Positions 1 through 43,335 of a stretch of DNA of 43,335 nucleotides are shown here, one piece after another (the first letter of the stretch is position 1; each line of letters begins with the position of its first letter). The stretch is from a virus, in the IMG/VR virus record IMGVR_UViG_3300047472_000280, positions 1 to 43,335 of that record, one strand, 5' to 3'. The notes under the pieces are model-generated. The model made no database searches. It had not been told where the DNA came from and saw only the letters and a list, made by a program, of their open reading frames with translations. Both the position numbers and the translations under genes were made by a program.

Positions 1-413
1 GCATCACGCATCGCCTTCACACAATCGGCCACCAACTGCGGATGCCCCATCAGGCACGCACCGATCATATTGTTCTGCACCCGATCACTCGGGCAGCCGA
101 CATTCAGGTTCACCTCGTCGTAACCATGCTCCTGCGCCATGCGCGCACACGCCGCCAGGTCCAGCGGCACACTGCCGCCAAGCTGCAACGCCAACGGATG
201 CTCGGCCTCGTTGTGGCGCAGAAAGCGCTCGTGATCACCATTGAGCAGGGCACCGGTGGTGACCATTTCGGTGTAGAGCAGGGCGTTTTTCGACAGCAGG
301 CGCAGGAAAAAGCGGCAGTGACGGTCGGTCCAATCCATCATGGGCGCAACGGAGAACCGCCGAGACAGCGTAGAGCTTGAGTTTACTGGGTATATAGCTG
401 ATTTCTGTACCAT
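1..413 (-). CDS. dusA: tRNA-dihydrouridine synthase A, 5' part, with phage-derived start
   Basis: DusA is an FMN enzyme that reduces uridines in the D-loop of tRNA (positions 20/20a). The 137 codons present show the family N-terminus: [17 protein letters not shown], the TEMVTTGAL segment, LALQLGGS, and the [13 protein letters not shown] block with the active-site Cys; the gene continues past base 1. The ATG at 411-413 and about 15 codons before [11 protein letters not shown] come from the prophage. The native start lies 38 kb away at 38701-38703. The replacement N-terminus begins [14 protein letters not shown], against MSAANATPAP in the native copy. Conserved residues from LSRRF onward are unchanged although the codons differ, so the enzyme should stay functional and be transcribed from prophage DNA. 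Confidence 0.93.
326..341. repeat. attL core repeat
   Basis: This 16-bp sequence is identical to 38631-38646. It encodes the MMDWT part of dusA. Imperfect identity continues on the dusA side of the core. On the phage side the amino acids are conserved through synonymous codons (LSRRFSVAP). Confidence 0.9.
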
Positions 414-508
414 TTTACTCTACGTGTTTAATGCCGATTTTCGGGGGTAAATGGGCGTTTTTGAGAGGTCATTGGTACAATGTACCAACCCCTTTCACAA
501 TTGTACCA
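405..508. promoter_or_regulatory. candidate integrase arm-type sites, left end
   Basis: Four copies of TGGTACAR occur in either orientation: 405-412 (CTGTACCA), 472-479 (TTGGTACA), 482-488 (GTACCAA) and 501-508 (TTGTACCA). The middle two form a perfect inverted repeat, TTGGTAC-AAT-GTACCAA, at 472-488 just before the integrase start. The same motif recurs twice next to attR. The 405-412 copy overlaps the new dusA start codon. The role as Int or excisionase binding sites is inferred from the position at both ends. Confidence 0.5.
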
Positions 509-515
509 GTTGACC

Positions 516-1640
516 ATGGCCACGATCAGAGCACGGAAACGCACCGACGGCAGCATCAGTTACACGGCACAGATACGCCTGTTTCGCGATGGGGCGCAAG
601 TTTACCAAGAGAGCCAGACCTTCGCCCGAAAACAGGCTGCCCAGGCTTGGGTTCGAAAGCGAGAGACCGAACTGGACCAGCCAGGCGCCATTGAGCGGGC
701 CAATCGCCAAGGCGCCACGGTCAAGGAAATGATCGACCGTTATCTGGTCGAAATGGAAAAAGTCCGCCCATTGGGCAAAACCAAACTGGCAACGCTCAAG
801 GCTATCAGCGAGTCGTACCTGGGCAAACTCAATGACCAGGACATCAACAGTCAGCAATTGGTGGAGTATGCGCTGTGGCGCATGGGCAAAGAGGGCGGAA
901 CCGTGCAACCTCAGACGGCCGGTAACGATCTCGCCCATCTCGGTGCAGTGCTTTCGATTGCCCGGCCTGCATGGGGGTATGAGGTTGACCCCCACGCAAT
1001 GGCGGATGCCCGAAAGGTGCTGAAGAAACTCGGCTACAACATGAAAAGTCGGGAGCGCGACCGACGGCCTACTCTGGATGAGTTGGACAAACTTCTGACG
1101 CACTTTTGTGCGATACAAGCCCGCCGACCAACGTCGATCAACATGCTCAAGTTGACAGCGTTTGCATTGTTCTCTACTCGTCGTCAGGAAGAGATTACAC
1201 GCATTCAGTGGGCGGATCTGGATGAGACAGGCCAACGTGTGTTGGTGCGTGACATGAAGAACCCCGGCCAGAAAATTGGCAACAATGTCTGGTGTCATTT
1301 ACCGCCAGAGGCCTGGGCGATTCTTCAAACAATGCCGAAGTCACTACCCGAGATTTTTCCCTACAGCGCTGAGTCCGTGTCCACGTCCTGGACCAGGGCA
1401 TGCAAGATCTTGGGCATTGAAGACCTACATTTCCATGACTTGCGCCATGACGGTGTCAGTCGGCTGTTTGAGATGGACTGGGATATTCCGCGAGTCGCCA
1501 GCGTCTCGGGACACAGGGATTGGAATTCGATGCGCCGTTATACCCATCTGCGCGGTCGCGGCGACATATATGCGAATTGGAAGTGGTTGGAAAAGGTTCT
1601 ACAGGCGCCCGTGAAATTGGGCGCCAGGACATTGAAGTAG
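516..1640 (+). CDS. int: tyrosine recombinase (prophage integrase), dusA-targeting
   Basis: This 374-residue site-specific recombinase catalyses integration at dusA. The N-terminus (MATIRARKRTDGS, AQIRLFRDG) is an arm-binding, Arm-DNA-bind type domain, followed by a SAM-like core-binding domain at about 60-165. The catalytic domain shows the full tyrosine recombinase set: Arg222 (STRRQEE), Lys248, His307-x-x-Arg310 (HDLRH), His333 (SGHRDW) and nucleophile Tyr342 (RRYTHL). An in-frame ATG at 480 would add 12 residues, but it lies inside the inverted repeat at 472-488. The ATG at 516 gives the usual family start. The gene is convergent with the PrtN-like gene, their stop codons lying one base apart. 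It lies next to attL, as expected for dusA-associated integrases. Confidence 0.93.
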   Translation: MATIRARKRTDGSISYTAQIRLFRDGAQVYQESQTFARKQAAQAWVRKRETELDQPGAIERANRQGATVKEMIDRYLVEMEKVRPLGKTKLATLKAISESYLGKLNDQDINSQQLVEYALWRMGKEGGTVQPQTAGNDLAHLGAVLSIARPAWGYEVDPHAMADARKVLKKLGYNMKSRERDRRPTLDELDKLLTHFCAIQARRPTSINMLKLTAFALFSTRRQEEITRIQWADLDETGQRVLVRDMKNPGQKIGNNVWCHLPPEAWAILQTMPKSLPEIFPYSAESVSTSWTRACKILGIEDLHFHDLRHDGVSRLFEMDWDIPRVASVSGHRDWNSMRRYTHLRGRGDIYANWKWLEKVLQAPVKLGARTLK

Positions 1641-1641
1641 T

Positions 1642-1917
1642 TCAGTTACCTCGCGGTGTGCTGTTCAGCTGATTGCTCTCTTTAATGGCTGCTGCGCGTT
1701 GAGCATCGAGATATTCAGCGAGGTCCGTGATGTGGATTCCTTTTGCACTCTTTTGGCTTGGTTCCAATCGAGTGATTGGGATTTTTATTTGCCCAGCCAG
1801 CACCTTACGTTGAAACATATCGGTGGTGAGGTGCGTGAAGTAATCGCTGCAGACTCGCGCCAAAGGAATGATGGCTTGGCCGTCGTATTGGGCAAGTAGC
1901 ACGAAGAGAGTTTTCAT
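1642..1917 (-). CDS. pyocin activator PrtN-like protein
   Basis: This 91-residue protein matches the PrtN/pyocin-activator family. Family signs are the start MKTLFVLLAQYDGQAIIPL, a central FQRKVLAGQIKIPITRLE block and the AAKG/SAKGIH...LAEYLDAQRAAA tail. PrtN activates pyocin genes in P. aeruginosa. In this place, last in the phage early operon and tail to tail with the integrase, an excisionase or directionality role is as likely as transcription activation. Its start codon overlaps the stop of the 48-codon gene upstream (ATGA), so translation is probably coupled. Family assignment is confident; the function in this phage is inferred. Confidence 0.8.
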   Translation of the reverse strand: MKTLFVLLAQYDGQAIIPLARVCSDYFTHLTTDMFQRKVLAGQIKIPITRLEPSQKSAKGIHITDLAEYLDAQRAAAIKESNQLNSTPRGN

Positions 1918-2060
1918 GGCTTTGTTCCCTCATGGCTAGTTTCCATCTGATCATTCCGTCCCTGGGATGCGACTGGGCAGGGGCGTGGAGTACTTCTGCC
2001 AACTGAAAACGTGTTCGTGATAACCTCGGTGATGCCATCGTTGAGGGTTTGGACTTGCAT
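1914..2060 (-). CDS. small phage protein, 48 residues, unknown
   Basis: This short frame starts MQVQTLNDGITEVITNTFSV and ends just inside the PrtN-like start (ATGA overlap). It has a strong Shine-Dalgarno (GAAAGGAGAGAACC before ATG) that is an exact copy of the one before the next small gene upstream (2131-2268). The coupling and the strong ribosome site argue that it is translated. The middle is rich in Arg, Pro, Ser and Thr. I recognise no family. It could be a small regulator or serve mainly to deliver ribosomes to the PrtN-like gene. Confidence 0.55.
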   Translation of the reverse strand: MQVQTLNDGITEVITNTFSVGRSTPRPCPVASQGRNDQMETSHEGTKP

Positions 2061-2080
2061 GGTTCTCTCCTTTCAGTGGT
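2055..2080 (-). repeat. duplicated ribosome-binding leader, copy 1
   Basis: These 26 bases are identical to 2263-2288 and cover the Shine-Dalgarno and ATGCAA start. A hairpin lies just upstream on the minus strand (2088-2107, arms CGAGGGG/CCCCTCG around TTGCAG), which could gate translation of the 48-codon gene. Confidence 0.8.
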
Positions 2081-2130
2081 GGTCGGTGTCGAGGGGTTGC
2101 AGCCCCTCGGCACCACTTCCCGTTATTCCG

Positions 2131-2268
2131 TTACTTGGCGAGCCAGATCAGTACGTCTGGTACCTGTAGGGCAGTGACAGCGATCAATGCGACCGTCGCG
2201 ATTGTGCTGAGCAGGTTGTTCAACAGTTCTCTGCTACCCCGTTGGCCTGTTTCGTCTGTGCGTTGCAT
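2131..2268 (-). CDS. small single-span membrane protein, 45 residues
   Basis: This frame of 45 codons starts MQRTDETGQRGSRELLNNLL. It has a hydrophobic segment at about 22-42 (TIATVALIAVTALQVPDVL) and ends IWLAK, so one inner-membrane helix with a charged N-terminal tail is likely. The Shine-Dalgarno GGAGAG sits 6 bases before the ATG, within a 26-bp sequence duplicated at 2055-2080. It lies between the 100-residue unknown protein and the 48-codon gene in the early operon. Function unknown; small membrane proteins of this kind in phage early operons may act in exclusion or lysis control, which is speculation here. Confidence 0.55.
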   Translation of the reverse strand: MQRTDETGQRGSRELLNNLLSTIATVALIAVTALQVPDVLIWLAK

Positions 2269-2288
2269 GGTTCTCTCCTTTCAGTGGT
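2263..2288 (-). repeat. duplicated ribosome-binding leader, copy 2
   Basis: This is identical to 2055-2080 and carries the Shine-Dalgarno and start of the 45-codon membrane protein. It too is preceded by a GC-rich hairpin with the sequence GGTTGCAGCC near 2294-2303, so the duplicated unit is leader plus hairpin. Confidence 0.8.
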
Positions 2289-2306
2289 TGCCGGTTGCAG
2301 CCGGCG

Positions 2307-2609
2307 TTACATGTCGCTGTCTGGCTTTCGCACCAGGTGCAGCTCCAGGTCTTCAAACTCGTTGTTGTCTTCACTGCTCGATTGCCAATCCAGTACCGCC
2401 TGGATCTGCAGTCGCGAGCAGCTCAGTACCAAAATCTCGCGCTGACCGTCTGTTGCCCGAACCTCCAAAATGTCAACGAGTCCCTCTGCGCCGTAGGCTT
2501 CGGCCTGTACGGTTTTCCGGTGATCGTTGCCCATTTGGTGCACCAGCTCGGTGACGCGTTCCTGCAGGCATGCCGATGTGTCAGTACCGGCGAGTATTTG
2601 AATTTGCAT
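2307..2609 (-). CDS. hypothetical phage protein, 100 residues
   Basis: This acidic soluble protein begins MQIQILAGTDTSACLQERV and ends DLELHLVRKPDSDM. It has a Shine-Dalgarno AGGAAAG 7 bases before the ATG. It follows the large replication protein in the early operon with a 26-base gap. No membrane segment, zinc motif or helix-turn-helix is visible. The alternation of hydrophobic and polar residues in the second half (REILVLSCSRLQIQAVLDW) suggests a small alpha/beta fold. I do not recognise the family. It may be a replication accessory because of its place. Confidence 0.6.
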   Translation of the reverse strand: MQIQILAGTDTSACLQERVTELVHQMGNDHRKTVQAEAYGAEGLVDILEVRATDGQREILVLSCSRLQIQAVLDWQSSSEDNNEFEDLELHLVRKPDSDM

Positions 2610-2635
2610 TCATCTTTCCTGTCGGTGATTGGCGG

Positions 2636-5443
2636 TCACGCCTGAAAAATCCAGCACTTCACAATGGGTTGTTTGGTGATGGTGGCGTTGGAGTGCTTGG
2701 CCTGATGGGCACGTACCGCGCTGTCTGTTGCCTTGTTCGTGTCGATCAGCTTCCTAGAGCGGGAGTCCTTCAGGCGCTCCCTCAGCTCACTGATGTCTGC
2801 GACCTTCTGGCGGTGCTCGGCCGCGCATTTCACGAATTCATTGAGGTTGATGGCGATGGTGTTGTCTTTCTTGCTGTGATTGACCACCGGGCCGTCAGCG
2901 TCCAGACCCTCGAGGTATTCGTAGACTTCCCAGAATTCAGCCACTACCGGGTGATCCGAACTGATCGAGGACTGGCGCTCGATGGCCATGCGGATGATCT
3001 GAGTCCGGGTGTGGCTGATTTGTGGTTCGCTGAGGGGCAGTACCAGGCGCAGGCAGTCGAGCAGGGCGAGCAGCTGGGCGTGGTTTTTGTTGATCCGCTC
3101 CACACGGATGTAACCGCGCAGCTTGTTTCCGCATTGGCTACAGTGATCGTGCTCGTCTTTGAACGGCGTTTCACAGGCGAAGCAATTGCTGTGGAGGGTG
3201 CGCAGCTTGGCTTCGTAGCCAGGCATGCGGTTGGCAAACAGCTCCATTACTTCCGACTCCTTGCGTACCGCCTGCAGCAGGAAGTTGCTGAGTTTCGCGC
3301 CGTCCAGGGAATTGAGCAGGTCCGCCGCCGCACGGCTTTCGGCTGTGACGGTCGGCCGTACAAAGTGCAGTTTCACAATCCGGGTCATGATCGCCTCCGA
3401 TGCGACCACCGGTGCGTTCTGGCTGATGGCAATCGTGGCGCGGAAGGGCGGCTCGTAGGTCTCGTTACCTGCGGTTTTGACGCCCTTGGTCGCCAGCGTG
3501 CCGCCGCCGTAGTAGTCCTTCAGTTCGTCCCATTCGAACGTTTTGGCGTGGGCCTTATCGTCGCCGCTGCGATCCGATTCCAGCAGCACGACGGGCATGC
3601 CGGAGATTTGGCCCATCAGGCGGCTGCGGCCGGCTTTGGTGGATTTGGATGGGTCGAAGCCTTCATACCCTTCTCGACCCATTAATTTCCACAGCAGGGT
3701 GAGCAAGGTGGTTTTGCCGGCACCGGCTTCGCCCGTGGCTTCGAGGAAAGGGAACGACTGGTACCGAGCGCGGATCTGCTCGGCGAACAGCGAACCGAAC
3801 CAGAAGGTCAGCGCCACGGTGCCCTGGGCGCCAAAGCACTGCCAGAGTAAGTTCAACCATTGCGGGTCGTAGTCCTTGGCGTCTTTCTGCAGGGCGATCT
3901 TTACTCCTTTCTGCAGGCTCTTGAGCTTCAGTTTGCCCATCTCGAAGAACTCCTCTTCGTTGATGGTGATGAGCTGGCCTTCCCGGATGGCGATGTCGTT
4001 GAACACGTAGCAGCCGTACTCCCGGCTGTAGCCAACGTAGTCGATGGTTTGAACGGTTTTGATACCGAAAAGCTGGTCTTTCATGATTTTGTCCAACTGT
4101 TGTCCACTCCCGGTGAACACGGCCCCGGCACCCATGCCGAGAAGTCTTTTCTTGAATTCGCTGGCCGCTGCGACCTGGCCGCCGGTGAAGGTGTTTTTCA
4201 CCGAGCCACCGTCATGGGGGAAGTCGACGCGGAAGAAGTACCAAGACTCGTCGGTAATTTCGTTGCGCTGGAAATACAGGGCCTTGGGGTAGCAGTTGGC
4301 GATCTCGACCACGCAACCGGACATACGCAGCGCCTTGGCGCGTCGCGCCTTGTCGTTCAACTGTTGGTCTTCGTGGTTATCGCTGGCATCCAGTGCCTGC
4401 ATGGCGCTGTTGAATTTCGAGATGTCCAACTTCCACCAGTACAGGCGGGAGTCGAAGCCGAAGTGAAACTCTTCGCGTTCGCGCCACTGGTAAATGAGCA
4501 AGGCTTTATCCACGGCGCTTTCTGCGATCAGCAGGGCACCGTGATGCTTGGCATCGTCCAGCTCTTTGTCGATCCGCTGGGTGCGGGCTTCGACGTCATC
4601 CATGAACGCCCAACGCTGGTGAAGATCGTTCCAATCGACCTTGCGCGAATCAGGCTGTGGGATCTGTGCCGCGTCGCAAGTGAAGCCGAGGTCACGTGCC
4701 TGACGGACCCACATGCGTGTGTACTTGTGTGCACCTGGTTCGTTGTCCAGTGCCCAGATGAGCTTTGGGGTCTTGCCGCTGCGAGCGGTTATCAGGGCTT
4801 TCAGCGATTCCTCTGGGTAGGCGTTCGAGGACAGCGCGGCGACGGCAGGGATGCCGTTCTGCACCAGAGCGATGGCATCGAAAATACCTTCGACGATCCA
4901 CAGTTCGTCTACCTGCAGCAGGTCGACGCAGGGTGGCACCCACCAGTAGCCCTTGTAGCTTTCGCCAGGCTTGAAACGCGCTTTCTTCTTGCCGAAGCGG
5001 TTCGGCTTGTCGATGAGCCGCTCCCAATAGCCGCCTTTGTCGAGTGGAAAGCGAACGGTGGCCGAGCCAATGTTCAGGTCCCGATCAAAGTAGTGCTCCT
5101 GGGTGTACCAGCCTTCAATCTGGCCAACGTCGAAGCCGCGGGCGAAGGTCAGGTAGGCCTTGGCACTCGCAGCAGGTTGATCATCGGTAGCAGGAGCGCG
5201 TTTGCTCCAGTCGTCGAACAGGTCGCTGTACAGTTCCTTGACCGGCTCCATGTAGCGGCATTTCTGCTCGCGACCGCAGCGGATGAACCATGGCTCGTCA
5301 TACCGGGAAAACAGCCGCCGTTGGTTGCATTGGGGACAGGTTCCCTTGCGCATGTATTGGGTGCCGGCCATGTGCTGCAGACCAAAGTCCGCCTCGAGTC
5401 GCTGCAATACATCGGCGCGCAGTTGGTGGTCCATGGTCTTCAC
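2636..5443 (-). CDS. phage replication protein: zinc-ribbon, Toprim primase and SF3-like helicase
   Basis: This 935-residue protein probably primes and unwinds phage DNA, in the style of P4 alpha rather than the rolling-circle gpA of P2. Domains in order: an N-terminal zinc ribbon (Cys36, Cys39, Cys56, Cys62); a Toprim-type core with the acidic motif VEG at 184-186 (ELWIVEGIFDAIAL) and the ALDNE motif near 231-235; and a C-terminal ATPase with Walker A GEAGAGKT at 571-578, followed by LLESDRSGDDKA and the AISQNAPV sensor segment. A second zinc finger follows (Cys754, Cys757, Cys768, Cys771). Translation starts at GTG 5443 (GTGA overlap with the upstream stop) or ATG 5434. It is the main early gene. 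Iterons at 33.05-33.32 kb are candidate origin sites for it. Confidence 0.85.
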   Translation of the reverse strand: MKTMDHQLRADVLQRLEADFGLQHMAGTQYMRKGTCPQCNQRRLFSRYDEPWFIRCGREQKCRYMEPVKELYSDLFDDWSKRAPATDDQPAASAKAYLTFARGFDVGQIEGWYTQEHYFDRDLNIGSATVRFPLDKGGYWERLIDKPNRFGKKKARFKPGESYKGYWWVPPCVDLLQVDELWIVEGIFDAIALVQNGIPAVAALSSNAYPEESLKALITARSGKTPKLIWALDNEPGAHKYTRMWVRQARDLGFTCDAAQIPQPDSRKVDWNDLHQRWAFMDDVEARTQRIDKELDDAKHHGALLIAESAVDKALLIYQWREREEFHFGFDSRLYWWKLDISKFNSAMQALDASDNHEDQQLNDKARRAKALRMSGCVVEIANCYPKALYFQRNEITDESWYFFRVDFPHDGGSVKNTFTGGQVAAASEFKKRLLGMGAGAVFTGSGQQLDKIMKDQLFGIKTVQTIDYVGYSREYGCYVFNDIAIREGQLITINEEEFFEMGKLKLKSLQKGVKIALQKDAKDYDPQWLNLLWQCFGAQGTVALTFWFGSLFAEQIRARYQSFPFLEATGEAGAGKTTLLTLLWKLMGREGYEGFDPSKSTKAGRSRLMGQISGMPVVLLESDRSGDDKAHAKTFEWDELKDYYGGGTLATKGVKTAGNETYEPPFRATIAISQNAPVVASEAIMTRIVKLHFVRPTVTAESRAAADLLNSLDGAKLSNFLLQAVRKESEVMELFANRMPGYEAKLRTLHSNCFACETPFKDEHDHCSQCGNKLRGYIRVERINKNHAQLLALLDCLRLVLPLSEPQISHTRTQIIRMAIERQSSISSDHPVVAEFWEVYEYLEGLDADGPVVNHSKKDNTIAINLNEFVKCAAEHRQKVADISELRERLKDSRSRKLIDTNKATDSAVRAHQAKHSNATITKQPIVKCWIFQA

Positions 5444-5685
5444 TGCGCACGCTCCACTGCGTTGGTGCCGAGCTGCTTTTTCAGCTCACTGCGAGTCCGG
5501 CAAATGCCGGCAAGGTGCGGGATGTCCTTGAGTACCTTCGGTGCTCGTTGGGCGCTCGGTACGTTCCGATAACGATCGGAGTACCAAACGTCGGCCATGG
5601 TGGTGTCGTACTGGCTGTTGAGCCACTGCAGGTATTGCTCAGCCTGCTGTTGGTTCAGCTCCAGTTGGATGGTGATATTGCTCAT
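5440..5685 (-). CDS. hypothetical phage protein, 81 residues
   Basis: This small protein begins MSNITIQLELNQQQAEQYLQ and ends ELKKQLGTNAVERAQ. An in-frame TTG at 5697 is possible, but the ATG at 5685 has GGTGG at a sensible distance. Its stop overlaps the GTG of the replication protein (GTGA), so the two are translationally coupled. The N-terminal half is amphipathic and probably helical; the C-terminus is basic. No family is recognised. Coupling suggests a partner or dosage regulator of the replication protein. Confidence 0.6.
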   Translation of the reverse strand: MSNITIQLELNQQQAEQYLQWLNSQYDTTMADVWYSDRYRNVPSAQRAPKVLKDIPHLAGICRTRSELKKQLGTNAVERAQ

Positions 5686-5755
5686 TTCGGCCACCAATAA
5701 AGTGCAGTTTCCCCTTACCCACGCAGTGCGGGCATCGGTCAGGGGCGGATCAGGT

Positions 5756-6130
5756 TTAGTTCGAGGTGTCGCGGGAGGTCAGCAAGCGCGCTGGTAAGAA
5801 GCGGGCCGGTACCGGGTAGCGCTTCTGTGTTTGCGTATCCAGTAACCAGACCAAGTACCGATAGGCACTGCTGGCCGGGTAGATCCCCAACAGAGCCACA
5901 CGCTTTGTGGTCATGCTTTCGAATTCGGTGACGGCCAGTTCGGCGATGCGTTGCACCAGGTGCTCGGGTACTTCGAGCGACTGGTTGAGATAGCGTTTGC
6001 AGTTTTCCAGCAGCAGGTGGTCGCCGGACAGGTGCTGACCCTGCTGACGATACAGATAGGCTACGGCCGCTTGTTGCATGGCGGCGCGATAGTCATTGGC
6101 AGGATTGATCGTCAAGGTGATGGCGTTCAT
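5756..6130 (-). CDS. hypothetical phage protein, 124 residues
   Basis: The protein begins MNAITLTINPANDYRAAMQQ and contains a mostly helical middle (VPEHLVQRIAELAVTEFESM) and a C-terminal segment with several aromatic residues (YLVWLLDTQTQKRYPVPARF). Its start overlaps the stop of the Ogr-type gene (ATGA), placing it in the same early transcript. No catalytic motif is visible and the family is not recognised. It is one of several small proteins between the regulators and the replication protein, a place where P2-like Pseudomonas phages carry unnamed conserved genes. Confidence 0.65.
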   Translation of the reverse strand: MNAITLTINPANDYRAAMQQAAVAYLYRQQGQHLSGDHLLLENCKRYLNQSLEVPEHLVQRIAELAVTEFESMTTKRVALLGIYPASSAYRYLVWLLDTQTQKRYPVPARFLPARLLTSRDTSN

Positions 6131-6420
6131 GCGTATTCAACCTCCATATCGAGTGAGTCCAGCAAATCAGGCTGATCGTCCTGGGACTTCATTGCCTGGC
6201 GTCGCAGTGCAACAGGGGCTACGGGAAGCTTGACGGTAGGGTTGGGCATCCCGCTTGGGCTCATTTCATGAGTCATTTCAAACTCGGCCCGCACGCCCCA
6301 GCCGCATGCCTCATTTGCGCATTGCAGGTAGGCCACGCGCAGGAAAATATGGGTGCCTTCGCTGGTGCGGATACGCATGCGGCCCATGCAGTGGGGGCAA
6401 ACCATTTTGTAGGTGCTCAC
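6127..6420 (-). CDS. ogr: Ogr/Delta-family late transcription activator
   Basis: Ogr proteins bind dyad sites upstream of P2 late promoters and contact the RNA polymerase alpha subunit. This 97-residue protein has the exact Ogr zinc spacing: Cys8-x2-Cys11-x22-Cys34-x4-Cys39, beginning VCPHCMGRMRIRTS and ending LQCANEACGW. The C-terminal half (after about 45) is longer than in P2 Ogr. Translation starts at GTG 6420, overlapping the previous stop (GTGA), or at ATG 6405. In P2 the gene sits after D under its own promoter. Here it lies third in the early operon, so early transcription would directly feed late gene activation. Likely targets are the dyads at 15557, 20619 and 27010. Confidence 0.85.
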   Translation of the reverse strand: MSTYKMVCPHCMGRMRIRTSEGTHIFLRVAYLQCANEACGWGVRAEFEMTHEMSPSGMPNPTVKLPVAPVALRRQAMKSQDDQPDLLDSLDMEVEYA

Positions 6421-6890
6421 TGATCGGCCTCCTTGCTGTGCAGTTGGATCGTGGCGAGTACCTCGCCATGGCGTGCGCTCAGGTATTTGCTGTGGGCAGC
6501 AAGAATTGCGGCCGCTTCACCTTTCTCGATGACGCCATCGGCCAACGCTTTATCGATGATCTGATCGACCACCCCACGCTTGGCTGCCGTGCTGACCGAA
6601 CGGCTGTACAACTCGATGTTGTCTAGGGTTTCGGGATCGGCAATAGGTACGAACATGCCGCTGTATAGGGAGGCCACATACTCAGGAAAGAAGCTGGTGC
6701 CCGCGTCTCGCTCGAGCATATGAATCTGGTCATCGCTCAATGGCCGGCTGCCGGCGTTTTCGTAAACGTGGTTGTCGAATTTCTTGAGTTCGTAGCCGAG
6801 GCGCGCTGCTGCACATTCGCGGCCACCTGGGTAAGCGCATACAACGGCACTTACTACTTGGCGTCTGGTTTCTAGTACTGGGCGTTTCAT
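6417..6890 (-). CDS. CII/YmfL-type phage regulatory protein
   Basis: This 157-residue protein begins MKRPVLETRRQVVSAVVCAY. The N-terminal part looks like a CII/YmfL-type DNA-binding domain: CAAARLGYELKKFDNHVYENAG, with the following DDQIHMLERDAGTSFFPEYVASL resembling phage CII_phage-family regulators. The C-terminal third is helical (GVVDQIIDKALADGVIEKGE). A strong Shine-Dalgarno (AGGAGG) lies 10 bases before the ATG. It is second gene of the early operon and overlaps the Ogr-type gene. By analogy it would regulate lysogeny or early transcription. The assignment rests on sequence pattern and place, and could be wrong in detail. Confidence 0.65.
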   Translation of the reverse strand: MKRPVLETRRQVVSAVVCAYPGGRECAAARLGYELKKFDNHVYENAGSRPLSDDQIHMLERDAGTSFFPEYVASLYSGMFVPIADPETLDNIELYSRSVSTAAKRGVVDQIIDKALADGVIEKGEAAAILAAHSKYLSARHGEVLATIQLHSKEADQ

Positions 6891-6919
6891 CTTCTGGTTT
6901 CCTCCTGGAGCCAGAGGCC

Positions 6920-7132
6920 CTAGTTTGTAATCACGCCGTCTTTGATTCCGAGGAGCACAGCTGCTCGATGCGCTTCACCTCGTAGGCACTTTTTCTGCCC
7001 GTTCAAAACTGCGTAAACAGTTGAGGGGTGGAGACCGTTTTGGATTGAAAAATCCTTAACGGAGATTCCCTGTAACTCCAGTCGCTTTCTTGCGTCCTGG
7101 CAGGCTTGCTCGGGTGCATAGGTGGCGTGCAT
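6920..7132 (-). CDS. Cro-type helix-turn-helix protein (BcepMu gp16-like)
   Basis: This 70-residue DNA-binding protein is divergent from the repressor gene. The helix-turn-helix is at about 25-46 (VKDFSIQNGLHPSTVYAVLNG), followed by the KKCLRGEAHRAAVLLGIKDG tail that marks the BcepMu gp16-like family of phage regulators. As first gene of the lytic/early operon it occupies the place of cro or cox in P2-like phages. The perfect TTGACA at 7193-7198 (minus) overlaps the operator repeats, so both regulators can control this promoter. No clear Shine-Dalgarno precedes the ATG at 7130-7132. Confidence 0.8.
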   Translation of the reverse strand: MHATYAPEQACQDARKRLELQGISVKDFSIQNGLHPSTVYAVLNGQKKCLRGEAHRAAVLLGIKDGVITN

Positions 7133-7216
7133 AGTTCAGATTCGTGTGATTTCGCGTAATGTTGTGATGATATTGGTTCATATAAGTGAACCTGTCAACG
7201 TTAGAGGTTCAAAAAT
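7133..7216. promoter_or_regulatory. divergent operator-promoter region of the lysis/lysogeny switch
   Basis: This 84-bp region lies between the Cro-type and CI-type genes. A perfect inverted repeat GGTTCA-TATAAG-TGAACC spans 7175-7192, and a third half-site GGTTCA is at 7206-7211. On the minus strand TTGACA (7193-7198) abuts the dyad, with CAATAT 17 bases further as a weak -10. On the plus strand TATAAG within the dyad (7181-7186) could be the -10 of the repressor promoter. Repressor bound to the dyad would block the early promoter. Promoter boxes are by eye. Confidence 0.6.
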
Positions 7217-7543
7217 ATGACCATTGGCGAGCGGCTGAAGGAAGAAAGGTCGCGCTTGGGGCTCAGCCAGACTGATTTGGGTGCTGCTGGCGGTGTAGGA
7301 AAAACAACTCAGATCAATTACGAGAAGGACGAAAGAAGCCCTGATGCAAAGTACCTGGCTGCGGTCAAGCCTTTGGGAGTAGATGTGTACTACGTGCTGG
7401 TGGGGGAGCACTTTCCAGTATCGCCAGATCAACTTTCGCCGTTCGAACTCGAAGTGCTGTCGTATCTCGAAGAACTCACGGACTACGACAAAGAAACACT
7501 CCGTCGAATGGCCGCTGCGATGGCGGCGGTGGCAAAAAGCTAA
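7217..7543 (+). CDS. CI-type repressor, short, no peptidase domain
   Basis: This 108-residue XRE-family regulator is the probable prophage repressor. Residues 1-65 form a Cro/CI helix-turn-helix domain (GERLKEERSRLGLSQTDLG, then KTTQINYEKDERSPDAKYL, ending GVDVYYVLVGE). Residues 73-105 form a predicted helical oligomerisation tail (LSPFELEVLSYLEELTDYDK). There is no S24/LexA-type peptidase domain, so RecA cannot induce it by self-cleavage and SOS induction needs another route. AGAGG at 7203-7207 is the likely ribosome site. The gene ends before an intrinsic terminator and the LexA-box gene. It is similar in size and place to P2 C. Confidence 0.85.
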   Translation: MTIGERLKEERSRLGLSQTDLGAAGGVGKTTQINYEKDERSPDAKYLAAVKPLGVDVYYVLVGEHFPVSPDQLSPFELEVLSYLEELTDYDKETLRRMAAAMAAVAKS

Positions 7544-7599
7544 TGCCCTGTTTCACGTAGTTGAACAATGCACTGCGGTCACTGATCGACAGAAAGCGC

Positions 7600-7630
7600 A
7601 AAAAAGCTCAGCCCAGGCTGGGCTTTTTTG
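7600..7630 (+). terminator. intrinsic terminator after repressor
   Basis: The hairpin AGCCCA-GGC-TGGGCT at 7610-7624 is followed by a run of T to 7629 and preceded by a run of A. It separates the repressor transcript from the SOS-controlled gene. Confidence 0.85.
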
Positions 7631-7672
7631 TTTCCGATTGTCAGCCCCATTGGCGAAATCGCTCCGGAAATG

Positions 7673-7692
7673 TACTGTATGCACATACAGTA
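7673..7692. promoter_or_regulatory. LexA (SOS) box
   Basis: TACTGTATGCACATACAGTA is a perfect 20-bp palindrome apart from the centre and matches the consensus CTGTAT-N4-ATACAG exactly. It lies 17 bases before the ATG of the 57-codon gene at 7710 and downstream of a terminator, so it must control that gene. Damage-induced loss of LexA would switch the gene on. Confidence 0.92.
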
Positions 7693-7709
7693 ATGGAATA
7701 TGACAAGCG

Positions 7710-7883
7710 ATGGAACCAATCCGCATCCACTCCTACCTGAAGACCACCGAATTTGCTGCAGTTGCGCCCCTCACGAAACTGGAGCTTGAACTGCTCACCA
7801 AATATCGGCGGCTGTCTTCGGATGATCAACAGCGGGTTCTGGCAGTCCTGCAGGCCATGGCATCGCTCAACCAAGTGGAGTGA
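7710..7883 (+). CDS. SOS-controlled small protein, candidate antirepressor
   Basis: This frame of 57 codons (MEPIRIHSYLKTTEFAAVAP...) sits directly under the LexA box, between the repressor and gene D. Residues 21-56 align without gaps to repressor residues 73-108. Ten positions of the first 33 are identical and many others conservative, including ELE/LL, the central L and the AMA triplet. In P2-like phage 186 and Fels-2 the LexA-controlled Tum protein inactivates a repressor that RecA cannot cleave; this gene has the same place and control. The resemblance suggests it could pair with the repressor tail and break its oligomers. Function is inferred. No good Shine-Dalgarno is visible. The frame ends in TGA 53 bases before the end of gene D. 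Confidence 0.65.
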   Translation: MEPIRIHSYLKTTEFAAVAPLTKLELELLTKYRRLSSDDQQRVLAVLQAMASLNQVE

Positions 7884-7935
7884 GTCGTACGGCAGGTCAT
7901 CGTTTGTGAACCTCTTCGCAGGTCCGCTGCACGGG

Positions 7936-9195
7936 TCAGGCGGAAAGTTTTTTCATTTCTCTATCCACTGCCCGTTTCGCCGTCTTCTCACTGGCGTACA
8001 ACCATTGCAGCCGTTTGGGCTTTGACTGATCGCCCGCAGTCACGGTCTTTTCCGTTCCTGCCTTATCGTCTCGGTAGTAGGCAATGACCCCGGTAAATTC
8101 CCCTTTGTTTTCCTCGGCTAGGTCTTCGACTGTGTCCTCTGGCAGCTTGCTCTCCAGGTCGAGGCTCATGGTGTAGCCGTTGTCAGCGCTGAGGCTGTGC
8201 TGCACGTTGCCGCCATACCAGATGATTTCATCGATCTCGGCCTTCACGCCCTGGAGCGTGTAGGTCAGTTCCGGGATCAAATCCGGTCGGCCCCGGGCCA
8301 GGGTGTAACTCAAGGTGGCGCTACCGCGTTGCAGGCGATTGAACTCGGCCCGAGCAGCCCGCAGGGCGGATTGCTGGTCGCTGTAGGTGTGGCGCAGATC
8401 CTTGAGATTTTCACCGCCGCCGGCAATGGCTTCCTGCTTCTTGGCACTGTTCACGTCGTAGTAATAGGCGCGCACACCGTCGTAGCTGTCGCGATCAGCT
8501 TGCAGGTACCGGTGCTGATCGCCATCGACACGGGTCAGGGTTATATGGGGCAGAGCCATGCCGCTGGCTGTCTTGCCACCGCCGGCTGGCATGCACAGCA
8601 GACAACCAGATTTGACCGTGGCCACGGCATCGAACTCTTCGCCCAGTCGACTGATCAGGTTGGCATCCGATTCATTGGCCTGGTCGAGCTGCAGGATGGG
8701 CAGACCGCCCAGAGCTTCGGCAATCGTGGCCTTGAGGCCATTGCCACTGGCAATGGCGCCAAGTACTTCACCCAGAGTGGTATTGCTCCAGCTGCGCTCG
8801 CGTTTGGTCTTGAGCCCCTTGCGCAGGTCCGCTGATCGCGCACGAATGCTGAGCACGTCAGGTGCGCCGCTGTGCTCGGTTTCGTCGACGGTGTAGGTGC
8901 CTTTGTCGACCAGGCCGGTATCACTCCAGCCCAGCCACAGCCGCAAGATCGCGCCTTTGGGTGGAATGACCAGCAGGCCATCGTGGTCGCTGAGCGTGAT
9001 GCTGAGCTGGTCGGCTTCGATGCCGCGATTGTCAGTCAGCTCCAGGCTCATCAGCCGCGGACTGAACTTTTGCGCGAGGTCGTTGCCGTCGACGGTCAGA
9101 CGGAAAGCCGGTACCGGATACGTGGCATCGCGACGAGCCTGTTCCAGGGTGTTGTTCACGTAGCCCGTCACACGGGCAATCGCGGCATCGATCAC
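7936..9195 (-). CDS. D: tail hub protein gpD
   Basis: This P2 gpD-family baseplate hub protein has 419 residues. It starts at GTG 9195, which overlaps the stop of U (GTGA), with GAGGGGGC upstream; extending the open frame further would run through U. Typical features are FSPRLMSLELTDNRGIEADQ near the start, a beta-rich hub fold, the QLDQANESDANLISRL segment and an Ala/Arg-rich later part, ending AVDREMKKLSA. It is the last gene of the FI-D late operon and faces the SOS gene tail to tail. In phage particles it closes the tail tube end above the V spike. Confidence 0.92.
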   Translation of the reverse strand: MIDAAIARVTGYVNNTLEQARRDATYPVPAFRLTVDGNDLAQKFSPRLMSLELTDNRGIEADQLSITLSDHDGLLVIPPKGAILRLWLGWSDTGLVDKGTYTVDETEHSGAPDVLSIRARSADLRKGLKTKRERSWSNTTLGEVLGAIASGNGLKATIAEALGGLPILQLDQANESDANLISRLGEEFDAVATVKSGCLLCMPAGGGKTASGMALPHITLTRVDGDQHRYLQADRDSYDGVRAYYYDVNSAKKQEAIAGGGENLKDLRHTYSDQQSALRAARAEFNRLQRGSATLSYTLARGRPDLIPELTYTLQGVKAEIDEIIWYGGNVQHSLSADNGYTMSLDLESKLPEDTVEDLAEENKGEFTGVIAYYRDDKAGTEKTVTAGDQSKPKRLQWLYASEKTAKRAVDREMKKLSA

Positions 9196-9632
9196 AGGAG
9201 CCCCCTCAGAATATTCAAGCCGGTGCCGGTGCTGGCTCCGAGCAGATCGACACGACCATCGTCGACGCGTTTCAGGCTCAGGCTGAATTCGATCCGCCGC
9301 GCGGCGCCGTTGGAAAAGAAGATGGTCCTGGTTTCCGTCAGGTTGTCGATCACCCAGAGCCCGCACAGTCGGCCAGTACCTTCGACCATGGGCCAGGCCT
9401 TGCCGGTGTCGGCCATCTGGCGCAACGCATCCAGGCTCAAGACGGTGCCGGCCAACTCCGGAAGGATGATGCCGGGGAGGGTGACGGCGTCCTCCCCCCG
9501 TCCCAGAAACTGGCGGGCCGGGTTGATACCTATGCGGTTACTGCCAGGGTGGCGCCATTCTGTCTGGCGCTGCATCTCCTGATAGGCCGCCGTGTGCAGG
9601 CTGAAAACAAACATGCCAAGGGCGAGCATCAT
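9192..9632 (-). CDS. U: tail terminator-like protein gpU
   Basis: This P2 gpU family protein has 146 residues. It carries the usual EMQRQTEWRHPGSNRIG segment and a later PMVEGTGRLCGLWVIDNLTE block that contains the family signature around GLWVI. It acts in tail tube assembly. AGGAG lies 8 bases before the first ATG; a second ATG follows immediately. It is six bases after T and overlaps D, inside the FI-D late operon. Confidence 0.92.
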   Translation of the reverse strand: MMLALGMFVFSLHTAAYQEMQRQTEWRHPGSNRIGINPARQFLGRGEDAVTLPGIILPELAGTVLSLDALRQMADTGKAWPMVEGTGRLCGLWVIDNLTETRTIFFSNGAARRIEFSLSLKRVDDGRVDLLGASTGTGLNILRGLL

Positions 9633-9637
9633 GCGGG

Positions 9638-12600
9638 TTACTCCTGGTCGGACAGTTGGCTGCGCTGGCGGGCGGATTTTTCCTGATTGATGCGAGCCAG
9701 CTCGGCACGCACAGCACGGGCAACGGCCTGGGCATCCATGCCCGGGGTGGGGTGAATGTTGATTTCGTAGTGGTCGTGACTGTCGTAGGTCACGGCAGCC
9801 TGTGGCGTGACCGGGGCTCGGCTGTCGATCTCAATCGCTGGAGTAACCGCCGTGCCCATGGCCATGACGGGCGCCGCAATGCCGCCCAAGGCCATGGCGC
9901 CGGCAGCCGTGATCTGTTTGCCGAGGGTGGCTAACGTCGCCAGAACACCGGTGCCGGCCCCATCTGGAGCAGTCGAGGGCACGGTCGATTGCGCCGCCTT
10001 GAGCGGTTGAGCCACATCGGCCGCTTCGGTGGGGGAGCGCTGTTCACCTGTAGCGGAAGGGCCAACGATTGCACTCATCACCGATGTGCCGGCAGCCGTG
10101 ATCTGTTTGCCGAGGCTGGCTAACGTCGCCAGAACGCCTGTTTCAGCGCCAGATGGACCCGCCGTGGGCACGGTAGATTGCGCCGCCTGGAGCGGTTGAG
10201 CCACACCAGCCGCTTCGGTGGGAGAGCGTTGTTCACCAGAGGCAGAGGGACCAACGATTGCACTCATTACCGACGCGCCAGCATTGGTGAACTGTTTGCT
10301 GAGGCTGGCCAACATCCCCAGAACCACCGAGCCGGCGCCGCTGGTTTCACTGGCGGTAGGTTGCGCAACGGCTTGAGCGGCTCTGACAGGCTGAGCTACA
10401 CCAGCAGCCTCGGCCGGGGTGCGTTGCTCCCCCATCGGGGACGGACCAGTGATCGCATTCATCACGAACGAACCCGCGTTGGTGAGCTGCTTGCTAATTT
10501 GCGCGACGGCATCGAGCGGCCCTTGTTCACCGGATTGCAGCCCCTGCGTCAGGCCGGCCATGGTGAAGCCACCCAGTTCGGCAAAGACCCGCGACGGGCT
10601 GTGGATGCCGAGTTTTTCCTTGAACCAGTCGATGGTCGAACCACCGATCGAGGTGATGGCATCCTTGATCTGTCCGGCGCCGGCCATTAACCCGTTGACC
10701 AGGCCGTTGACGATCATGCTGCCGAACTCGGTGAAGCGCGTCGGCAGATCCACGCCGAGGTAGCTCAGTACGCCAGCAAAGGCCTGGTAGATCAGCCCGA
10801 TCGGACTGAAGTTGGCCAGGGTGGTGAGAATGCCGCCGATGCCGCCGCTGAAGCCGGCTTTGATCTCGGTCCAGGCATTGGCGAAGTACTGCTTCACCTG
10901 GTCCCAGTTCTGGTAGATGAGATAGCCGGCGCCGGCAAGTACCGCCACGATGGCAGCGATCGCCAGTGCTACAGGGTTGGCGGCCAGCCCCCACAGGGCG
11001 ATGCTGACGGCGCGAATAGCAGTTACCAGTCCGCCGCTGAATGCTACGGCCAACACTCTTAACAAGCCCAACAGCGTGGGGATTTTCAGCCCCATCATGG
11101 ACAGTGCGAAACGTACGGCGAGGAAAGGGCCAAGCACGCCGGCAATGCCGAGTGCGATGACACCAAAGCCAGCAGACAGCGCTGCAATCCCTGCCGCGAC
11201 TTTCAGCAGGCTCGCGACGAGCATGGGGTTTTCAGTTGCCCAGGTGTTCACCCGCTCGATGATGCGGTTAAACCCGTCGACCAGCTCAATGAGGGTCGGT
11301 CGCAGCGTTTCGCCCATGGCGCTGCTGAGGTTGAACAGGCGGTTTTGCGACATTTGCCAGCGGGCTGACAGCTGCTGTCCTTTGATGTCTCCTTCTTTTT
11401 GCATCGATCCGGCACCCTTGGTGCTGTTCACCAGCTCGAGTTGGCGCCGGTACTCGCCGATGTTGGCGGTGAGCTTTGCGGCGTCGTCGCCGTATTCCTT
11501 GCCAAATAGGTCAGTCATAACGCCAAGCTGCTCAGCCTTGGGTAGCTTGCTCACCGCATCCAGTACCTTTTGGATGGTGCCGGTGGCGTCCTTGGCCATG
11601 CCGTCCTGCACAGCTTTCGCTTCCAACCCAACCGCCGCCAGTCCTTGTTGAAACCGCTTCGGCTGCTTCGTTGCAATCGCCAGTTCACGGATCATGGCGT
11701 TAGTGGCCGTGCCGGCGACTTCCGCCGAAGCACCCAGAGTCAGGAAGGTGGAGCCCAACGCCGCCGCATCCTTGAACGACATGCCCACTGAGGCCGTAAT
11801 GCCGGCGGTGCGCTGCATCACCTCGATAATGTCTGCGCCCTTGGACTTGGCATTGTCATCGAGGTAGTTGATCGCATCGCCGAGCTGGCTGATGTCTTTG
11901 ATCGGCAATTTGTACAGGTCCGCGATTCTGGCCAGGTTCTCGCCGATCTGATCAGCAGGTAGCTCGAAGGCGGTGGCTGCTGTGGCCGCAACGCGGGCGA
12001 ATTCGAGCAAGTTGTCCTTGCCCTGGACACCCATCCGCGCGCCGCCCTCGACGAGCGCCGCGATGTCCGTGGTGGCCATGGGAATGCTTTCTCCCATCTT
12101 CTTGATGGCGGCCCCCATGTCGTAATAGGTCTGGGTGAGTTTACCGTTGTCGTCCCGGGCTCCCTCGACTTGCTTGGCGACGCCGGCCATGGCGTCCTCG
12201 AAGCTCGAATAGTTCTTCACCATTGCCAGAATCGGCAGCCCAGCCGCCGCACCTGTGGCGACAGAGCTGGCGCCTGCACTTGCCGTAACTCCGACCATCT
12301 CTCGGCTTCTGCCGAAGTTGGCGCGCAGTTTCGCTGCTCGGGCCTGCTGCGCATTCAGGGCTGCCATGCGCTTACTTTGGGTATCGATGCTGGTGTTGGC
12401 GGCGTCGATTTGGCTCTTGAGTTTGAGCTCGTGCGCGCCAAGGGTCTTGGTGTTGATCCCAGCTTCTTTGAGCTGCGCGGCGAGGCTGGCCAGCTTGGCT
12501 TTCTGCTGTCCGTACTGTTCGCCCAAACGTTTGGATTCGCCGGTTTGCTGACGTAACAGGGCGAGTTGGGCCTTGTGCGGTTGCTCCAGCCGGCGCAGCT

Positions 12601-13222
12601 CTTCGCGCAGGCCGGCATGCCCTGCACGGGCGGAACGCAGCTGCACATAGCCGGCGGTGTAGCGTTCGGAAAGGGTCTTCTCTTTGGCTGCCAGTTGGTC
12701 GAGCTCAACCTTTCGGACTCGCTGAGCCGTGGTCAGTTGCTCATATTCAATGCGCTGTTTGTCAGTCAACAAGTTGCCCTGACTGGTCACCGCATTGAGG
12801 GCTGCAATCTGGGTTCGTGCTTTGCCGAACTCATCACGGACCAACCCAAGGGCATCGCGTGAGCTGGTGAGTTCGCGCTTTAGCTCGCCCTGGGTGTTTT
12901 TGAGTGCATCGAATTTTTGCCGTGATTGTTCGACCAGCGCCTGGGTGGGAGCCAACTGCTGACGCACTTTGGCCGTGGCGCGGCTGAGCTCCCCCAGCTT
13001 GGCGTTGCTGGCCTCCAGCGTTGCCGCTGTCTCGCGGTTGGTGGCTTGCAGCTCGCGCCAGGCGCTGACGTCCTTCTGCTGGGTGTTGAGCTCCTTGAGG
13101 CGATCGCGGGCGTCCTTCAGTGCCCGGGCCGTTTCGAGGCTGCCCTGGCTGATTTTCCGCAGCGGCGCGGAGGCCTTGTCGATGGCATTGAGCAATACCT
13201 GAAGTCGTAGATCATTGGCCAT
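9638..13222 (-). CDS. T: tail tape measure protein gpT
   Basis: This 1194-residue protein sets tail length. The first 300 residues are long coiled coil, rich in Leu, Lys, Gln and Ala. A TP901-type tape-measure core follows (FEDAMAGVAKQVEG, AALVEGGARMGV), then hydrophobic segments around 690-790 (VAAGIAALSAGFGVIALGIA; NPVALAIAAIVAVLAGAG) that may insert in the host membrane. Residues 920-1120 hold four tandem units of 63-65 residues. It is longer than P2 T, partly because of these repeats. Its ATG overlaps the end of E' in another frame. Expected in the FI-D operon behind the frameshifted E-E' chaperone pair. Confidence 0.94.
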   Translation of the reverse strand: MANDLRLQVLLNAIDKASAPLRKISQGSLETARALKDARDRLKELNTQQKDVSAWRELQATNRETAATLEASNAKLGELSRATAKVRQQLAPTQALVEQSRQKFDALKNTQGELKRELTSSRDALGLVRDEFGKARTQIAALNAVTSQGNLLTDKQRIEYEQLTTAQRVRKVELDQLAAKEKTLSERYTAGYVQLRSARAGHAGLREELRRLEQPHKAQLALLRQQTGESKRLGEQYGQQKAKLASLAAQLKEAGINTKTLGAHELKLKSQIDAANTSIDTQSKRMAALNAQQARAAKLRANFGRSREMVGVTASAGASSVATGAAAGLPILAMVKNYSSFEDAMAGVAKQVEGARDDNGKLTQTYYDMGAAIKKMGESIPMATTDIAALVEGGARMGVQGKDNLLEFARVAATAATAFELPADQIGENLARIADLYKLPIKDISQLGDAINYLDDNAKSKGADIIEVMQRTAGITASVGMSFKDAAALGSTFLTLGASAEVAGTATNAMIRELAIATKQPKRFQQGLAAVGLEAKAVQDGMAKDATGTIQKVLDAVSKLPKAEQLGVMTDLFGKEYGDDAAKLTANIGEYRRQLELVNSTKGAGSMQKEGDIKGQQLSARWQMSQNRLFNLSSAMGETLRPTLIELVDGFNRIIERVNTWATENPMLVASLLKVAAGIAALSAGFGVIALGIAGVLGPFLAVRFALSMMGLKIPTLLGLLRVLAVAFSGGLVTAIRAVSIALWGLAANPVALAIAAIVAVLAGAGYLIYQNWDQVKQYFANAWTEIKAGFSGGIGGILTTLANFSPIGLIYQAFAGVLSYLGVDLPTRFTEFGSMIVNGLVNGLMAGAGQIKDAITSIGGSTIDWFKEKLGIHSPSRVFAELGGFTMAGLTQGLQSGEQGPLDAVAQISKQLTNAGSFVMNAITGPSPMGEQRTPAEAAGVAQPVRAAQAVAQPTASETSGAGSVVLGMLASLSKQFTNAGASVMSAIVGPSASGEQRSPTEAAGVAQPLQAAQSTVPTAGPSGAETGVLATLASLGKQITAAGTSVMSAIVGPSATGEQRSPTEAADVAQPLKAAQSTVPSTAPDGAGTGVLATLATLGKQITAAGAMALGGIAAPVMAMGTAVTPAIEIDSRAPVTPQAAVTYDSHDHYEINIHPTPGMDAQAVARAVRAELARINQEKSARQRSQLSDQE
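9885..10515 (-). repeat. tandem repeats inside tape measure gene
   Basis: Equivalent points recur at 9901, 10090, 10279 and 10474, giving periods of 189, 189 and 195 bases (63-65 codons). Each unit encodes a helical LGKQIT/LSKQFT part, a VMSAIVGPS part, the GEQRSPTEAA motif and a linker rich in Ala, Gln, Pro and Thr. The reading frame is kept in every unit. Confidence 0.85.
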
Positions 13223-13331
13223 CAGCGCTACTCCTAACCCGCGCCCTCTCGCGCCAGTCCATCAGTTCCTGCAGGCCCAGCCGATCCATGTCGGCTGGTG
13301 CCCAGTGAAAGACCACGGCCAGATCGGCCAT
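13212..13331 (-). CDS. E': tail protein gpE' (3' part of E-E' frameshift product)
   Basis: This frame of 39 codons encodes the P2 GpE' family (MADLAVVFHWAPADMDRL...MDWRERARV). In P2 it is not made alone but as a fusion to E after a -1 ribosomal frameshift. The frame here is open from the slippery site at 13388 through this segment, giving a predicted E-E' fusion of 158 residues. The stop lies just inside the T start. The two products act as tail assembly chaperones for tube and tape measure. Confidence 0.88.
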   Translation of the reverse strand: MADLAVVFHWAPADMDRLGLQELMDWRERARVRSSADGQ

Positions 13332-13339
13332 GGCGTCCT

Positions 13340-13687
13340 CTACGCAACGAGGGATGCATCCGTCTTCGCCTGCTTCTGCAGCAAAAAACCGACGACCTTA
13401 CCGCCGATGGCCAGCAGGTCGGCTGGGTCCATGCCGGCAGCTTCAGGGGCGGTAATGCCAGGCGAGCTGATGCGCGGGATGACCTTGATCAGGCTGGCCA
13501 CGTCGAGGTTCAGCAGCTCGGCCAGGTGGATACCACGCAGCTCACCGGCGCAAGGTTTGCGCAGAGTGATGGTGCTGATGAGTTGATTGCCGCGCTGGAT
13601 GGGGGTGTCGAGCTCAACGGTGTTTTCGTCGTGCTTGTTCTCTTCAGGCGCGGTCACAGTGGATTTTGCGGTTTCAGGCGTAGGCAT
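13340..13687 (-). CDS. E: tail assembly protein gpE
   Basis: This protein of 115 residues belongs to the P2 gpE family. After a charged N-terminal tail comes the family core NQLISTITLRKPCAGELRG, with LLNLDVASLIKVIPRISSP downstream, ending KQAKTDASLVA. It is a tail assembly chaperone. GGAG precedes the ATG. Codons 100-102 (GGT TTT TTG) hold the P2-type slippery sequence by which a fraction of ribosomes move to the E' frame. Confidence 0.92.
   Translation of the reverse strand: MPTPETAKSTVTAPEENKHDENTVELDTPIQRGNQLISTITLRKPCAGELRGIHLAELLNLDVASLIKVIPRISSPGITAPEAAGMDPADLLAIGGKVVGFLLQKQAKTDASLVA
13382..13388 (-). promoter_or_regulatory. -1 programmed frameshift site T TTT TTG
   Basis: The minus strand reads GGT TTT TTG in the E frame. 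The heptamer TTTTTTG is the one used in P2 E. Slipping back one base leads directly into the E' frame, which stays open to 13212. Confidence 0.88.
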
Positions 13688-13735
13688 GGTGTTCTCCAGG
13701 AGGTGGGGGGTGCCCTCGATCGAGGGCTATTCGAA

Positions 13736-14251
13736 TTAGATGCCGATGGCCTTGCGCTGGCCTTCGAGCATGTCGACGCCGTCGACCATCTCAACGAAGT
13801 TGAGCAGGTCGATTTCGATGATGACTTCACCGTCGACGATGAGTTTGTAGTAGCTGCAGGTGGTGGTCATGCCGTGCTCGGTGTCTTCACCGGGCTGGGC
13901 ATCACCCATCTCGATGGTCTCGTGACGACCACGCACAACGATTTCCACGCTGCTCATTTCTTCGGTGTCGTCCTGCTGGAAAGCACCGGTAAAGCGCAGC
14001 AGCACACCGGACGCCTTGACCATGCCGAACTGGCGCAGCGAGATCAGATCAAGTCCGCCGGTTTTCCATTCCAGCTGAATGCCGTCGTCGGAAAAACCCA
14101 GGTCTGCCTTGACCGGGCCGTTCATACCGCCACCGCGATAGGCTTCCATCTTGCGGCCGAGGGAGGGCAGGGTGACGGACTTGGCGACGGCCAGGTAGCT
14201 GCTGCCGTCGTTGAAAAGGTTCATGTTCTTGAGTTTGCGGGGCAGGGCCAT
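13736..14251 (-). CDS. FII: major tail tube protein gpFII
   Basis: This P2 FII-family tube protein of 171 residues starts MALPRKLKNMNLFNDG, contains KMEAYRGGGMNGPVKADLG and ends with a VDGVDMLEGQRKAIGI tail. It polymerises to form the inner tube of the contractile tail. The Shine-Dalgarno CGGAG is 9 bases before the ATG. It follows the sheath gene after a 57-base gap and is followed by E after 48 bases, as in P2. Confidence 0.94.
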   Translation of the reverse strand: MALPRKLKNMNLFNDGSSYLAVAKSVTLPSLGRKMEAYRGGGMNGPVKADLGFSDDGIQLEWKTGGLDLISLRQFGMVKASGVLLRFTGAFQQDDTEEMSSVEIVVRGRHETIEMGDAQPGEDTEHGMTTTCSYYKLIVDGEVIIEIDLLNFVEMVDGVDMLEGQRKAIGI

Positions 14252-14308
14252 GGCGGTGTTCTCCGGTCGGCTGGCGCAGGGTTACCTCCCCGTGAGGGGA
14301 GGCCCGGT

Positions 14309-15481
14309 TTAGCTGTTGAGGCGGCTGGCAAAGTCGACCAGGTAACGGTCGGTGATGCGCTGACGCAGGGTGAGGTCTTCCAGCGGCGGCACGGGGGTGT
14401 AGTCGTAGTCGATGTACAACTTGCCGGCCTTGAGCGTGGTTTCGTCGTTGATGTCGTCGGGGAACCAGGCGCTGCCGCCGATCAGGTAGCCGCCGGCAAT
14501 CATTTCGCGGAACTTGTCGTTGATGCTTTCGAGCATGTCGCGCACCAGCGACGGGTGCAGGGGTTTGTCGATCGCCCACATCTGCGCGTTGGCCATGGTG
14601 TCGGCCAGCACCTGGGCGGTGCGGGTGTAGTTCTCGAAGGCAAACAACGGATCGTCGCTGCAGGTGCGACTGCCCCAGAAGCGATAGCCGCCCTCGTTGA
14701 TCAGAGTGGTGACTTCGTTGCCGTTGAGGTAGTTGGCATCGGTGGCGGGGTTCTGCAGATCCCAGAACACGTCAGCGCTGATGCCCGTGACGCCATTGAC
14801 GGCGACGTTGGACAGGGTTTTGTGCCAGCCCACCTCCTGGTCGATCTTGGCACGCAGACCCAGCGCACGCGCCACGGCCGGAGCGGTGACGGTGGCGTTG
14901 GTGACGGTGTTCCAGTTCTGGAAGTCCGGCCAGATGACCATGACTTCGCGGGCGCCGAAGTTCTCGCGGTAGGCGGTTGCCTCTTCCTTGGTCTGGCAAT
15001 CCGAAGCGCTGACATAAGCGAAGGCGCGCAGCTGTTGGGCGATCGCCACCAGCGCAGTGGCCACGGGCAGGGTATCGAGACCTGGCACACCGAGAATGCG
15101 TGGGGTGACCTGCAAGCGCGACTTGGCCGCGAGCAGGGCTTTCATGCCGGTGTACTTGCCGGCGGCGGTGGTGGTGCCGATCAGGTTGCTGGTCGTCGCG
15201 GCGTCATCGGCGCCGGTGGCGACGCGGACCACGACGGTGACCGGTTTGGTCTGGTCGGCAATCGCCTGCAGGCTTGCAGCCAGCGTGCCCTGGGCGCCCG
15301 CTTTGCCGATGGCGGCTTGAATGTTGGTGATCAGGACAGGGGTGTCCAGGGGGAAAACGGTCGCATCGGCGTCTTCGGCAGTACAGACCAGGCCGATGAC
15401 AGCGGTGGAAACGGTGCGAATGGGGCGCGTGCCCTCGGAAATTTCGAGGACTCGCACGCCGTGATGGTATTCGTCGGCCAT
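14309..15481 (-). CDS. FI: tail sheath protein gpFI
   Basis: This contractile tail sheath subunit has 390 residues. The start at ATG 15481 (MADEYHHGVRVLEISEGTRP) gives the family N-terminus; an in-frame ATG 36 bases upstream would add residues not seen in relatives. Family blocks include STAVIGLVCTAEDAD, the domain NGNEVTTLINEGGYRFWGSR and the C-terminal VPPLEDLTLRQRITDRYLV. It is the first gene of the FI-FII-E-T-U-D late operon. The late-promoter dyad at 15557-15578 is centred about 87 bases before its ATG. Confidence 0.94.
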   Translation of the reverse strand: MADEYHHGVRVLEISEGTRPIRTVSTAVIGLVCTAEDADATVFPLDTPVLITNIQAAIGKAGAQGTLAASLQAIADQTKPVTVVVRVATGADDAATTSNLIGTTTAAGKYTGMKALLAAKSRLQVTPRILGVPGLDTLPVATALVAIAQQLRAFAYVSASDCQTKEEATAYRENFGAREVMVIWPDFQNWNTVTNATVTAPAVARALGLRAKIDQEVGWHKTLSNVAVNGVTGISADVFWDLQNPATDANYLNGNEVTTLINEGGYRFWGSRTCSDDPLFAFENYTRTAQVLADTMANAQMWAIDKPLHPSLVRDMLESINDKFREMIAGGYLIGGSAWFPDDINDETTLKAGKLYIDYDYTPVPPLEDLTLRQRITDRYLVDFASRLNS

Positions 15482-15556
15482 GGTGTTTGCCTGCGCAGTG
15501 GTGGAAAGACACTGCACAGGCTGCCGCGCGCGCGCCGACTGAGCGAGCGCGGGGAG

Positions 15557-15578
15557 TTGTAGCGAGGGGTGCTACAGG
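15557..15578. promoter_or_regulatory. late-promoter dyad, Ogr-type site (PF)
   Basis: TTGTAGC-GAGGGGTG-CTACAGG. It lies between the end of the tail chaperone gene and the sheath gene, where P2 has its PF late promoter. The same dyad occurs before V and between O and P. Confidence 0.8.
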
Positions 15579-15588
15579 TTGTGGGTTC

Positions 15589-16191
15589 TTACTCAATCAA
15601 CCAGGAGGGCGCCGCCGGGCGATGGTCGATCAGCGGGAACTCACCATTTTCCGGCCACTCGCGCAGTTGCTGCCGGTACTGCTGCAAGGCGGTGTATTGC
15701 TCGGCTGTGAGCGTGGTCGAGAGGCCGCTTTCAACTTCGTCACGGTGACGCGAGACAACGCCGTCAGTTATCGAAAGCTGCAAGTCTCGCCAGATTCGCT
15801 CGGCACTCTTCTGCTCTTCCACGGTTGCGCCCAACGGGGCTGCCAACATCGGCGAGCCCTGTTCATCAGCCACAATGCGCTGGCCAGCGGCTTGCCCTTC
15901 GAGCAAAGCATCGTGAGCTTCGAAGGTGATTTGCACCCCACCGTTGTCGCGATCCAAAAACAGAAAACGCTGATCGTGCTCAAGCCACAGAGCCCAGATG
16001 GCCGGTGCTGGAGGGGTTGGTAGATCGACCAGCACCGGGTATCCGCTCTCATCGGCAACGAGCAATTTCCCCTCGTTGAGTCCTTGCATCAGCAGCGCGT
16101 GCGCTTCCTGGCTGATCTCAACGCCGCCATTGTCGTCATCCGCGAACACAAAGGACTGGCTCTCATCCGACCATTTTGCCCATACCGTCAT
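15589..16191 (-). CDS. tail fibre assembly chaperone-like protein with internal duplication
   Basis: This 200-residue protein follows the fibre gene with an ATGA overlap and probably folds or assembles the fibre tip. The C-terminal part (GATVEEQKSAERIWRDLQLS, ending LREWPENGEFPLIDHRPAAP) is a phage tail assembly chaperone domain. The N-terminal part is two related units of about 55 residues: WAKWSDESQSFVFADDDNGG...EISQEAHALL and WALWLEHDQRFLFLDRDNGG...ITFEAHDALL. Each ends in a VADE-x-G-x-P block. The duplication is clear from the residues. Assembly role is by family and place. Confidence 0.8.
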   Translation of the reverse strand: MTVWAKWSDESQSFVFADDDNGGVEISQEAHALLMQGLNEGKLLVADESGYPVLVDLPTPPAPAIWALWLEHDQRFLFLDRDNGGVQITFEAHDALLEGQAAGQRIVADEQGSPMLAAPLGATVEEQKSAERIWRDLQLSITDGVVSRHRDEVESGLSTTLTAEQYTALQQYRQQLREWPENGEFPLIDHRPAAPSWLIE

Positions 16192-18137
16192 ACCGAGGTT
16201 CCTTTTGCAATGTAGTGACAGACCAGTCCTGCGATGCTGCAGCGACCGTTAAAGCCAGACGCGGTTAAAGAGTCGGCCCACGCTGACGTGGTGGTGCCAG
16301 AGGGATTGATCGCCGTGACAATGATTTCATCTGCGCGCCCGAAGCCTTGCGGGAAGGTCACCGGCACCGCTGCACCTGGTGTAGCGCTGGCGGTGAATGT
16401 GCCCCGGCACTCTTGCTGTCCGTTGGGTAGTTTCTGATAACCGCTGACCGCGTTAGAGCCGGCGAACATGGCGCAATAACGCGCCGCAATCGTGCCGCCG
16501 ATCAGACGCCACTGGCCACCGAGGCGCAGAAATTCGGCGGTGTCACCCAGCCCGAGCGCAATGTTGCCAACCACGCCGCTCAGCGTGTTGAGCGTATCGC
16601 CCGCCCCTGGCACCACCGTGACCAAACCCGCCCCGGCATTCGCGACGGTGATAATCGCCGCCGCCGTTGCGGGGATGGTACTGGTCGCTGGCAGCGTACA
16701 GCCCACCGGCGACGCGCTGGCAAAGCTGGTCAACCCGCCCACCTCGGCCAGTGTCAACACGGTGCTGGCCGTGACTGTGAGGTAACTGGAATATTGCAGT
16801 CCCTGGCGCCGCACGTATTCGGTGGTAGCAAAGGATTTATCGTTGGAAAACTGCGGCTGCGTCACCCAGTACGGCCCGGACATGATGCCGGCGTATTTGA
16901 GCGAGACCGTGCCGCCGATCAAGCGCCACAGGTTGCCAATGCGCATAAATAGGGCGGTATCCCCCAGGGCCAGCGAGATATTGCCAGGGGAGTTGATCGC
17001 ATCAATCTGCTCCGAGGGATCACAAGTGACCGTGAGCGAGCCCAGCCCGCAGACGACGGTAACGGTAGCCCCGCGCGGAATGGTGCCACCGCCCACCGGC
17101 AACGTCGCCACCATCGCCCCACCACTCGCAAAGGCCGCTACTTTGCCGATGTCCGAGAAGGTCAAGACCGCCGACGCCGCGTAGTTGGTGTAGTCGCCGT
17201 ATTCAAGCCCCATGCGCTTCAAGAACGCCGAGGTGACCAGCCGTAGCGAAGCGTCGAATTGTGGCGGTGTGTTCCCCGTGGGGTTGGTCAGCGCCGGGGC
17301 GATGATCGGGGCAAAACCAGTCGTCACGTTCTGGAACGTCAGCGCCGTCGAGCCAACGACAATCAGGCCGTCGGTGATCAACTGCCACCGAGTGTCGGCC
17401 TGGGCGGAGCCCTGTTCGACCGATGTCAGCAGCGCCGACGTCACCTCGGCATTGGTGTCGGCATCCGGCGCCCGGGTCCACACAGCCGCAGCCGCCAGGT
17501 AAATGCCATTGTCTTTGGCCACGGTCTGGTTTTTCACCAGCACTCGCGCGCCCGCCGGCACCGCTACGCCGTCGATCGTCTGAAGACCGGCCAGCGCGAT
17601 GTTGGCCGTGGTGGCTACCAACACCGATTGCTTGCTGTCGAGCTTGTTCAGTTCTTCCAGGACTTTCGCGTCGACGTACGCGCGGGTGGCTAGCACCACG
17701 CTGGGATCGATCTTCAGTTCAACGTTGCTGGAGTTGCTGACGATCATGTTCATCCGCACGACCTGCGTGCGGCCAGAACCTTGTGCCAGCAGTGGCTTGA
17801 ACGATGGCGCGCAGTTGGCGATGGCGACCAGGTCGCCGTCAGCGTCATACAGGCCGATTTCGCGAATCCACCAGCCGCCCACGTCCTCAGGGATGATCTG
17901 CTCGGCAATGATGATTGCGGCGTTGTTGGGGTCGACCTTGAGCTGATTGAGCGGGGCACGGCGACGTTCATGGATCAGTGCGGTCTGTGCTGCCGATGGA
18001 ATGGGGTCCGTTCCATTGGCATCGCCGACACCCATATGGGTGATCTTCCAGGCGATGCCCAGGGCATCGGCGTTGGCCTGCTTGGCGGTGCCGATGTTGG
18101 TCAGGATGGCGAAAAACTGAGAGGTCTGGTCGATCAT
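16188..18137 (-). CDS. H: tail fibre protein gpH
   Basis: This tail fibre of 649 residues binds the host surface. The N-terminal about 160 residues are the P2 gpH baseplate-attachment domain (MIDQTSQFFAILTNIGTAKQ, GWWIREIGLYDADGDLVAIA). The middle includes a VATTANIALAGLQTIDGVAV segment common to phage fibres. Two related units of about 125 residues follow, each ending in W-R-L-I-G-G-T. The C-terminal receptor-binding part (after about 570) is short and Gly/Ser/Thr-rich and contains GYQKLPNGQQECRG and FPQGFGRADEIIVTA. The host range is probably determined there. Confidence 0.92.
   Translation of the reverse strand: MIDQTSQFFAILTNIGTAKQANADALGIAWKITHMGVGDANGTDPIPSAAQTALIHERRRAPLNQLKVDPNNAAIIIAEQIIPEDVGGWWIREIGLYDADGDLVAIANCAPSFKPLLAQGSGRTQVVRMNMIVSNSSNVELKIDPSVVLATRAYVDAKVLEELNKLDSKQSVLVATTANIALAGLQTIDGVAVPAGARVLVKNQTVAKDNGIYLAAAAVWTRAPDADTNAEVTSALLTSVEQGSAQADTRWQLITDGLIVVGSTALTFQNVTTGFAPIIAPALTNPTGNTPPQFDASLRLVTSAFLKRMGLEYGDYTNYAASAVLTFSDIGKVAAFASGGAMVATLPVGGGTIPRGATVTVVCGLGSLTVTCDPSEQIDAINSPGNISLALGDTALFMRIGNLWRLIGGTVSLKYAGIMSGPYWVTQPQFSNDKSFATTEYVRRQGLQYSSYLTVTASTVLTLAEVGGLTSFASASPVGCTLPATSTIPATAAAIITVANAGAGLVTVVPGAGDTLNTLSGVVGNIALGLGDTAEFLRLGGQWRLIGGTIAARYCAMFAGSNAVSGYQKLPNGQQECRGTFTASATPGAAVPVTFPQGFGRADEIIVTAINPSGTTTSAWADSLTASGFNGRCSIAGLVCHYIAKGTSV
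16480..17230 (-). repeat. duplicated unit in tail fibre gene
   Basis: Two units of about 370 bases encode matching parts: residues L-x-Y...ASxVLT...E/DIG/GG, TLP...TIP, GN-I-A/S-LALGDTA-x-F-x-R, and WRLIGGT. They differ at many positions, so the duplication is old. Confidence 0.7.
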
Positions 18138-18751
18138 GAGAAAACATCCAGGATGTCGATGGTGTGGTCGCGGCCGCCCCGGCCAATGACGCCGGTGACT
18201 TCGATGTCGCGCTGAGTGGGCGGGTACACGGTGATTTCGTCGCCTTCGTAGATCGCGGCGCCCATGTAGAGGGGACCGGTGGTTTCGAGGCTGATGGCCA
18301 GGCCTGTCATGTGCCGGCTGCGGGGCTTGGCGTCATCGATGAGGAACGTCAGTTCCTGGTACATCTCATCGGTGATACCGGTTTCCAGCACCCCGACCTT
18401 CAAGGCGAAGGTGCCAGGCACCCCTTCGGGGACCGTCTGCCACCACTCCAACACTTCGATCAGATAACCCAACGGCTCGACGACGCGGCGCAGGGCACCG
18501 ATGGTGCCCTTGTGCGAGTGGATGTAATACGACGCACGAATGGCGGCACGCTTGGTGGCTTCCGTCCACTTGCTGTCCCAGCGATCCACGGAAAAGGCCC
18601 AGGCCAGATATGGCAGAAACTCCACCGGACATTGCATGGGGTTCCACAGTTGGCGAAGCGGAATGGGCGTGTGCTCGATCTGCGCTAAAGCCACGGCCGC
18701 CAAGTGTTCCAGCTGGCTGGCTTTGCGCGGCAACAACGACACGGCGCCCAT
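18134..18751 (-). CDS. I: baseplate wedge protein gpI
   Basis: This P2 gpI family protein has 205 residues. Family signs are SLLPRKASQLEHLAAVALAQ, the PVEFLPYLAWAFSVDRWD block and GTIGALRRVVEPLGYLIEV. It joins gpJ in the baseplate wedge. Its start overlaps the J stop (TAATG) and its stop overlaps the H start (ATGA), so V-W-J-I-H is one coupled late operon. Confidence 0.93.
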   Translation of the reverse strand: MGAVSLLPRKASQLEHLAAVALAQIEHTPIPLRQLWNPMQCPVEFLPYLAWAFSVDRWDSKWTEATKRAAIRASYYIHSHKGTIGALRRVVEPLGYLIEVLEWWQTVPEGVPGTFALKVGVLETGITDEMYQELTFLIDDAKPRSRHMTGLAISLETTGPLYMGAAIYEGDEITVYPPTQRDIEVTGVIGRGGRDHTIDILDVFS

Positions 18752-19662
18752 TATTCAACCCCCTGCGTGAGGGTAATCCCGGTGCAGTAGGGCGCCTGGT
18801 AGGGAGTGGCGGTGATATCGACCCAGCCGTCCAGTTCAACCTTGCGCACTCCCTCGACGTGCAGTGCGGCGTGGATACCGGACTCGGAAACTTCCATGGC
18901 CAGTCGGCGGCGTTGGTTCACATAGGCCAGCAGGCGTTGGTTGGCGGCGGCCAAGATGGGCTCGGACTCGGGACCATTGGTTTTCAGGTACAGGCGGGCA
19001 TTGACCTGGTACGGCAGAACGGCCGCGCTCTGTACTGTCAGGCGATCCGCCACCGGGCGGCGATCTTCGTCGCTGAGGTAGGCGTTGACGATGTTGAGCA
19101 AGGCCGCATCGGCGCTGCCATTGCCCAACAGGGATTGCACGGTGACCACCACCACGGCGGGGCTTGGGCTTTCCGCCGTGGCATCGGCCACGCGGCCATC
19201 GGCGGCGCGAGCGTGAAAGATGTAGCTGTTGCGTGGGCCGGCGGTGCTGAGGCCTTCGAACGCCATCTGCGCACGTTCGCGTAAGCTGTCGTAGCTCTCC
19301 AGAATTTCGGGGGTCGGCGGTATGGCATTGGGGTTGCCGGCCTGCACCACGAGGCGCTGGACGTTGTAGTTGGCGGCCAGGTTCTCCAGATCGGCGCCTT
19401 GGGCGAGGGCGAGCATGTTAGCTACGGCACCTTCGTTGACGCGCTGGCGCCAGATGGTTTCGCGGTAGGCATTTTCCTGGAGCAGCTTGGTCAGCGGCTC
19501 TGACTCCAGCTCGAGGCGGGCGGCGATTTCCGCTTGCTCTTCAACCGGCCAAAGGCTGATGGCATAGGCCTTGCGCTCGACCAGGATCAGTTCGAAGTCA
19601 ATCTGCTCAACGATTTGAGGCGCTGGGAGCTGACTGAGGTCGATCGGGACAAAGGTGTTCAT
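18751..19662 (-). CDS. J: baseplate wedge protein gpJ
   Basis: This 303-residue gpJ-family protein is close to P2 J in length. Typical segments are FVPIDLSQLPAPQIVEQIDF at the start, MLALAQGADLENLAANYNVQ and the central FHARAADGRVADATAESPSP, with WVDITATPYQAPYCTGITL near the end. It forms the baseplate wedge with I. Start overlaps the W stop (ATGA). Confidence 0.94.
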   Translation of the reverse strand: MNTFVPIDLSQLPAPQIVEQIDFELILVERKAYAISLWPVEEQAEIAARLELESEPLTKLLQENAYRETIWRQRVNEGAVANMLALAQGADLENLAANYNVQRLVVQAGNPNAIPPTPEILESYDSLRERAQMAFEGLSTAGPRNSYIFHARAADGRVADATAESPSPAVVVVTVQSLLGNGSADAALLNIVNAYLSDEDRRPVADRLTVQSAAVLPYQVNARLYLKTNGPESEPILAAANQRLLAYVNQRRRLAMEVSESGIHAALHVEGVRKVELDGWVDITATPYQAPYCTGITLTQGVE

Positions 19663-20003
19663 ACGCTAGCCCCCAGTTGCAGCGGAATGCTCAGGTTGTG
19701 TTGCTTGTTGCTGTCGACTTCGGTGCCTTCCAGTTCCAACACGACCTGGCCCTGCAGGCTGACGCCGCTGAACTGCACACGGCTGAGGCTGATCCGCGGC
19801 TCCCAGCGCATCAAGGCCATTGCCGTGGCGGCATACACACGCAGGCGCGTGGCATCGTTGAAGGGGTGGTCCACCAGCTCGGGCAACAAACTGCCGTACT
19901 CGCGGCGCATCACGCGCGTGCCAATGCGCGTGGTCAGGATGTCGGCAATGGACTGGATGATGTGGTCCTGGTCATTGATAGCGCCGCCGGTGTCTCTGTT
20001 CAT
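19659..20003 (-). CDS. W: baseplate wedge protein gpW
   Basis: This 114-residue protein of the gpW/gp25-lysozyme-like baseplate family shows the signature ADILTTRIGTRVMRREYGS, the following LLPELVDHPFN and the RLRVYAATAMALMRWEPR block. It starts the wedge around the tail tube. Overlaps with V and J by four bases show tight coupling. Confidence 0.94.
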   Translation of the reverse strand: MNRDTGGAINDQDHIIQSIADILTTRIGTRVMRREYGSLLPELVDHPFNDATRLRVYAATAMALMRWEPRISLSRVQFSGVSLQGQVVLELEGTEVDSNKQHNLSIPLQLGASV

Positions 20004-20572
20004 TCCGGTTTCCCCGTTTTGCCGCCGCCGGACATCACCCCGCCGTGCAGGTGTTTGACCAGGCTGATGCCGGCCGCGATGACATCCTCCGAAACCGTGA
20101 CTTTTCCGGTGACGGTCTGGTTGCCGGTCTGGGTGTAGTCGCCCTCATGGGTGATCGGGCCGACGATGTGAATGCCTCCCTGACTGATCAGCTCAGTGGT
20201 ACCGGCTTCGGGCAATACAGCGCGCAGGTGATGGGCAACGCTGTCGTACTCGATGACAGCGCCGTCGCGGTAGGTGCGGCGGTGCAGGCCGGGACGATCT
20301 CCATTGGCTGCATGCTCGTCACTGAAAACCCCAGTCAGAGCCACGCCGTTGCCGAGTTGCCCGGAGGGGCTGAACAGAATGGCCTGCTCGTTTTCGGTGG
20401 GTGGGTCCCAGTCCTTGTCCAGGCCGGCACGCAGGGCGATCCATGGCAGCCAGCCGGTGAGCAGATCGCCGGTTTTAACGCGCACGCGCGGCGGCTCCAT
20501 CTGGACTTCGGCAACGGTGCCGAAGCGGATGAGGTTTTCCAGCAGGCGGGAGATGGCGGCGAGATTAGTCAT
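20000..20572 (-). CDS. V: baseplate spike protein gpV
   Basis: This 190-residue protein is the central spike that punctures the outer membrane. The N-terminal OB-fold part (VAEVQMEPPRVRVKTGDLLT) follows a short helix (ISRLLENLIRFG), and beta-helical repeats build the tip (GGIHIVGPITHEGDYTQTGN, QTVTGKVTVSEDVIAAGISL). The C-terminus has the KHLHGGVMSGGGKT segment; HxH motifs like this bind iron in P2-type spikes. First gene of the V-H operon; the Ogr-type dyad at 20619-20640 lies just upstream. Confidence 0.94.
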   Translation of the reverse strand: MTNLAAISRLLENLIRFGTVAEVQMEPPRVRVKTGDLLTGWLPWIALRAGLDKDWDPPTENEQAILFSPSGQLGNGVALTGVFSDEHAANGDRPGLHRRTYRDGAVIEYDSVAHHLRAVLPEAGTTELISQGGIHIVGPITHEGDYTQTGNQTVTGKVTVSEDVIAAGISLVKHLHGGVMSGGGKTGKPE

Positions 20573-20618
20573 GCCGCCGATGGTGGCGCCACGCGCACGC
20601 GAGCGCAGCCGGGGGAAC

Positions 20619-20640
20619 TTGTAGCGCGGCTGGTTACAGG
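20619..20640. promoter_or_regulatory. late-promoter dyad, Ogr-type site (PV)
   Basis: TTGTAGC-GCGGCTGG-TTACAGG. It overlaps the last codons of S and lies 47 bases before the V start, where P2 has PV. It matches the dyads at 15557 and 27010 at both 7-base arms (one C/T difference). Confidence 0.8.
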
Positions 20641-21089
20641 GTCAGGTGGGCCAGCAGGGTGTCGCGGATCAATTCGAGTTCGGCGTCGGTGAAGCCCAGC
20701 ACTTCCCGCTGGTCGTAGCGCACATCGGGGGCACCCCGCTCGGCACGGTCCTTCAGACCGTACTGATGCACGCGAGCGATGCGCGCAATCCGCCCGGTGA
20801 AACCGACGCTGACCAGGTTGCTGTCGCCCCGGGCTTTCAGGTAACTCGCGGTGCGCAGCTTGCGAAACATCTGCAGCTTGCGCTGGATGCGGCCTTGTTT
20901 GCCGCGCAGGTCGCGCTGCTTTCGCGGGGCGTACTGGCTGCCGTCCGGGTTGCGCTGGGCGGTGACCCGTTGTTGCTGGCTGCGGCGCAGCTGCTGTGCG
21001 ATGGTCCGGGCCAAGGACGTGCGGGCTGCCGGCTCGATACGGTGCAGCAGCAGGCCGGCCCAGTCCTCCAGGGCTTGCAGGTCACTCAT
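20634..21089 (-). CDS. S: tail completion protein gpS
   Basis: This 151-residue gpS-family protein is basic in the middle. Family signs: LQALEDWAGLLLHRIEPAAR, a QYAPRKQRDLRGKQGRIQRK segment, and a C-terminal domain GFTGRIARIARVHQYGLKDR. It acts late in tail completion or tail-head joining. Its start overlaps the end of R by eight bases and it is the last gene of the O-S late transcript. Confidence 0.92.
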   Translation of the reverse strand: MSDLQALEDWAGLLLHRIEPAARTSLARTIAQQLRRSQQQRVTAQRNPDGSQYAPRKQRDLRGKQGRIQRKLQMFRKLRTASYLKARGDSNLVSVGFTGRIARIARVHQYGLKDRAERGAPDVRYDQREVLGFTDAELELIRDTLLAHLTL

Positions 21090-21618
21090 TGGTGGGACGC
21101 TGCGGATGCGGGCTGGTCAACGCCATGGCATCGGTCGGTGGTGGGGCCGGCCATTCGGCGAGCAGAACGCCGTCAGCAAACACCTGGATCGGGCCTTCGA
21201 CCTGCACGTAGGGCGTGTATTGCGGCTCGGCAGCATGTTTGACGGTGAAGGTGCCATCGTCCTGCTTCCTCACGATAACGCGTTCGGTCAACGGCAGGCC
21301 CAGGCTCATGTCGACCTTGCTGTTGTCGATGACATCGGCTTCGAACTTGATGCCGTCGGCGGACTTGTCCAGGTTGACCAGCAGCTCCGACTGGTTCACG
21401 CGCAGCCAGCCCAGCAGCGGCAGCATCACGCTGTCGGGATGACCGGCGAAGTCGGTCAGGATGATCTGCAGGTCGTAGGCATATTCGAAGGACAGGCCGG
21501 CAGCCCCGGTGCAGCGGATCTTGCCGTTGTCGATGAAGATCAACAGACGGTCGGGATTGTGCTTGAGTTCGGGTATAGCAGCCAGCAGATGGGCGCGGAG
21601 ACTATCGGGCTTGTTCAT
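21082..21618 (-). CDS. R: tail completion protein gpR
   Basis: This gpR-family protein of 178 residues is chosen to start at ATG 21618 (MNKPDSLRAHLLAAIPELK); the longer open frame upstream is the shadow of the spanin genes. It contains LLIFIDNGKIRCTGAAGLSF and DLQIILTDFAGHPDSVMLPL, which fit the family. It acts with S in tail completion. The start overlaps the end of the Rz1-like gene. Confidence 0.92.
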   Translation of the reverse strand: MNKPDSLRAHLLAAIPELKHNPDRLLIFIDNGKIRCTGAAGLSFEYAYDLQIILTDFAGHPDSVMLPLLGWLRVNQSELLVNLDKSADGIKFEADVIDNSKVDMSLGLPLTERVIVRKQDDGTFTVKHAAEPQYTPYVQVEGPIQVFADGVLLAEWPAPPPTDAMALTSPHPQRPTNE

Positions 21619-21868
21619 GTTGCACCTGGTGTTGATAAACCATATCGACCTGGGCGGCACAGTCCGCCCAAGCGGCCTCGGCGCGGTCCTGGTCGGTGAG
21701 CAGTGCGCCGTTACTGTCCGGTCCGGTCGCCGGCAGGTGGCACGGCACCACGGCCGGACAACCACTGACGATAAGCGTCGGCGCCGGTGAAGGCGGGGCG
21801 CTCGCGCAGCCGGCGAGCAGCATCAGGCAGAGGCTGAACAGCCCAATCACGTAGTTCGGTGTTTTCAC
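21602..21868 (-). CDS. lysC: Rz1-like outer-membrane spanin lipoprotein
   Basis: This 88-residue protein has a lipoprotein signal peptide with lipobox LLAGC (lipidated Cys21) followed by a Pro-rich stretch, as in Rz1-type o-spanins. It begins inside the i-spanin gene in another frame and ends past it, overlapping by 158 bases, and its own end overlaps the R start. With the i-spanin it would bridge the envelope and fuse the inner and outer membranes in the last step of lysis. Confidence 0.88.
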   Translation of the reverse strand: MKTPNYVIGLFSLCLMLLAGCASAPPSPAPTLIVSGCPAVVPCHLPATGPDSNGALLTDQDRAEAAWADCAAQVDMVYQHQVQHEQAR

Positions 21869-22154
21869 GTTTCAATGCCTCGATCGTTCGTTCACGGTTG
21901 GCCAGGCCTTGGTGCAGTTGATCCTGCTGCGTGCGCATACTGGCCTGCGCCTCGCGCTCCTGTTGCAGCGTGTCGCGCAGACTGTTTGCGGTAGCCAGAT
22001 TGTGACCAGCCTCGTCGCGGGCGGCCTTGAGGTCTTTTTCTGCCAGTTCGGTGTTCTTGTCGGCGATTGTTATGCGCTGCTCCTGGCCCCAAATCAGCAA
22101 CGCCAGCGCGCCGAGCAGGGCGAAACCATACAGCGCCTGGCGCAGCGTACTCAT
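21711..22154 (-). CDS. lysB: Rz-like inner-membrane spanin
   Basis: This 147-residue protein has one N-terminal membrane helix (about 8-23, ALYGFALLGALALLIWG) and a long periplasmic coiled coil rich in Glu, Gln, Arg and Lys (about 30-110). It matches LysB/Rz in topology and place, between the endolysin and R. The Rz1-like gene overlaps its 3' half in a different frame. Start at ATG 22154 just overlaps the end of the small gene upstream. Confidence 0.88.
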   Translation of the reverse strand: MSTLRQALYGFALLGALALLIWGQEQRITIADKNTELAEKDLKAARDEAGHNLATANSLRDTLQQEREAQASMRTQQDQLHQGLANRERTIEALKRENTELRDWAVQPLPDAARRLRERPAFTGADAYRQWLSGRGAVPPAGDRTGQ

Positions 22155-22357
22155 GCGCGGTACCAGCCAAGCTTGTTCATGTCCCCGACATCCAGCTGCT
22201 GCACCGGGCCGCGAATGATGATGACATTGCGGGCTGGCATTAGGAGGTAAAGCGCATTGATCAGCAGTTCCATGTCGTGCGAATCGCTGTCCTCTGGCAC
22301 CACCAGCAGATCACCGTCCTGTACGTTCAAGCGTTTCACTGCGTCGATATCGATCAT
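22151..22357 (-). CDS. small phage protein in lysis cassette, 68 residues
   Basis: It begins MIDIDAVKRLNVQDGDLLVV and contains ELLINALYLLMPARNVIII and a final NKLGWYRA. It overlaps both the endolysin (ATGA) and the i-spanin by four bases. No signal peptide or catalytic motif is seen. Its place in the lysis cassette is conserved as I remember it in Pseudomonas P2-like phages, but no function is known to me. Confidence 0.65.
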   Translation of the reverse strand: MIDIDAVKRLNVQDGDLLVVPEDSDSHDMELLINALYLLMPARNVIIIRGPVQQLDVGDMNKLGWYRA

Positions 22358-23193
22358 GCGGCCTCCGGTACAGGGCAGCCGGCGGCGTGCCGTTTATAGG
22401 CGCGCTCCAGCTTGATGTCGTAGAGATTGCGTTGGTAATCGGGGCCGTTGTAGCCCTTGGCAAACAGAGCCCATTTCTTTGCCTTGAGCGCCTTCAGCAG
22501 TGCCGGATCGGCCTCGAGGAAGCGCACGAATGCTTCGAACTGTTCGTTTTCGTCCTTGGCCATGCGGGCGGCAAAGTCCTGCACGCTGGAGTAGCCCAGG
22601 CGTACCGCGTGATAGCCCATGATCTGAAAGGCGCCCCAACTGGCGGACTCCAGCGCGCAGGTGTCATCGATGAGCCGGGCGTGTGCCAAGCGCTGGTGTT
22701 CGGCGGTACCGCCGGCATATCCCCCAGCACGCGGGTTGACCAGGTTGGGTTGACTGGTGGCTAAATCATCGGCGTGAACCTGCAGCACAGCCGCGTCGTC
22801 TTCCGGGGTGCGCGGGCGAGCGAGCTGGCGATACATGATGTGCCGCTCGTAGAGAATCTTGGGCTTGCCGTTGTCGAGGAAACCCGCGCCCAGGCTCTCC
22901 ACTTCGTTCACGGCGAGGATGGCCGCCAGTTCGACGCCCAGGCGCGCAGCCCCCGCCGTCAGCGTGGCATGGCGCAGAAGCGCGGAGCAGTCAGTACCGG
23001 TCAACGCGGCGAGGGTTTTGGGGCCGGCGATTCCGTCAGCGACCAACCCCATCTTGGATTGATAGGCGCGCACCGCGTTCTCGGTGGCATCACCAAACAA
23101 ACCATCCACAAACAGGGAAGCGCCGGCCAGATTGAGGCGCTGCTGCAGCACGCGAACATCCTGGCTGCGATCGCCATGGCGAAGGGTCGTCAT
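22354..23193 (-). CDS. endolysin: peptidoglycan-binding domain plus DUF3380 muramidase
   Basis: This 279-residue lysin has two parts. Residues about 5-65 are a PG_binding_1 domain (DVRVLQQRLNLAG...VDGLFGDATENAVRAYQ). Residues about 80-270 are an N-acetylmuramidase of the DUF3380 family with the likely catalytic Glu in AILAVNEVES (Glu97 or Glu99), followed by KILYERHIMYR and SASWGAFQIMGYHAV. It has no signal peptide, so it needs the holin upstream. Start overlaps the holin stop (ATGA). It replaces the P2 endolysin K. Confidence 0.93.
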   Translation of the reverse strand: MTTLRHGDRSQDVRVLQQRLNLAGASLFVDGLFGDATENAVRAYQSKMGLVADGIAGPKTLAALTGTDCSALLRHATLTAGAARLGVELAAILAVNEVESLGAGFLDNGKPKILYERHIMYRQLARPRTPEDDAAVLQVHADDLATSQPNLVNPRAGGYAGGTAEHQRLAHARLIDDTCALESASWGAFQIMGYHAVRLGYSSVQDFAARMAKDENEQFEAFVRFLEADPALLKALKAKKWALFAKGYNGPDYQRNLYDIKLERAYKRHAAGCPVPEAA

Positions 23194-23513
23194 ACTTGGT
23201 CCACCTTGCGCTTGAAGAATTGATTGGCCAGCGCCCGAGTACCCTCAACGCCGAGCAGCCCAATGACGCCGCCGAAGAACGGGCTGGTCGTGGCGGGAAT
23301 ACCCAGCAGAGACAGGCCATGGCTGCCAGCCAAAGCGAGGGCGCCGCACAACGGGGCCTCCAGCGCAACGCGGCGCAGGGTGCCACCGCCATACATGATC
23401 CGCAGCGCCGCGATGACGAAGGCCAAGCCGCCGGCATAGAGGGCGGGCCAGTTTTGTTCGAGCCAGGTGGCGAGCCAGGCCCAAGTGTCCGGTTTGTCAG
23501 GCATGCGCTTCAT
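23190..23513 (-). CDS. phage holin, lambda-S-like
   Basis: This holin of 107 residues carries three hydrophobic segments at about 22-42, 52-74 and 78-94 (e.g. LPALYAGGLAFVIAALRI-type core, CGALALAGSHGLSLLG) and a short basic C-terminal tail (FFKRKVDQV). It forms membrane lesions that release the endolysin. Two starts three codons apart, ATG 23513 and ATG 23504 (MKRM...), recall the dual-start arrangement of lambda S, where the longer form carries extra positive charge and delays lysis; whether both are used here is not shown. Confidence 0.85.
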   Translation of the reverse strand: MKRMPDKPDTWAWLATWLEQNWPALYAGGLAFVIAALRIMYGGGTLRRVALEAPLCGALALAGSHGLSLLGIPATTSPFFGGVIGLLGVEGTRALANQFFKRKVDQV

Positions 23514-23573
23514 TCCACTGTCCAGGGTTGAGGGTAGGAAGCTGGGGAATGGCCAGGGAGAAGGCGCGTTTAG

Positions 23574-23783
23574 TCAGTCCCATAGATTCACCATCTGTCG
23601 TTGTTCTGCTTGGGGGGCCACCTCCGGCAACTGCACCGGGGTGCCGTGCGGCAGGATCGTGCCGAGGTCGGCCAGCCCGGGATTGGCGTCAAGCACGGCC
23701 TCGGTGACGCCTGCTGTACGGCCGTAGTGGCGCCAGCAAATGGCATCGACGGTGTCGCCTTGATTGGCGATCACGGCGGGCAT
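23574..23783 (-). CDS. X: tail protein gpX
   Basis: This gpX-family protein of 69 residues contains a LysM-like fold with a TVDAICWRHYG motif and ends AEQRQMVNLWD. ATG 23783 is chosen (TGATG overlap with L); a GTG one codon earlier is also possible. It acts in tail baseplate assembly. The 60 bases between it and the holin hold no gene. Confidence 0.9.
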   Translation of the reverse strand: MPAVIANQGDTVDAICWRHYGRTAGVTEAVLDANPGLADLGTILPHGTPVQLPEVAPQAEQRQMVNLWD

Positions 23784-24247
23784 CACAGCAGCTCCACGGT
23801 GGTGTGGCTGACACCAAGGAGGCTGCGCAGCGCCTTGCGCGAATCGCGACGCAGTTGGTCGGCGCTGCTTTCTTCCTCGGTGACCTTTTTCTCGCCGGTA
23901 TTGGTGGCATCAAAACTGCTGTAGCGCTCCACCAGCTCGGCCAGCGCACTGCAATAAATGACTCGGCGGTAGAGGTGCAGCAGCTGGCTTTCGCCTTTGA
24001 TTTGCTCGGCAGGCACGTCGGCCAAAGTGGCAAAGCCCAAGGCCTGCTGGGCAGCCCGGTAGCCTGCAAGCTCCCGGTTTGCCTCGATCATGGCGTTGAC
24101 CGTCGCGACCTCCAGGCGATCGTCAGTGACGGCATCAGTGATACGCATGGCGGCGCGCAAATGCTGGCCGTCAATCTCTGGCCAGAAGGTGCCGTTGCCG
24201 ATCGGGAAGGCGGTCGTTGGAATGCCGCCGGCAATGAATCCGCTCAT
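23783..24247 (-). CDS. L: head completion/stabilisation protein gpL
   Basis: This gpL-family protein of 154 residues has the pattern NGTFWPEIDGQHLRAAMRIT with the ensuing NREL-x-x-YRAAQQALGFATL block, and a LYRRVIYCSALAELVERYSS segment. It completes heads after DNA packaging. It is part of the O-S late transcript; the 102 bases before it (24248-24349) carry no gene or late dyad. Confidence 0.92.
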   Translation of the reverse strand: MSGFIAGGIPTTAFPIGNGTFWPEIDGQHLRAAMRITDAVTDDRLEVATVNAMIEANRELAGYRAAQQALGFATLADVPAEQIKGESQLLHLYRRVIYCSALAELVERYSSFDATNTGEKKVTEEESSADQLRRDSRKALRSLLGVSHTTVELL

Positions 24248-24349
24248 GCTTGTCGCTCGAATAGGTCGGCGGTGGTCGGCGCTTCACAAGCGGTAAGGAG
24301 TCAACCGCTGATCCGCCCCGAGCCGCCGGGGTTGCGTGGGAACGCTCGA

Positions 24350-25057
24350 TTAGCTGGCAGGGCCAGCGTGTTTCTTCAGGAGCCGATCAACGCGCTCCAA
24401 ATCCTTTTTGCCACCGCAGGAGGTGTGCAGCGCAATGGCGCGAGTGAGGTTTCCCCGCGCTGATCTGAGCGTTTCCATTTGCTCGGCGGTCGGGGATTCA
24501 TCCGTAACCTGTGCAGCCAGCGCCCGGCCGATGGCCAGATGCAACTTGGCGCGGGCTTCGTCCGGCATGTCTCGCTCCCGCGTCAGTTGCTCGGTGTCGA
24601 GCAGCGTTTGCAGATCGAACACGCCGCCGGCTTTCTGCGCCTTGAGGGCAGCCTCGGCCACCTCTTCGGCGATTAGGCAACCGGTGCTGCGTGCAAAGCG
24701 GTCGGGCATGATCAGGTTGTGCTTGAGCACATAGCTCGCGATCTTCAAGGCATTGGGAAATGCACCGGCATCGATCGCCCAGACCATCAGGGTGGTGAGT
24801 ACTTCGTCCTGGGCGCCGTTACCGCCAGCCAGGACTCCCTCGATATAGGGTTCGTAGGTCGGCAGCAGATCGATCTTGAGCGCGGCTTTGCGCTCATTGC
24901 CCTCAATGTTTTTCAAGCGCAGCCGGTCCTGCAGCAACTGAGCCAGTTGAAGTTCGTAGGCCGTGGCACCGGCCATGCTTGTTAATGGGGATGTGGCGGC
25001 GGCCTCCAGCTCCGCGAGAACGCGAAGCCGGTGGCGCTGAGCGAGTGAGAGCGCCAT
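24350..25057 (-). CDS. M: terminase small subunit gpM
   Basis: This 235-residue gpM family protein starts MALSLAQRHRLRVLAELEAA. Family signs: EPYIEGVLAGGNGAQDEVLT, the VWAIDAGAF-type core and a C-terminal segment with RALAAQVTDESPTAEQ. It recognises cos and recruits the large subunit P. The gene starts three bases after the capsid gene ends, typical of P2. Confidence 0.93.
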   Translation of the reverse strand: MALSLAQRHRLRVLAELEAAATSPLTSMAGATAYELQLAQLLQDRLRLKNIEGNERKAALKIDLLPTYEPYIEGVLAGGNGAQDEVLTTLMVWAIDAGAFPNALKIASYVLKHNLIMPDRFARSTGCLIAEEVAEAALKAQKAGGVFDLQTLLDTEQLTRERDMPDEARAKLHLAIGRALAAQVTDESPTAEQMETLRSARGNLTRAIALHTSCGGKKDLERVDRLLKKHAGPAS

Positions 25058-25060
25058 GGC

Positions 25061-26062
25061 TTATGCCTCTTCGATGTTCTCGACCACAGCACCCAGACCG
25101 AAGTCTTCGATGACGTAGGCGTCGTTGGACGACTGGTAGTCTGCAATGCGATCCCACTCCGGCTCGTCCTTGATGTGACGGCGGCGGGCACTGATCTGCC
25201 AGTAGATAGACAGGTTCTTCAGGGTGGTGACCATGATCGCCTTGTCCAGGAAGAAGGGAGCGTCTTCAATCGGCAGACCACCGAGGCGAGCCTTGGCGAT
25301 GATCTGAGACGCTGCCAGTTCGTTCTCGTTGTCCGAGGCACCTTCGATATTGGCCAGGAATTTGGCGTGCAGCAGGCTGCGATCGACCAGCACAACCAGG
25401 TCCGGGCGCTTGCGGTGCCATGGGTCGAGCAACTGGATGGCGTCATAGACCAGACCGTCGAGTGTCTTGTAGTCGCCACCGGCACCGATCGTGACCTTGC
25501 CCGCGACAGCACCATGGCTCATCACCCGTTCCGGGGCATTGGTGCGGTACTTCTGAATCCAGCCGACGTTGACATCCTGCAGCAGCGGGTTGGTCGCGCG
25601 ATTGGTGTCTGCGGCCGCACTGGTGCCGTTGAAACCAATCATGATGCGGTCGAGCGACTGCCGCTCAACGATGGCGCCAGACAGGCGTGCCTGGAAGTCC
25701 TGAAACTTGGCCCAGGCATCGAGCAGGGCATAGGGGATGGCGGTGTCGAAGTCGGTCTTTTTGCAGCTGTAGGAGTCTTTCGTCAGCGCATTTACATCAC
25801 GCGGAGTGCGGGCCTTTTGGCTGGTGTCGGTGCGACCAGCGATGGAGCTGCCGACACCGAGGACAATGGCTTCACCGTCCTTTTCATCCACGCCGATGAT
25901 GTTGATTTTTTTCAGGAAGTCGCTGGCCTCCTGAATGGCGGTTTCCAGCTTCTGTTGCACCGAAGGGGTGACCGTGAAGGATTCCGCTGCTGAGCTGACG
26001 CCGTTGAGTTTGGCGACTTGTTGCAGAAGGCCGGTGTAGGCCTGGCGAGTTTCATTACGCAT
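25061..26062 (-). CDS. N: major capsid protein gpN
   Basis: This HK97-fold capsid protein of 333 residues starts MRNETRQAYTGLLQQVAKLN and carries the P2 N blocks VTPSVQQKLETAIQEASDFL, LDAWAKFQDFQARLSG and a late VTTLKNLSIYWQISARRRHI. The first about 30 residues are probably removed by the O protease. GGAG-type Shine-Dalgarno (TCGGAGAACTCT) precedes the ATG. Confidence 0.95.
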   Translation of the reverse strand: MRNETRQAYTGLLQQVAKLNGVSSAAESFTVTPSVQQKLETAIQEASDFLKKINIIGVDEKDGEAIVLGVGSSIAGRTDTSQKARTPRDVNALTKDSYSCKKTDFDTAIPYALLDAWAKFQDFQARLSGAIVERQSLDRIMIGFNGTSAAADTNRATNPLLQDVNVGWIQKYRTNAPERVMSHGAVAGKVTIGAGGDYKTLDGLVYDAIQLLDPWHRKRPDLVVLVDRSLLHAKFLANIEGASDNENELAASQIIAKARLGGLPIEDAPFFLDKAIMVTTLKNLSIYWQISARRRHIKDEPEWDRIADYQSSNDAYVIEDFGLGAVVENIEEA

Positions 26063-26087
26063 AGAGTTCTCCGAAGAAAGGCTGGGG

Positions 26088-26921
26088 TCAGAACTGGGTC
26101 AGCACTTGGTTTTCGCCACCGGTGACCTGAGGGCGATGCTGTTGGCTGTGATCAGCGGTTTTGCAGAGCTTGGCTTCGAGGTCTGCAAACTTCGTTGCAA
26201 GCGCATCGTGTTTGCCAGTCAGCGCCTGCAGATCGGATTGGGCTTTTTCATTGGCGTCGAGCGTGCTGCCCACGGCATCCGTCAGTTGGCTGATCAAAGT
26301 GCCCAGTTCGGCAAATTGCTCCTGGTCGGCGTCGTCCTTACCTTTGAGGCGGGCGAACAGACCGTTCATTTTTTCCTTGAGACCGGCGAACACCTGGGGT
26401 TGCTCGCTGACCTCTTCGAACTCCAGCGCGACCTCTTCGGCGGCGGTAAACAGATTGTCCGAGTGGACTTTTCGGCTGGCGAGGGTGCCGTGCTGGGCGC
26501 TGAACGAGAGCGCCTCGGTGCCCAGGCTGGCCGGGGTGTCGGTAATGGCCAGGCCCACCAGGTAGGCTTTGCCGGTGTCGGCGAACTTCGGCTGAACCTC
26601 GATCGAGGTGTAGACCTTTTGCCCGGCTTTATTCAGGGCCAGCAGGGCGTCGTTGGGCTGGAGTTGGCCGAACAGGGCGAGTTTTTTGGCACCGTTGATC
26701 TCGACCTCTTCAGCCTTCAGGGCCAGAACATCGCCATAGGCACCGAATTCACCACCCGGCCAATAGCCTTTGATGTGCTCGCAGTTGATCCGGGCGCCGT
26801 ATGTGTTGGGGTTGTACTGGGTGGCCATATCTTCGATCCAGCTGCGCTCGATCTGACGGCCGTCGGTGGTAGCGCCTTCGACGGCGATGCGAGTCCACTT
26901 GGAGCGAAATTTCTTTTTCAT
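26088..26921 (-). CDS. O: capsid scaffold and maturation protease gpO
   Basis: This 277-residue scaffold-protease is chosen to start at ATG 26921 (MKKKFRSKWTRIAVEGATTD); the longer open frame has an unrelated N-terminus. The N-terminal half is the serine protease domain (NCEHIKGYWPGGEFGAYGDV with the likely catalytic His, and a LAITDTPASLGTEALSF block with Ser). The C-terminal half is a helical scaffold rich in Glu, Ala and Lys. First gene of the long leftward late operon; shares the regulatory region with P. Confidence 0.92.
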   Translation of the reverse strand: MKKKFRSKWTRIAVEGATTDGRQIERSWIEDMATQYNPNTYGARINCEHIKGYWPGGEFGAYGDVLALKAEEVEINGAKKLALFGQLQPNDALLALNKAGQKVYTSIEVQPKFADTGKAYLVGLAITDTPASLGTEALSFSAQHGTLASRKVHSDNLFTAAEEVALEFEEVSEQPQVFAGLKEKMNGLFARLKGKDDADQEQFAELGTLISQLTDAVGSTLDANEKAQSDLQALTGKHDALATKFADLEAKLCKTADHSQQHRPQVTGGENQVLTQF

Positions 26922-27009
26922 GGGGAGAGGCCTCAATGCGTTGGCTGCGGTGGCAGGTAGCGTTGAGGCCATGGTCGGCAGCGCGCGCACGTCGAGCAAT
27001 GATGCGGGC

Positions 27010-27031
27010 TTGTAGCTGGCAGTTTTACAGG
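27010..27031. promoter_or_regulatory. late-promoter dyad, Ogr-type site between O and P (PO/PP)
   Basis: TTGTAGC-TGGCAGTT-TTACAGG. It lies between the divergent O (ATG at 26921) and P (ATG at 27077) genes, where P2 has PO and PP. Because the arms are symmetric, one site could serve both directions; the distance to P is 46 bases and to O 89 bases. Confidence 0.78.
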
Positions 27032-27076
27032 TCTCGGAGTTAGGGGCTTCGCGCGCGTGACTGCAGCATCTGCGTC

Positions 27077-28834
27077 ATGAATGAAGCCGCCCACCCACCG
27101 ATGGACCCTCGCCGCCAGGCCAAGTTTTTGTACTGGACGGGTTGGCGCGTCACCGATATCGCCGACTTCCTGAGCGAGAAAGAGAAAACGATCCACTCCT
27201 GGAAGGCCCGCGACGACTGGGACCGGGCGGACAACGTCGAGCGCATTGGTGGCGCGTTGGAAGCCCGCCTGGTGCAGTTGATCCTCAAGGAGGGCAAGTC
27301 CGGGGGCGACTTCAAGGAAATCGACTTGCTACATCGGCAACTGGAGAGGCAGGCGCGTATTCAGCGCTTCCAGGGCGGCGGTACCGAAACCGACCTCAAT
27401 CCGAAGTTGGCCGCGCGCAACGCTGAACCGAAGAAACAACCCAAGCGTAACGATTTCTCCGAGGAAGACTTCGAGAAGTTAGAAGAGGCCTTTCGAGACG
27501 GTTGCTTCGAGTACCAGCTTGACTGGTACCGTTCGATGAACCAGCGCACCAGAATGCTGCTCAAGAGTCGGCAGATCGGCGCGACCTACTACTTCGCCCG
27601 TGAAGCCCTGATCGACGCGCTCAAGACCGGGCGGAACCAGATTTTCCTGTCAGCCAGCAAGGCTCAGGCCCACCAGTTCAAAAACTACATGCAGGCTTTC
27701 GTCAGCGACGTGCTGGGCCGGCAGCTGACGGGAGATCCGATCGTGCTGGCCAACGGCGCTGAGCTGCATTTTCTAGGTACCAACTACCGCACGGCACAGG
27801 GTCGATCGGGCAACTTCTACTTCGACGAATTCTTCTGGACCCACAAATTCGAGGAGCTCAACAAAGTCGCCTCGGGCATGGCGCTGCACAAGCACTGGCG
27901 CAAAACTTACTTTTCGACGCCTTCGAGCATGGCCCATGAAGCATACAAGCTGTGGACCGGAGAGCGTTTCAACAAGGGCAAACCGACTGCCCAACATCTC
28001 AAGCTGGATGTGAGCCACGACGCCTTGGGGCAGGGTCGGCTATGCGAGGACCGTATCTGGCGCCAGATCGTTACGATCCTCGATGCCGAGCAACGTGGCT
28101 GCGATCTGTTCGACCTGGAAGAGTTGCGTTTCGAATACAACCCCGAGCAATTCGCCAATTTGCTGATGTGCCAGTTTGTCGACGACGGCGCCTCGATCTT
28201 CCCGCTGCAAATGCTCCAGCCATGCATGGTCGATAGCTGGGTGGAGTGGGGTGAGGATTACAAACCGTTCGCGGCACGTCCCTTTGGTGATCGGCAGGTC
28301 TGGGTAGGCTACGACCCGGCCGAAACCGGCGACAGCGCCGGGCTGATTGTGGTGGCGCCGCCGCTGGTACCGGGCGGCAAGTTCCGCGTGCTCGAGCGTC
28401 ACCAGTTCCGGGGCATGGACTTCGCGGCGCAGGCTGAGGCAATTCGCCAAGTGACCAAGCGTTACTGGGTGACCTACATCGGCGTCGACGTCACTGGTCT
28501 GGGCAGCGGCGTGGCCCAGCTGGTGCGCCAATTCTTCCCGGCAGTCACCACGTTCAGCTACTCGCCCGAAGTGAAAACCCGTCTGGTGCTTAAGGCATAC
28601 GACGTGATCAAAAACGGACGCCTGGAATTCGACGCCGGCTGGACCGACATGGCCTCCAGCCTGATGGCCATCCGCAAGACCATCACCGCCTCAGGGCGGC
28701 AGTTCACTTATACGGCCGGACGTAATGACGAAACCGGTCACGCCGACTTGGCGTGGGCATTGTTCCACGCCCTGCACAACGAGCCGCTGGAAGGGCAGAC
28801 CGCTGCCAATACCGGCATCATGGAGATTTGTTGA
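27077..28834 (+). CDS. P: terminase large subunit gpP
   Basis: The large subunit of 585 residues powers packaging and cuts cos. The N-terminal about 70 residues hold a small helix-turn-helix (WTGWRVTDIADFLSEKEKTI). The ATPase shows the variant Walker A SRQIGATYYF near 162-171 and Walker B FYFDEFFW near 245. The C-terminal nuclease domain begins near 410 (VGYDPAETGDSAGLIVV, with its acidic residues) and includes YIGVDVTGLG. Stop overlaps the Q start (TGATG). Confidence 0.95.
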   Translation: MNEAAHPPMDPRRQAKFLYWTGWRVTDIADFLSEKEKTIHSWKARDDWDRADNVERIGGALEARLVQLILKEGKSGGDFKEIDLLHRQLERQARIQRFQGGGTETDLNPKLAARNAEPKKQPKRNDFSEEDFEKLEEAFRDGCFEYQLDWYRSMNQRTRMLLKSRQIGATYYFAREALIDALKTGRNQIFLSASKAQAHQFKNYMQAFVSDVLGRQLTGDPIVLANGAELHFLGTNYRTAQGRSGNFYFDEFFWTHKFEELNKVASGMALHKHWRKTYFSTPSSMAHEAYKLWTGERFNKGKPTAQHLKLDVSHDALGQGRLCEDRIWRQIVTILDAEQRGCDLFDLEELRFEYNPEQFANLLMCQFVDDGASIFPLQMLQPCMVDSWVEWGEDYKPFAARPFGDRQVWVGYDPAETGDSAGLIVVAPPLVPGGKFRVLERHQFRGMDFAAQAEAIRQVTKRYWVTYIGVDVTGLGSGVAQLVRQFFPAVTTFSYSPEVKTRLVLKAYDVIKNGRLEFDAGWTDMASSLMAIRKTITASGRQFTYTAGRNDETGHADLAWALFHALHNEPLEGQTAANTGIMEIC

Positions 28835-29841
28835 TGACTACCGATCTGGTTGAGGCGCTGCCTGCACAGAGTCAGGCCCATGCATTCACCTTCGGCGATC
28901 CGGTACCGGTGCTTGATGGCCGCGAGATCTTGGACTACCTGGAGTGTTGGTCGAACGGACGCTGGTACGAGCCGCCGCTCTCGCTGGATGGTTTGGCCAA
29001 ATCGACCCGGGCAAGTGTGTACCTGCAATCGGGGCTCAACTTCAAACGTAATGCGCTGGCCCGGACGTTCATCCCGCACAAACTGCTGAGCCGTCAGGCC
29101 TTCGAGCAGGTTGCCCTGGATTTCATCTGGTGTGGCAATACCTACCTGGAAAAGCGCGACAACATGCTTCGTCAGGCGTTGGGGTTGTTGCCGGCAATGG
29201 CCAAGTTTGTGCGTCGTGGCATCGAGGAGGGGAGTTATTTTCAGGTGCGTGGCTGGCGCGACGAGCACGAATTTCGCAAAGACAGCATCTGTCATCTGCG
29301 GGAGGCCGACATCAACCAGGAGATCTATGGATTACCTGAGTGGCTATCGGCACTGCAGAGCGCCCTGCTCAACGAGGCGGCGACTTTGTTCCGGCGCAAG
29401 TACTACCAGAACGGCAGTCATGCCGGCTTCATTCTCTACATGACCGACGCGGCGCAGAACGAGGACTTCGTCACTGACCTGCGCGGTGCCATGAAGAGCA
29501 GCAAAGGACCAGGCAACTTCCGCAACCTGTTCATGTACGCACCTGGTGGGAAGAAAGACGGCATCCAACTGATCCCGATCAGTGAGGTCGCGGCCAAGGA
29601 TGACTTCGGCTCGATTAAAAACATCAGTCGAGACGATCTGCTCGCGGCCTTGCGTATTTATCCCCAACTGATGGGCATCGTGCCTCAGAACTCGGGGGGC
29701 TTTGGTTCGATGCGCGAAGCCGCCCAGGTCTGGGGGCTGAATGAGCTGGAGCCGCTGCAGGCGCGCCTGCTGCAAATCAACGAATGGCTGGGCGAGGAGG
29801 TTATTCGCTTCAAGCCTTTTGAGCTTGGAGAGGGGAAGTAA
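28834..29841 (+). CDS. Q: portal protein gpQ
   Basis: This portal subunit of 335 residues is the gate for DNA at one capsid vertex. ATG 28834 overlaps the P stop; the longer open frame is not supported by relatives. It carries the portal blocks PPLSLDGLAKSTRASVYLQS, AFEQVALDFIWCGNTYLEKR and LRIYPQLMGIVPQNSGGFGS, and ends in an amphipathic region. Last structural gene of the rightward late operon. Confidence 0.94.
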   Translation: MTTDLVEALPAQSQAHAFTFGDPVPVLDGREILDYLECWSNGRWYEPPLSLDGLAKSTRASVYLQSGLNFKRNALARTFIPHKLLSRQAFEQVALDFIWCGNTYLEKRDNMLRQALGLLPAMAKFVRRGIEEGSYFQVRGWRDEHEFRKDSICHLREADINQEIYGLPEWLSALQSALLNEAATLFRRKYYQNGSHAGFILYMTDAAQNEDFVTDLRGAMKSSKGPGNFRNLFMYAPGGKKDGIQLIPISEVAAKDDFGSIKNISRDDLLAALRIYPQLMGIVPQNSGGFGSMREAAQVWGLNELEPLQARLLQINEWLGEEVIRFKPFELGEGK

Positions 29842-29903
29842 AACCCGCGCACTGAATAAACGAGGCGACGAGCCGGTGCGTCAACACCAGCTCGACGTCG
29901 TAC

Positions 29904-29967
29904 CACTCGAGCATTCCGAGTGATCCAACCCAAGGCCTCGCCCCACTGCGCAGGGGTGGCGAAGCCT
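29904..29967. other. hairpins between Q and the methylase gene
   Basis: Two inverted repeats lie in the 159-base gap. CACTCG/CGAGTG is at 29904-29922, and a longer imperfect stem (AGGCCTCGCC with GGCGAAGCCT) is at 29933-29967. No T-run follows either, so they look like attenuating or processing structures rather than terminators. Confidence 0.5.
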
Positions 29968-30000
29968 AAGCGAATCCAATAGCAGAGACAAGGATCACTG

Positions 30001-30762
30001 ATGTCTACACCAATTTTCCCTTGGATGGGCGGAAAGCGCCGCATGGCCAAACACATCCTGCCTGAGTTCCCGGAGCACGAATGCTATGTCGAGCCGTTCT
30101 GCGGTGGCGCAGCGCTGTTCTTCATGAAAGAGCAGAGCCATGTCGAGGTCATCAACGACTTCGATGGTGAGGTGGTCAACCTGTACCGGGTTGTGGCACA
30201 TCACCTGGAGGAGCTGGTCCGGCAATTTCGCTGGTCACTGGTCAGCCGCAAGATGTTTGAATGGACCAACATGCAGATCCCGGAAACGCTGACTGATATT
30301 CAGCGGGCCGCGCGGTTTTTCTACCTGCAGCAGCAGTGTTTTGGCGCCAAGCCCACTGGGCGCACCTTCGGTACCGCGACTACTTCGCCGCCCAGACTGA
30401 ATCTGTTGCGAATTGAGGAGAAGCTTAGCGAGGCGCACCTGCGATTGGCTCGTACAACTATCGAGCACCTCGACTGGAAAGAATGCATCCGCCGATACGA
30501 TCGCCCGCACACCCTGTTTTACCTCGATCCACCCTATTGGGAAACGGCAGGGTATGCGCCTGGTGGCTTCAACTTCGAGCAGTACCAGGTAATGGCTGAG
30601 CTGGCGGCATCGATCAAGGGCCGCATGATTATCTCTATCAACGACCACCCGCAGATCCGGGAAGTCTTCGCGGGGCTTCGGCTGAAGGAAGTGCCGTTCC
30701 GGCATATGGTGGGGGGGCAGGGTGGTAAGCAGGCCAATGAGTTGATCTATTTCAACTGGTGA
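30001..30762 (+). CDS. DNA N6-adenine methyltransferase, D12/Dam class
   Basis: This enzyme of 253 residues transfers a methyl group from S-adenosylmethionine to adenine. The N-terminus PIFPWMGGKRRMAKHIL, motif I (EPFCGGAALFF at about 31-41), a domain with target-recognition function in the middle, and the catalytic DPPY at 176-179 are in D12/Dam order. It sits after P-Q in the late direction and may protect phage DNA or imitate host Dam; its recognition sequence cannot be read from the gene. A terminator follows 40 bases after the stop. Confidence 0.9.
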   Translation: MSTPIFPWMGGKRRMAKHILPEFPEHECYVEPFCGGAALFFMKEQSHVEVINDFDGEVVNLYRVVAHHLEELVRQFRWSLVSRKMFEWTNMQIPETLTDIQRAARFFYLQQQCFGAKPTGRTFGTATTSPPRLNLLRIEEKLSEAHLRLARTTIEHLDWKECIRRYDRPHTLFYLDPPYWETAGYAPGGFNFEQYQVMAELAASIKGRMIISINDHPQIREVFAGLRLKEVPFRHMVGGQGGKQANELIYFNW

Positions 30763-30802
30763 CAGGCGCGCTAAGTAGGCGCTGAGATGAATGACTTTAC
30801 TG

Positions 30803-30823
30803 CCGCCCTCGGGCGGTTTTTTT
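30803..30823 (+). terminator. intrinsic terminator after methylase
   Basis: CCGCCC-TC-GGGCGG stem followed by seven T (30817-30823) closes the P-Q-methylase transcript. Confidence 0.88.
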
Positions 30824-30829
30824 ATGGGC

Positions 30830-30866
30830 AAAAAAACCGCTGCAGCCGAAGCTGAAGCGGTCAACT
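30830..30866 (-). terminator. intrinsic terminator for minus-strand transcript
   Basis: On the minus strand the stem ACCGCT/AGCGGT with an inner CAGC/GCTG stem and a TTCG loop (30836-30861) runs into seven T (30836-30830). It faces the terminator at 30803-30823 and implies a leftward transcript entering from the 31-kb region. Confidence 0.75.
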
Positions 30867-31131
30867 TTTCGGCCTTGTTGCAATTCGACCAAGTGATGCA
30901 TACGCAACAGCGCATAGAAACCCTGCCACAAACGGCGAGCGAATTTGAAAAGGCGCATAAGCGGCTTACTCAAAAGCCTGACCCCGCCGCCCTTACCGGA
31001 CAGAACGACGGTTCTACTGAAAGTGGTCGACGCTTTCAGCGATCCTGCGAACCCCACCCCCAATGGGGTCGCACAAACGAACCGCCCCTCCAAGGCGGTT
31101 TTGTGTGTGTGCGATCTGCCGCTGTGACCCA
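30867..31131. other. structured intergenic region without a convincing gene
   Basis: Long open frames cross this stretch on both strands but run through the terminators, lack ribosome sites and show no recognised family. Two more hairpins are visible: ACCCCA/TGGGGT near 31050-31068 and AACCGCC/GGCGGTT at 31080-31100, the latter with a T-run on the plus strand. It may encode a structured RNA; no family is recognised. Confidence 0.4.
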
Positions 31132-31439
31132 TCACTGCTCCACCCCAAACCCCCGCAACCCATTGCCATCGGCAAAGCGACCGACCACAGTCAACTCGCC
31201 CAGGTGCGCAGCGCTTCGCGCCACGAGCGCACTGGCAGCCAGCGACTGCCGGCACCGCCCAGGCGAATCGCCAAGCCCCATTTATCGCCGTGCCGGCTGA
31301 CCAGCAACTCACGCACGGCGCCGACCTCAAGCATGGCTCGTAAGGTTTCCCGCTCGCATCGATTTCCCTTGGCAGCGACTGATTGAATCAATGGGCTTAT
31401 CTGCCGATAACTATTTACGCAGTAGTTGCATATGGCCAT
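31132..31439 (-). pseudogene. ParC-like small protein gene, frameshifted
   Basis: The frame from ATG 31439 reads to WREALRTWAS and stops at 31191. In the neighbouring frame the sequence continues naturally as ELTVVGRFADGNGLRGFGVE to a stop at 31132. Adding one G near 31194 restores a protein of about 102 residues with the order LRAMLEVGAVREL, WLPVRS and a final VGRFADGNGLRGF, resembling small ParC-like partition-associated proteins of integrative elements. The family call is tentative. The frameshift is direct from the bases unless it is a sequencing error. Confidence 0.5.
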
Positions 31440-31521
31440 CTCCGAAAGCCAAACTGTGGGATAACCGCGTTAGGGTGGGATCGGAACAGATCGACCACCA
31501 AACGTAATCTACATACTGAAA

Positions 31522-32013
31522 ATGGAATTACTCATGGCTGGTATTCTTAAAATCGTCTGTTTTTTTGTGGCAATTTATTCCGTTCCGACGGCTGTCCTTT
31601 CCCTCTTTAAGGGCGATTGGCTGCAGCTTTTTTTCTGCATCCTCTTGCTCTTAGTTTTTTTTGGTTTGGCTGGATGGGTTGAGGCATGTTCAACCGAAAA
31701 TCTTGCCAAAAATATTGCATCTCGCGGGATAAAAGCCGACTTTTTCAGCCATCTTAACGGTCAGGGTGTGGTGATCGATTTGACCAACAAAAAACTCCTT
31801 GTTGGCCACTTGGATAGAACCTTAATCCTGGAGTTCGCTAATGTGACGCAGATCATTTATGAGGACGTGGTGCCTAGGGGGAAAAATTTCACCGCTTACG
31901 ACCTTAAGGTAAGAACCAACAATTTCAACGCCCCCATCCTAAGTGCCAGATTTCTCCGTCAGGATCAGCGTGACGAGGCTTATGCAAAACTGCATACAGC
32001 TCTTGGTTTCTAG
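31522..32013 (+). CDS. membrane protein of unknown function, 163 residues
   Basis: Two hydrophobic segments occupy about residues 6-28 and 33-52 (LKIVCFFVAIYSVPTAVLSL; LQLFFCILLLLVFFGLAGW), followed by a soluble domain of about 110 residues with VVIDLTNKKLLVGHLDRTL and a terminal ARFLRQDQRDEAYAKLHTAL. The soluble part resembles DUF4755-type domains, but this is uncertain. ATG 31534 is an alternative start with GGA at good distance. The gene is more AT-rich than the phage core and ends before a strong terminator, so it is probably independent cargo. Confidence 0.65.
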   Translation: MELLMAGILKIVCFFVAIYSVPTAVLSLFKGDWLQLFFCILLLLVFFGLAGWVEACSTENLAKNIASRGIKADFFSHLNGQGVVIDLTNKKLLVGHLDRTLILEFANVTQIIYEDVVPRGKNFTAYDLKVRTNNFNAPILSARFLRQDQRDEAYAKLHTALGF

Positions 32014-32104
32014 CCCATGCGTTAGAGACCCTCATGAGCACCGGAGGCCTGCTAGGAGGTCGCCTGGTGGACCAGTCCTTCACCGCCCGGCGTCCAGCGG
32101 CCAC

Positions 32105-32132
32105 AAAAAAGCCCACCGAAGTGGGCTTTTTT
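32105..32132. terminator. bidirectional intrinsic terminator
   Basis: AAAAAAGCCCAC-CGAA-GTGGGCTTTTTT: a perfect inverted repeat with A-run and T-run. It separates the rightward membrane-protein gene from the leftward gene at 32176-32679. Confidence 0.92.
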
Positions 32133-32175
32133 GTGGGCAGACATTTAACGAAAGCGCCATTACTCGTAACGCGTC

Positions 32176-32679
32176 CTAGCTTTCGGCCGCCTGTTCTTCT
32201 TTATAGGCCTGGCGATTGGCTTCACTGGCCGCCCCGGTCAACTCACGAGCTTCTTCTGATGTGAACAGTCCGACAATCCGCAATTCATGGATCTGCCCAT
32301 GCAAATGACCGTGCCGGTATTTGCGCAATTGACATTCAGCATTCTGGCGCAGTGTGTCGATGCTGGTTCGGATGTCGGAGATTCGCCGCACCTTCAACTT
32401 TGCCCATTCATCCACATTCTCCATCGCAGCGGGGGCTTTCGTTATGGGTAATGCGGCTGGTTCCAATTCGACCTTGCGCTGGTTGCGCTGCTGGTCGATG
32501 GCATCGTTCAGACGACCGTGCTCGTCCCAGTCGATCAGCCCTTCAGCGAACAGCGCCTCCACGTACCCCCGCGCCCAGAGATTCAGTAGATCAACAGCGG
32601 CATACGACTCGGCGCGAGCGATCTTGGCAATCTGCTCCTGGGCACGGTCCAGGGTGGTGGGATGGTTCGGCTCGGTCAT
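32176..32679 (-). CDS. hypothetical phage protein, 167 residues
   Basis: This soluble, charged and largely helical protein starts MTEPNHPTTLDRAQEQIAKI. Features seen: a LLNLWARGYVEALFAEGLID segment, a basic stretch (WAKLKVRRISDIRTSIDTLR) and an Ala/Glu-rich end (EARELTGAASEANRQAYKEE). No catalytic motif or family is recognised. It lies between the terminator and the probable cos site, transcribed toward the terminator; in that position P2-like phages carry variable genes. Confidence 0.65.
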   Translation of the reverse strand: MTEPNHPTTLDRAQEQIAKIARAESYAAVDLLNLWARGYVEALFAEGLIDWDEHGRLNDAIDQQRNQRKVELEPAALPITKAPAAMENVDEWAKLKVRRISDIRTSIDTLRQNAECQLRKYRHGHLHGQIHELRIVGLFTSEEARELTGAASEANRQAYKEEQAAES

Positions 32680-32849
32680 GGCGGGGGTTCCTTTCCTTTT
32701 GTGCGGATTGTTAACAGGTAACAGGTCTGAGCGGAAAAGTCTTTCCCGTTAGGGGCAAAGTTTTTCCGGTACCGGGCTCAATGTCGCACTGCGGTTCCCG
32801 GGCATCGATCCCACTGCCAACCGGGAGAGGGTTTCACCTGGCGCGCGCC

Positions 32850-32868
32850 GTCGTCCCCCCGCCACGCC
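32850..32868 (-). other. candidate cos site
   Basis: The minus strand reads GGCGTGGCGGGGGGACGAC. As I recall them, the 19-base cohesive ends of P2 and 186 begin GGCGAGGCGGGG and GGCGTGGCGGGG; the first 12 bases here equal the 186 form. Position and orientation agree with P2: reading away from the site leads to Q on the opposite strand. The last seven bases differ from the enterobacterial phages. The exact cut positions cannot be set from sequence. Confidence 0.62.
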
Positions 32869-33049
32869 TGCGGGCTAAATATGTCGTTTTTTCTGCACTC
32901 CCTGCAGTTGCTTCGGCGCGGGCCTGGCTGGGCCTACGCTGGCATTGCTGGGGGTGAAAAAGCCTGCGAATCCCTGCAAGGGTTGGCTGTTTTGAGAAGG
33001 CTGCTGGGGCGCAGTAGGGAATGGATTTTGAGATGTGGCTCGGGAAAAG

Positions 33050-33320
33050 GGTTAGTTTTTAAAATGGCAACCCGAAAGAGGCTGAAGCGCCCGTATTTGC
33101 TTGGCTTGGGAGCTAACTTTGGAGGGTTAGTTTTGGTTAGGTTTGAGGTTAGTAAGTTATAAATTACTGATTTATAAGAATTTTATTTATTGGTTTTTTA
33201 ACATCTATAAAGGTTAGGAAATAACCTTGTGCTAACCAAAACCTAACCTGCGGCATTCATCGCAAAACCGCGTAACACAAGGCTTACAGGGCGACCAGAA
33301 AAAAACTAACCGTCCTAACC
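33050..33320. repeat. GGTTAG iteron cluster around an AT-rich tract
   Basis: GGTTAG occurs at 33050, 33125, 33135, 33147 and 33212; the inverse CTAACC at 33232, 33243, 33306 and 33315. All plus-strand copies lie left and all inverse copies right of about 33225. The AT-rich run 33152-33211 lies inside. AGGTTAGG (33211-33218) and CCTAACCT (33242-33249) form a perfect inverted pair. This is the pattern of a replication origin with iterons, or of repeated protein sites next to cos. No gene is supported between 32680 and 33441. Confidence 0.65.
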
Positions 33321-33441
33321 TCTTTCCCATGGGTCAACATTAAACTTCAATTGCTGGCGTATGGTCGGGGTTGGCCGTACGTCTCTGTGCATTCGCTGTT
33401 TTTCAAATGATCGTAATTCTTCCGCTAAGCAGAACAGGCTG

Positions 33442-34488
33442 ATGCCCATGGACAAGTTCGAAAAGTTCGCTTCCAAACCGCACCTCAAGGGCCCGAAGCA
33501 GCAGCATTACGTCCCGAGATTTTATTTGGAGGGATTCACCTCAGACCAAGCGCTTTCCGTTTTCGATCGTGTCAAAGGAGAGATCAGGCACCGACAAAAG
33601 CCGCAGAACCTAGCCACTGTCGGTCACCTATATACATTCGAGGACAACCAAGATCGAAAACGTTTTGATTTCGAGGCACTTTTTTGTCTTGTGGAAGATG
33701 CGGCTGCTCCAATTCTGAACTCGCTCGTCCACGGAGAAAGCTTAAGCCCGAAAGATCGCGAGTCTTTTGCACTTTTTCTTGGTCTCGCTGCTGTTCGAAC
33801 TCCTGCAGCCATTGCTGATGCGAAAGCTGCACACGCTGGACTGGTAAAGGCGCAGACACTGCATCGGTATGGGAATGAGAATGAGGTTTTAGAAATCCTC
33901 AAAAAAAAGGCTGGCTCCGGGGAGGACGAGGCTTCACTGCGCGATCAAGCCAGGAAGGTAGCGGAGATGGTTCGAAACGATTCGTATGACGTTGAAGTGG
34001 ACTCGCAGTTTGCACTCCACCGGTCGCTGAATGTCTGGCATATCGTCGCCGAAGAACTCTTCAAAAGAGACTGGAGGATCCTGCACGTCCCAGGCGATGA
34101 GCTCAGTTTCCTGACATCGGACTCCCCGATCGTGGTGCAGTCTAGGTCCTCGTCCCTTCGTCATGAGCCGATAGGATACGGCTCTCCGCATGCGCAAATT
34201 CTGTTCCCTCTGACATCCAAGTGTGCGCTCGTCGCAAGTGGGTCACTGGGGCGAACAGGTAGAAGCATTATCACGGTTGAGGATTTGCATCGATTCAACC
34301 TAACGATTGCCCAGGATTGTCATAGGTACGTGATGGCTGGGGACGCCGATCTCGTGGAAAAAATTACTTCGGAATTAAATCTGGCCGAAACGAGTTGGGA
34401 GCCTAAATCGAGCGTCTTGGTCGAGTATCAAGTCGAGGCCGACGGAAAGGTATCTGCTCGAGGTGTTTTAAAACGAAAGGGGTGTTAA
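33442..34488 (+). CDS. DUF4238 domain protein
   Basis: This soluble protein of 348 residues starts MPMDKFEKFASKPHLKGPKQ (ATG 33442; ATG 33448 also possible). It shows the DUF4238 hallmark QHYVPRFYLEGFT near residue 20, the following SVFDRVKGEI and LATVGHLYTF blocks, and a central LTSDSPIVV-type segment (DELSFLTSDSPIVVQS) followed by ILFPLTSKCALVAS, which are typical. The biochemical activity of the family is not known to me. It is cargo on the right side of the prophage, convergent with the OLD gene, which makes a host-protection role possible but unproven. Confidence 0.8.
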   Translation: MPMDKFEKFASKPHLKGPKQQHYVPRFYLEGFTSDQALSVFDRVKGEIRHRQKPQNLATVGHLYTFEDNQDRKRFDFEALFCLVEDAAAPILNSLVHGESLSPKDRESFALFLGLAAVRTPAAIADAKAAHAGLVKAQTLHRYGNENEVLEILKKKAGSGEDEASLRDQARKVAEMVRNDSYDVEVDSQFALHRSLNVWHIVAEELFKRDWRILHVPGDELSFLTSDSPIVVQSRSSSLRHEPIGYGSPHAQILFPLTSKCALVASGSLGRTGRSIITVEDLHRFNLTIAQDCHRYVMAGDADLVEKITSELNLAETSWEPKSSVLVEYQVEADGKVSARGVLKRKGC

Positions 34489-34708
34489 TGGCGCCTTGGG
34501 GGCTTCACGTCAGGTTGAAACGTCCCCCAAAACGGCCCCCAACTGATTGCAGGCATGTTCATGCACCGCTGGAGGCCTTGAAAATAGTGGAGCGGGTGAA
34601 GGGAATCGAACCCTCGTTATCAGCTTGGGAAACTAATAACGAGTAACTGTCCGACTGGGGGGAGGGCGTAGATTAAGGGGTCGCGGATTAGGGAGGATGT
34701 TTATTGAG
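34489..34708. other. intergenic region between DUF4238 and OLD genes
   Basis: Apart from the tRNA-Gly remnant and its inverted repeat, nothing recognisable is seen. The two flanking genes converge here; no strong intrinsic terminator was found. Confidence 0.5.
34588..34631 (-). other. 3' remnant of tRNA-Gly(CCC), probable old attachment site
   Basis: On the minus strand these 44 bases run from the anticodon loop (TTCCCAA, anticodon CCC) through the T-arm (GGTTCGATTCC) to the acceptor end CCCGCTCCA. The 5' half of a tRNA is absent, so it is not a functional gene. An inverted repeat CTCGTTAT (34613-34620) / ATAACGAG (34636-34643) flanks the anticodon loop, as expected for integrase core sites. 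Integrases of many islands use such tRNA 3' ends. Confidence 0.75.
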
Positions 34709-36079
34709 CTAAGAAGTCATATGGTGGTTCAGTTCGTCAAAAAGAAGTGCTGTATTGTTTGTGTGTTCAGGTTTGATTTTTCTGTTTTTATCAAGTAGTC
34801 CTAGTACTTCTTCCGTCGCTTCCCGTGGAGGTTTTGTGCGAATGTCTTTTGCGGGGATGCACGCAAAAAAATACTCGGGGAACTCTTTTTGTAAGGAGTT
34901 AAGGTCTTCTTGTTTGTCGTTATCTAGAACTCCTGCAACTTTTTTATAGCCGAGGTCCTTTAGGATGTAGCAAAGGTGTTTTATATTGCCAGCCCCACCT
35001 GCGCCCCATCCAAAGAAGCTACCAGTAATTCTCTTTTCAAGTTGACGTGCGATTTCTGGTAGTAGAAGGACGTCCTCTTGACCTTCGGTGAGAATGATTT
35101 GATCGTCTTGAAAGAATAATTCTTTGGAGTCGAGGCCAAATACATGTGGGTTAAAGAGGTTTGCCCCGGATAGCTTGGCGATTGATGTTTTTGAAATATT
35201 GGTGATCTGGTGAATTTTTGTGCCGTCATCCCCCGTTGTCACTCGTGCCAGGTGACCGCCAGAGGCTAGTGCCTTTAGATCAATAAAGTATGGTGAGTGT
35301 GTGGAGATAATGATTTGTCTGTCTTTTGAATATTTATAAAAAAGAGACGCCATCCTCTTCTGAAGGCTCGGATGTAGTGATAGTTCAGGTTCATCAATTA
35401 CAATGACATTGCCAGGCTTTGAGTCATGTAAAGCATCTGCTATAGCGAATACGCTAACAATCCCTTCTCCCATTCCATCACTAGAGTGCGAGTTTTCTCC
35501 GTTATAAAATTTTAAAAAGTGCGCGCCTTGATCTGTTTGGTCGATGGACCATGTGGGGCTGAATCCAAGCACTTCAGTGAGGATTTTGTTAAATTCTTCC
35601 GGTTGTTTTAGTATGTTGAAAAGTCTATTTGAGAATCCGGTTAAAGTTGATGATCGTTGGGGGCCGAGTATTGTGTTTTGAGCTAGTTGCTCTCGTGTCC
35701 ACTCGCCACCTTTTCCGAAATAAGGTTCAAATGCGCGTCTGGACGGCAGGATAAATATTTGAAGTAGTTGGTCTGGGTTTTCTTTTGTTGTTTCGCTAGC
35801 GCCTTTGGTTATCGATTTAATTGTCTCTACTTTTGCGTTGATAGTGAATTTTATCTCAACTGAATCGGTTGCAATGTTACGAGTGCCAGTGGTGAAGCTA
35901 GGGGGGTGATAACCAGATCGTGCCTTTAGACATTCTAGTATTGAAGACTTTCCGGAATTATTTGGCCCGGTGATTATTGTAAGTCCGCTACCAAATTCCC
36001 CATTGGGAACTGCAAAATCAAGAGAACCTATATTCTTGAAACCTCTATAGCCGTGAATTTCGATTCTTTCTAATGGCAT
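34709..36079 (-). CDS. OLD-family ATPase/Toprim nuclease
   Basis: This 456-residue protein has an ABC-type ATPase joined to a Toprim nuclease domain. The start at ATG 36079 gives the usual MPLERIEIHGYRGFKNI opening. Walker A is GPNNSGKSS at 38-46; the signature segment lies near DGMGEGIVSVFAIADAL; Walker B is VIVIDEPELSLHP, followed by the STHSP switch. The Toprim part shows LTEGQEDVLLLPEI and VLDNDKQED. P2 old, which blocks lambda and kills recBC cells, sits in the equivalent accessory end, and Gabija GajA has the same architecture. Likely an anti-phage or exclusion function. The gene is clearly AT-rich compared with the phage core, a sign of separate origin. Confidence 0.88.
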   Translation of the reverse strand: MPLERIEIHGYRGFKNIGSLDFAVPNGEFGSGLTIITGPNNSGKSSILECLKARSGYHPPSFTTGTRNIATDSVEIKFTINAKVETIKSITKGASETTKENPDQLLQIFILPSRRAFEPYFGKGGEWTREQLAQNTILGPQRSSTLTGFSNRLFNILKQPEEFNKILTEVLGFSPTWSIDQTDQGAHFLKFYNGENSHSSDGMGEGIVSVFAIADALHDSKPGNVIVIDEPELSLHPSLQKRMASLFYKYSKDRQIIISTHSPYFIDLKALASGGHLARVTTGDDGTKIHQITNISKTSIAKLSGANLFNPHVFGLDSKELFFQDDQIILTEGQEDVLLLPEIARQLEKRITGSFFGWGAGGAGNIKHLCYILKDLGYKKVAGVLDNDKQEDLNSLQKEFPEYFFACIPAKDIRTKPPREATEEVLGLLDKNRKIKPEHTNNTALLFDELNHHMTS

Positions 36080-36194
36080 TCGGAACTGATCCTTGTATTG
36101 GGTTCGCCTACCCGAACTTTTTGCGTATAAGCATGGGCTTACGTCGATTTTAGTAGGGAGGCGTCGAGGTAGCACTCGACACAGCCGATGTCAG

Positions 36195-36404
36195 TCACTC
36201 GGGCGTCATTAGCACTGAGAGAGTCATTTTAATAAATTCTTCGTTTCGGTCGATTGCAACCAGGGCACCACGAACGTTGTTGGCAACGTCTCCCGACCCG
36301 CGCTGCTCGACCCACAGAGTAAGCTCCATGATGGCGGCTTCCAGGGCGAGTTGGTTTTCGTTGATCTTATACAGCAGGGAAGGGAGCAGGTCTGAATTTG
36401 GCAT
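36195..36404 (-). CDS. small conserved hypothetical protein, 69 residues
   Basis: It begins MPNSDLLPSLLYKINENQLA with a perfect GGAGGAATT Shine-Dalgarno before ATG 36404; the upstream in-frame start lacks one. It is acidic and helical, containing LEAAIMELTLWVEQRGSGDV and VRGALVAIDRNEEFI. I recall similar small proteins in accessory regions of Pseudomonas, without known function. It lies 115 bases before the OLD start in the same direction, so both could share a transcript, though a promoter may lie between. Confidence 0.7.
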   Translation of the reverse strand: MPNSDLLPSLLYKINENQLALEAAIMELTLWVEQRGSGDVANNVRGALVAIDRNEEFIKMTLSVLMTPE

Positions 36405-36719
36405 CGCAATTCCTCCATGAACGGGAAAGCGTAGCAGCTTCAAAACTTCATGGGGGGATGAAGGCCGGTTCTAATTCTAGGCGCATTGAACCGCATCGAC
36501 AGTGCTCGAGATTGGAACCGAAAACGGTTGCTTAAAATCTGCTACAGGGGATGACGGAGAAGGTGGAATTTCGTTGTGGTCGACCGGCAGCAGTCAACCC
36601 AAAGCTGCCTGCCGTGGCAGGTAGTCGACGATCGTTTTTCAGGAAAGCTTACTCTCACTGTACTTGGGAATTGATCGGCTACGCTCGGTGTATGTCGAAC
36701 AACAAGGGTGGTAGTTTAC
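36405..36719. other. intergenic region with Pseudomonas-type palindromic repeat
   Basis: It holds a repeat copy at 36581-36607 (CGACCGGCAGCAGTCAACCC, then AAAGCTG), related to 37233-37259, and an adjoining hairpin CTGCCTGCC-GT-GGCAGGTAG at 36605-36624. A frame across it (36551-36748) is repeat-derived and not called. Confidence 0.5.
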
Positions 36720-37151
36720 ATGCAAAAAAAACTGTTTCCTTTCGATAGTTTCTCAATGAATTGGTGGTTGATCAAAGGCTGGGTGTGCTCCTTATTTTTG
36801 TTGTGCCTCATGTGGGAGACGGCTTACGCTGCAAAGAATTCCTCCGAATCGAGACCGGAATTATCTGCTGCCTTGGTGGGACGATATGTGGATATTGGAA
36901 TCTGTCGTGATGAGGAGGAGTGCCGTGCGTCAGAAATAATGTTGGATCGCGGTGGCAGTGACGGGTTTAATATAAATTTTTACCGAGTGTCCAATCCAGA
37001 ACTAGCTAAGTCATTGATTTCAGAGATCTTAAATTATTGTGCAGCGCATCCTGGGGCCACAGCGAACGTTGCTTTTTATCCTGATGAAAAAAGGGTTGAT
37101 ACCATTTTGTTTACTAGTGCCAAGCCTAAATGGATCTTCGAAGTTAAATAA
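36720..37151 (+). CDS. exported protein of unknown function, 143 residues
   Basis: A signal peptide is present: basic start, hydrophobic core WVCSLFLLCLMW and a cleavage motif AYA-A at residues 35-38 counted from ATG 36720. ATG 36756 would give a signal peptide of normal length. The mature part (about 106 residues) is acidic with two Cys close together (GICRDEEECRAS) and a third Cys in EILNYCAAHP, and ends DTILFTSAKPKWIFEVK. No family is recognised. The gene is AT-rich cargo flanked by two repeat copies. Confidence 0.65.
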   Translation: MQKKLFPFDSFSMNWWLIKGWVCSLFLLCLMWETAYAAKNSSESRPELSAALVGRYVDIGICRDEEECRASEIMLDRGGSDGFNINFYRVSNPELAKSLISEILNYCAAHPGATANVAFYPDEKRVDTILFTSAKPKWIFEVK

Positions 37152-37474
37152 ATAATCCCTACCGTGAATGTGCGATCACTGGATGATTTTGTCCAATATT
37201 TCTGGCAATGGTTGGCCAGGAATAGCTATTGGCGACTGGCAGAAAACGACCCGAAACTGACATCGGGCGATGGGTTGTTCGTGGATTTCAAATCCACTTA
37301 CGCCGCTTCGATTCGAACCTCGGCCACTACTCTTAAAACCCCGTAAATCAATGATCTACGGGGTTTTTATGCCCGCAAAAACGTGAAGTGTTCCGCTTTT
37401 TTTTGGATGTGTTCCGCAATTAGGGTTGTAAGTTGGTGCTAACTACGACCCGCGCCATTGCCGTGGTTGGCGGC
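37152..37474. other. intergenic region with repeat copy, tRNA-like hairpin and terminator
   Basis: It contains a degenerate repeat (37233-37259), a perfect stem GTGGA-TTTCAAA-TCCAC at 37281-37297 shaped like a tRNA anticodon arm, and the terminator at 37335-37368. A 60-codon frame (37164-37346) crosses all of these and is not called. Confidence 0.45.
37335..37368. terminator. strong intrinsic terminator
   Basis: AAAACCCCGTA (37335-37345) and TACGGGGTTTTT (37357-37368) form a perfect stem with flanking A- and T-runs, able to act in both directions between the exported protein gene and the membrane protein gene. Confidence 0.9.
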
Positions 37475-38176
37475 TCAATCTCCTTTTTTACTCGATCTTA
37501 TCGATTCGTACATCTTTGTAAGATTAATCGCATCAGTAACTGTTTCATCATCGGGGGTGCCAATCTTGCCATCATATCCAGGAAACGTTATGCGATATTT
37601 TTCTACAGCGTCAGTAGAGCTTTCGATTCGAATTTCTGATCGGCCAATCAACTCAAAATATTGTGTTGTGTATGGGGACTTACTCTCCAGTTCTTCAAAG
37701 CTGCTCGGTAGACGCTTTTCTTTTCTAAGAAAATGTTCGACGGCGACTTGAATAGCGGCTTCGCCTTTGTAGATTTGCATCATACTGTTGGAACCTAGAG
37801 CGTAACCCAAGCCGCCAGTTACTAAGGTAGAGATGAACACTAGATGAATTATTGGCTGTGCCGAGATGGCTCGTATAATTATTTTGCTGGAAAGTCTTTT
37901 ACCGCTTTGTTGTTGGGAAGCGATCCAGTCCAAGAATATGACTTTCTCTAAGATGGTGTCATATGCAAGCAAGACGAGGATGGCTAGAACCGCGATCCAA
38001 AGTTGTGCTGCCATTTCGATGATATCGCTGCTGCCGAGCTTGAAAGCAGTGACGATTGCTCCACCGGCCGCGATGTAGGCCAAGTCGAGTTTTTGAAAGG
38101 CTCTCACGCTCTCCCTTATGGTAAGCAAAGCGTCGCCGTCGAAATGATCTTGTTGTGGTGCCACCTGTTTAGTCAT
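37475..38176 (-). CDS. membrane protein with pseudopilin-like C-terminal segment
   Basis: This protein of 233 residues starts MTKQVAPQQDHFDGDALLTI. Three hydrophobic segments lie at about 33-49, 57-76 and 108-129. The last about 95 residues are soluble and resemble the globular part of GspG-type pseudopilins: VAVEHFLRKEKRLPSSFEEL, then YRITFPGYDGKIGTPDDETV, a GxDGxxGTxDD loop. The combination is unusual. It is AT-rich cargo, transcribed leftward, away from attR, and could also receive transcription from the displaced dusA promoter. Function unknown. Confidence 0.65.
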   Translation of the reverse strand: MTKQVAPQQDHFDGDALLTIRESVRAFQKLDLAYIAAGGAIVTAFKLGSSDIIEMAAQLWIAVLAILVLLAYDTILEKVIFLDWIASQQQSGKRLSSKIIIRAISAQPIIHLVFISTLVTGGLGYALGSNSMMQIYKGEAAIQVAVEHFLRKEKRLPSSFEELESKSPYTTQYFELIGRSEIRIESSTDAVEKYRITFPGYDGKIGTPDDETVTDAINLTKMYESIRSSKKGD

Positions 38177-38313
38177 GATAAAGCTCTATATTTGGCTGAT
38201 TTTGTTATTTCATTATCTCTACCATTCATAGGTTATTGAAAACATTTTGTTGGCTTTACGATCTCGCCAACTGAAGCGCCCCTGATTTTGTAGAGCATTG
38301 AATGACTGCTTTT

Positions 38314-38499
38314 GGCCGATTCTGTTGAAAAAGTCGGTCATGGTTTCCGCAGCTGAAAAGTACGCGTCCGAGATTGAAATCTTTACTTTTGGCAGAGGTT
38401 TCCAGACGCAGATTTCACGTAGTAGCGTGTAAAAAAGGATTTTTCACCGGTCAATGATTAGGCAGTTTGGGATCACCGACTTTTTCAACAGAATCGGCC
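38314..38499. mobile_element. 186-bp inverted-repeat element (MITE-like or IS remnant)
   Basis: Perfect 25-bp terminal inverted repeats occupy 38314-38338 (starting GGCCGATTCTGTTGAAAAAG) and 38475-38499. The 136 bases between carry no open frame. No target-site duplication is evident. The ends look like those of insertion sequences of Pseudomonas, but I cannot assign the family. Confidence 0.7.
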
Positions 38500-38559
38500 G
38501 TTATCTGCCGGATGTAAACGCAGTTTGCCGTAGAGAAAAGGTCAGTTGAGAGGGCGTGG

Positions 38560-38578
38560 TGGTACAGAATTGGTACAG
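38560..38578. promoter_or_regulatory. candidate integrase arm-type sites, right end
   Basis: TGGTACAG (38560-38567) and TTGGTACAG (38570-38578) repeat the motif found four times near attL, here in direct orientation, about 55-70 bases from the attR core. Confidence 0.5.
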
Positions 38579-38625
38579 GGGGGATCGTAGATTACTACAA
38601 GCCTTTGTTTTAAAGAGTCTCGTCG

Positions 38626-38703
38626 TTAATCGGTCCAATCCATCATCGGCGCGACGGAAAAACGGCGGGAGAGCGGGGCGGGTGTAGCGTTGGCTGCGGA
38701 CAT
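38626..38703 (-). pseudogene. dusA: displaced native 5' end of dusA
   Basis: The native start ATG (38701-38703) and 24 further codons read [20 protein letters not shown] then MDWTD, after which prophage sequence gives an immediate stop (TAA 38626-38628). This is the original N-terminus of DusA, cut off by integration. Its promoter to the right should still fire and now reads into the prophage right end. Confidence 0.93.
38631..38646. repeat. attR core repeat
   Basis: Identical to attL core 326-341 (CGGTCCAATCCATCAT). Host sequence of dusA continues rightward from here. Confidence 0.9.
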
Positions 38704-38922
38704 TGGGAATCTGGAATCGGTGAGGCTGGGAGGTGGGGGAGTTTATCAGGATTAGGCAAACCAAGGCGCAAACAGGAATGACGTTGCGTTGCTAACTCGC
38801 TCGATCGCTTACACAAACGGCAACACACCCGACAGGCGAGCTAGCATTCTGATGGCACCCATCTAATCTCATCTGACAAATTCCCCCCGTCCCGCCTCGT
38901 CCCCTTCCAGAAGGTGTGTGCC
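38704..38922. other. intergenic region: displaced dusA promoter and RTX gene leader
   Basis: The region is between two divergent starts and so must hold the native dusA promoter (minus) and a promoter for the RTX gene (plus). I cannot place either with confidence. AAGGTG before 38923 is the ribosome site of the RTX gene. Confidence 0.5.
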
Positions 38923-41900
38923 ATGCCCAATTTTGGTGAAACTCTAATCAACACCACCACTGCAGGCGATCAGGAAGATCCGAATATCTATGGGCTAATC
39001 GACGGTGGTTTCGTCATCGCCTGGCATGGCAATGGTCTTGGCGATGCCACCGGAATCTTCACCCAGCGCTACAACGCCAGCGGCGCCAAGGTGGGGGGTG
39101 AGACGCTGGTCAACACCACGCTGGCGGGCGAGCAGAGTCAGCCTTCGGTGGTCGGGTTGTTGAACGGCGGTTACGTTGTGACCTGGTCTGGCCTCAATAC
39201 CGGGGGGGCTGATTGCATCTTTACCCAGCAGTACAGCGCCAGCGGGGCCAAGGTCGGTGGTGAAACTGTAGTCAATACAACCACGGCGGGCTTTCGCGAT
39301 TCCCCTGAAATTACTGCGCTGGCCGACGGTGGTTATGTGGTGACCTGGGGGGCTGAGGAAACCCCTGGCGACTTCGGGTCTTATTTGCAGCGTTTCAATG
39401 CCAGCGGGGTCAAGGTCGGAGGGGAAGTTCACATCAATACCACCACCGTGGGGCCTCAGGATTTTCCGCAGATTTTTGGTGTTCCCGACGGTGGTTACCT
39501 GGCGGTGTGGGAGGGGAGTGGCCCGGGAGACGACTACGGCATCTTCACCCAGCGCTTTAACGCGGCTGGCGCCAAGGTCGGTGTGGAAACGCTGGTCAAC
39601 ACACCCTCTGCGGAGATTCAGTCCGAGCATATGGTCGCCGTGCAGGCCAACGGCAATTACCTGCTCATCTGGGAGTCTTACCCTAATACGGTTACCGGAG
39701 TGGAACAAAGAGACGTATTTTCCCAGCTCTATAACTCCGCCGGCGGCAAGATCGGTGCGCAGACCCGGGTCAATACCACGACCCCTGGTGGTCAGGGGGA
39801 GCCTCACGTCTCGGCAATGTTCGACGGTGGCTACCTGGTCACTTGGGTGGGTAATGGCCCGGGTGATGTCGATGGCGTTTTCACTCAGCGTCTTAATGCC
39901 AGTGGCGTTCTGGTCGGTGCGGAAACCCGGGTCAATACGACGGTAGCGGGCGACCAGGTCATTACGCGGGTGACCACGCTGATTGATGGTGGTTATGTGG
40001 TTGTCTGGGAGTCGATCGGCCAGGACGGCGCAGGTTCAGGCACTTACTTCCAGCGTTTCGATGCAAGCGGCAATAAGTTGACCGGCCTGCCGGGCGATGC
40101 CGCGGCCAACGTGCTGACCTGGGCGGGGGTGGGAAGCGTGGTCATCGATGCCGGGGCGGGGGATGACACCCTCACGGGCGGCAGTGCAAACGACCATCTC
40201 AACGGCGACGCCGGCAACGACACGCTCAACGGCGGTGGCGGCGCAGACCGGATGACCGGCGGCGACGGCTCCGACACTTACTTCGTCGATAACCTGTTTG
40301 ATGTCGTCAGCGAAACCAACGCCGTTGCGGCTACCGGTGGCATCGATACGGTCAACAGTCTGCTGGCGACCAACGTCCTCGGCGCCAACGTGGAAAACCT
40401 GCGCCTGTTGGCCACGACTGCCGCGAACGGTACCGGCAATGCGTTGAACAACACGATCTTCGCCGGTGCCGGCAACAATATCCTCAATGGCGGCGATGGC
40501 GTCGATACGGCGTCCTACGCTTTTGCCACCAGTGCGGTGACGGTCAGCCTGGCGGTCACCACCGCCCAGGCCACCGGTGGTTCCGGCAGCGATACGTTGC
40601 TGGCCTTCGAGAACCTGACCGGCAGTAACTTCAACGACACCCTGACCGGCAATGCGGGCGCCAACACCCTCAATGGCGGTGCCGGCGCAGACACGCTGAT
40701 CGGTGGTGACGGTTCGGACGCCTACGTTGTCGATAATGTCGGCGATGTGGTCAGTGAAGCCAATGCTGTCGCCGCCACCGGTGGCACGGATACCGTCAGT
40801 AGCTCTCTGGCCGCCTACACCCTGGGCGCCAACGTGGAAAACCTGCGCCTGCTGGCGACAACCGCGGCCAACGGTACTGGCAATACCTTGAACAACACGC
40901 TGTTCGCCGGGGCCGGCAACAACATCCTCAATGGCGGCGATGGTGTCGATACCGCGTCCTATGCCTTTGCCGCCACTGCGGTGGTGGCCAGCCTGGCTGT
41001 GACGACCGCCCAGGCAACGGGGGGCTCGGGCAGCGATACGTTGCTGGCCTTCGAGAACCTGGCGGGCAGTAACTTCAACGACACCCTGACCGGCAATGCG
41101 GGCGCCAATACCCTCAGTGGCGGCGCGGGCAACGATGCCCTCAATGGCGCTGCCGGCAATGACACCCTTGATGGTGGTGCCGGTGCAGACACGCTGGTCG
41201 GTGGCGACGGTTCGGACATTTACATTGTCGATAACGTCGGTGATGTGGTCAGTGAAACCAACGCCGTTGCCGCTACCGGCGGCACGGATTCTGTCTATAC
41301 CACCCTGGCGAGCTATATCCTCGGCGCCAACGTGGAAAACCTGCGCCTGATGGCCACGACCGCTGCCAACGGCACCGGCAATACCTTGAACAACACGCTG
41401 TTTGCCGGGGCCGGCAACAACATCCTCCATGGCAGCGATGGCATCGATACGGCGTCTTATGCCTTTGCCGCCAGTGGGGTGGTTGCCAGTCTGGCAGTCA
41501 GCACCGCCCAGGCCACGGGTGGCTCGGGCAGCGATACGCTGCTGGCCTTCGAAAACCTCGCCGGCAGTAACTTCAACGACACCCTGACCGGCAATGCGGC
41601 TGCCAATACTCTCACCGGCGGCGCGGGCAACGATGCCCTCAATGGCGGTGCCGGCAATGACTCTCTCGATGGCGGTGCCGGCGTAGACACAATGGTGGGG
41701 GGCGACGGTTCGGACATCTACGTTGTCGATAACATCGGCGATGTCGTCAGTGAAACCAACGCGGTTGCCGCCACCGGCGGCACGGACACTGTCTATAGCT
41801 CGCTGGCCGGTTATTCCCTGGGCGCCAACGTGGAAAACCTGCGCCTGCTGGCAACCACCGCCGCCAACGGTACCGGCAATACGTTGAGCAACACGCTGTT

Positions 41901-42513
41901 TGCCGGTGCCGGCAACAACATCCTCAATGGCGGCGATGGTGTCGACACCGCGTCCTACACCTTTGCCGCCAGCGCGGTGACTGCCAGCCTGGCTGTGACC
42001 ACTGCCCAGGCCACCGGCGGTTCGGGCAGCGATACATTGCTGGCCTTCGAAAACCTGACCGGCAGCAATTTCAACGACAGCCTGACGGGCAACACGGCTG
42101 CCAACACTCTCATCGGCGGCGCGGGCAATGACGTGCTCAATGGGGGGGCCGGTAACGACTTGCTGATCGGCGGGGCGGGGGTTGACCAGCTCACAGGCGG
42201 TGTCGGGGCCGATCGCTTCGATTTCGATGCCTTGAGTGAAATGGGCCTGGGCACATTGCGCGACGTGATCGGGGATTTCAAAACCGCCGAGGGGGACAAA
42301 ATCGACCTGTCGACCCTGGACGCCAACGTGGCCACCGCCGTCAATGATGCCTTCAGTTTTATCGGGGCGAACGCCTTCAGTGCCAATGCGACCGGGCAGG
42401 TGCGCTTCGCCGGCGGCGTCCTGTTCGGCAGCACCGATGCCGACACGGCGGCGGAGTTCGAGATTTCCCTGGTGGGTGTTGCCACGTTCGCGGGCACAGA
42501 CCTGATTGCCTGA
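38923..42513 (+). CDS. RTX-type calcium-binding secreted protein
   Basis: This secreted protein of 1196 residues has no N-terminal signal peptide. Residues about 1-385 are seven units of about 54 residues with the pattern G-D-Q...DGGYVVTW...GIFTQRYNASGAKVG...VNTTTAG, probably beta-propeller or adhesin-like. Residues about 400-1090 are long RTX modules with calcium loops GGAGNDxLxG and GGDGSDxYxVD. The last about 100 residues form a serralysin-type C-terminal domain (VGADRFDFDALSEM, VIGDFKTAEGDKIDLS) with the type I secretion signal ending TFAGTDLIA. ATG 38923 has AAGGTG upstream. No transporter genes are in the window. An adhesin or surface-layer role is more likely than an enzyme, as no catalytic motif is seen. 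Confidence 0.88.
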   Translation: MPNFGETLINTTTAGDQEDPNIYGLIDGGFVIAWHGNGLGDATGIFTQRYNASGAKVGGETLVNTTLAGEQSQPSVVGLLNGGYVVTWSGLNTGGADCIFTQQYSASGAKVGGETVVNTTTAGFRDSPEITALADGGYVVTWGAEETPGDFGSYLQRFNASGVKVGGEVHINTTTVGPQDFPQIFGVPDGGYLAVWEGSGPGDDYGIFTQRFNAAGAKVGVETLVNTPSAEIQSEHMVAVQANGNYLLIWESYPNTVTGVEQRDVFSQLYNSAGGKIGAQTRVNTTTPGGQGEPHVSAMFDGGYLVTWVGNGPGDVDGVFTQRLNASGVLVGAETRVNTTVAGDQVITRVTTLIDGGYVVVWESIGQDGAGSGTYFQRFDASGNKLTGLPGDAAANVLTWAGVGSVVIDAGAGDDTLTGGSANDHLNGDAGNDTLNGGGGADRMTGGDGSDTYFVDNLFDVVSETNAVAATGGIDTVNSLLATNVLGANVENLRLLATTAANGTGNALNNTIFAGAGNNILNGGDGVDTASYAFATSAVTVSLAVTTAQATGGSGSDTLLAFENLTGSNFNDTLTGNAGANTLNGGAGADTLIGGDGSDAYVVDNVGDVVSEANAVAATGGTDTVSSSLAAYTLGANVENLRLLATTAANGTGNTLNNTLFAGAGNNILNGGDGVDTASYAFAATAVVASLAVTTAQATGGSGSDTLLAFENLAGSNFNDTLTGNAGANTLSGGAGNDALNGAAGNDTLDGGAGADTLVGGDGSDIYIVDNVGDVVSETNAVAATGGTDSVYTTLASYILGANVENLRLMATTAANGTGNTLNNTLFAGAGNNILHGSDGIDTASYAFAASGVVASLAVSTAQATGGSGSDTLLAFENLAGSNFNDTLTGNAAANTLTGGAGNDALNGGAGNDSLDGGAGVDTMVGGDGSDIYVVDNIGDVVSETNAVAATGGTDTVYSSLAGYSLGANVENLRLLATTAANGTGNTLSNTLFAGAGNNILNGGDGVDTASYTFAASAVTASLAVTTAQATGGSGSDTLLAFENLTGSNFNDSLTGNTAANTLIGGAGNDVLNGGAGNDLLIGGAGVDQLTGGVGADRFDFDALSEMGLGTLRDVIGDFKTAEGDKIDLSTLDANVATAVNDAFSFIGANAFSANATGQVRFAGGVLFGSTDADTAAEFEISLVGVATFAGTDLIA
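40259..42190 (+). repeat. long tandem repeats in RTX gene
   Basis: Units begin near 40259, 40701, 41199 and 41697. The first is about 441 bases and the next are 498 bases, the difference being one RTX calcium-loop line. Units are very similar in DNA (e.g. GCCAACGTGGAAAACCTGCG in each), which points to recent duplication or gene conversion. Confidence 0.85.
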
Positions 42514-42523
42514 TCGTGCCTCG

Positions 42524-42545
42524 CCGGGGCTCTATGGAGCCCCGG
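42524..42545. terminator. hairpin after RTX gene
   Basis: CCGGGGCTC-TATG-GAGCCCCGG is a perfect 9-bp stem 11 bases after the RTX stop. There is no T-run, so termination efficiency is uncertain. Confidence 0.6.
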
Positions 42546-42667
42546 TGCACAGGGTTCCTGAACCGATGCTGTCGCCACGCAACATTTCATGATGCCCGGC
42601 ACGGACGAGGCCTAGGATGAAAGCCAAATGTCGTGTCCTCCGCGCCTCAGCCCACAGGAATGAAAAA

Positions 42668-42889
42668 ATGATCGCAAACCTGGTCAAAGTCTCGCTGATC
42701 GCGGGTTCCGTGCTATTGAGCGCCTGTTCCGCTGTGAGCACTCAGCGCGACTATTCGGCCGACTCGGTGCAACCGGCCGGTTTTGGCCCGGGGCCCACCA
42801 ACAGCAACGCCAACAAGATGAATTTCCATGGCAGTGCGCTGGGCAATAGCTTTGGCGAGTACAGCTCGGGTTTGCTGCACGACGATTGA
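42668..42889 (+). CDS. small lipoprotein, 73 residues
   Basis: A lipoprotein signal peptide with lipobox LLSAC (Cys20) is followed by a short polar, Gly/Asn/Ser-rich mature part (PAGFGPGPTNSNANKMNFHG, ending SSGLLHDD). ATG 42668 has AGGA upstream; the in-frame ATG at 42617 adds a charged stretch that would spoil the signal. Ser at position 2 of the mature protein favours outer-membrane sorting. Function unknown. It may be a separate unit after the hairpin at 42524. Confidence 0.7.
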   Translation: MIANLVKVSLIAGSVLLSACSAVSTQRDYSADSVQPAGFGPGPTNSNANKMNFHGSALGNSFGEYSSGLLHDD

Positions 42890-42895
42890 CCGGTG

Positions 42896-42927
42896 GCGCA
42901 GCGCTGGCGTGATGTCCACCGCTGCGC
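42896..42927. terminator. possible bidirectional hairpin between convergent genes
   Basis: GCGCAGCG (42896-42903) and CGCTGCGC (42920-42927) form a perfect 8-bp stem with a 16-base loop between the convergent lipoprotein and DUF2628 genes. No T-run. Confidence 0.4.
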
Positions 42928-42939
42928 ACTGGATCAGGC

Positions 42940-43335
42940 TCAGGTCATCCTCAAGCCTTCGAAAGGATTCCAGCCTTGCGAGCCTTTTACCTGTTTCAGG
43001 TAGTAGGCGTAGTTGGCGCTCAATCCGTACATGAGTGCAAAGACAACGTTCATGCCGCTGTTGAAGGCCTTGGGTGCTTCTTCATAACCCAGCAGGGCGA
43101 AAACCACTGTCAGGGCAATGGATATGGCAACGATGATCGCGATGATCGCCAGGTTCTTTTTCCACAGTCCAAGCACGAAAAAATAGATCGGCCCGAAAAA
43201 AAACGCGATGAGGTTCAGGTTGATCAGGAGGCGCTTGCGCGCTGGCAACTGTTTGAAAGCCAGTTTGAAATCCGGGCTTTTGGGGCCGCCGTGCTGATCA
43301 AAAAAAGCGAAGCGTTCTTGCCATTTCGGGCTGAC
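42940..43335 (-). CDS. DUF2628 membrane protein, C-terminal part
   Basis: The frame is open to the window end, so the gene starts beyond 43335. The visible 131 residues begin KWQERFAFFDQHGGPKSPDF, typical of DUF2628 proteins, followed by KRLLINLNLIAFFFGPIYFF and a further hydrophobic pair around AIIAIIVAISIALTVVFALL, then FALMYGLSANYAYYLKQVK. It is an inner-membrane protein with about three helices. Role unknown. Confidence 0.85.
   Translation of the reverse strand, partial: VSPKWQERFAFFDQHGGPKSPDFKLAFKQLPARKRLLINLNLIAFFFGPIYFFVLGLWKKNLAIIAIIVAISIALTVVFALLGYEEAPKAFNSGMNVVFALMYGLSANYAYYLKQVKGSQGWNPFEGLRMT

Follow-up and report, generated by a model that had tools for sequence, protein, structure and literature searches.

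The P2-like prophage analysed here (the window, the whole 43,335-base virus record) carries beside its short immunity repressor a 57-codon gene with a fully matched LexA box in front, whose product is homologous to the C-terminal two-helix hairpin of that repressor. This protein is probably an SOS-induced antirepressor, which would mimic the pairing tail of the repressor and, as a decoy, enter mixed complexes with it. The function is suggested by the architecture of the locus together with the solved precedent of SinI and SinR (PMC3163267).

The PHROG families matched in the window include an integrase, a primase, an Ogr-type regulator, two tail proteins, a terminase and a capsid protein. The repressor gene and the small gene are two plus-strand genes flanked by minus-strand early genes on one side and the minus-strand tail gene D on the other (Table 1). 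The first-pass annotation had placed a LexA box ahead of a 57-codon gene and downstream of the terminator of the repressor gene, and this arrangement is what we find; the box does precede the ATG, but its end is separated from it by 19 bases and not by 17 as claimed. The putative promoter overlapping the box shares its TTGGC(G/T)AAA element with most relatives. The position of the small gene is fixed: it is the last gene before gene D on the repressor side, even where a cargo gene of about 600 bases is inserted. This cargo, found between the repressor and the LexA box in L016, L017 and L019-L023, encodes a protein of 188-189 residues with a signal-peptide-like start; the L019 copy matched no PHROG at a threshold of 1e-5. 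In other lineages this site after the repressor is occupied by different cargo.

Table 1. Features of the repressor and small-gene locus, in window positions, and predicted folding leaders of other lineages, in positions of the named loci
Feature	Position	Strand	Basis
Divergent HTH gene in the Cox position	6920..7132	-	PHROG 925, HTH DNA binding protein
Operator-like palindrome GGTTCA-N6-TGAACC, between the repressor and the divergent early genes	7175..7192		Sequence reading
Immunity repressor, 108 aa: HTH (residues 1-64) and two-helix tail	7217..7543	+	Pfam, PHROG, AlphaFold
Repressor tail (residues 73-108), counterpart of the small-protein hairpin	7433..7540	+	Profile comparison, AlphaFold
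Terminator-like inverted repeat AGCCC-AGGCT-GGGCT with T-run, after the repressor gene	7600..7629	+	Sequence reading
Promoter-like TTGGCG-N17-TACTGT, overlapping the LexA box	7650..7678	+	Sequence comparison, by eye
LexA box CTGTATGCACATACAG	7675..7690	+	Pattern search, conservation
Small gene, 57 aa, candidate SOS-induced antirepressor	7710..7883	+	ORF, purifying selection
Repressor-tail-like hairpin, small-protein residues 21-53	7770..7868	+	hhalign, AlphaFold
Leaders predicted to fold, lineages lacking the box	L026:4332-4411, L027:2344-2423, L034:3727-3806, L054:3374-3453, L062:3477-3556, L088:2912-2991		z of -1.1 to -3.7

The small gene is a real coding gene. Its nonsynonymous divergence is lower than the synonymous one in all 91 pairwise comparisons (pN 0.23, pS 0.59), and the hairpin is the most constrained part (ratio 0.28), the N-terminus being less so (0.59). 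Pfam and NCBIfam contain no fitting named family for the small protein, and the window protein is unmatched in both. Members of the family match PHROGs, none with a named function; one of these, PHROG 23693, matches 14 of 39 members. A direct sequence search of 50,697 phage records with the small protein returned no match, and a structure search with its model alone, which is too short, gave no confident match in the PDB.

The repressor matches the Pfam family HTH_3 (E=1e-5) and the PHROG class of transcriptional regulators. Its meaningful Pfam matches are all HTH families, with no S24 peptidase domain among them, so the protein is without a self-cleaving domain, like the partner repressors of LexA-controlled antirepressors. 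The earlier description of a 108-residue repressor lacking such a peptidase thus holds, the protein consisting of an HTH domain and a two-helix tail only, with tail helices at residues 75-85 and 89-107 in the AlphaFold model. In a Foldseek search with the repressor, SinR as it occurs in the SinR-SinI complex took second rank, aligned over 109 columns; with the stricter VIA-align the match is limited to the HTH domain, and the tail lies outside it.

The resemblance between the small protein and the repressor tail was originally described as a gapless alignment with ten identities, a count that we reproduced by hand for residues 21-53 against repressor residues 73-105. Since the two window proteins are only weakly similar in a pairwise BLAST alignment (E=0.01), the homology was examined at the family level. 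Some seeds of the wide-family alignment had first been picked by likeness to their own repressor tail, and we therefore rely on two one-sided profile tests. A tail profile built only from repressors outside the window clade was searched against 5,279 six-frame ORFs of the collected loci; it recovered repressors, 39 small genes and three other ORFs, one of which is the small gene of L073, absent from the earlier small-gene set. The window small protein scored 24.4 bits with this profile (E=5e-6 over the 5,279 ORFs). The reverse profile, made exclusively of small proteins of the window clade, matched 19 repressors as well as 19 small proteins from other lineages, and no further sequence among the same ORFs at E<0.1. 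In 399 Pseudomonas genomes, the window-clade small-protein profile detected two close relatives plus a dozen weak sites, of which three are short-repressor tails (L115, L121, L122) and three are small genes near a short repressor (L114, L120, L124).

Profile-profile comparison with hhalign is consistent with these searches, with a probability of 96.5% and P=1e-9 over 44 gapless columns. The mean score of cognate pairs is +33 in register, falls to between -14 and -32 when the register is shifted by one to five positions, and is -22±8 for shuffled positions. In the AlphaFold model of the small protein, helices at residues 23-33 and 37-53 form a hairpin corresponding, at the alignment offset of 52, to that of the repressor, whose last helix runs two residues beyond the match. 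Could the likeness be the ordinary pattern of a helical hairpin, the gene being an unrelated SOS effector or untranslated? The low similarity between the two window proteins when aligned as a pair would fit such a reading, which we nevertheless regard as highly improbable: the excess of synonymous change holds in every pair and is strongest precisely at the hairpin, one register alone scores, and with the family profile no sequence of a PDB set exceeds 18.5 bits, a value surpassed by about 15 of 36 repressors through their tails. Taken together, the profile searches, the single register and the matching predicted hairpins support the view that the likeness noticed in the first-pass annotation reflects true homology to the repressor's C-terminal hairpin.

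The LexA box is a fully matched CTGT-N8-ACAG with 7-bp arms and the sole occurrence of this pattern in the window. A loose box is expected 0.51 times by chance in 43 kb, so its presence alone is not significant; we nonetheless accept it as real because its position is conserved in all relatives of the gene. It is perfect in 14 distinct gene sequences of the window clade, at a distance of 35 bases from the ATG (34 in one sequence and 36 in another), with variation confined to the box centre, and it keeps its placement before the small gene where the cargo intervenes after the repressor. The strict form CTGTAT-N4-ATACAG occurs in four and six copies in two whole Pseudomonas genomes with this prophage type, while a reversed control pattern has no copy in either. 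One of the strict sites in each genome is that of the small gene, and other sites precede homologues of yebG, PA0069 and umuD across the two genomes, the names yebG and umuD denoting DNA damage and translesion synthesis. The conserved box, together with the rarity of its strict form genome-wide and its location at homologues of SOS genes, supports the proposed control by LexA, and the small gene would in this respect resemble the LexA-controlled phage antirepressors, which have a LexA operator in front. Outside the window clade, boxes are also present in L072, L077/L078 and L075, which are separate lineages; that of L075 is less certain, being farther upstream, at 107 bases from the start.

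Among the collected viral contigs, a matching small gene lies downstream of 42 of 58 distinct short repressors (L061 is counted at only E=0.013), so the gene pair recurs in related prophages. Most of the remaining short repressors either come from contigs that break off early or have tails of a few other types. The LexA box is perfect in 18 of the 42 (all 14 from the window clade, plus L072, L075, L077 and L078). As 24 small genes are without a perfect box, triggering by SOS is not general in the family. Two further candidates were not retained as members: a 38-residue Citexvirus gene, a weak match that we do not claim, and the gene after the repressor of Burkholderia KL3-type phages, which does not match the family. 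In the latter phages the repressor is followed by a LexA box with one mismatch (CTGTATATCCATCCAG, L089:3029-3044, with counterparts at the equivalent position in L092 and L093) and then by a gene of about 91 codons (91 residues in KL3). Separately, in Escherichia phage 520873 (L095), a 55-residue ORF starts 15 bases past the repressor stop and echoes the different C-terminal motif of its repressor (NNRIAGRDY / NNRVAGRDF), possibly as another tail copy.

The tail distances between repressors correlate with the distances between their small proteins (0.77), and the correlation remains at 0.76 (p=0.0005) after removal of the HTH distance. Joint inheritance of the two linked genes could account for part of this correlation. 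Over 31 positions, small proteins share 8.1 identities with the cognate tail vs 7.7 with non-cognate tails, a small excess (p=0.07 for all pairs, p=0.02 for 14 lineage representatives). The idea of a duplication-derived copy therefore stands as far as homology to the tail goes but fails for a recent local duplicate: a fresh duplication inside this phage is ruled out, the cognate similarity being barely above the non-cognate one. These distances fit an old split followed by joint evolution, with the small genes forming an old and widely kept family and any duplication being ancient.

The slight advantage of cognate pairs (p=0.02-0.07) is a counterpoint to the decoy, and it would suit a protein directed mainly at other repressors, such as the tails of co-resident prophages or XRE regulators of the host, in which case the outcome would be cross-talk and not self-induction. 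The antirepressors of the Gifsy phages work across prophages (PMC3121763), and small proteins with the same hairpin are encoded on Pseudomonas chromosomes (L116:1420-1611; L117:1420-1611, LSDDERQLVEHYRSLSAEDRNALHCLLNAMGSVSRF; L118:1495-1806, minus strand), where no short HTH repressor was seen in the surroundings. We consider cross-talk as the main role distinctly improbable, given that in the window clade the gene always adjoins a short repressor with a matching tail and that tail and small protein change together beyond what the HTH domain accounts for.

The closest structural precedent for a decoy acting on its own repressor is found in Bacillus subtilis, where SinR is a tetramer joined by C-terminal two-helix hooks, and SinI, which shares the hook, displaces one SinR partner, breaks the tetramer and abolishes DNA binding (PMC3163267). 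Like the window protein as predicted from sequence and models, SinI is a small antirepressor homologous to the C-terminal helical hook of its partner, an HTH repressor some 110 residues long, with which it forms mixed dimers (PMC3163267). It differs in being controlled by Spo0A and not LexA, and in serving no phage immunity switch. The SinI family PF08671 has no match in the window and is not among the families matched by the 39 members. By analogy, LexA bound to the promoter-overlapping box would keep the small gene off in the lysogen, and the short repressor, oligomerised through its C-terminal hairpin, would keep the early promoters down. Upon DNA damage, LexA would be destroyed and the small protein made; its hairpin would then replace that of a second repressor, and the resulting mixed complexes would lose the operator, leading to prophage induction without cleavage of the repressor.

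The same interaction might instead aid the repressor: by binding the tail, the small protein could act as a co-repressor, or as a brake by which immunity is restored or tuned once damage has occurred. Tail homology predicts mixed complexes and does not by itself say whether these are active, and small phage co-repressors exist, such as Lxc of P1 (PMC11323111). Against this stand the nearest structural precedent, in which the complex is inactivating (PMC3163267), the lack of a DNA-binding domain in the small protein, and the LexA control, which would boost repression just when prophages normally leave; we deem a co-repressor unlikely.

Antirepressors that are controlled by LexA and act on uncleavable repressors are established, examples being Tum, AntC and those of the Gifsy phages (PMC3121763). 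The GfoA, GfhA and GftA proteins of Salmonella Gifsy phages, compared here by description only, are likewise small, LexA-controlled and directed at short uncleavable phage repressors; in contrast, their genes are not in the immunity region but follow LexA-controlled dinI-homologue loci, their complex is 2:2, and the description as available makes no reference to tail copying (PMC3121763). Tum of phage 186 is a LexA-controlled antirepressor of a P2-like phage but is reported to have 146 residues with a DinI-like C-terminal half (PMC3121763), whereas the window protein lies beside the repressor and lacks that half. Its size of 57 residues and its domain content, with no Pfam or NCBIfam match, rule out identity with Tum as there described. 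The small antirepressor of an arbitrium phage in PDB 9iaq, an entry matched by Foldseek to the window repressor and known here by title, also targets a phage HTH repressor, but the phages are arbitrium-controlled. Qtip and the TF-smORF modules are small proteins that inactivate phage cI non-proteolytically; unlike the window protein, they do not depend on SOS, are driven by quorum sensing or by transcription factors, and are described as lacking homologues (PMC10432266, PMC11323111). Tail mimicry and a LexA trigger are each known, and their combination is unreported in the searchable literature, which is incomplete. In that same literature we found no report of the small-gene family in P2-like phages and, in agreement with the first-pass annotation, no P2-like phage described with this design.

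In lineages that lack the LexA box, many leaders are predicted to fold with an upstream ACUCC paired to the Shine-Dalgarno GGAGU and a nested hairpin enclosed between the two (Table 1). The inner stem shows paired changes in five of six pairs. The leaders of L029 and L079 do not clearly fold in this way, and a comparison of the non-SOS leaders with Rfam gave no match. We give about an even chance to a broader proposal, in which P2-like prophages share a widespread family of repressor-tail decoys under interchangeable locks, either a LexA operator or a leader hiding the Shine-Dalgarno, so that the trigger would be swappable and the effector constant. If the folding is confirmed, some phages would use RNA to silence the same decoy for which others would use LexA.

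To our knowledge, the induction of P2-like prophages with short uncleavable repressors is mostly unexplained outside phage 186. The candidate antirepressor provides a concrete and testable induction route for a large group of Pseudomonas-type prophages and offers an explanation for a conserved small gene (PHROG 23693). It would also extend to phage immunity the principle of repressor-tail mimicry exemplified by SinI and SinR.
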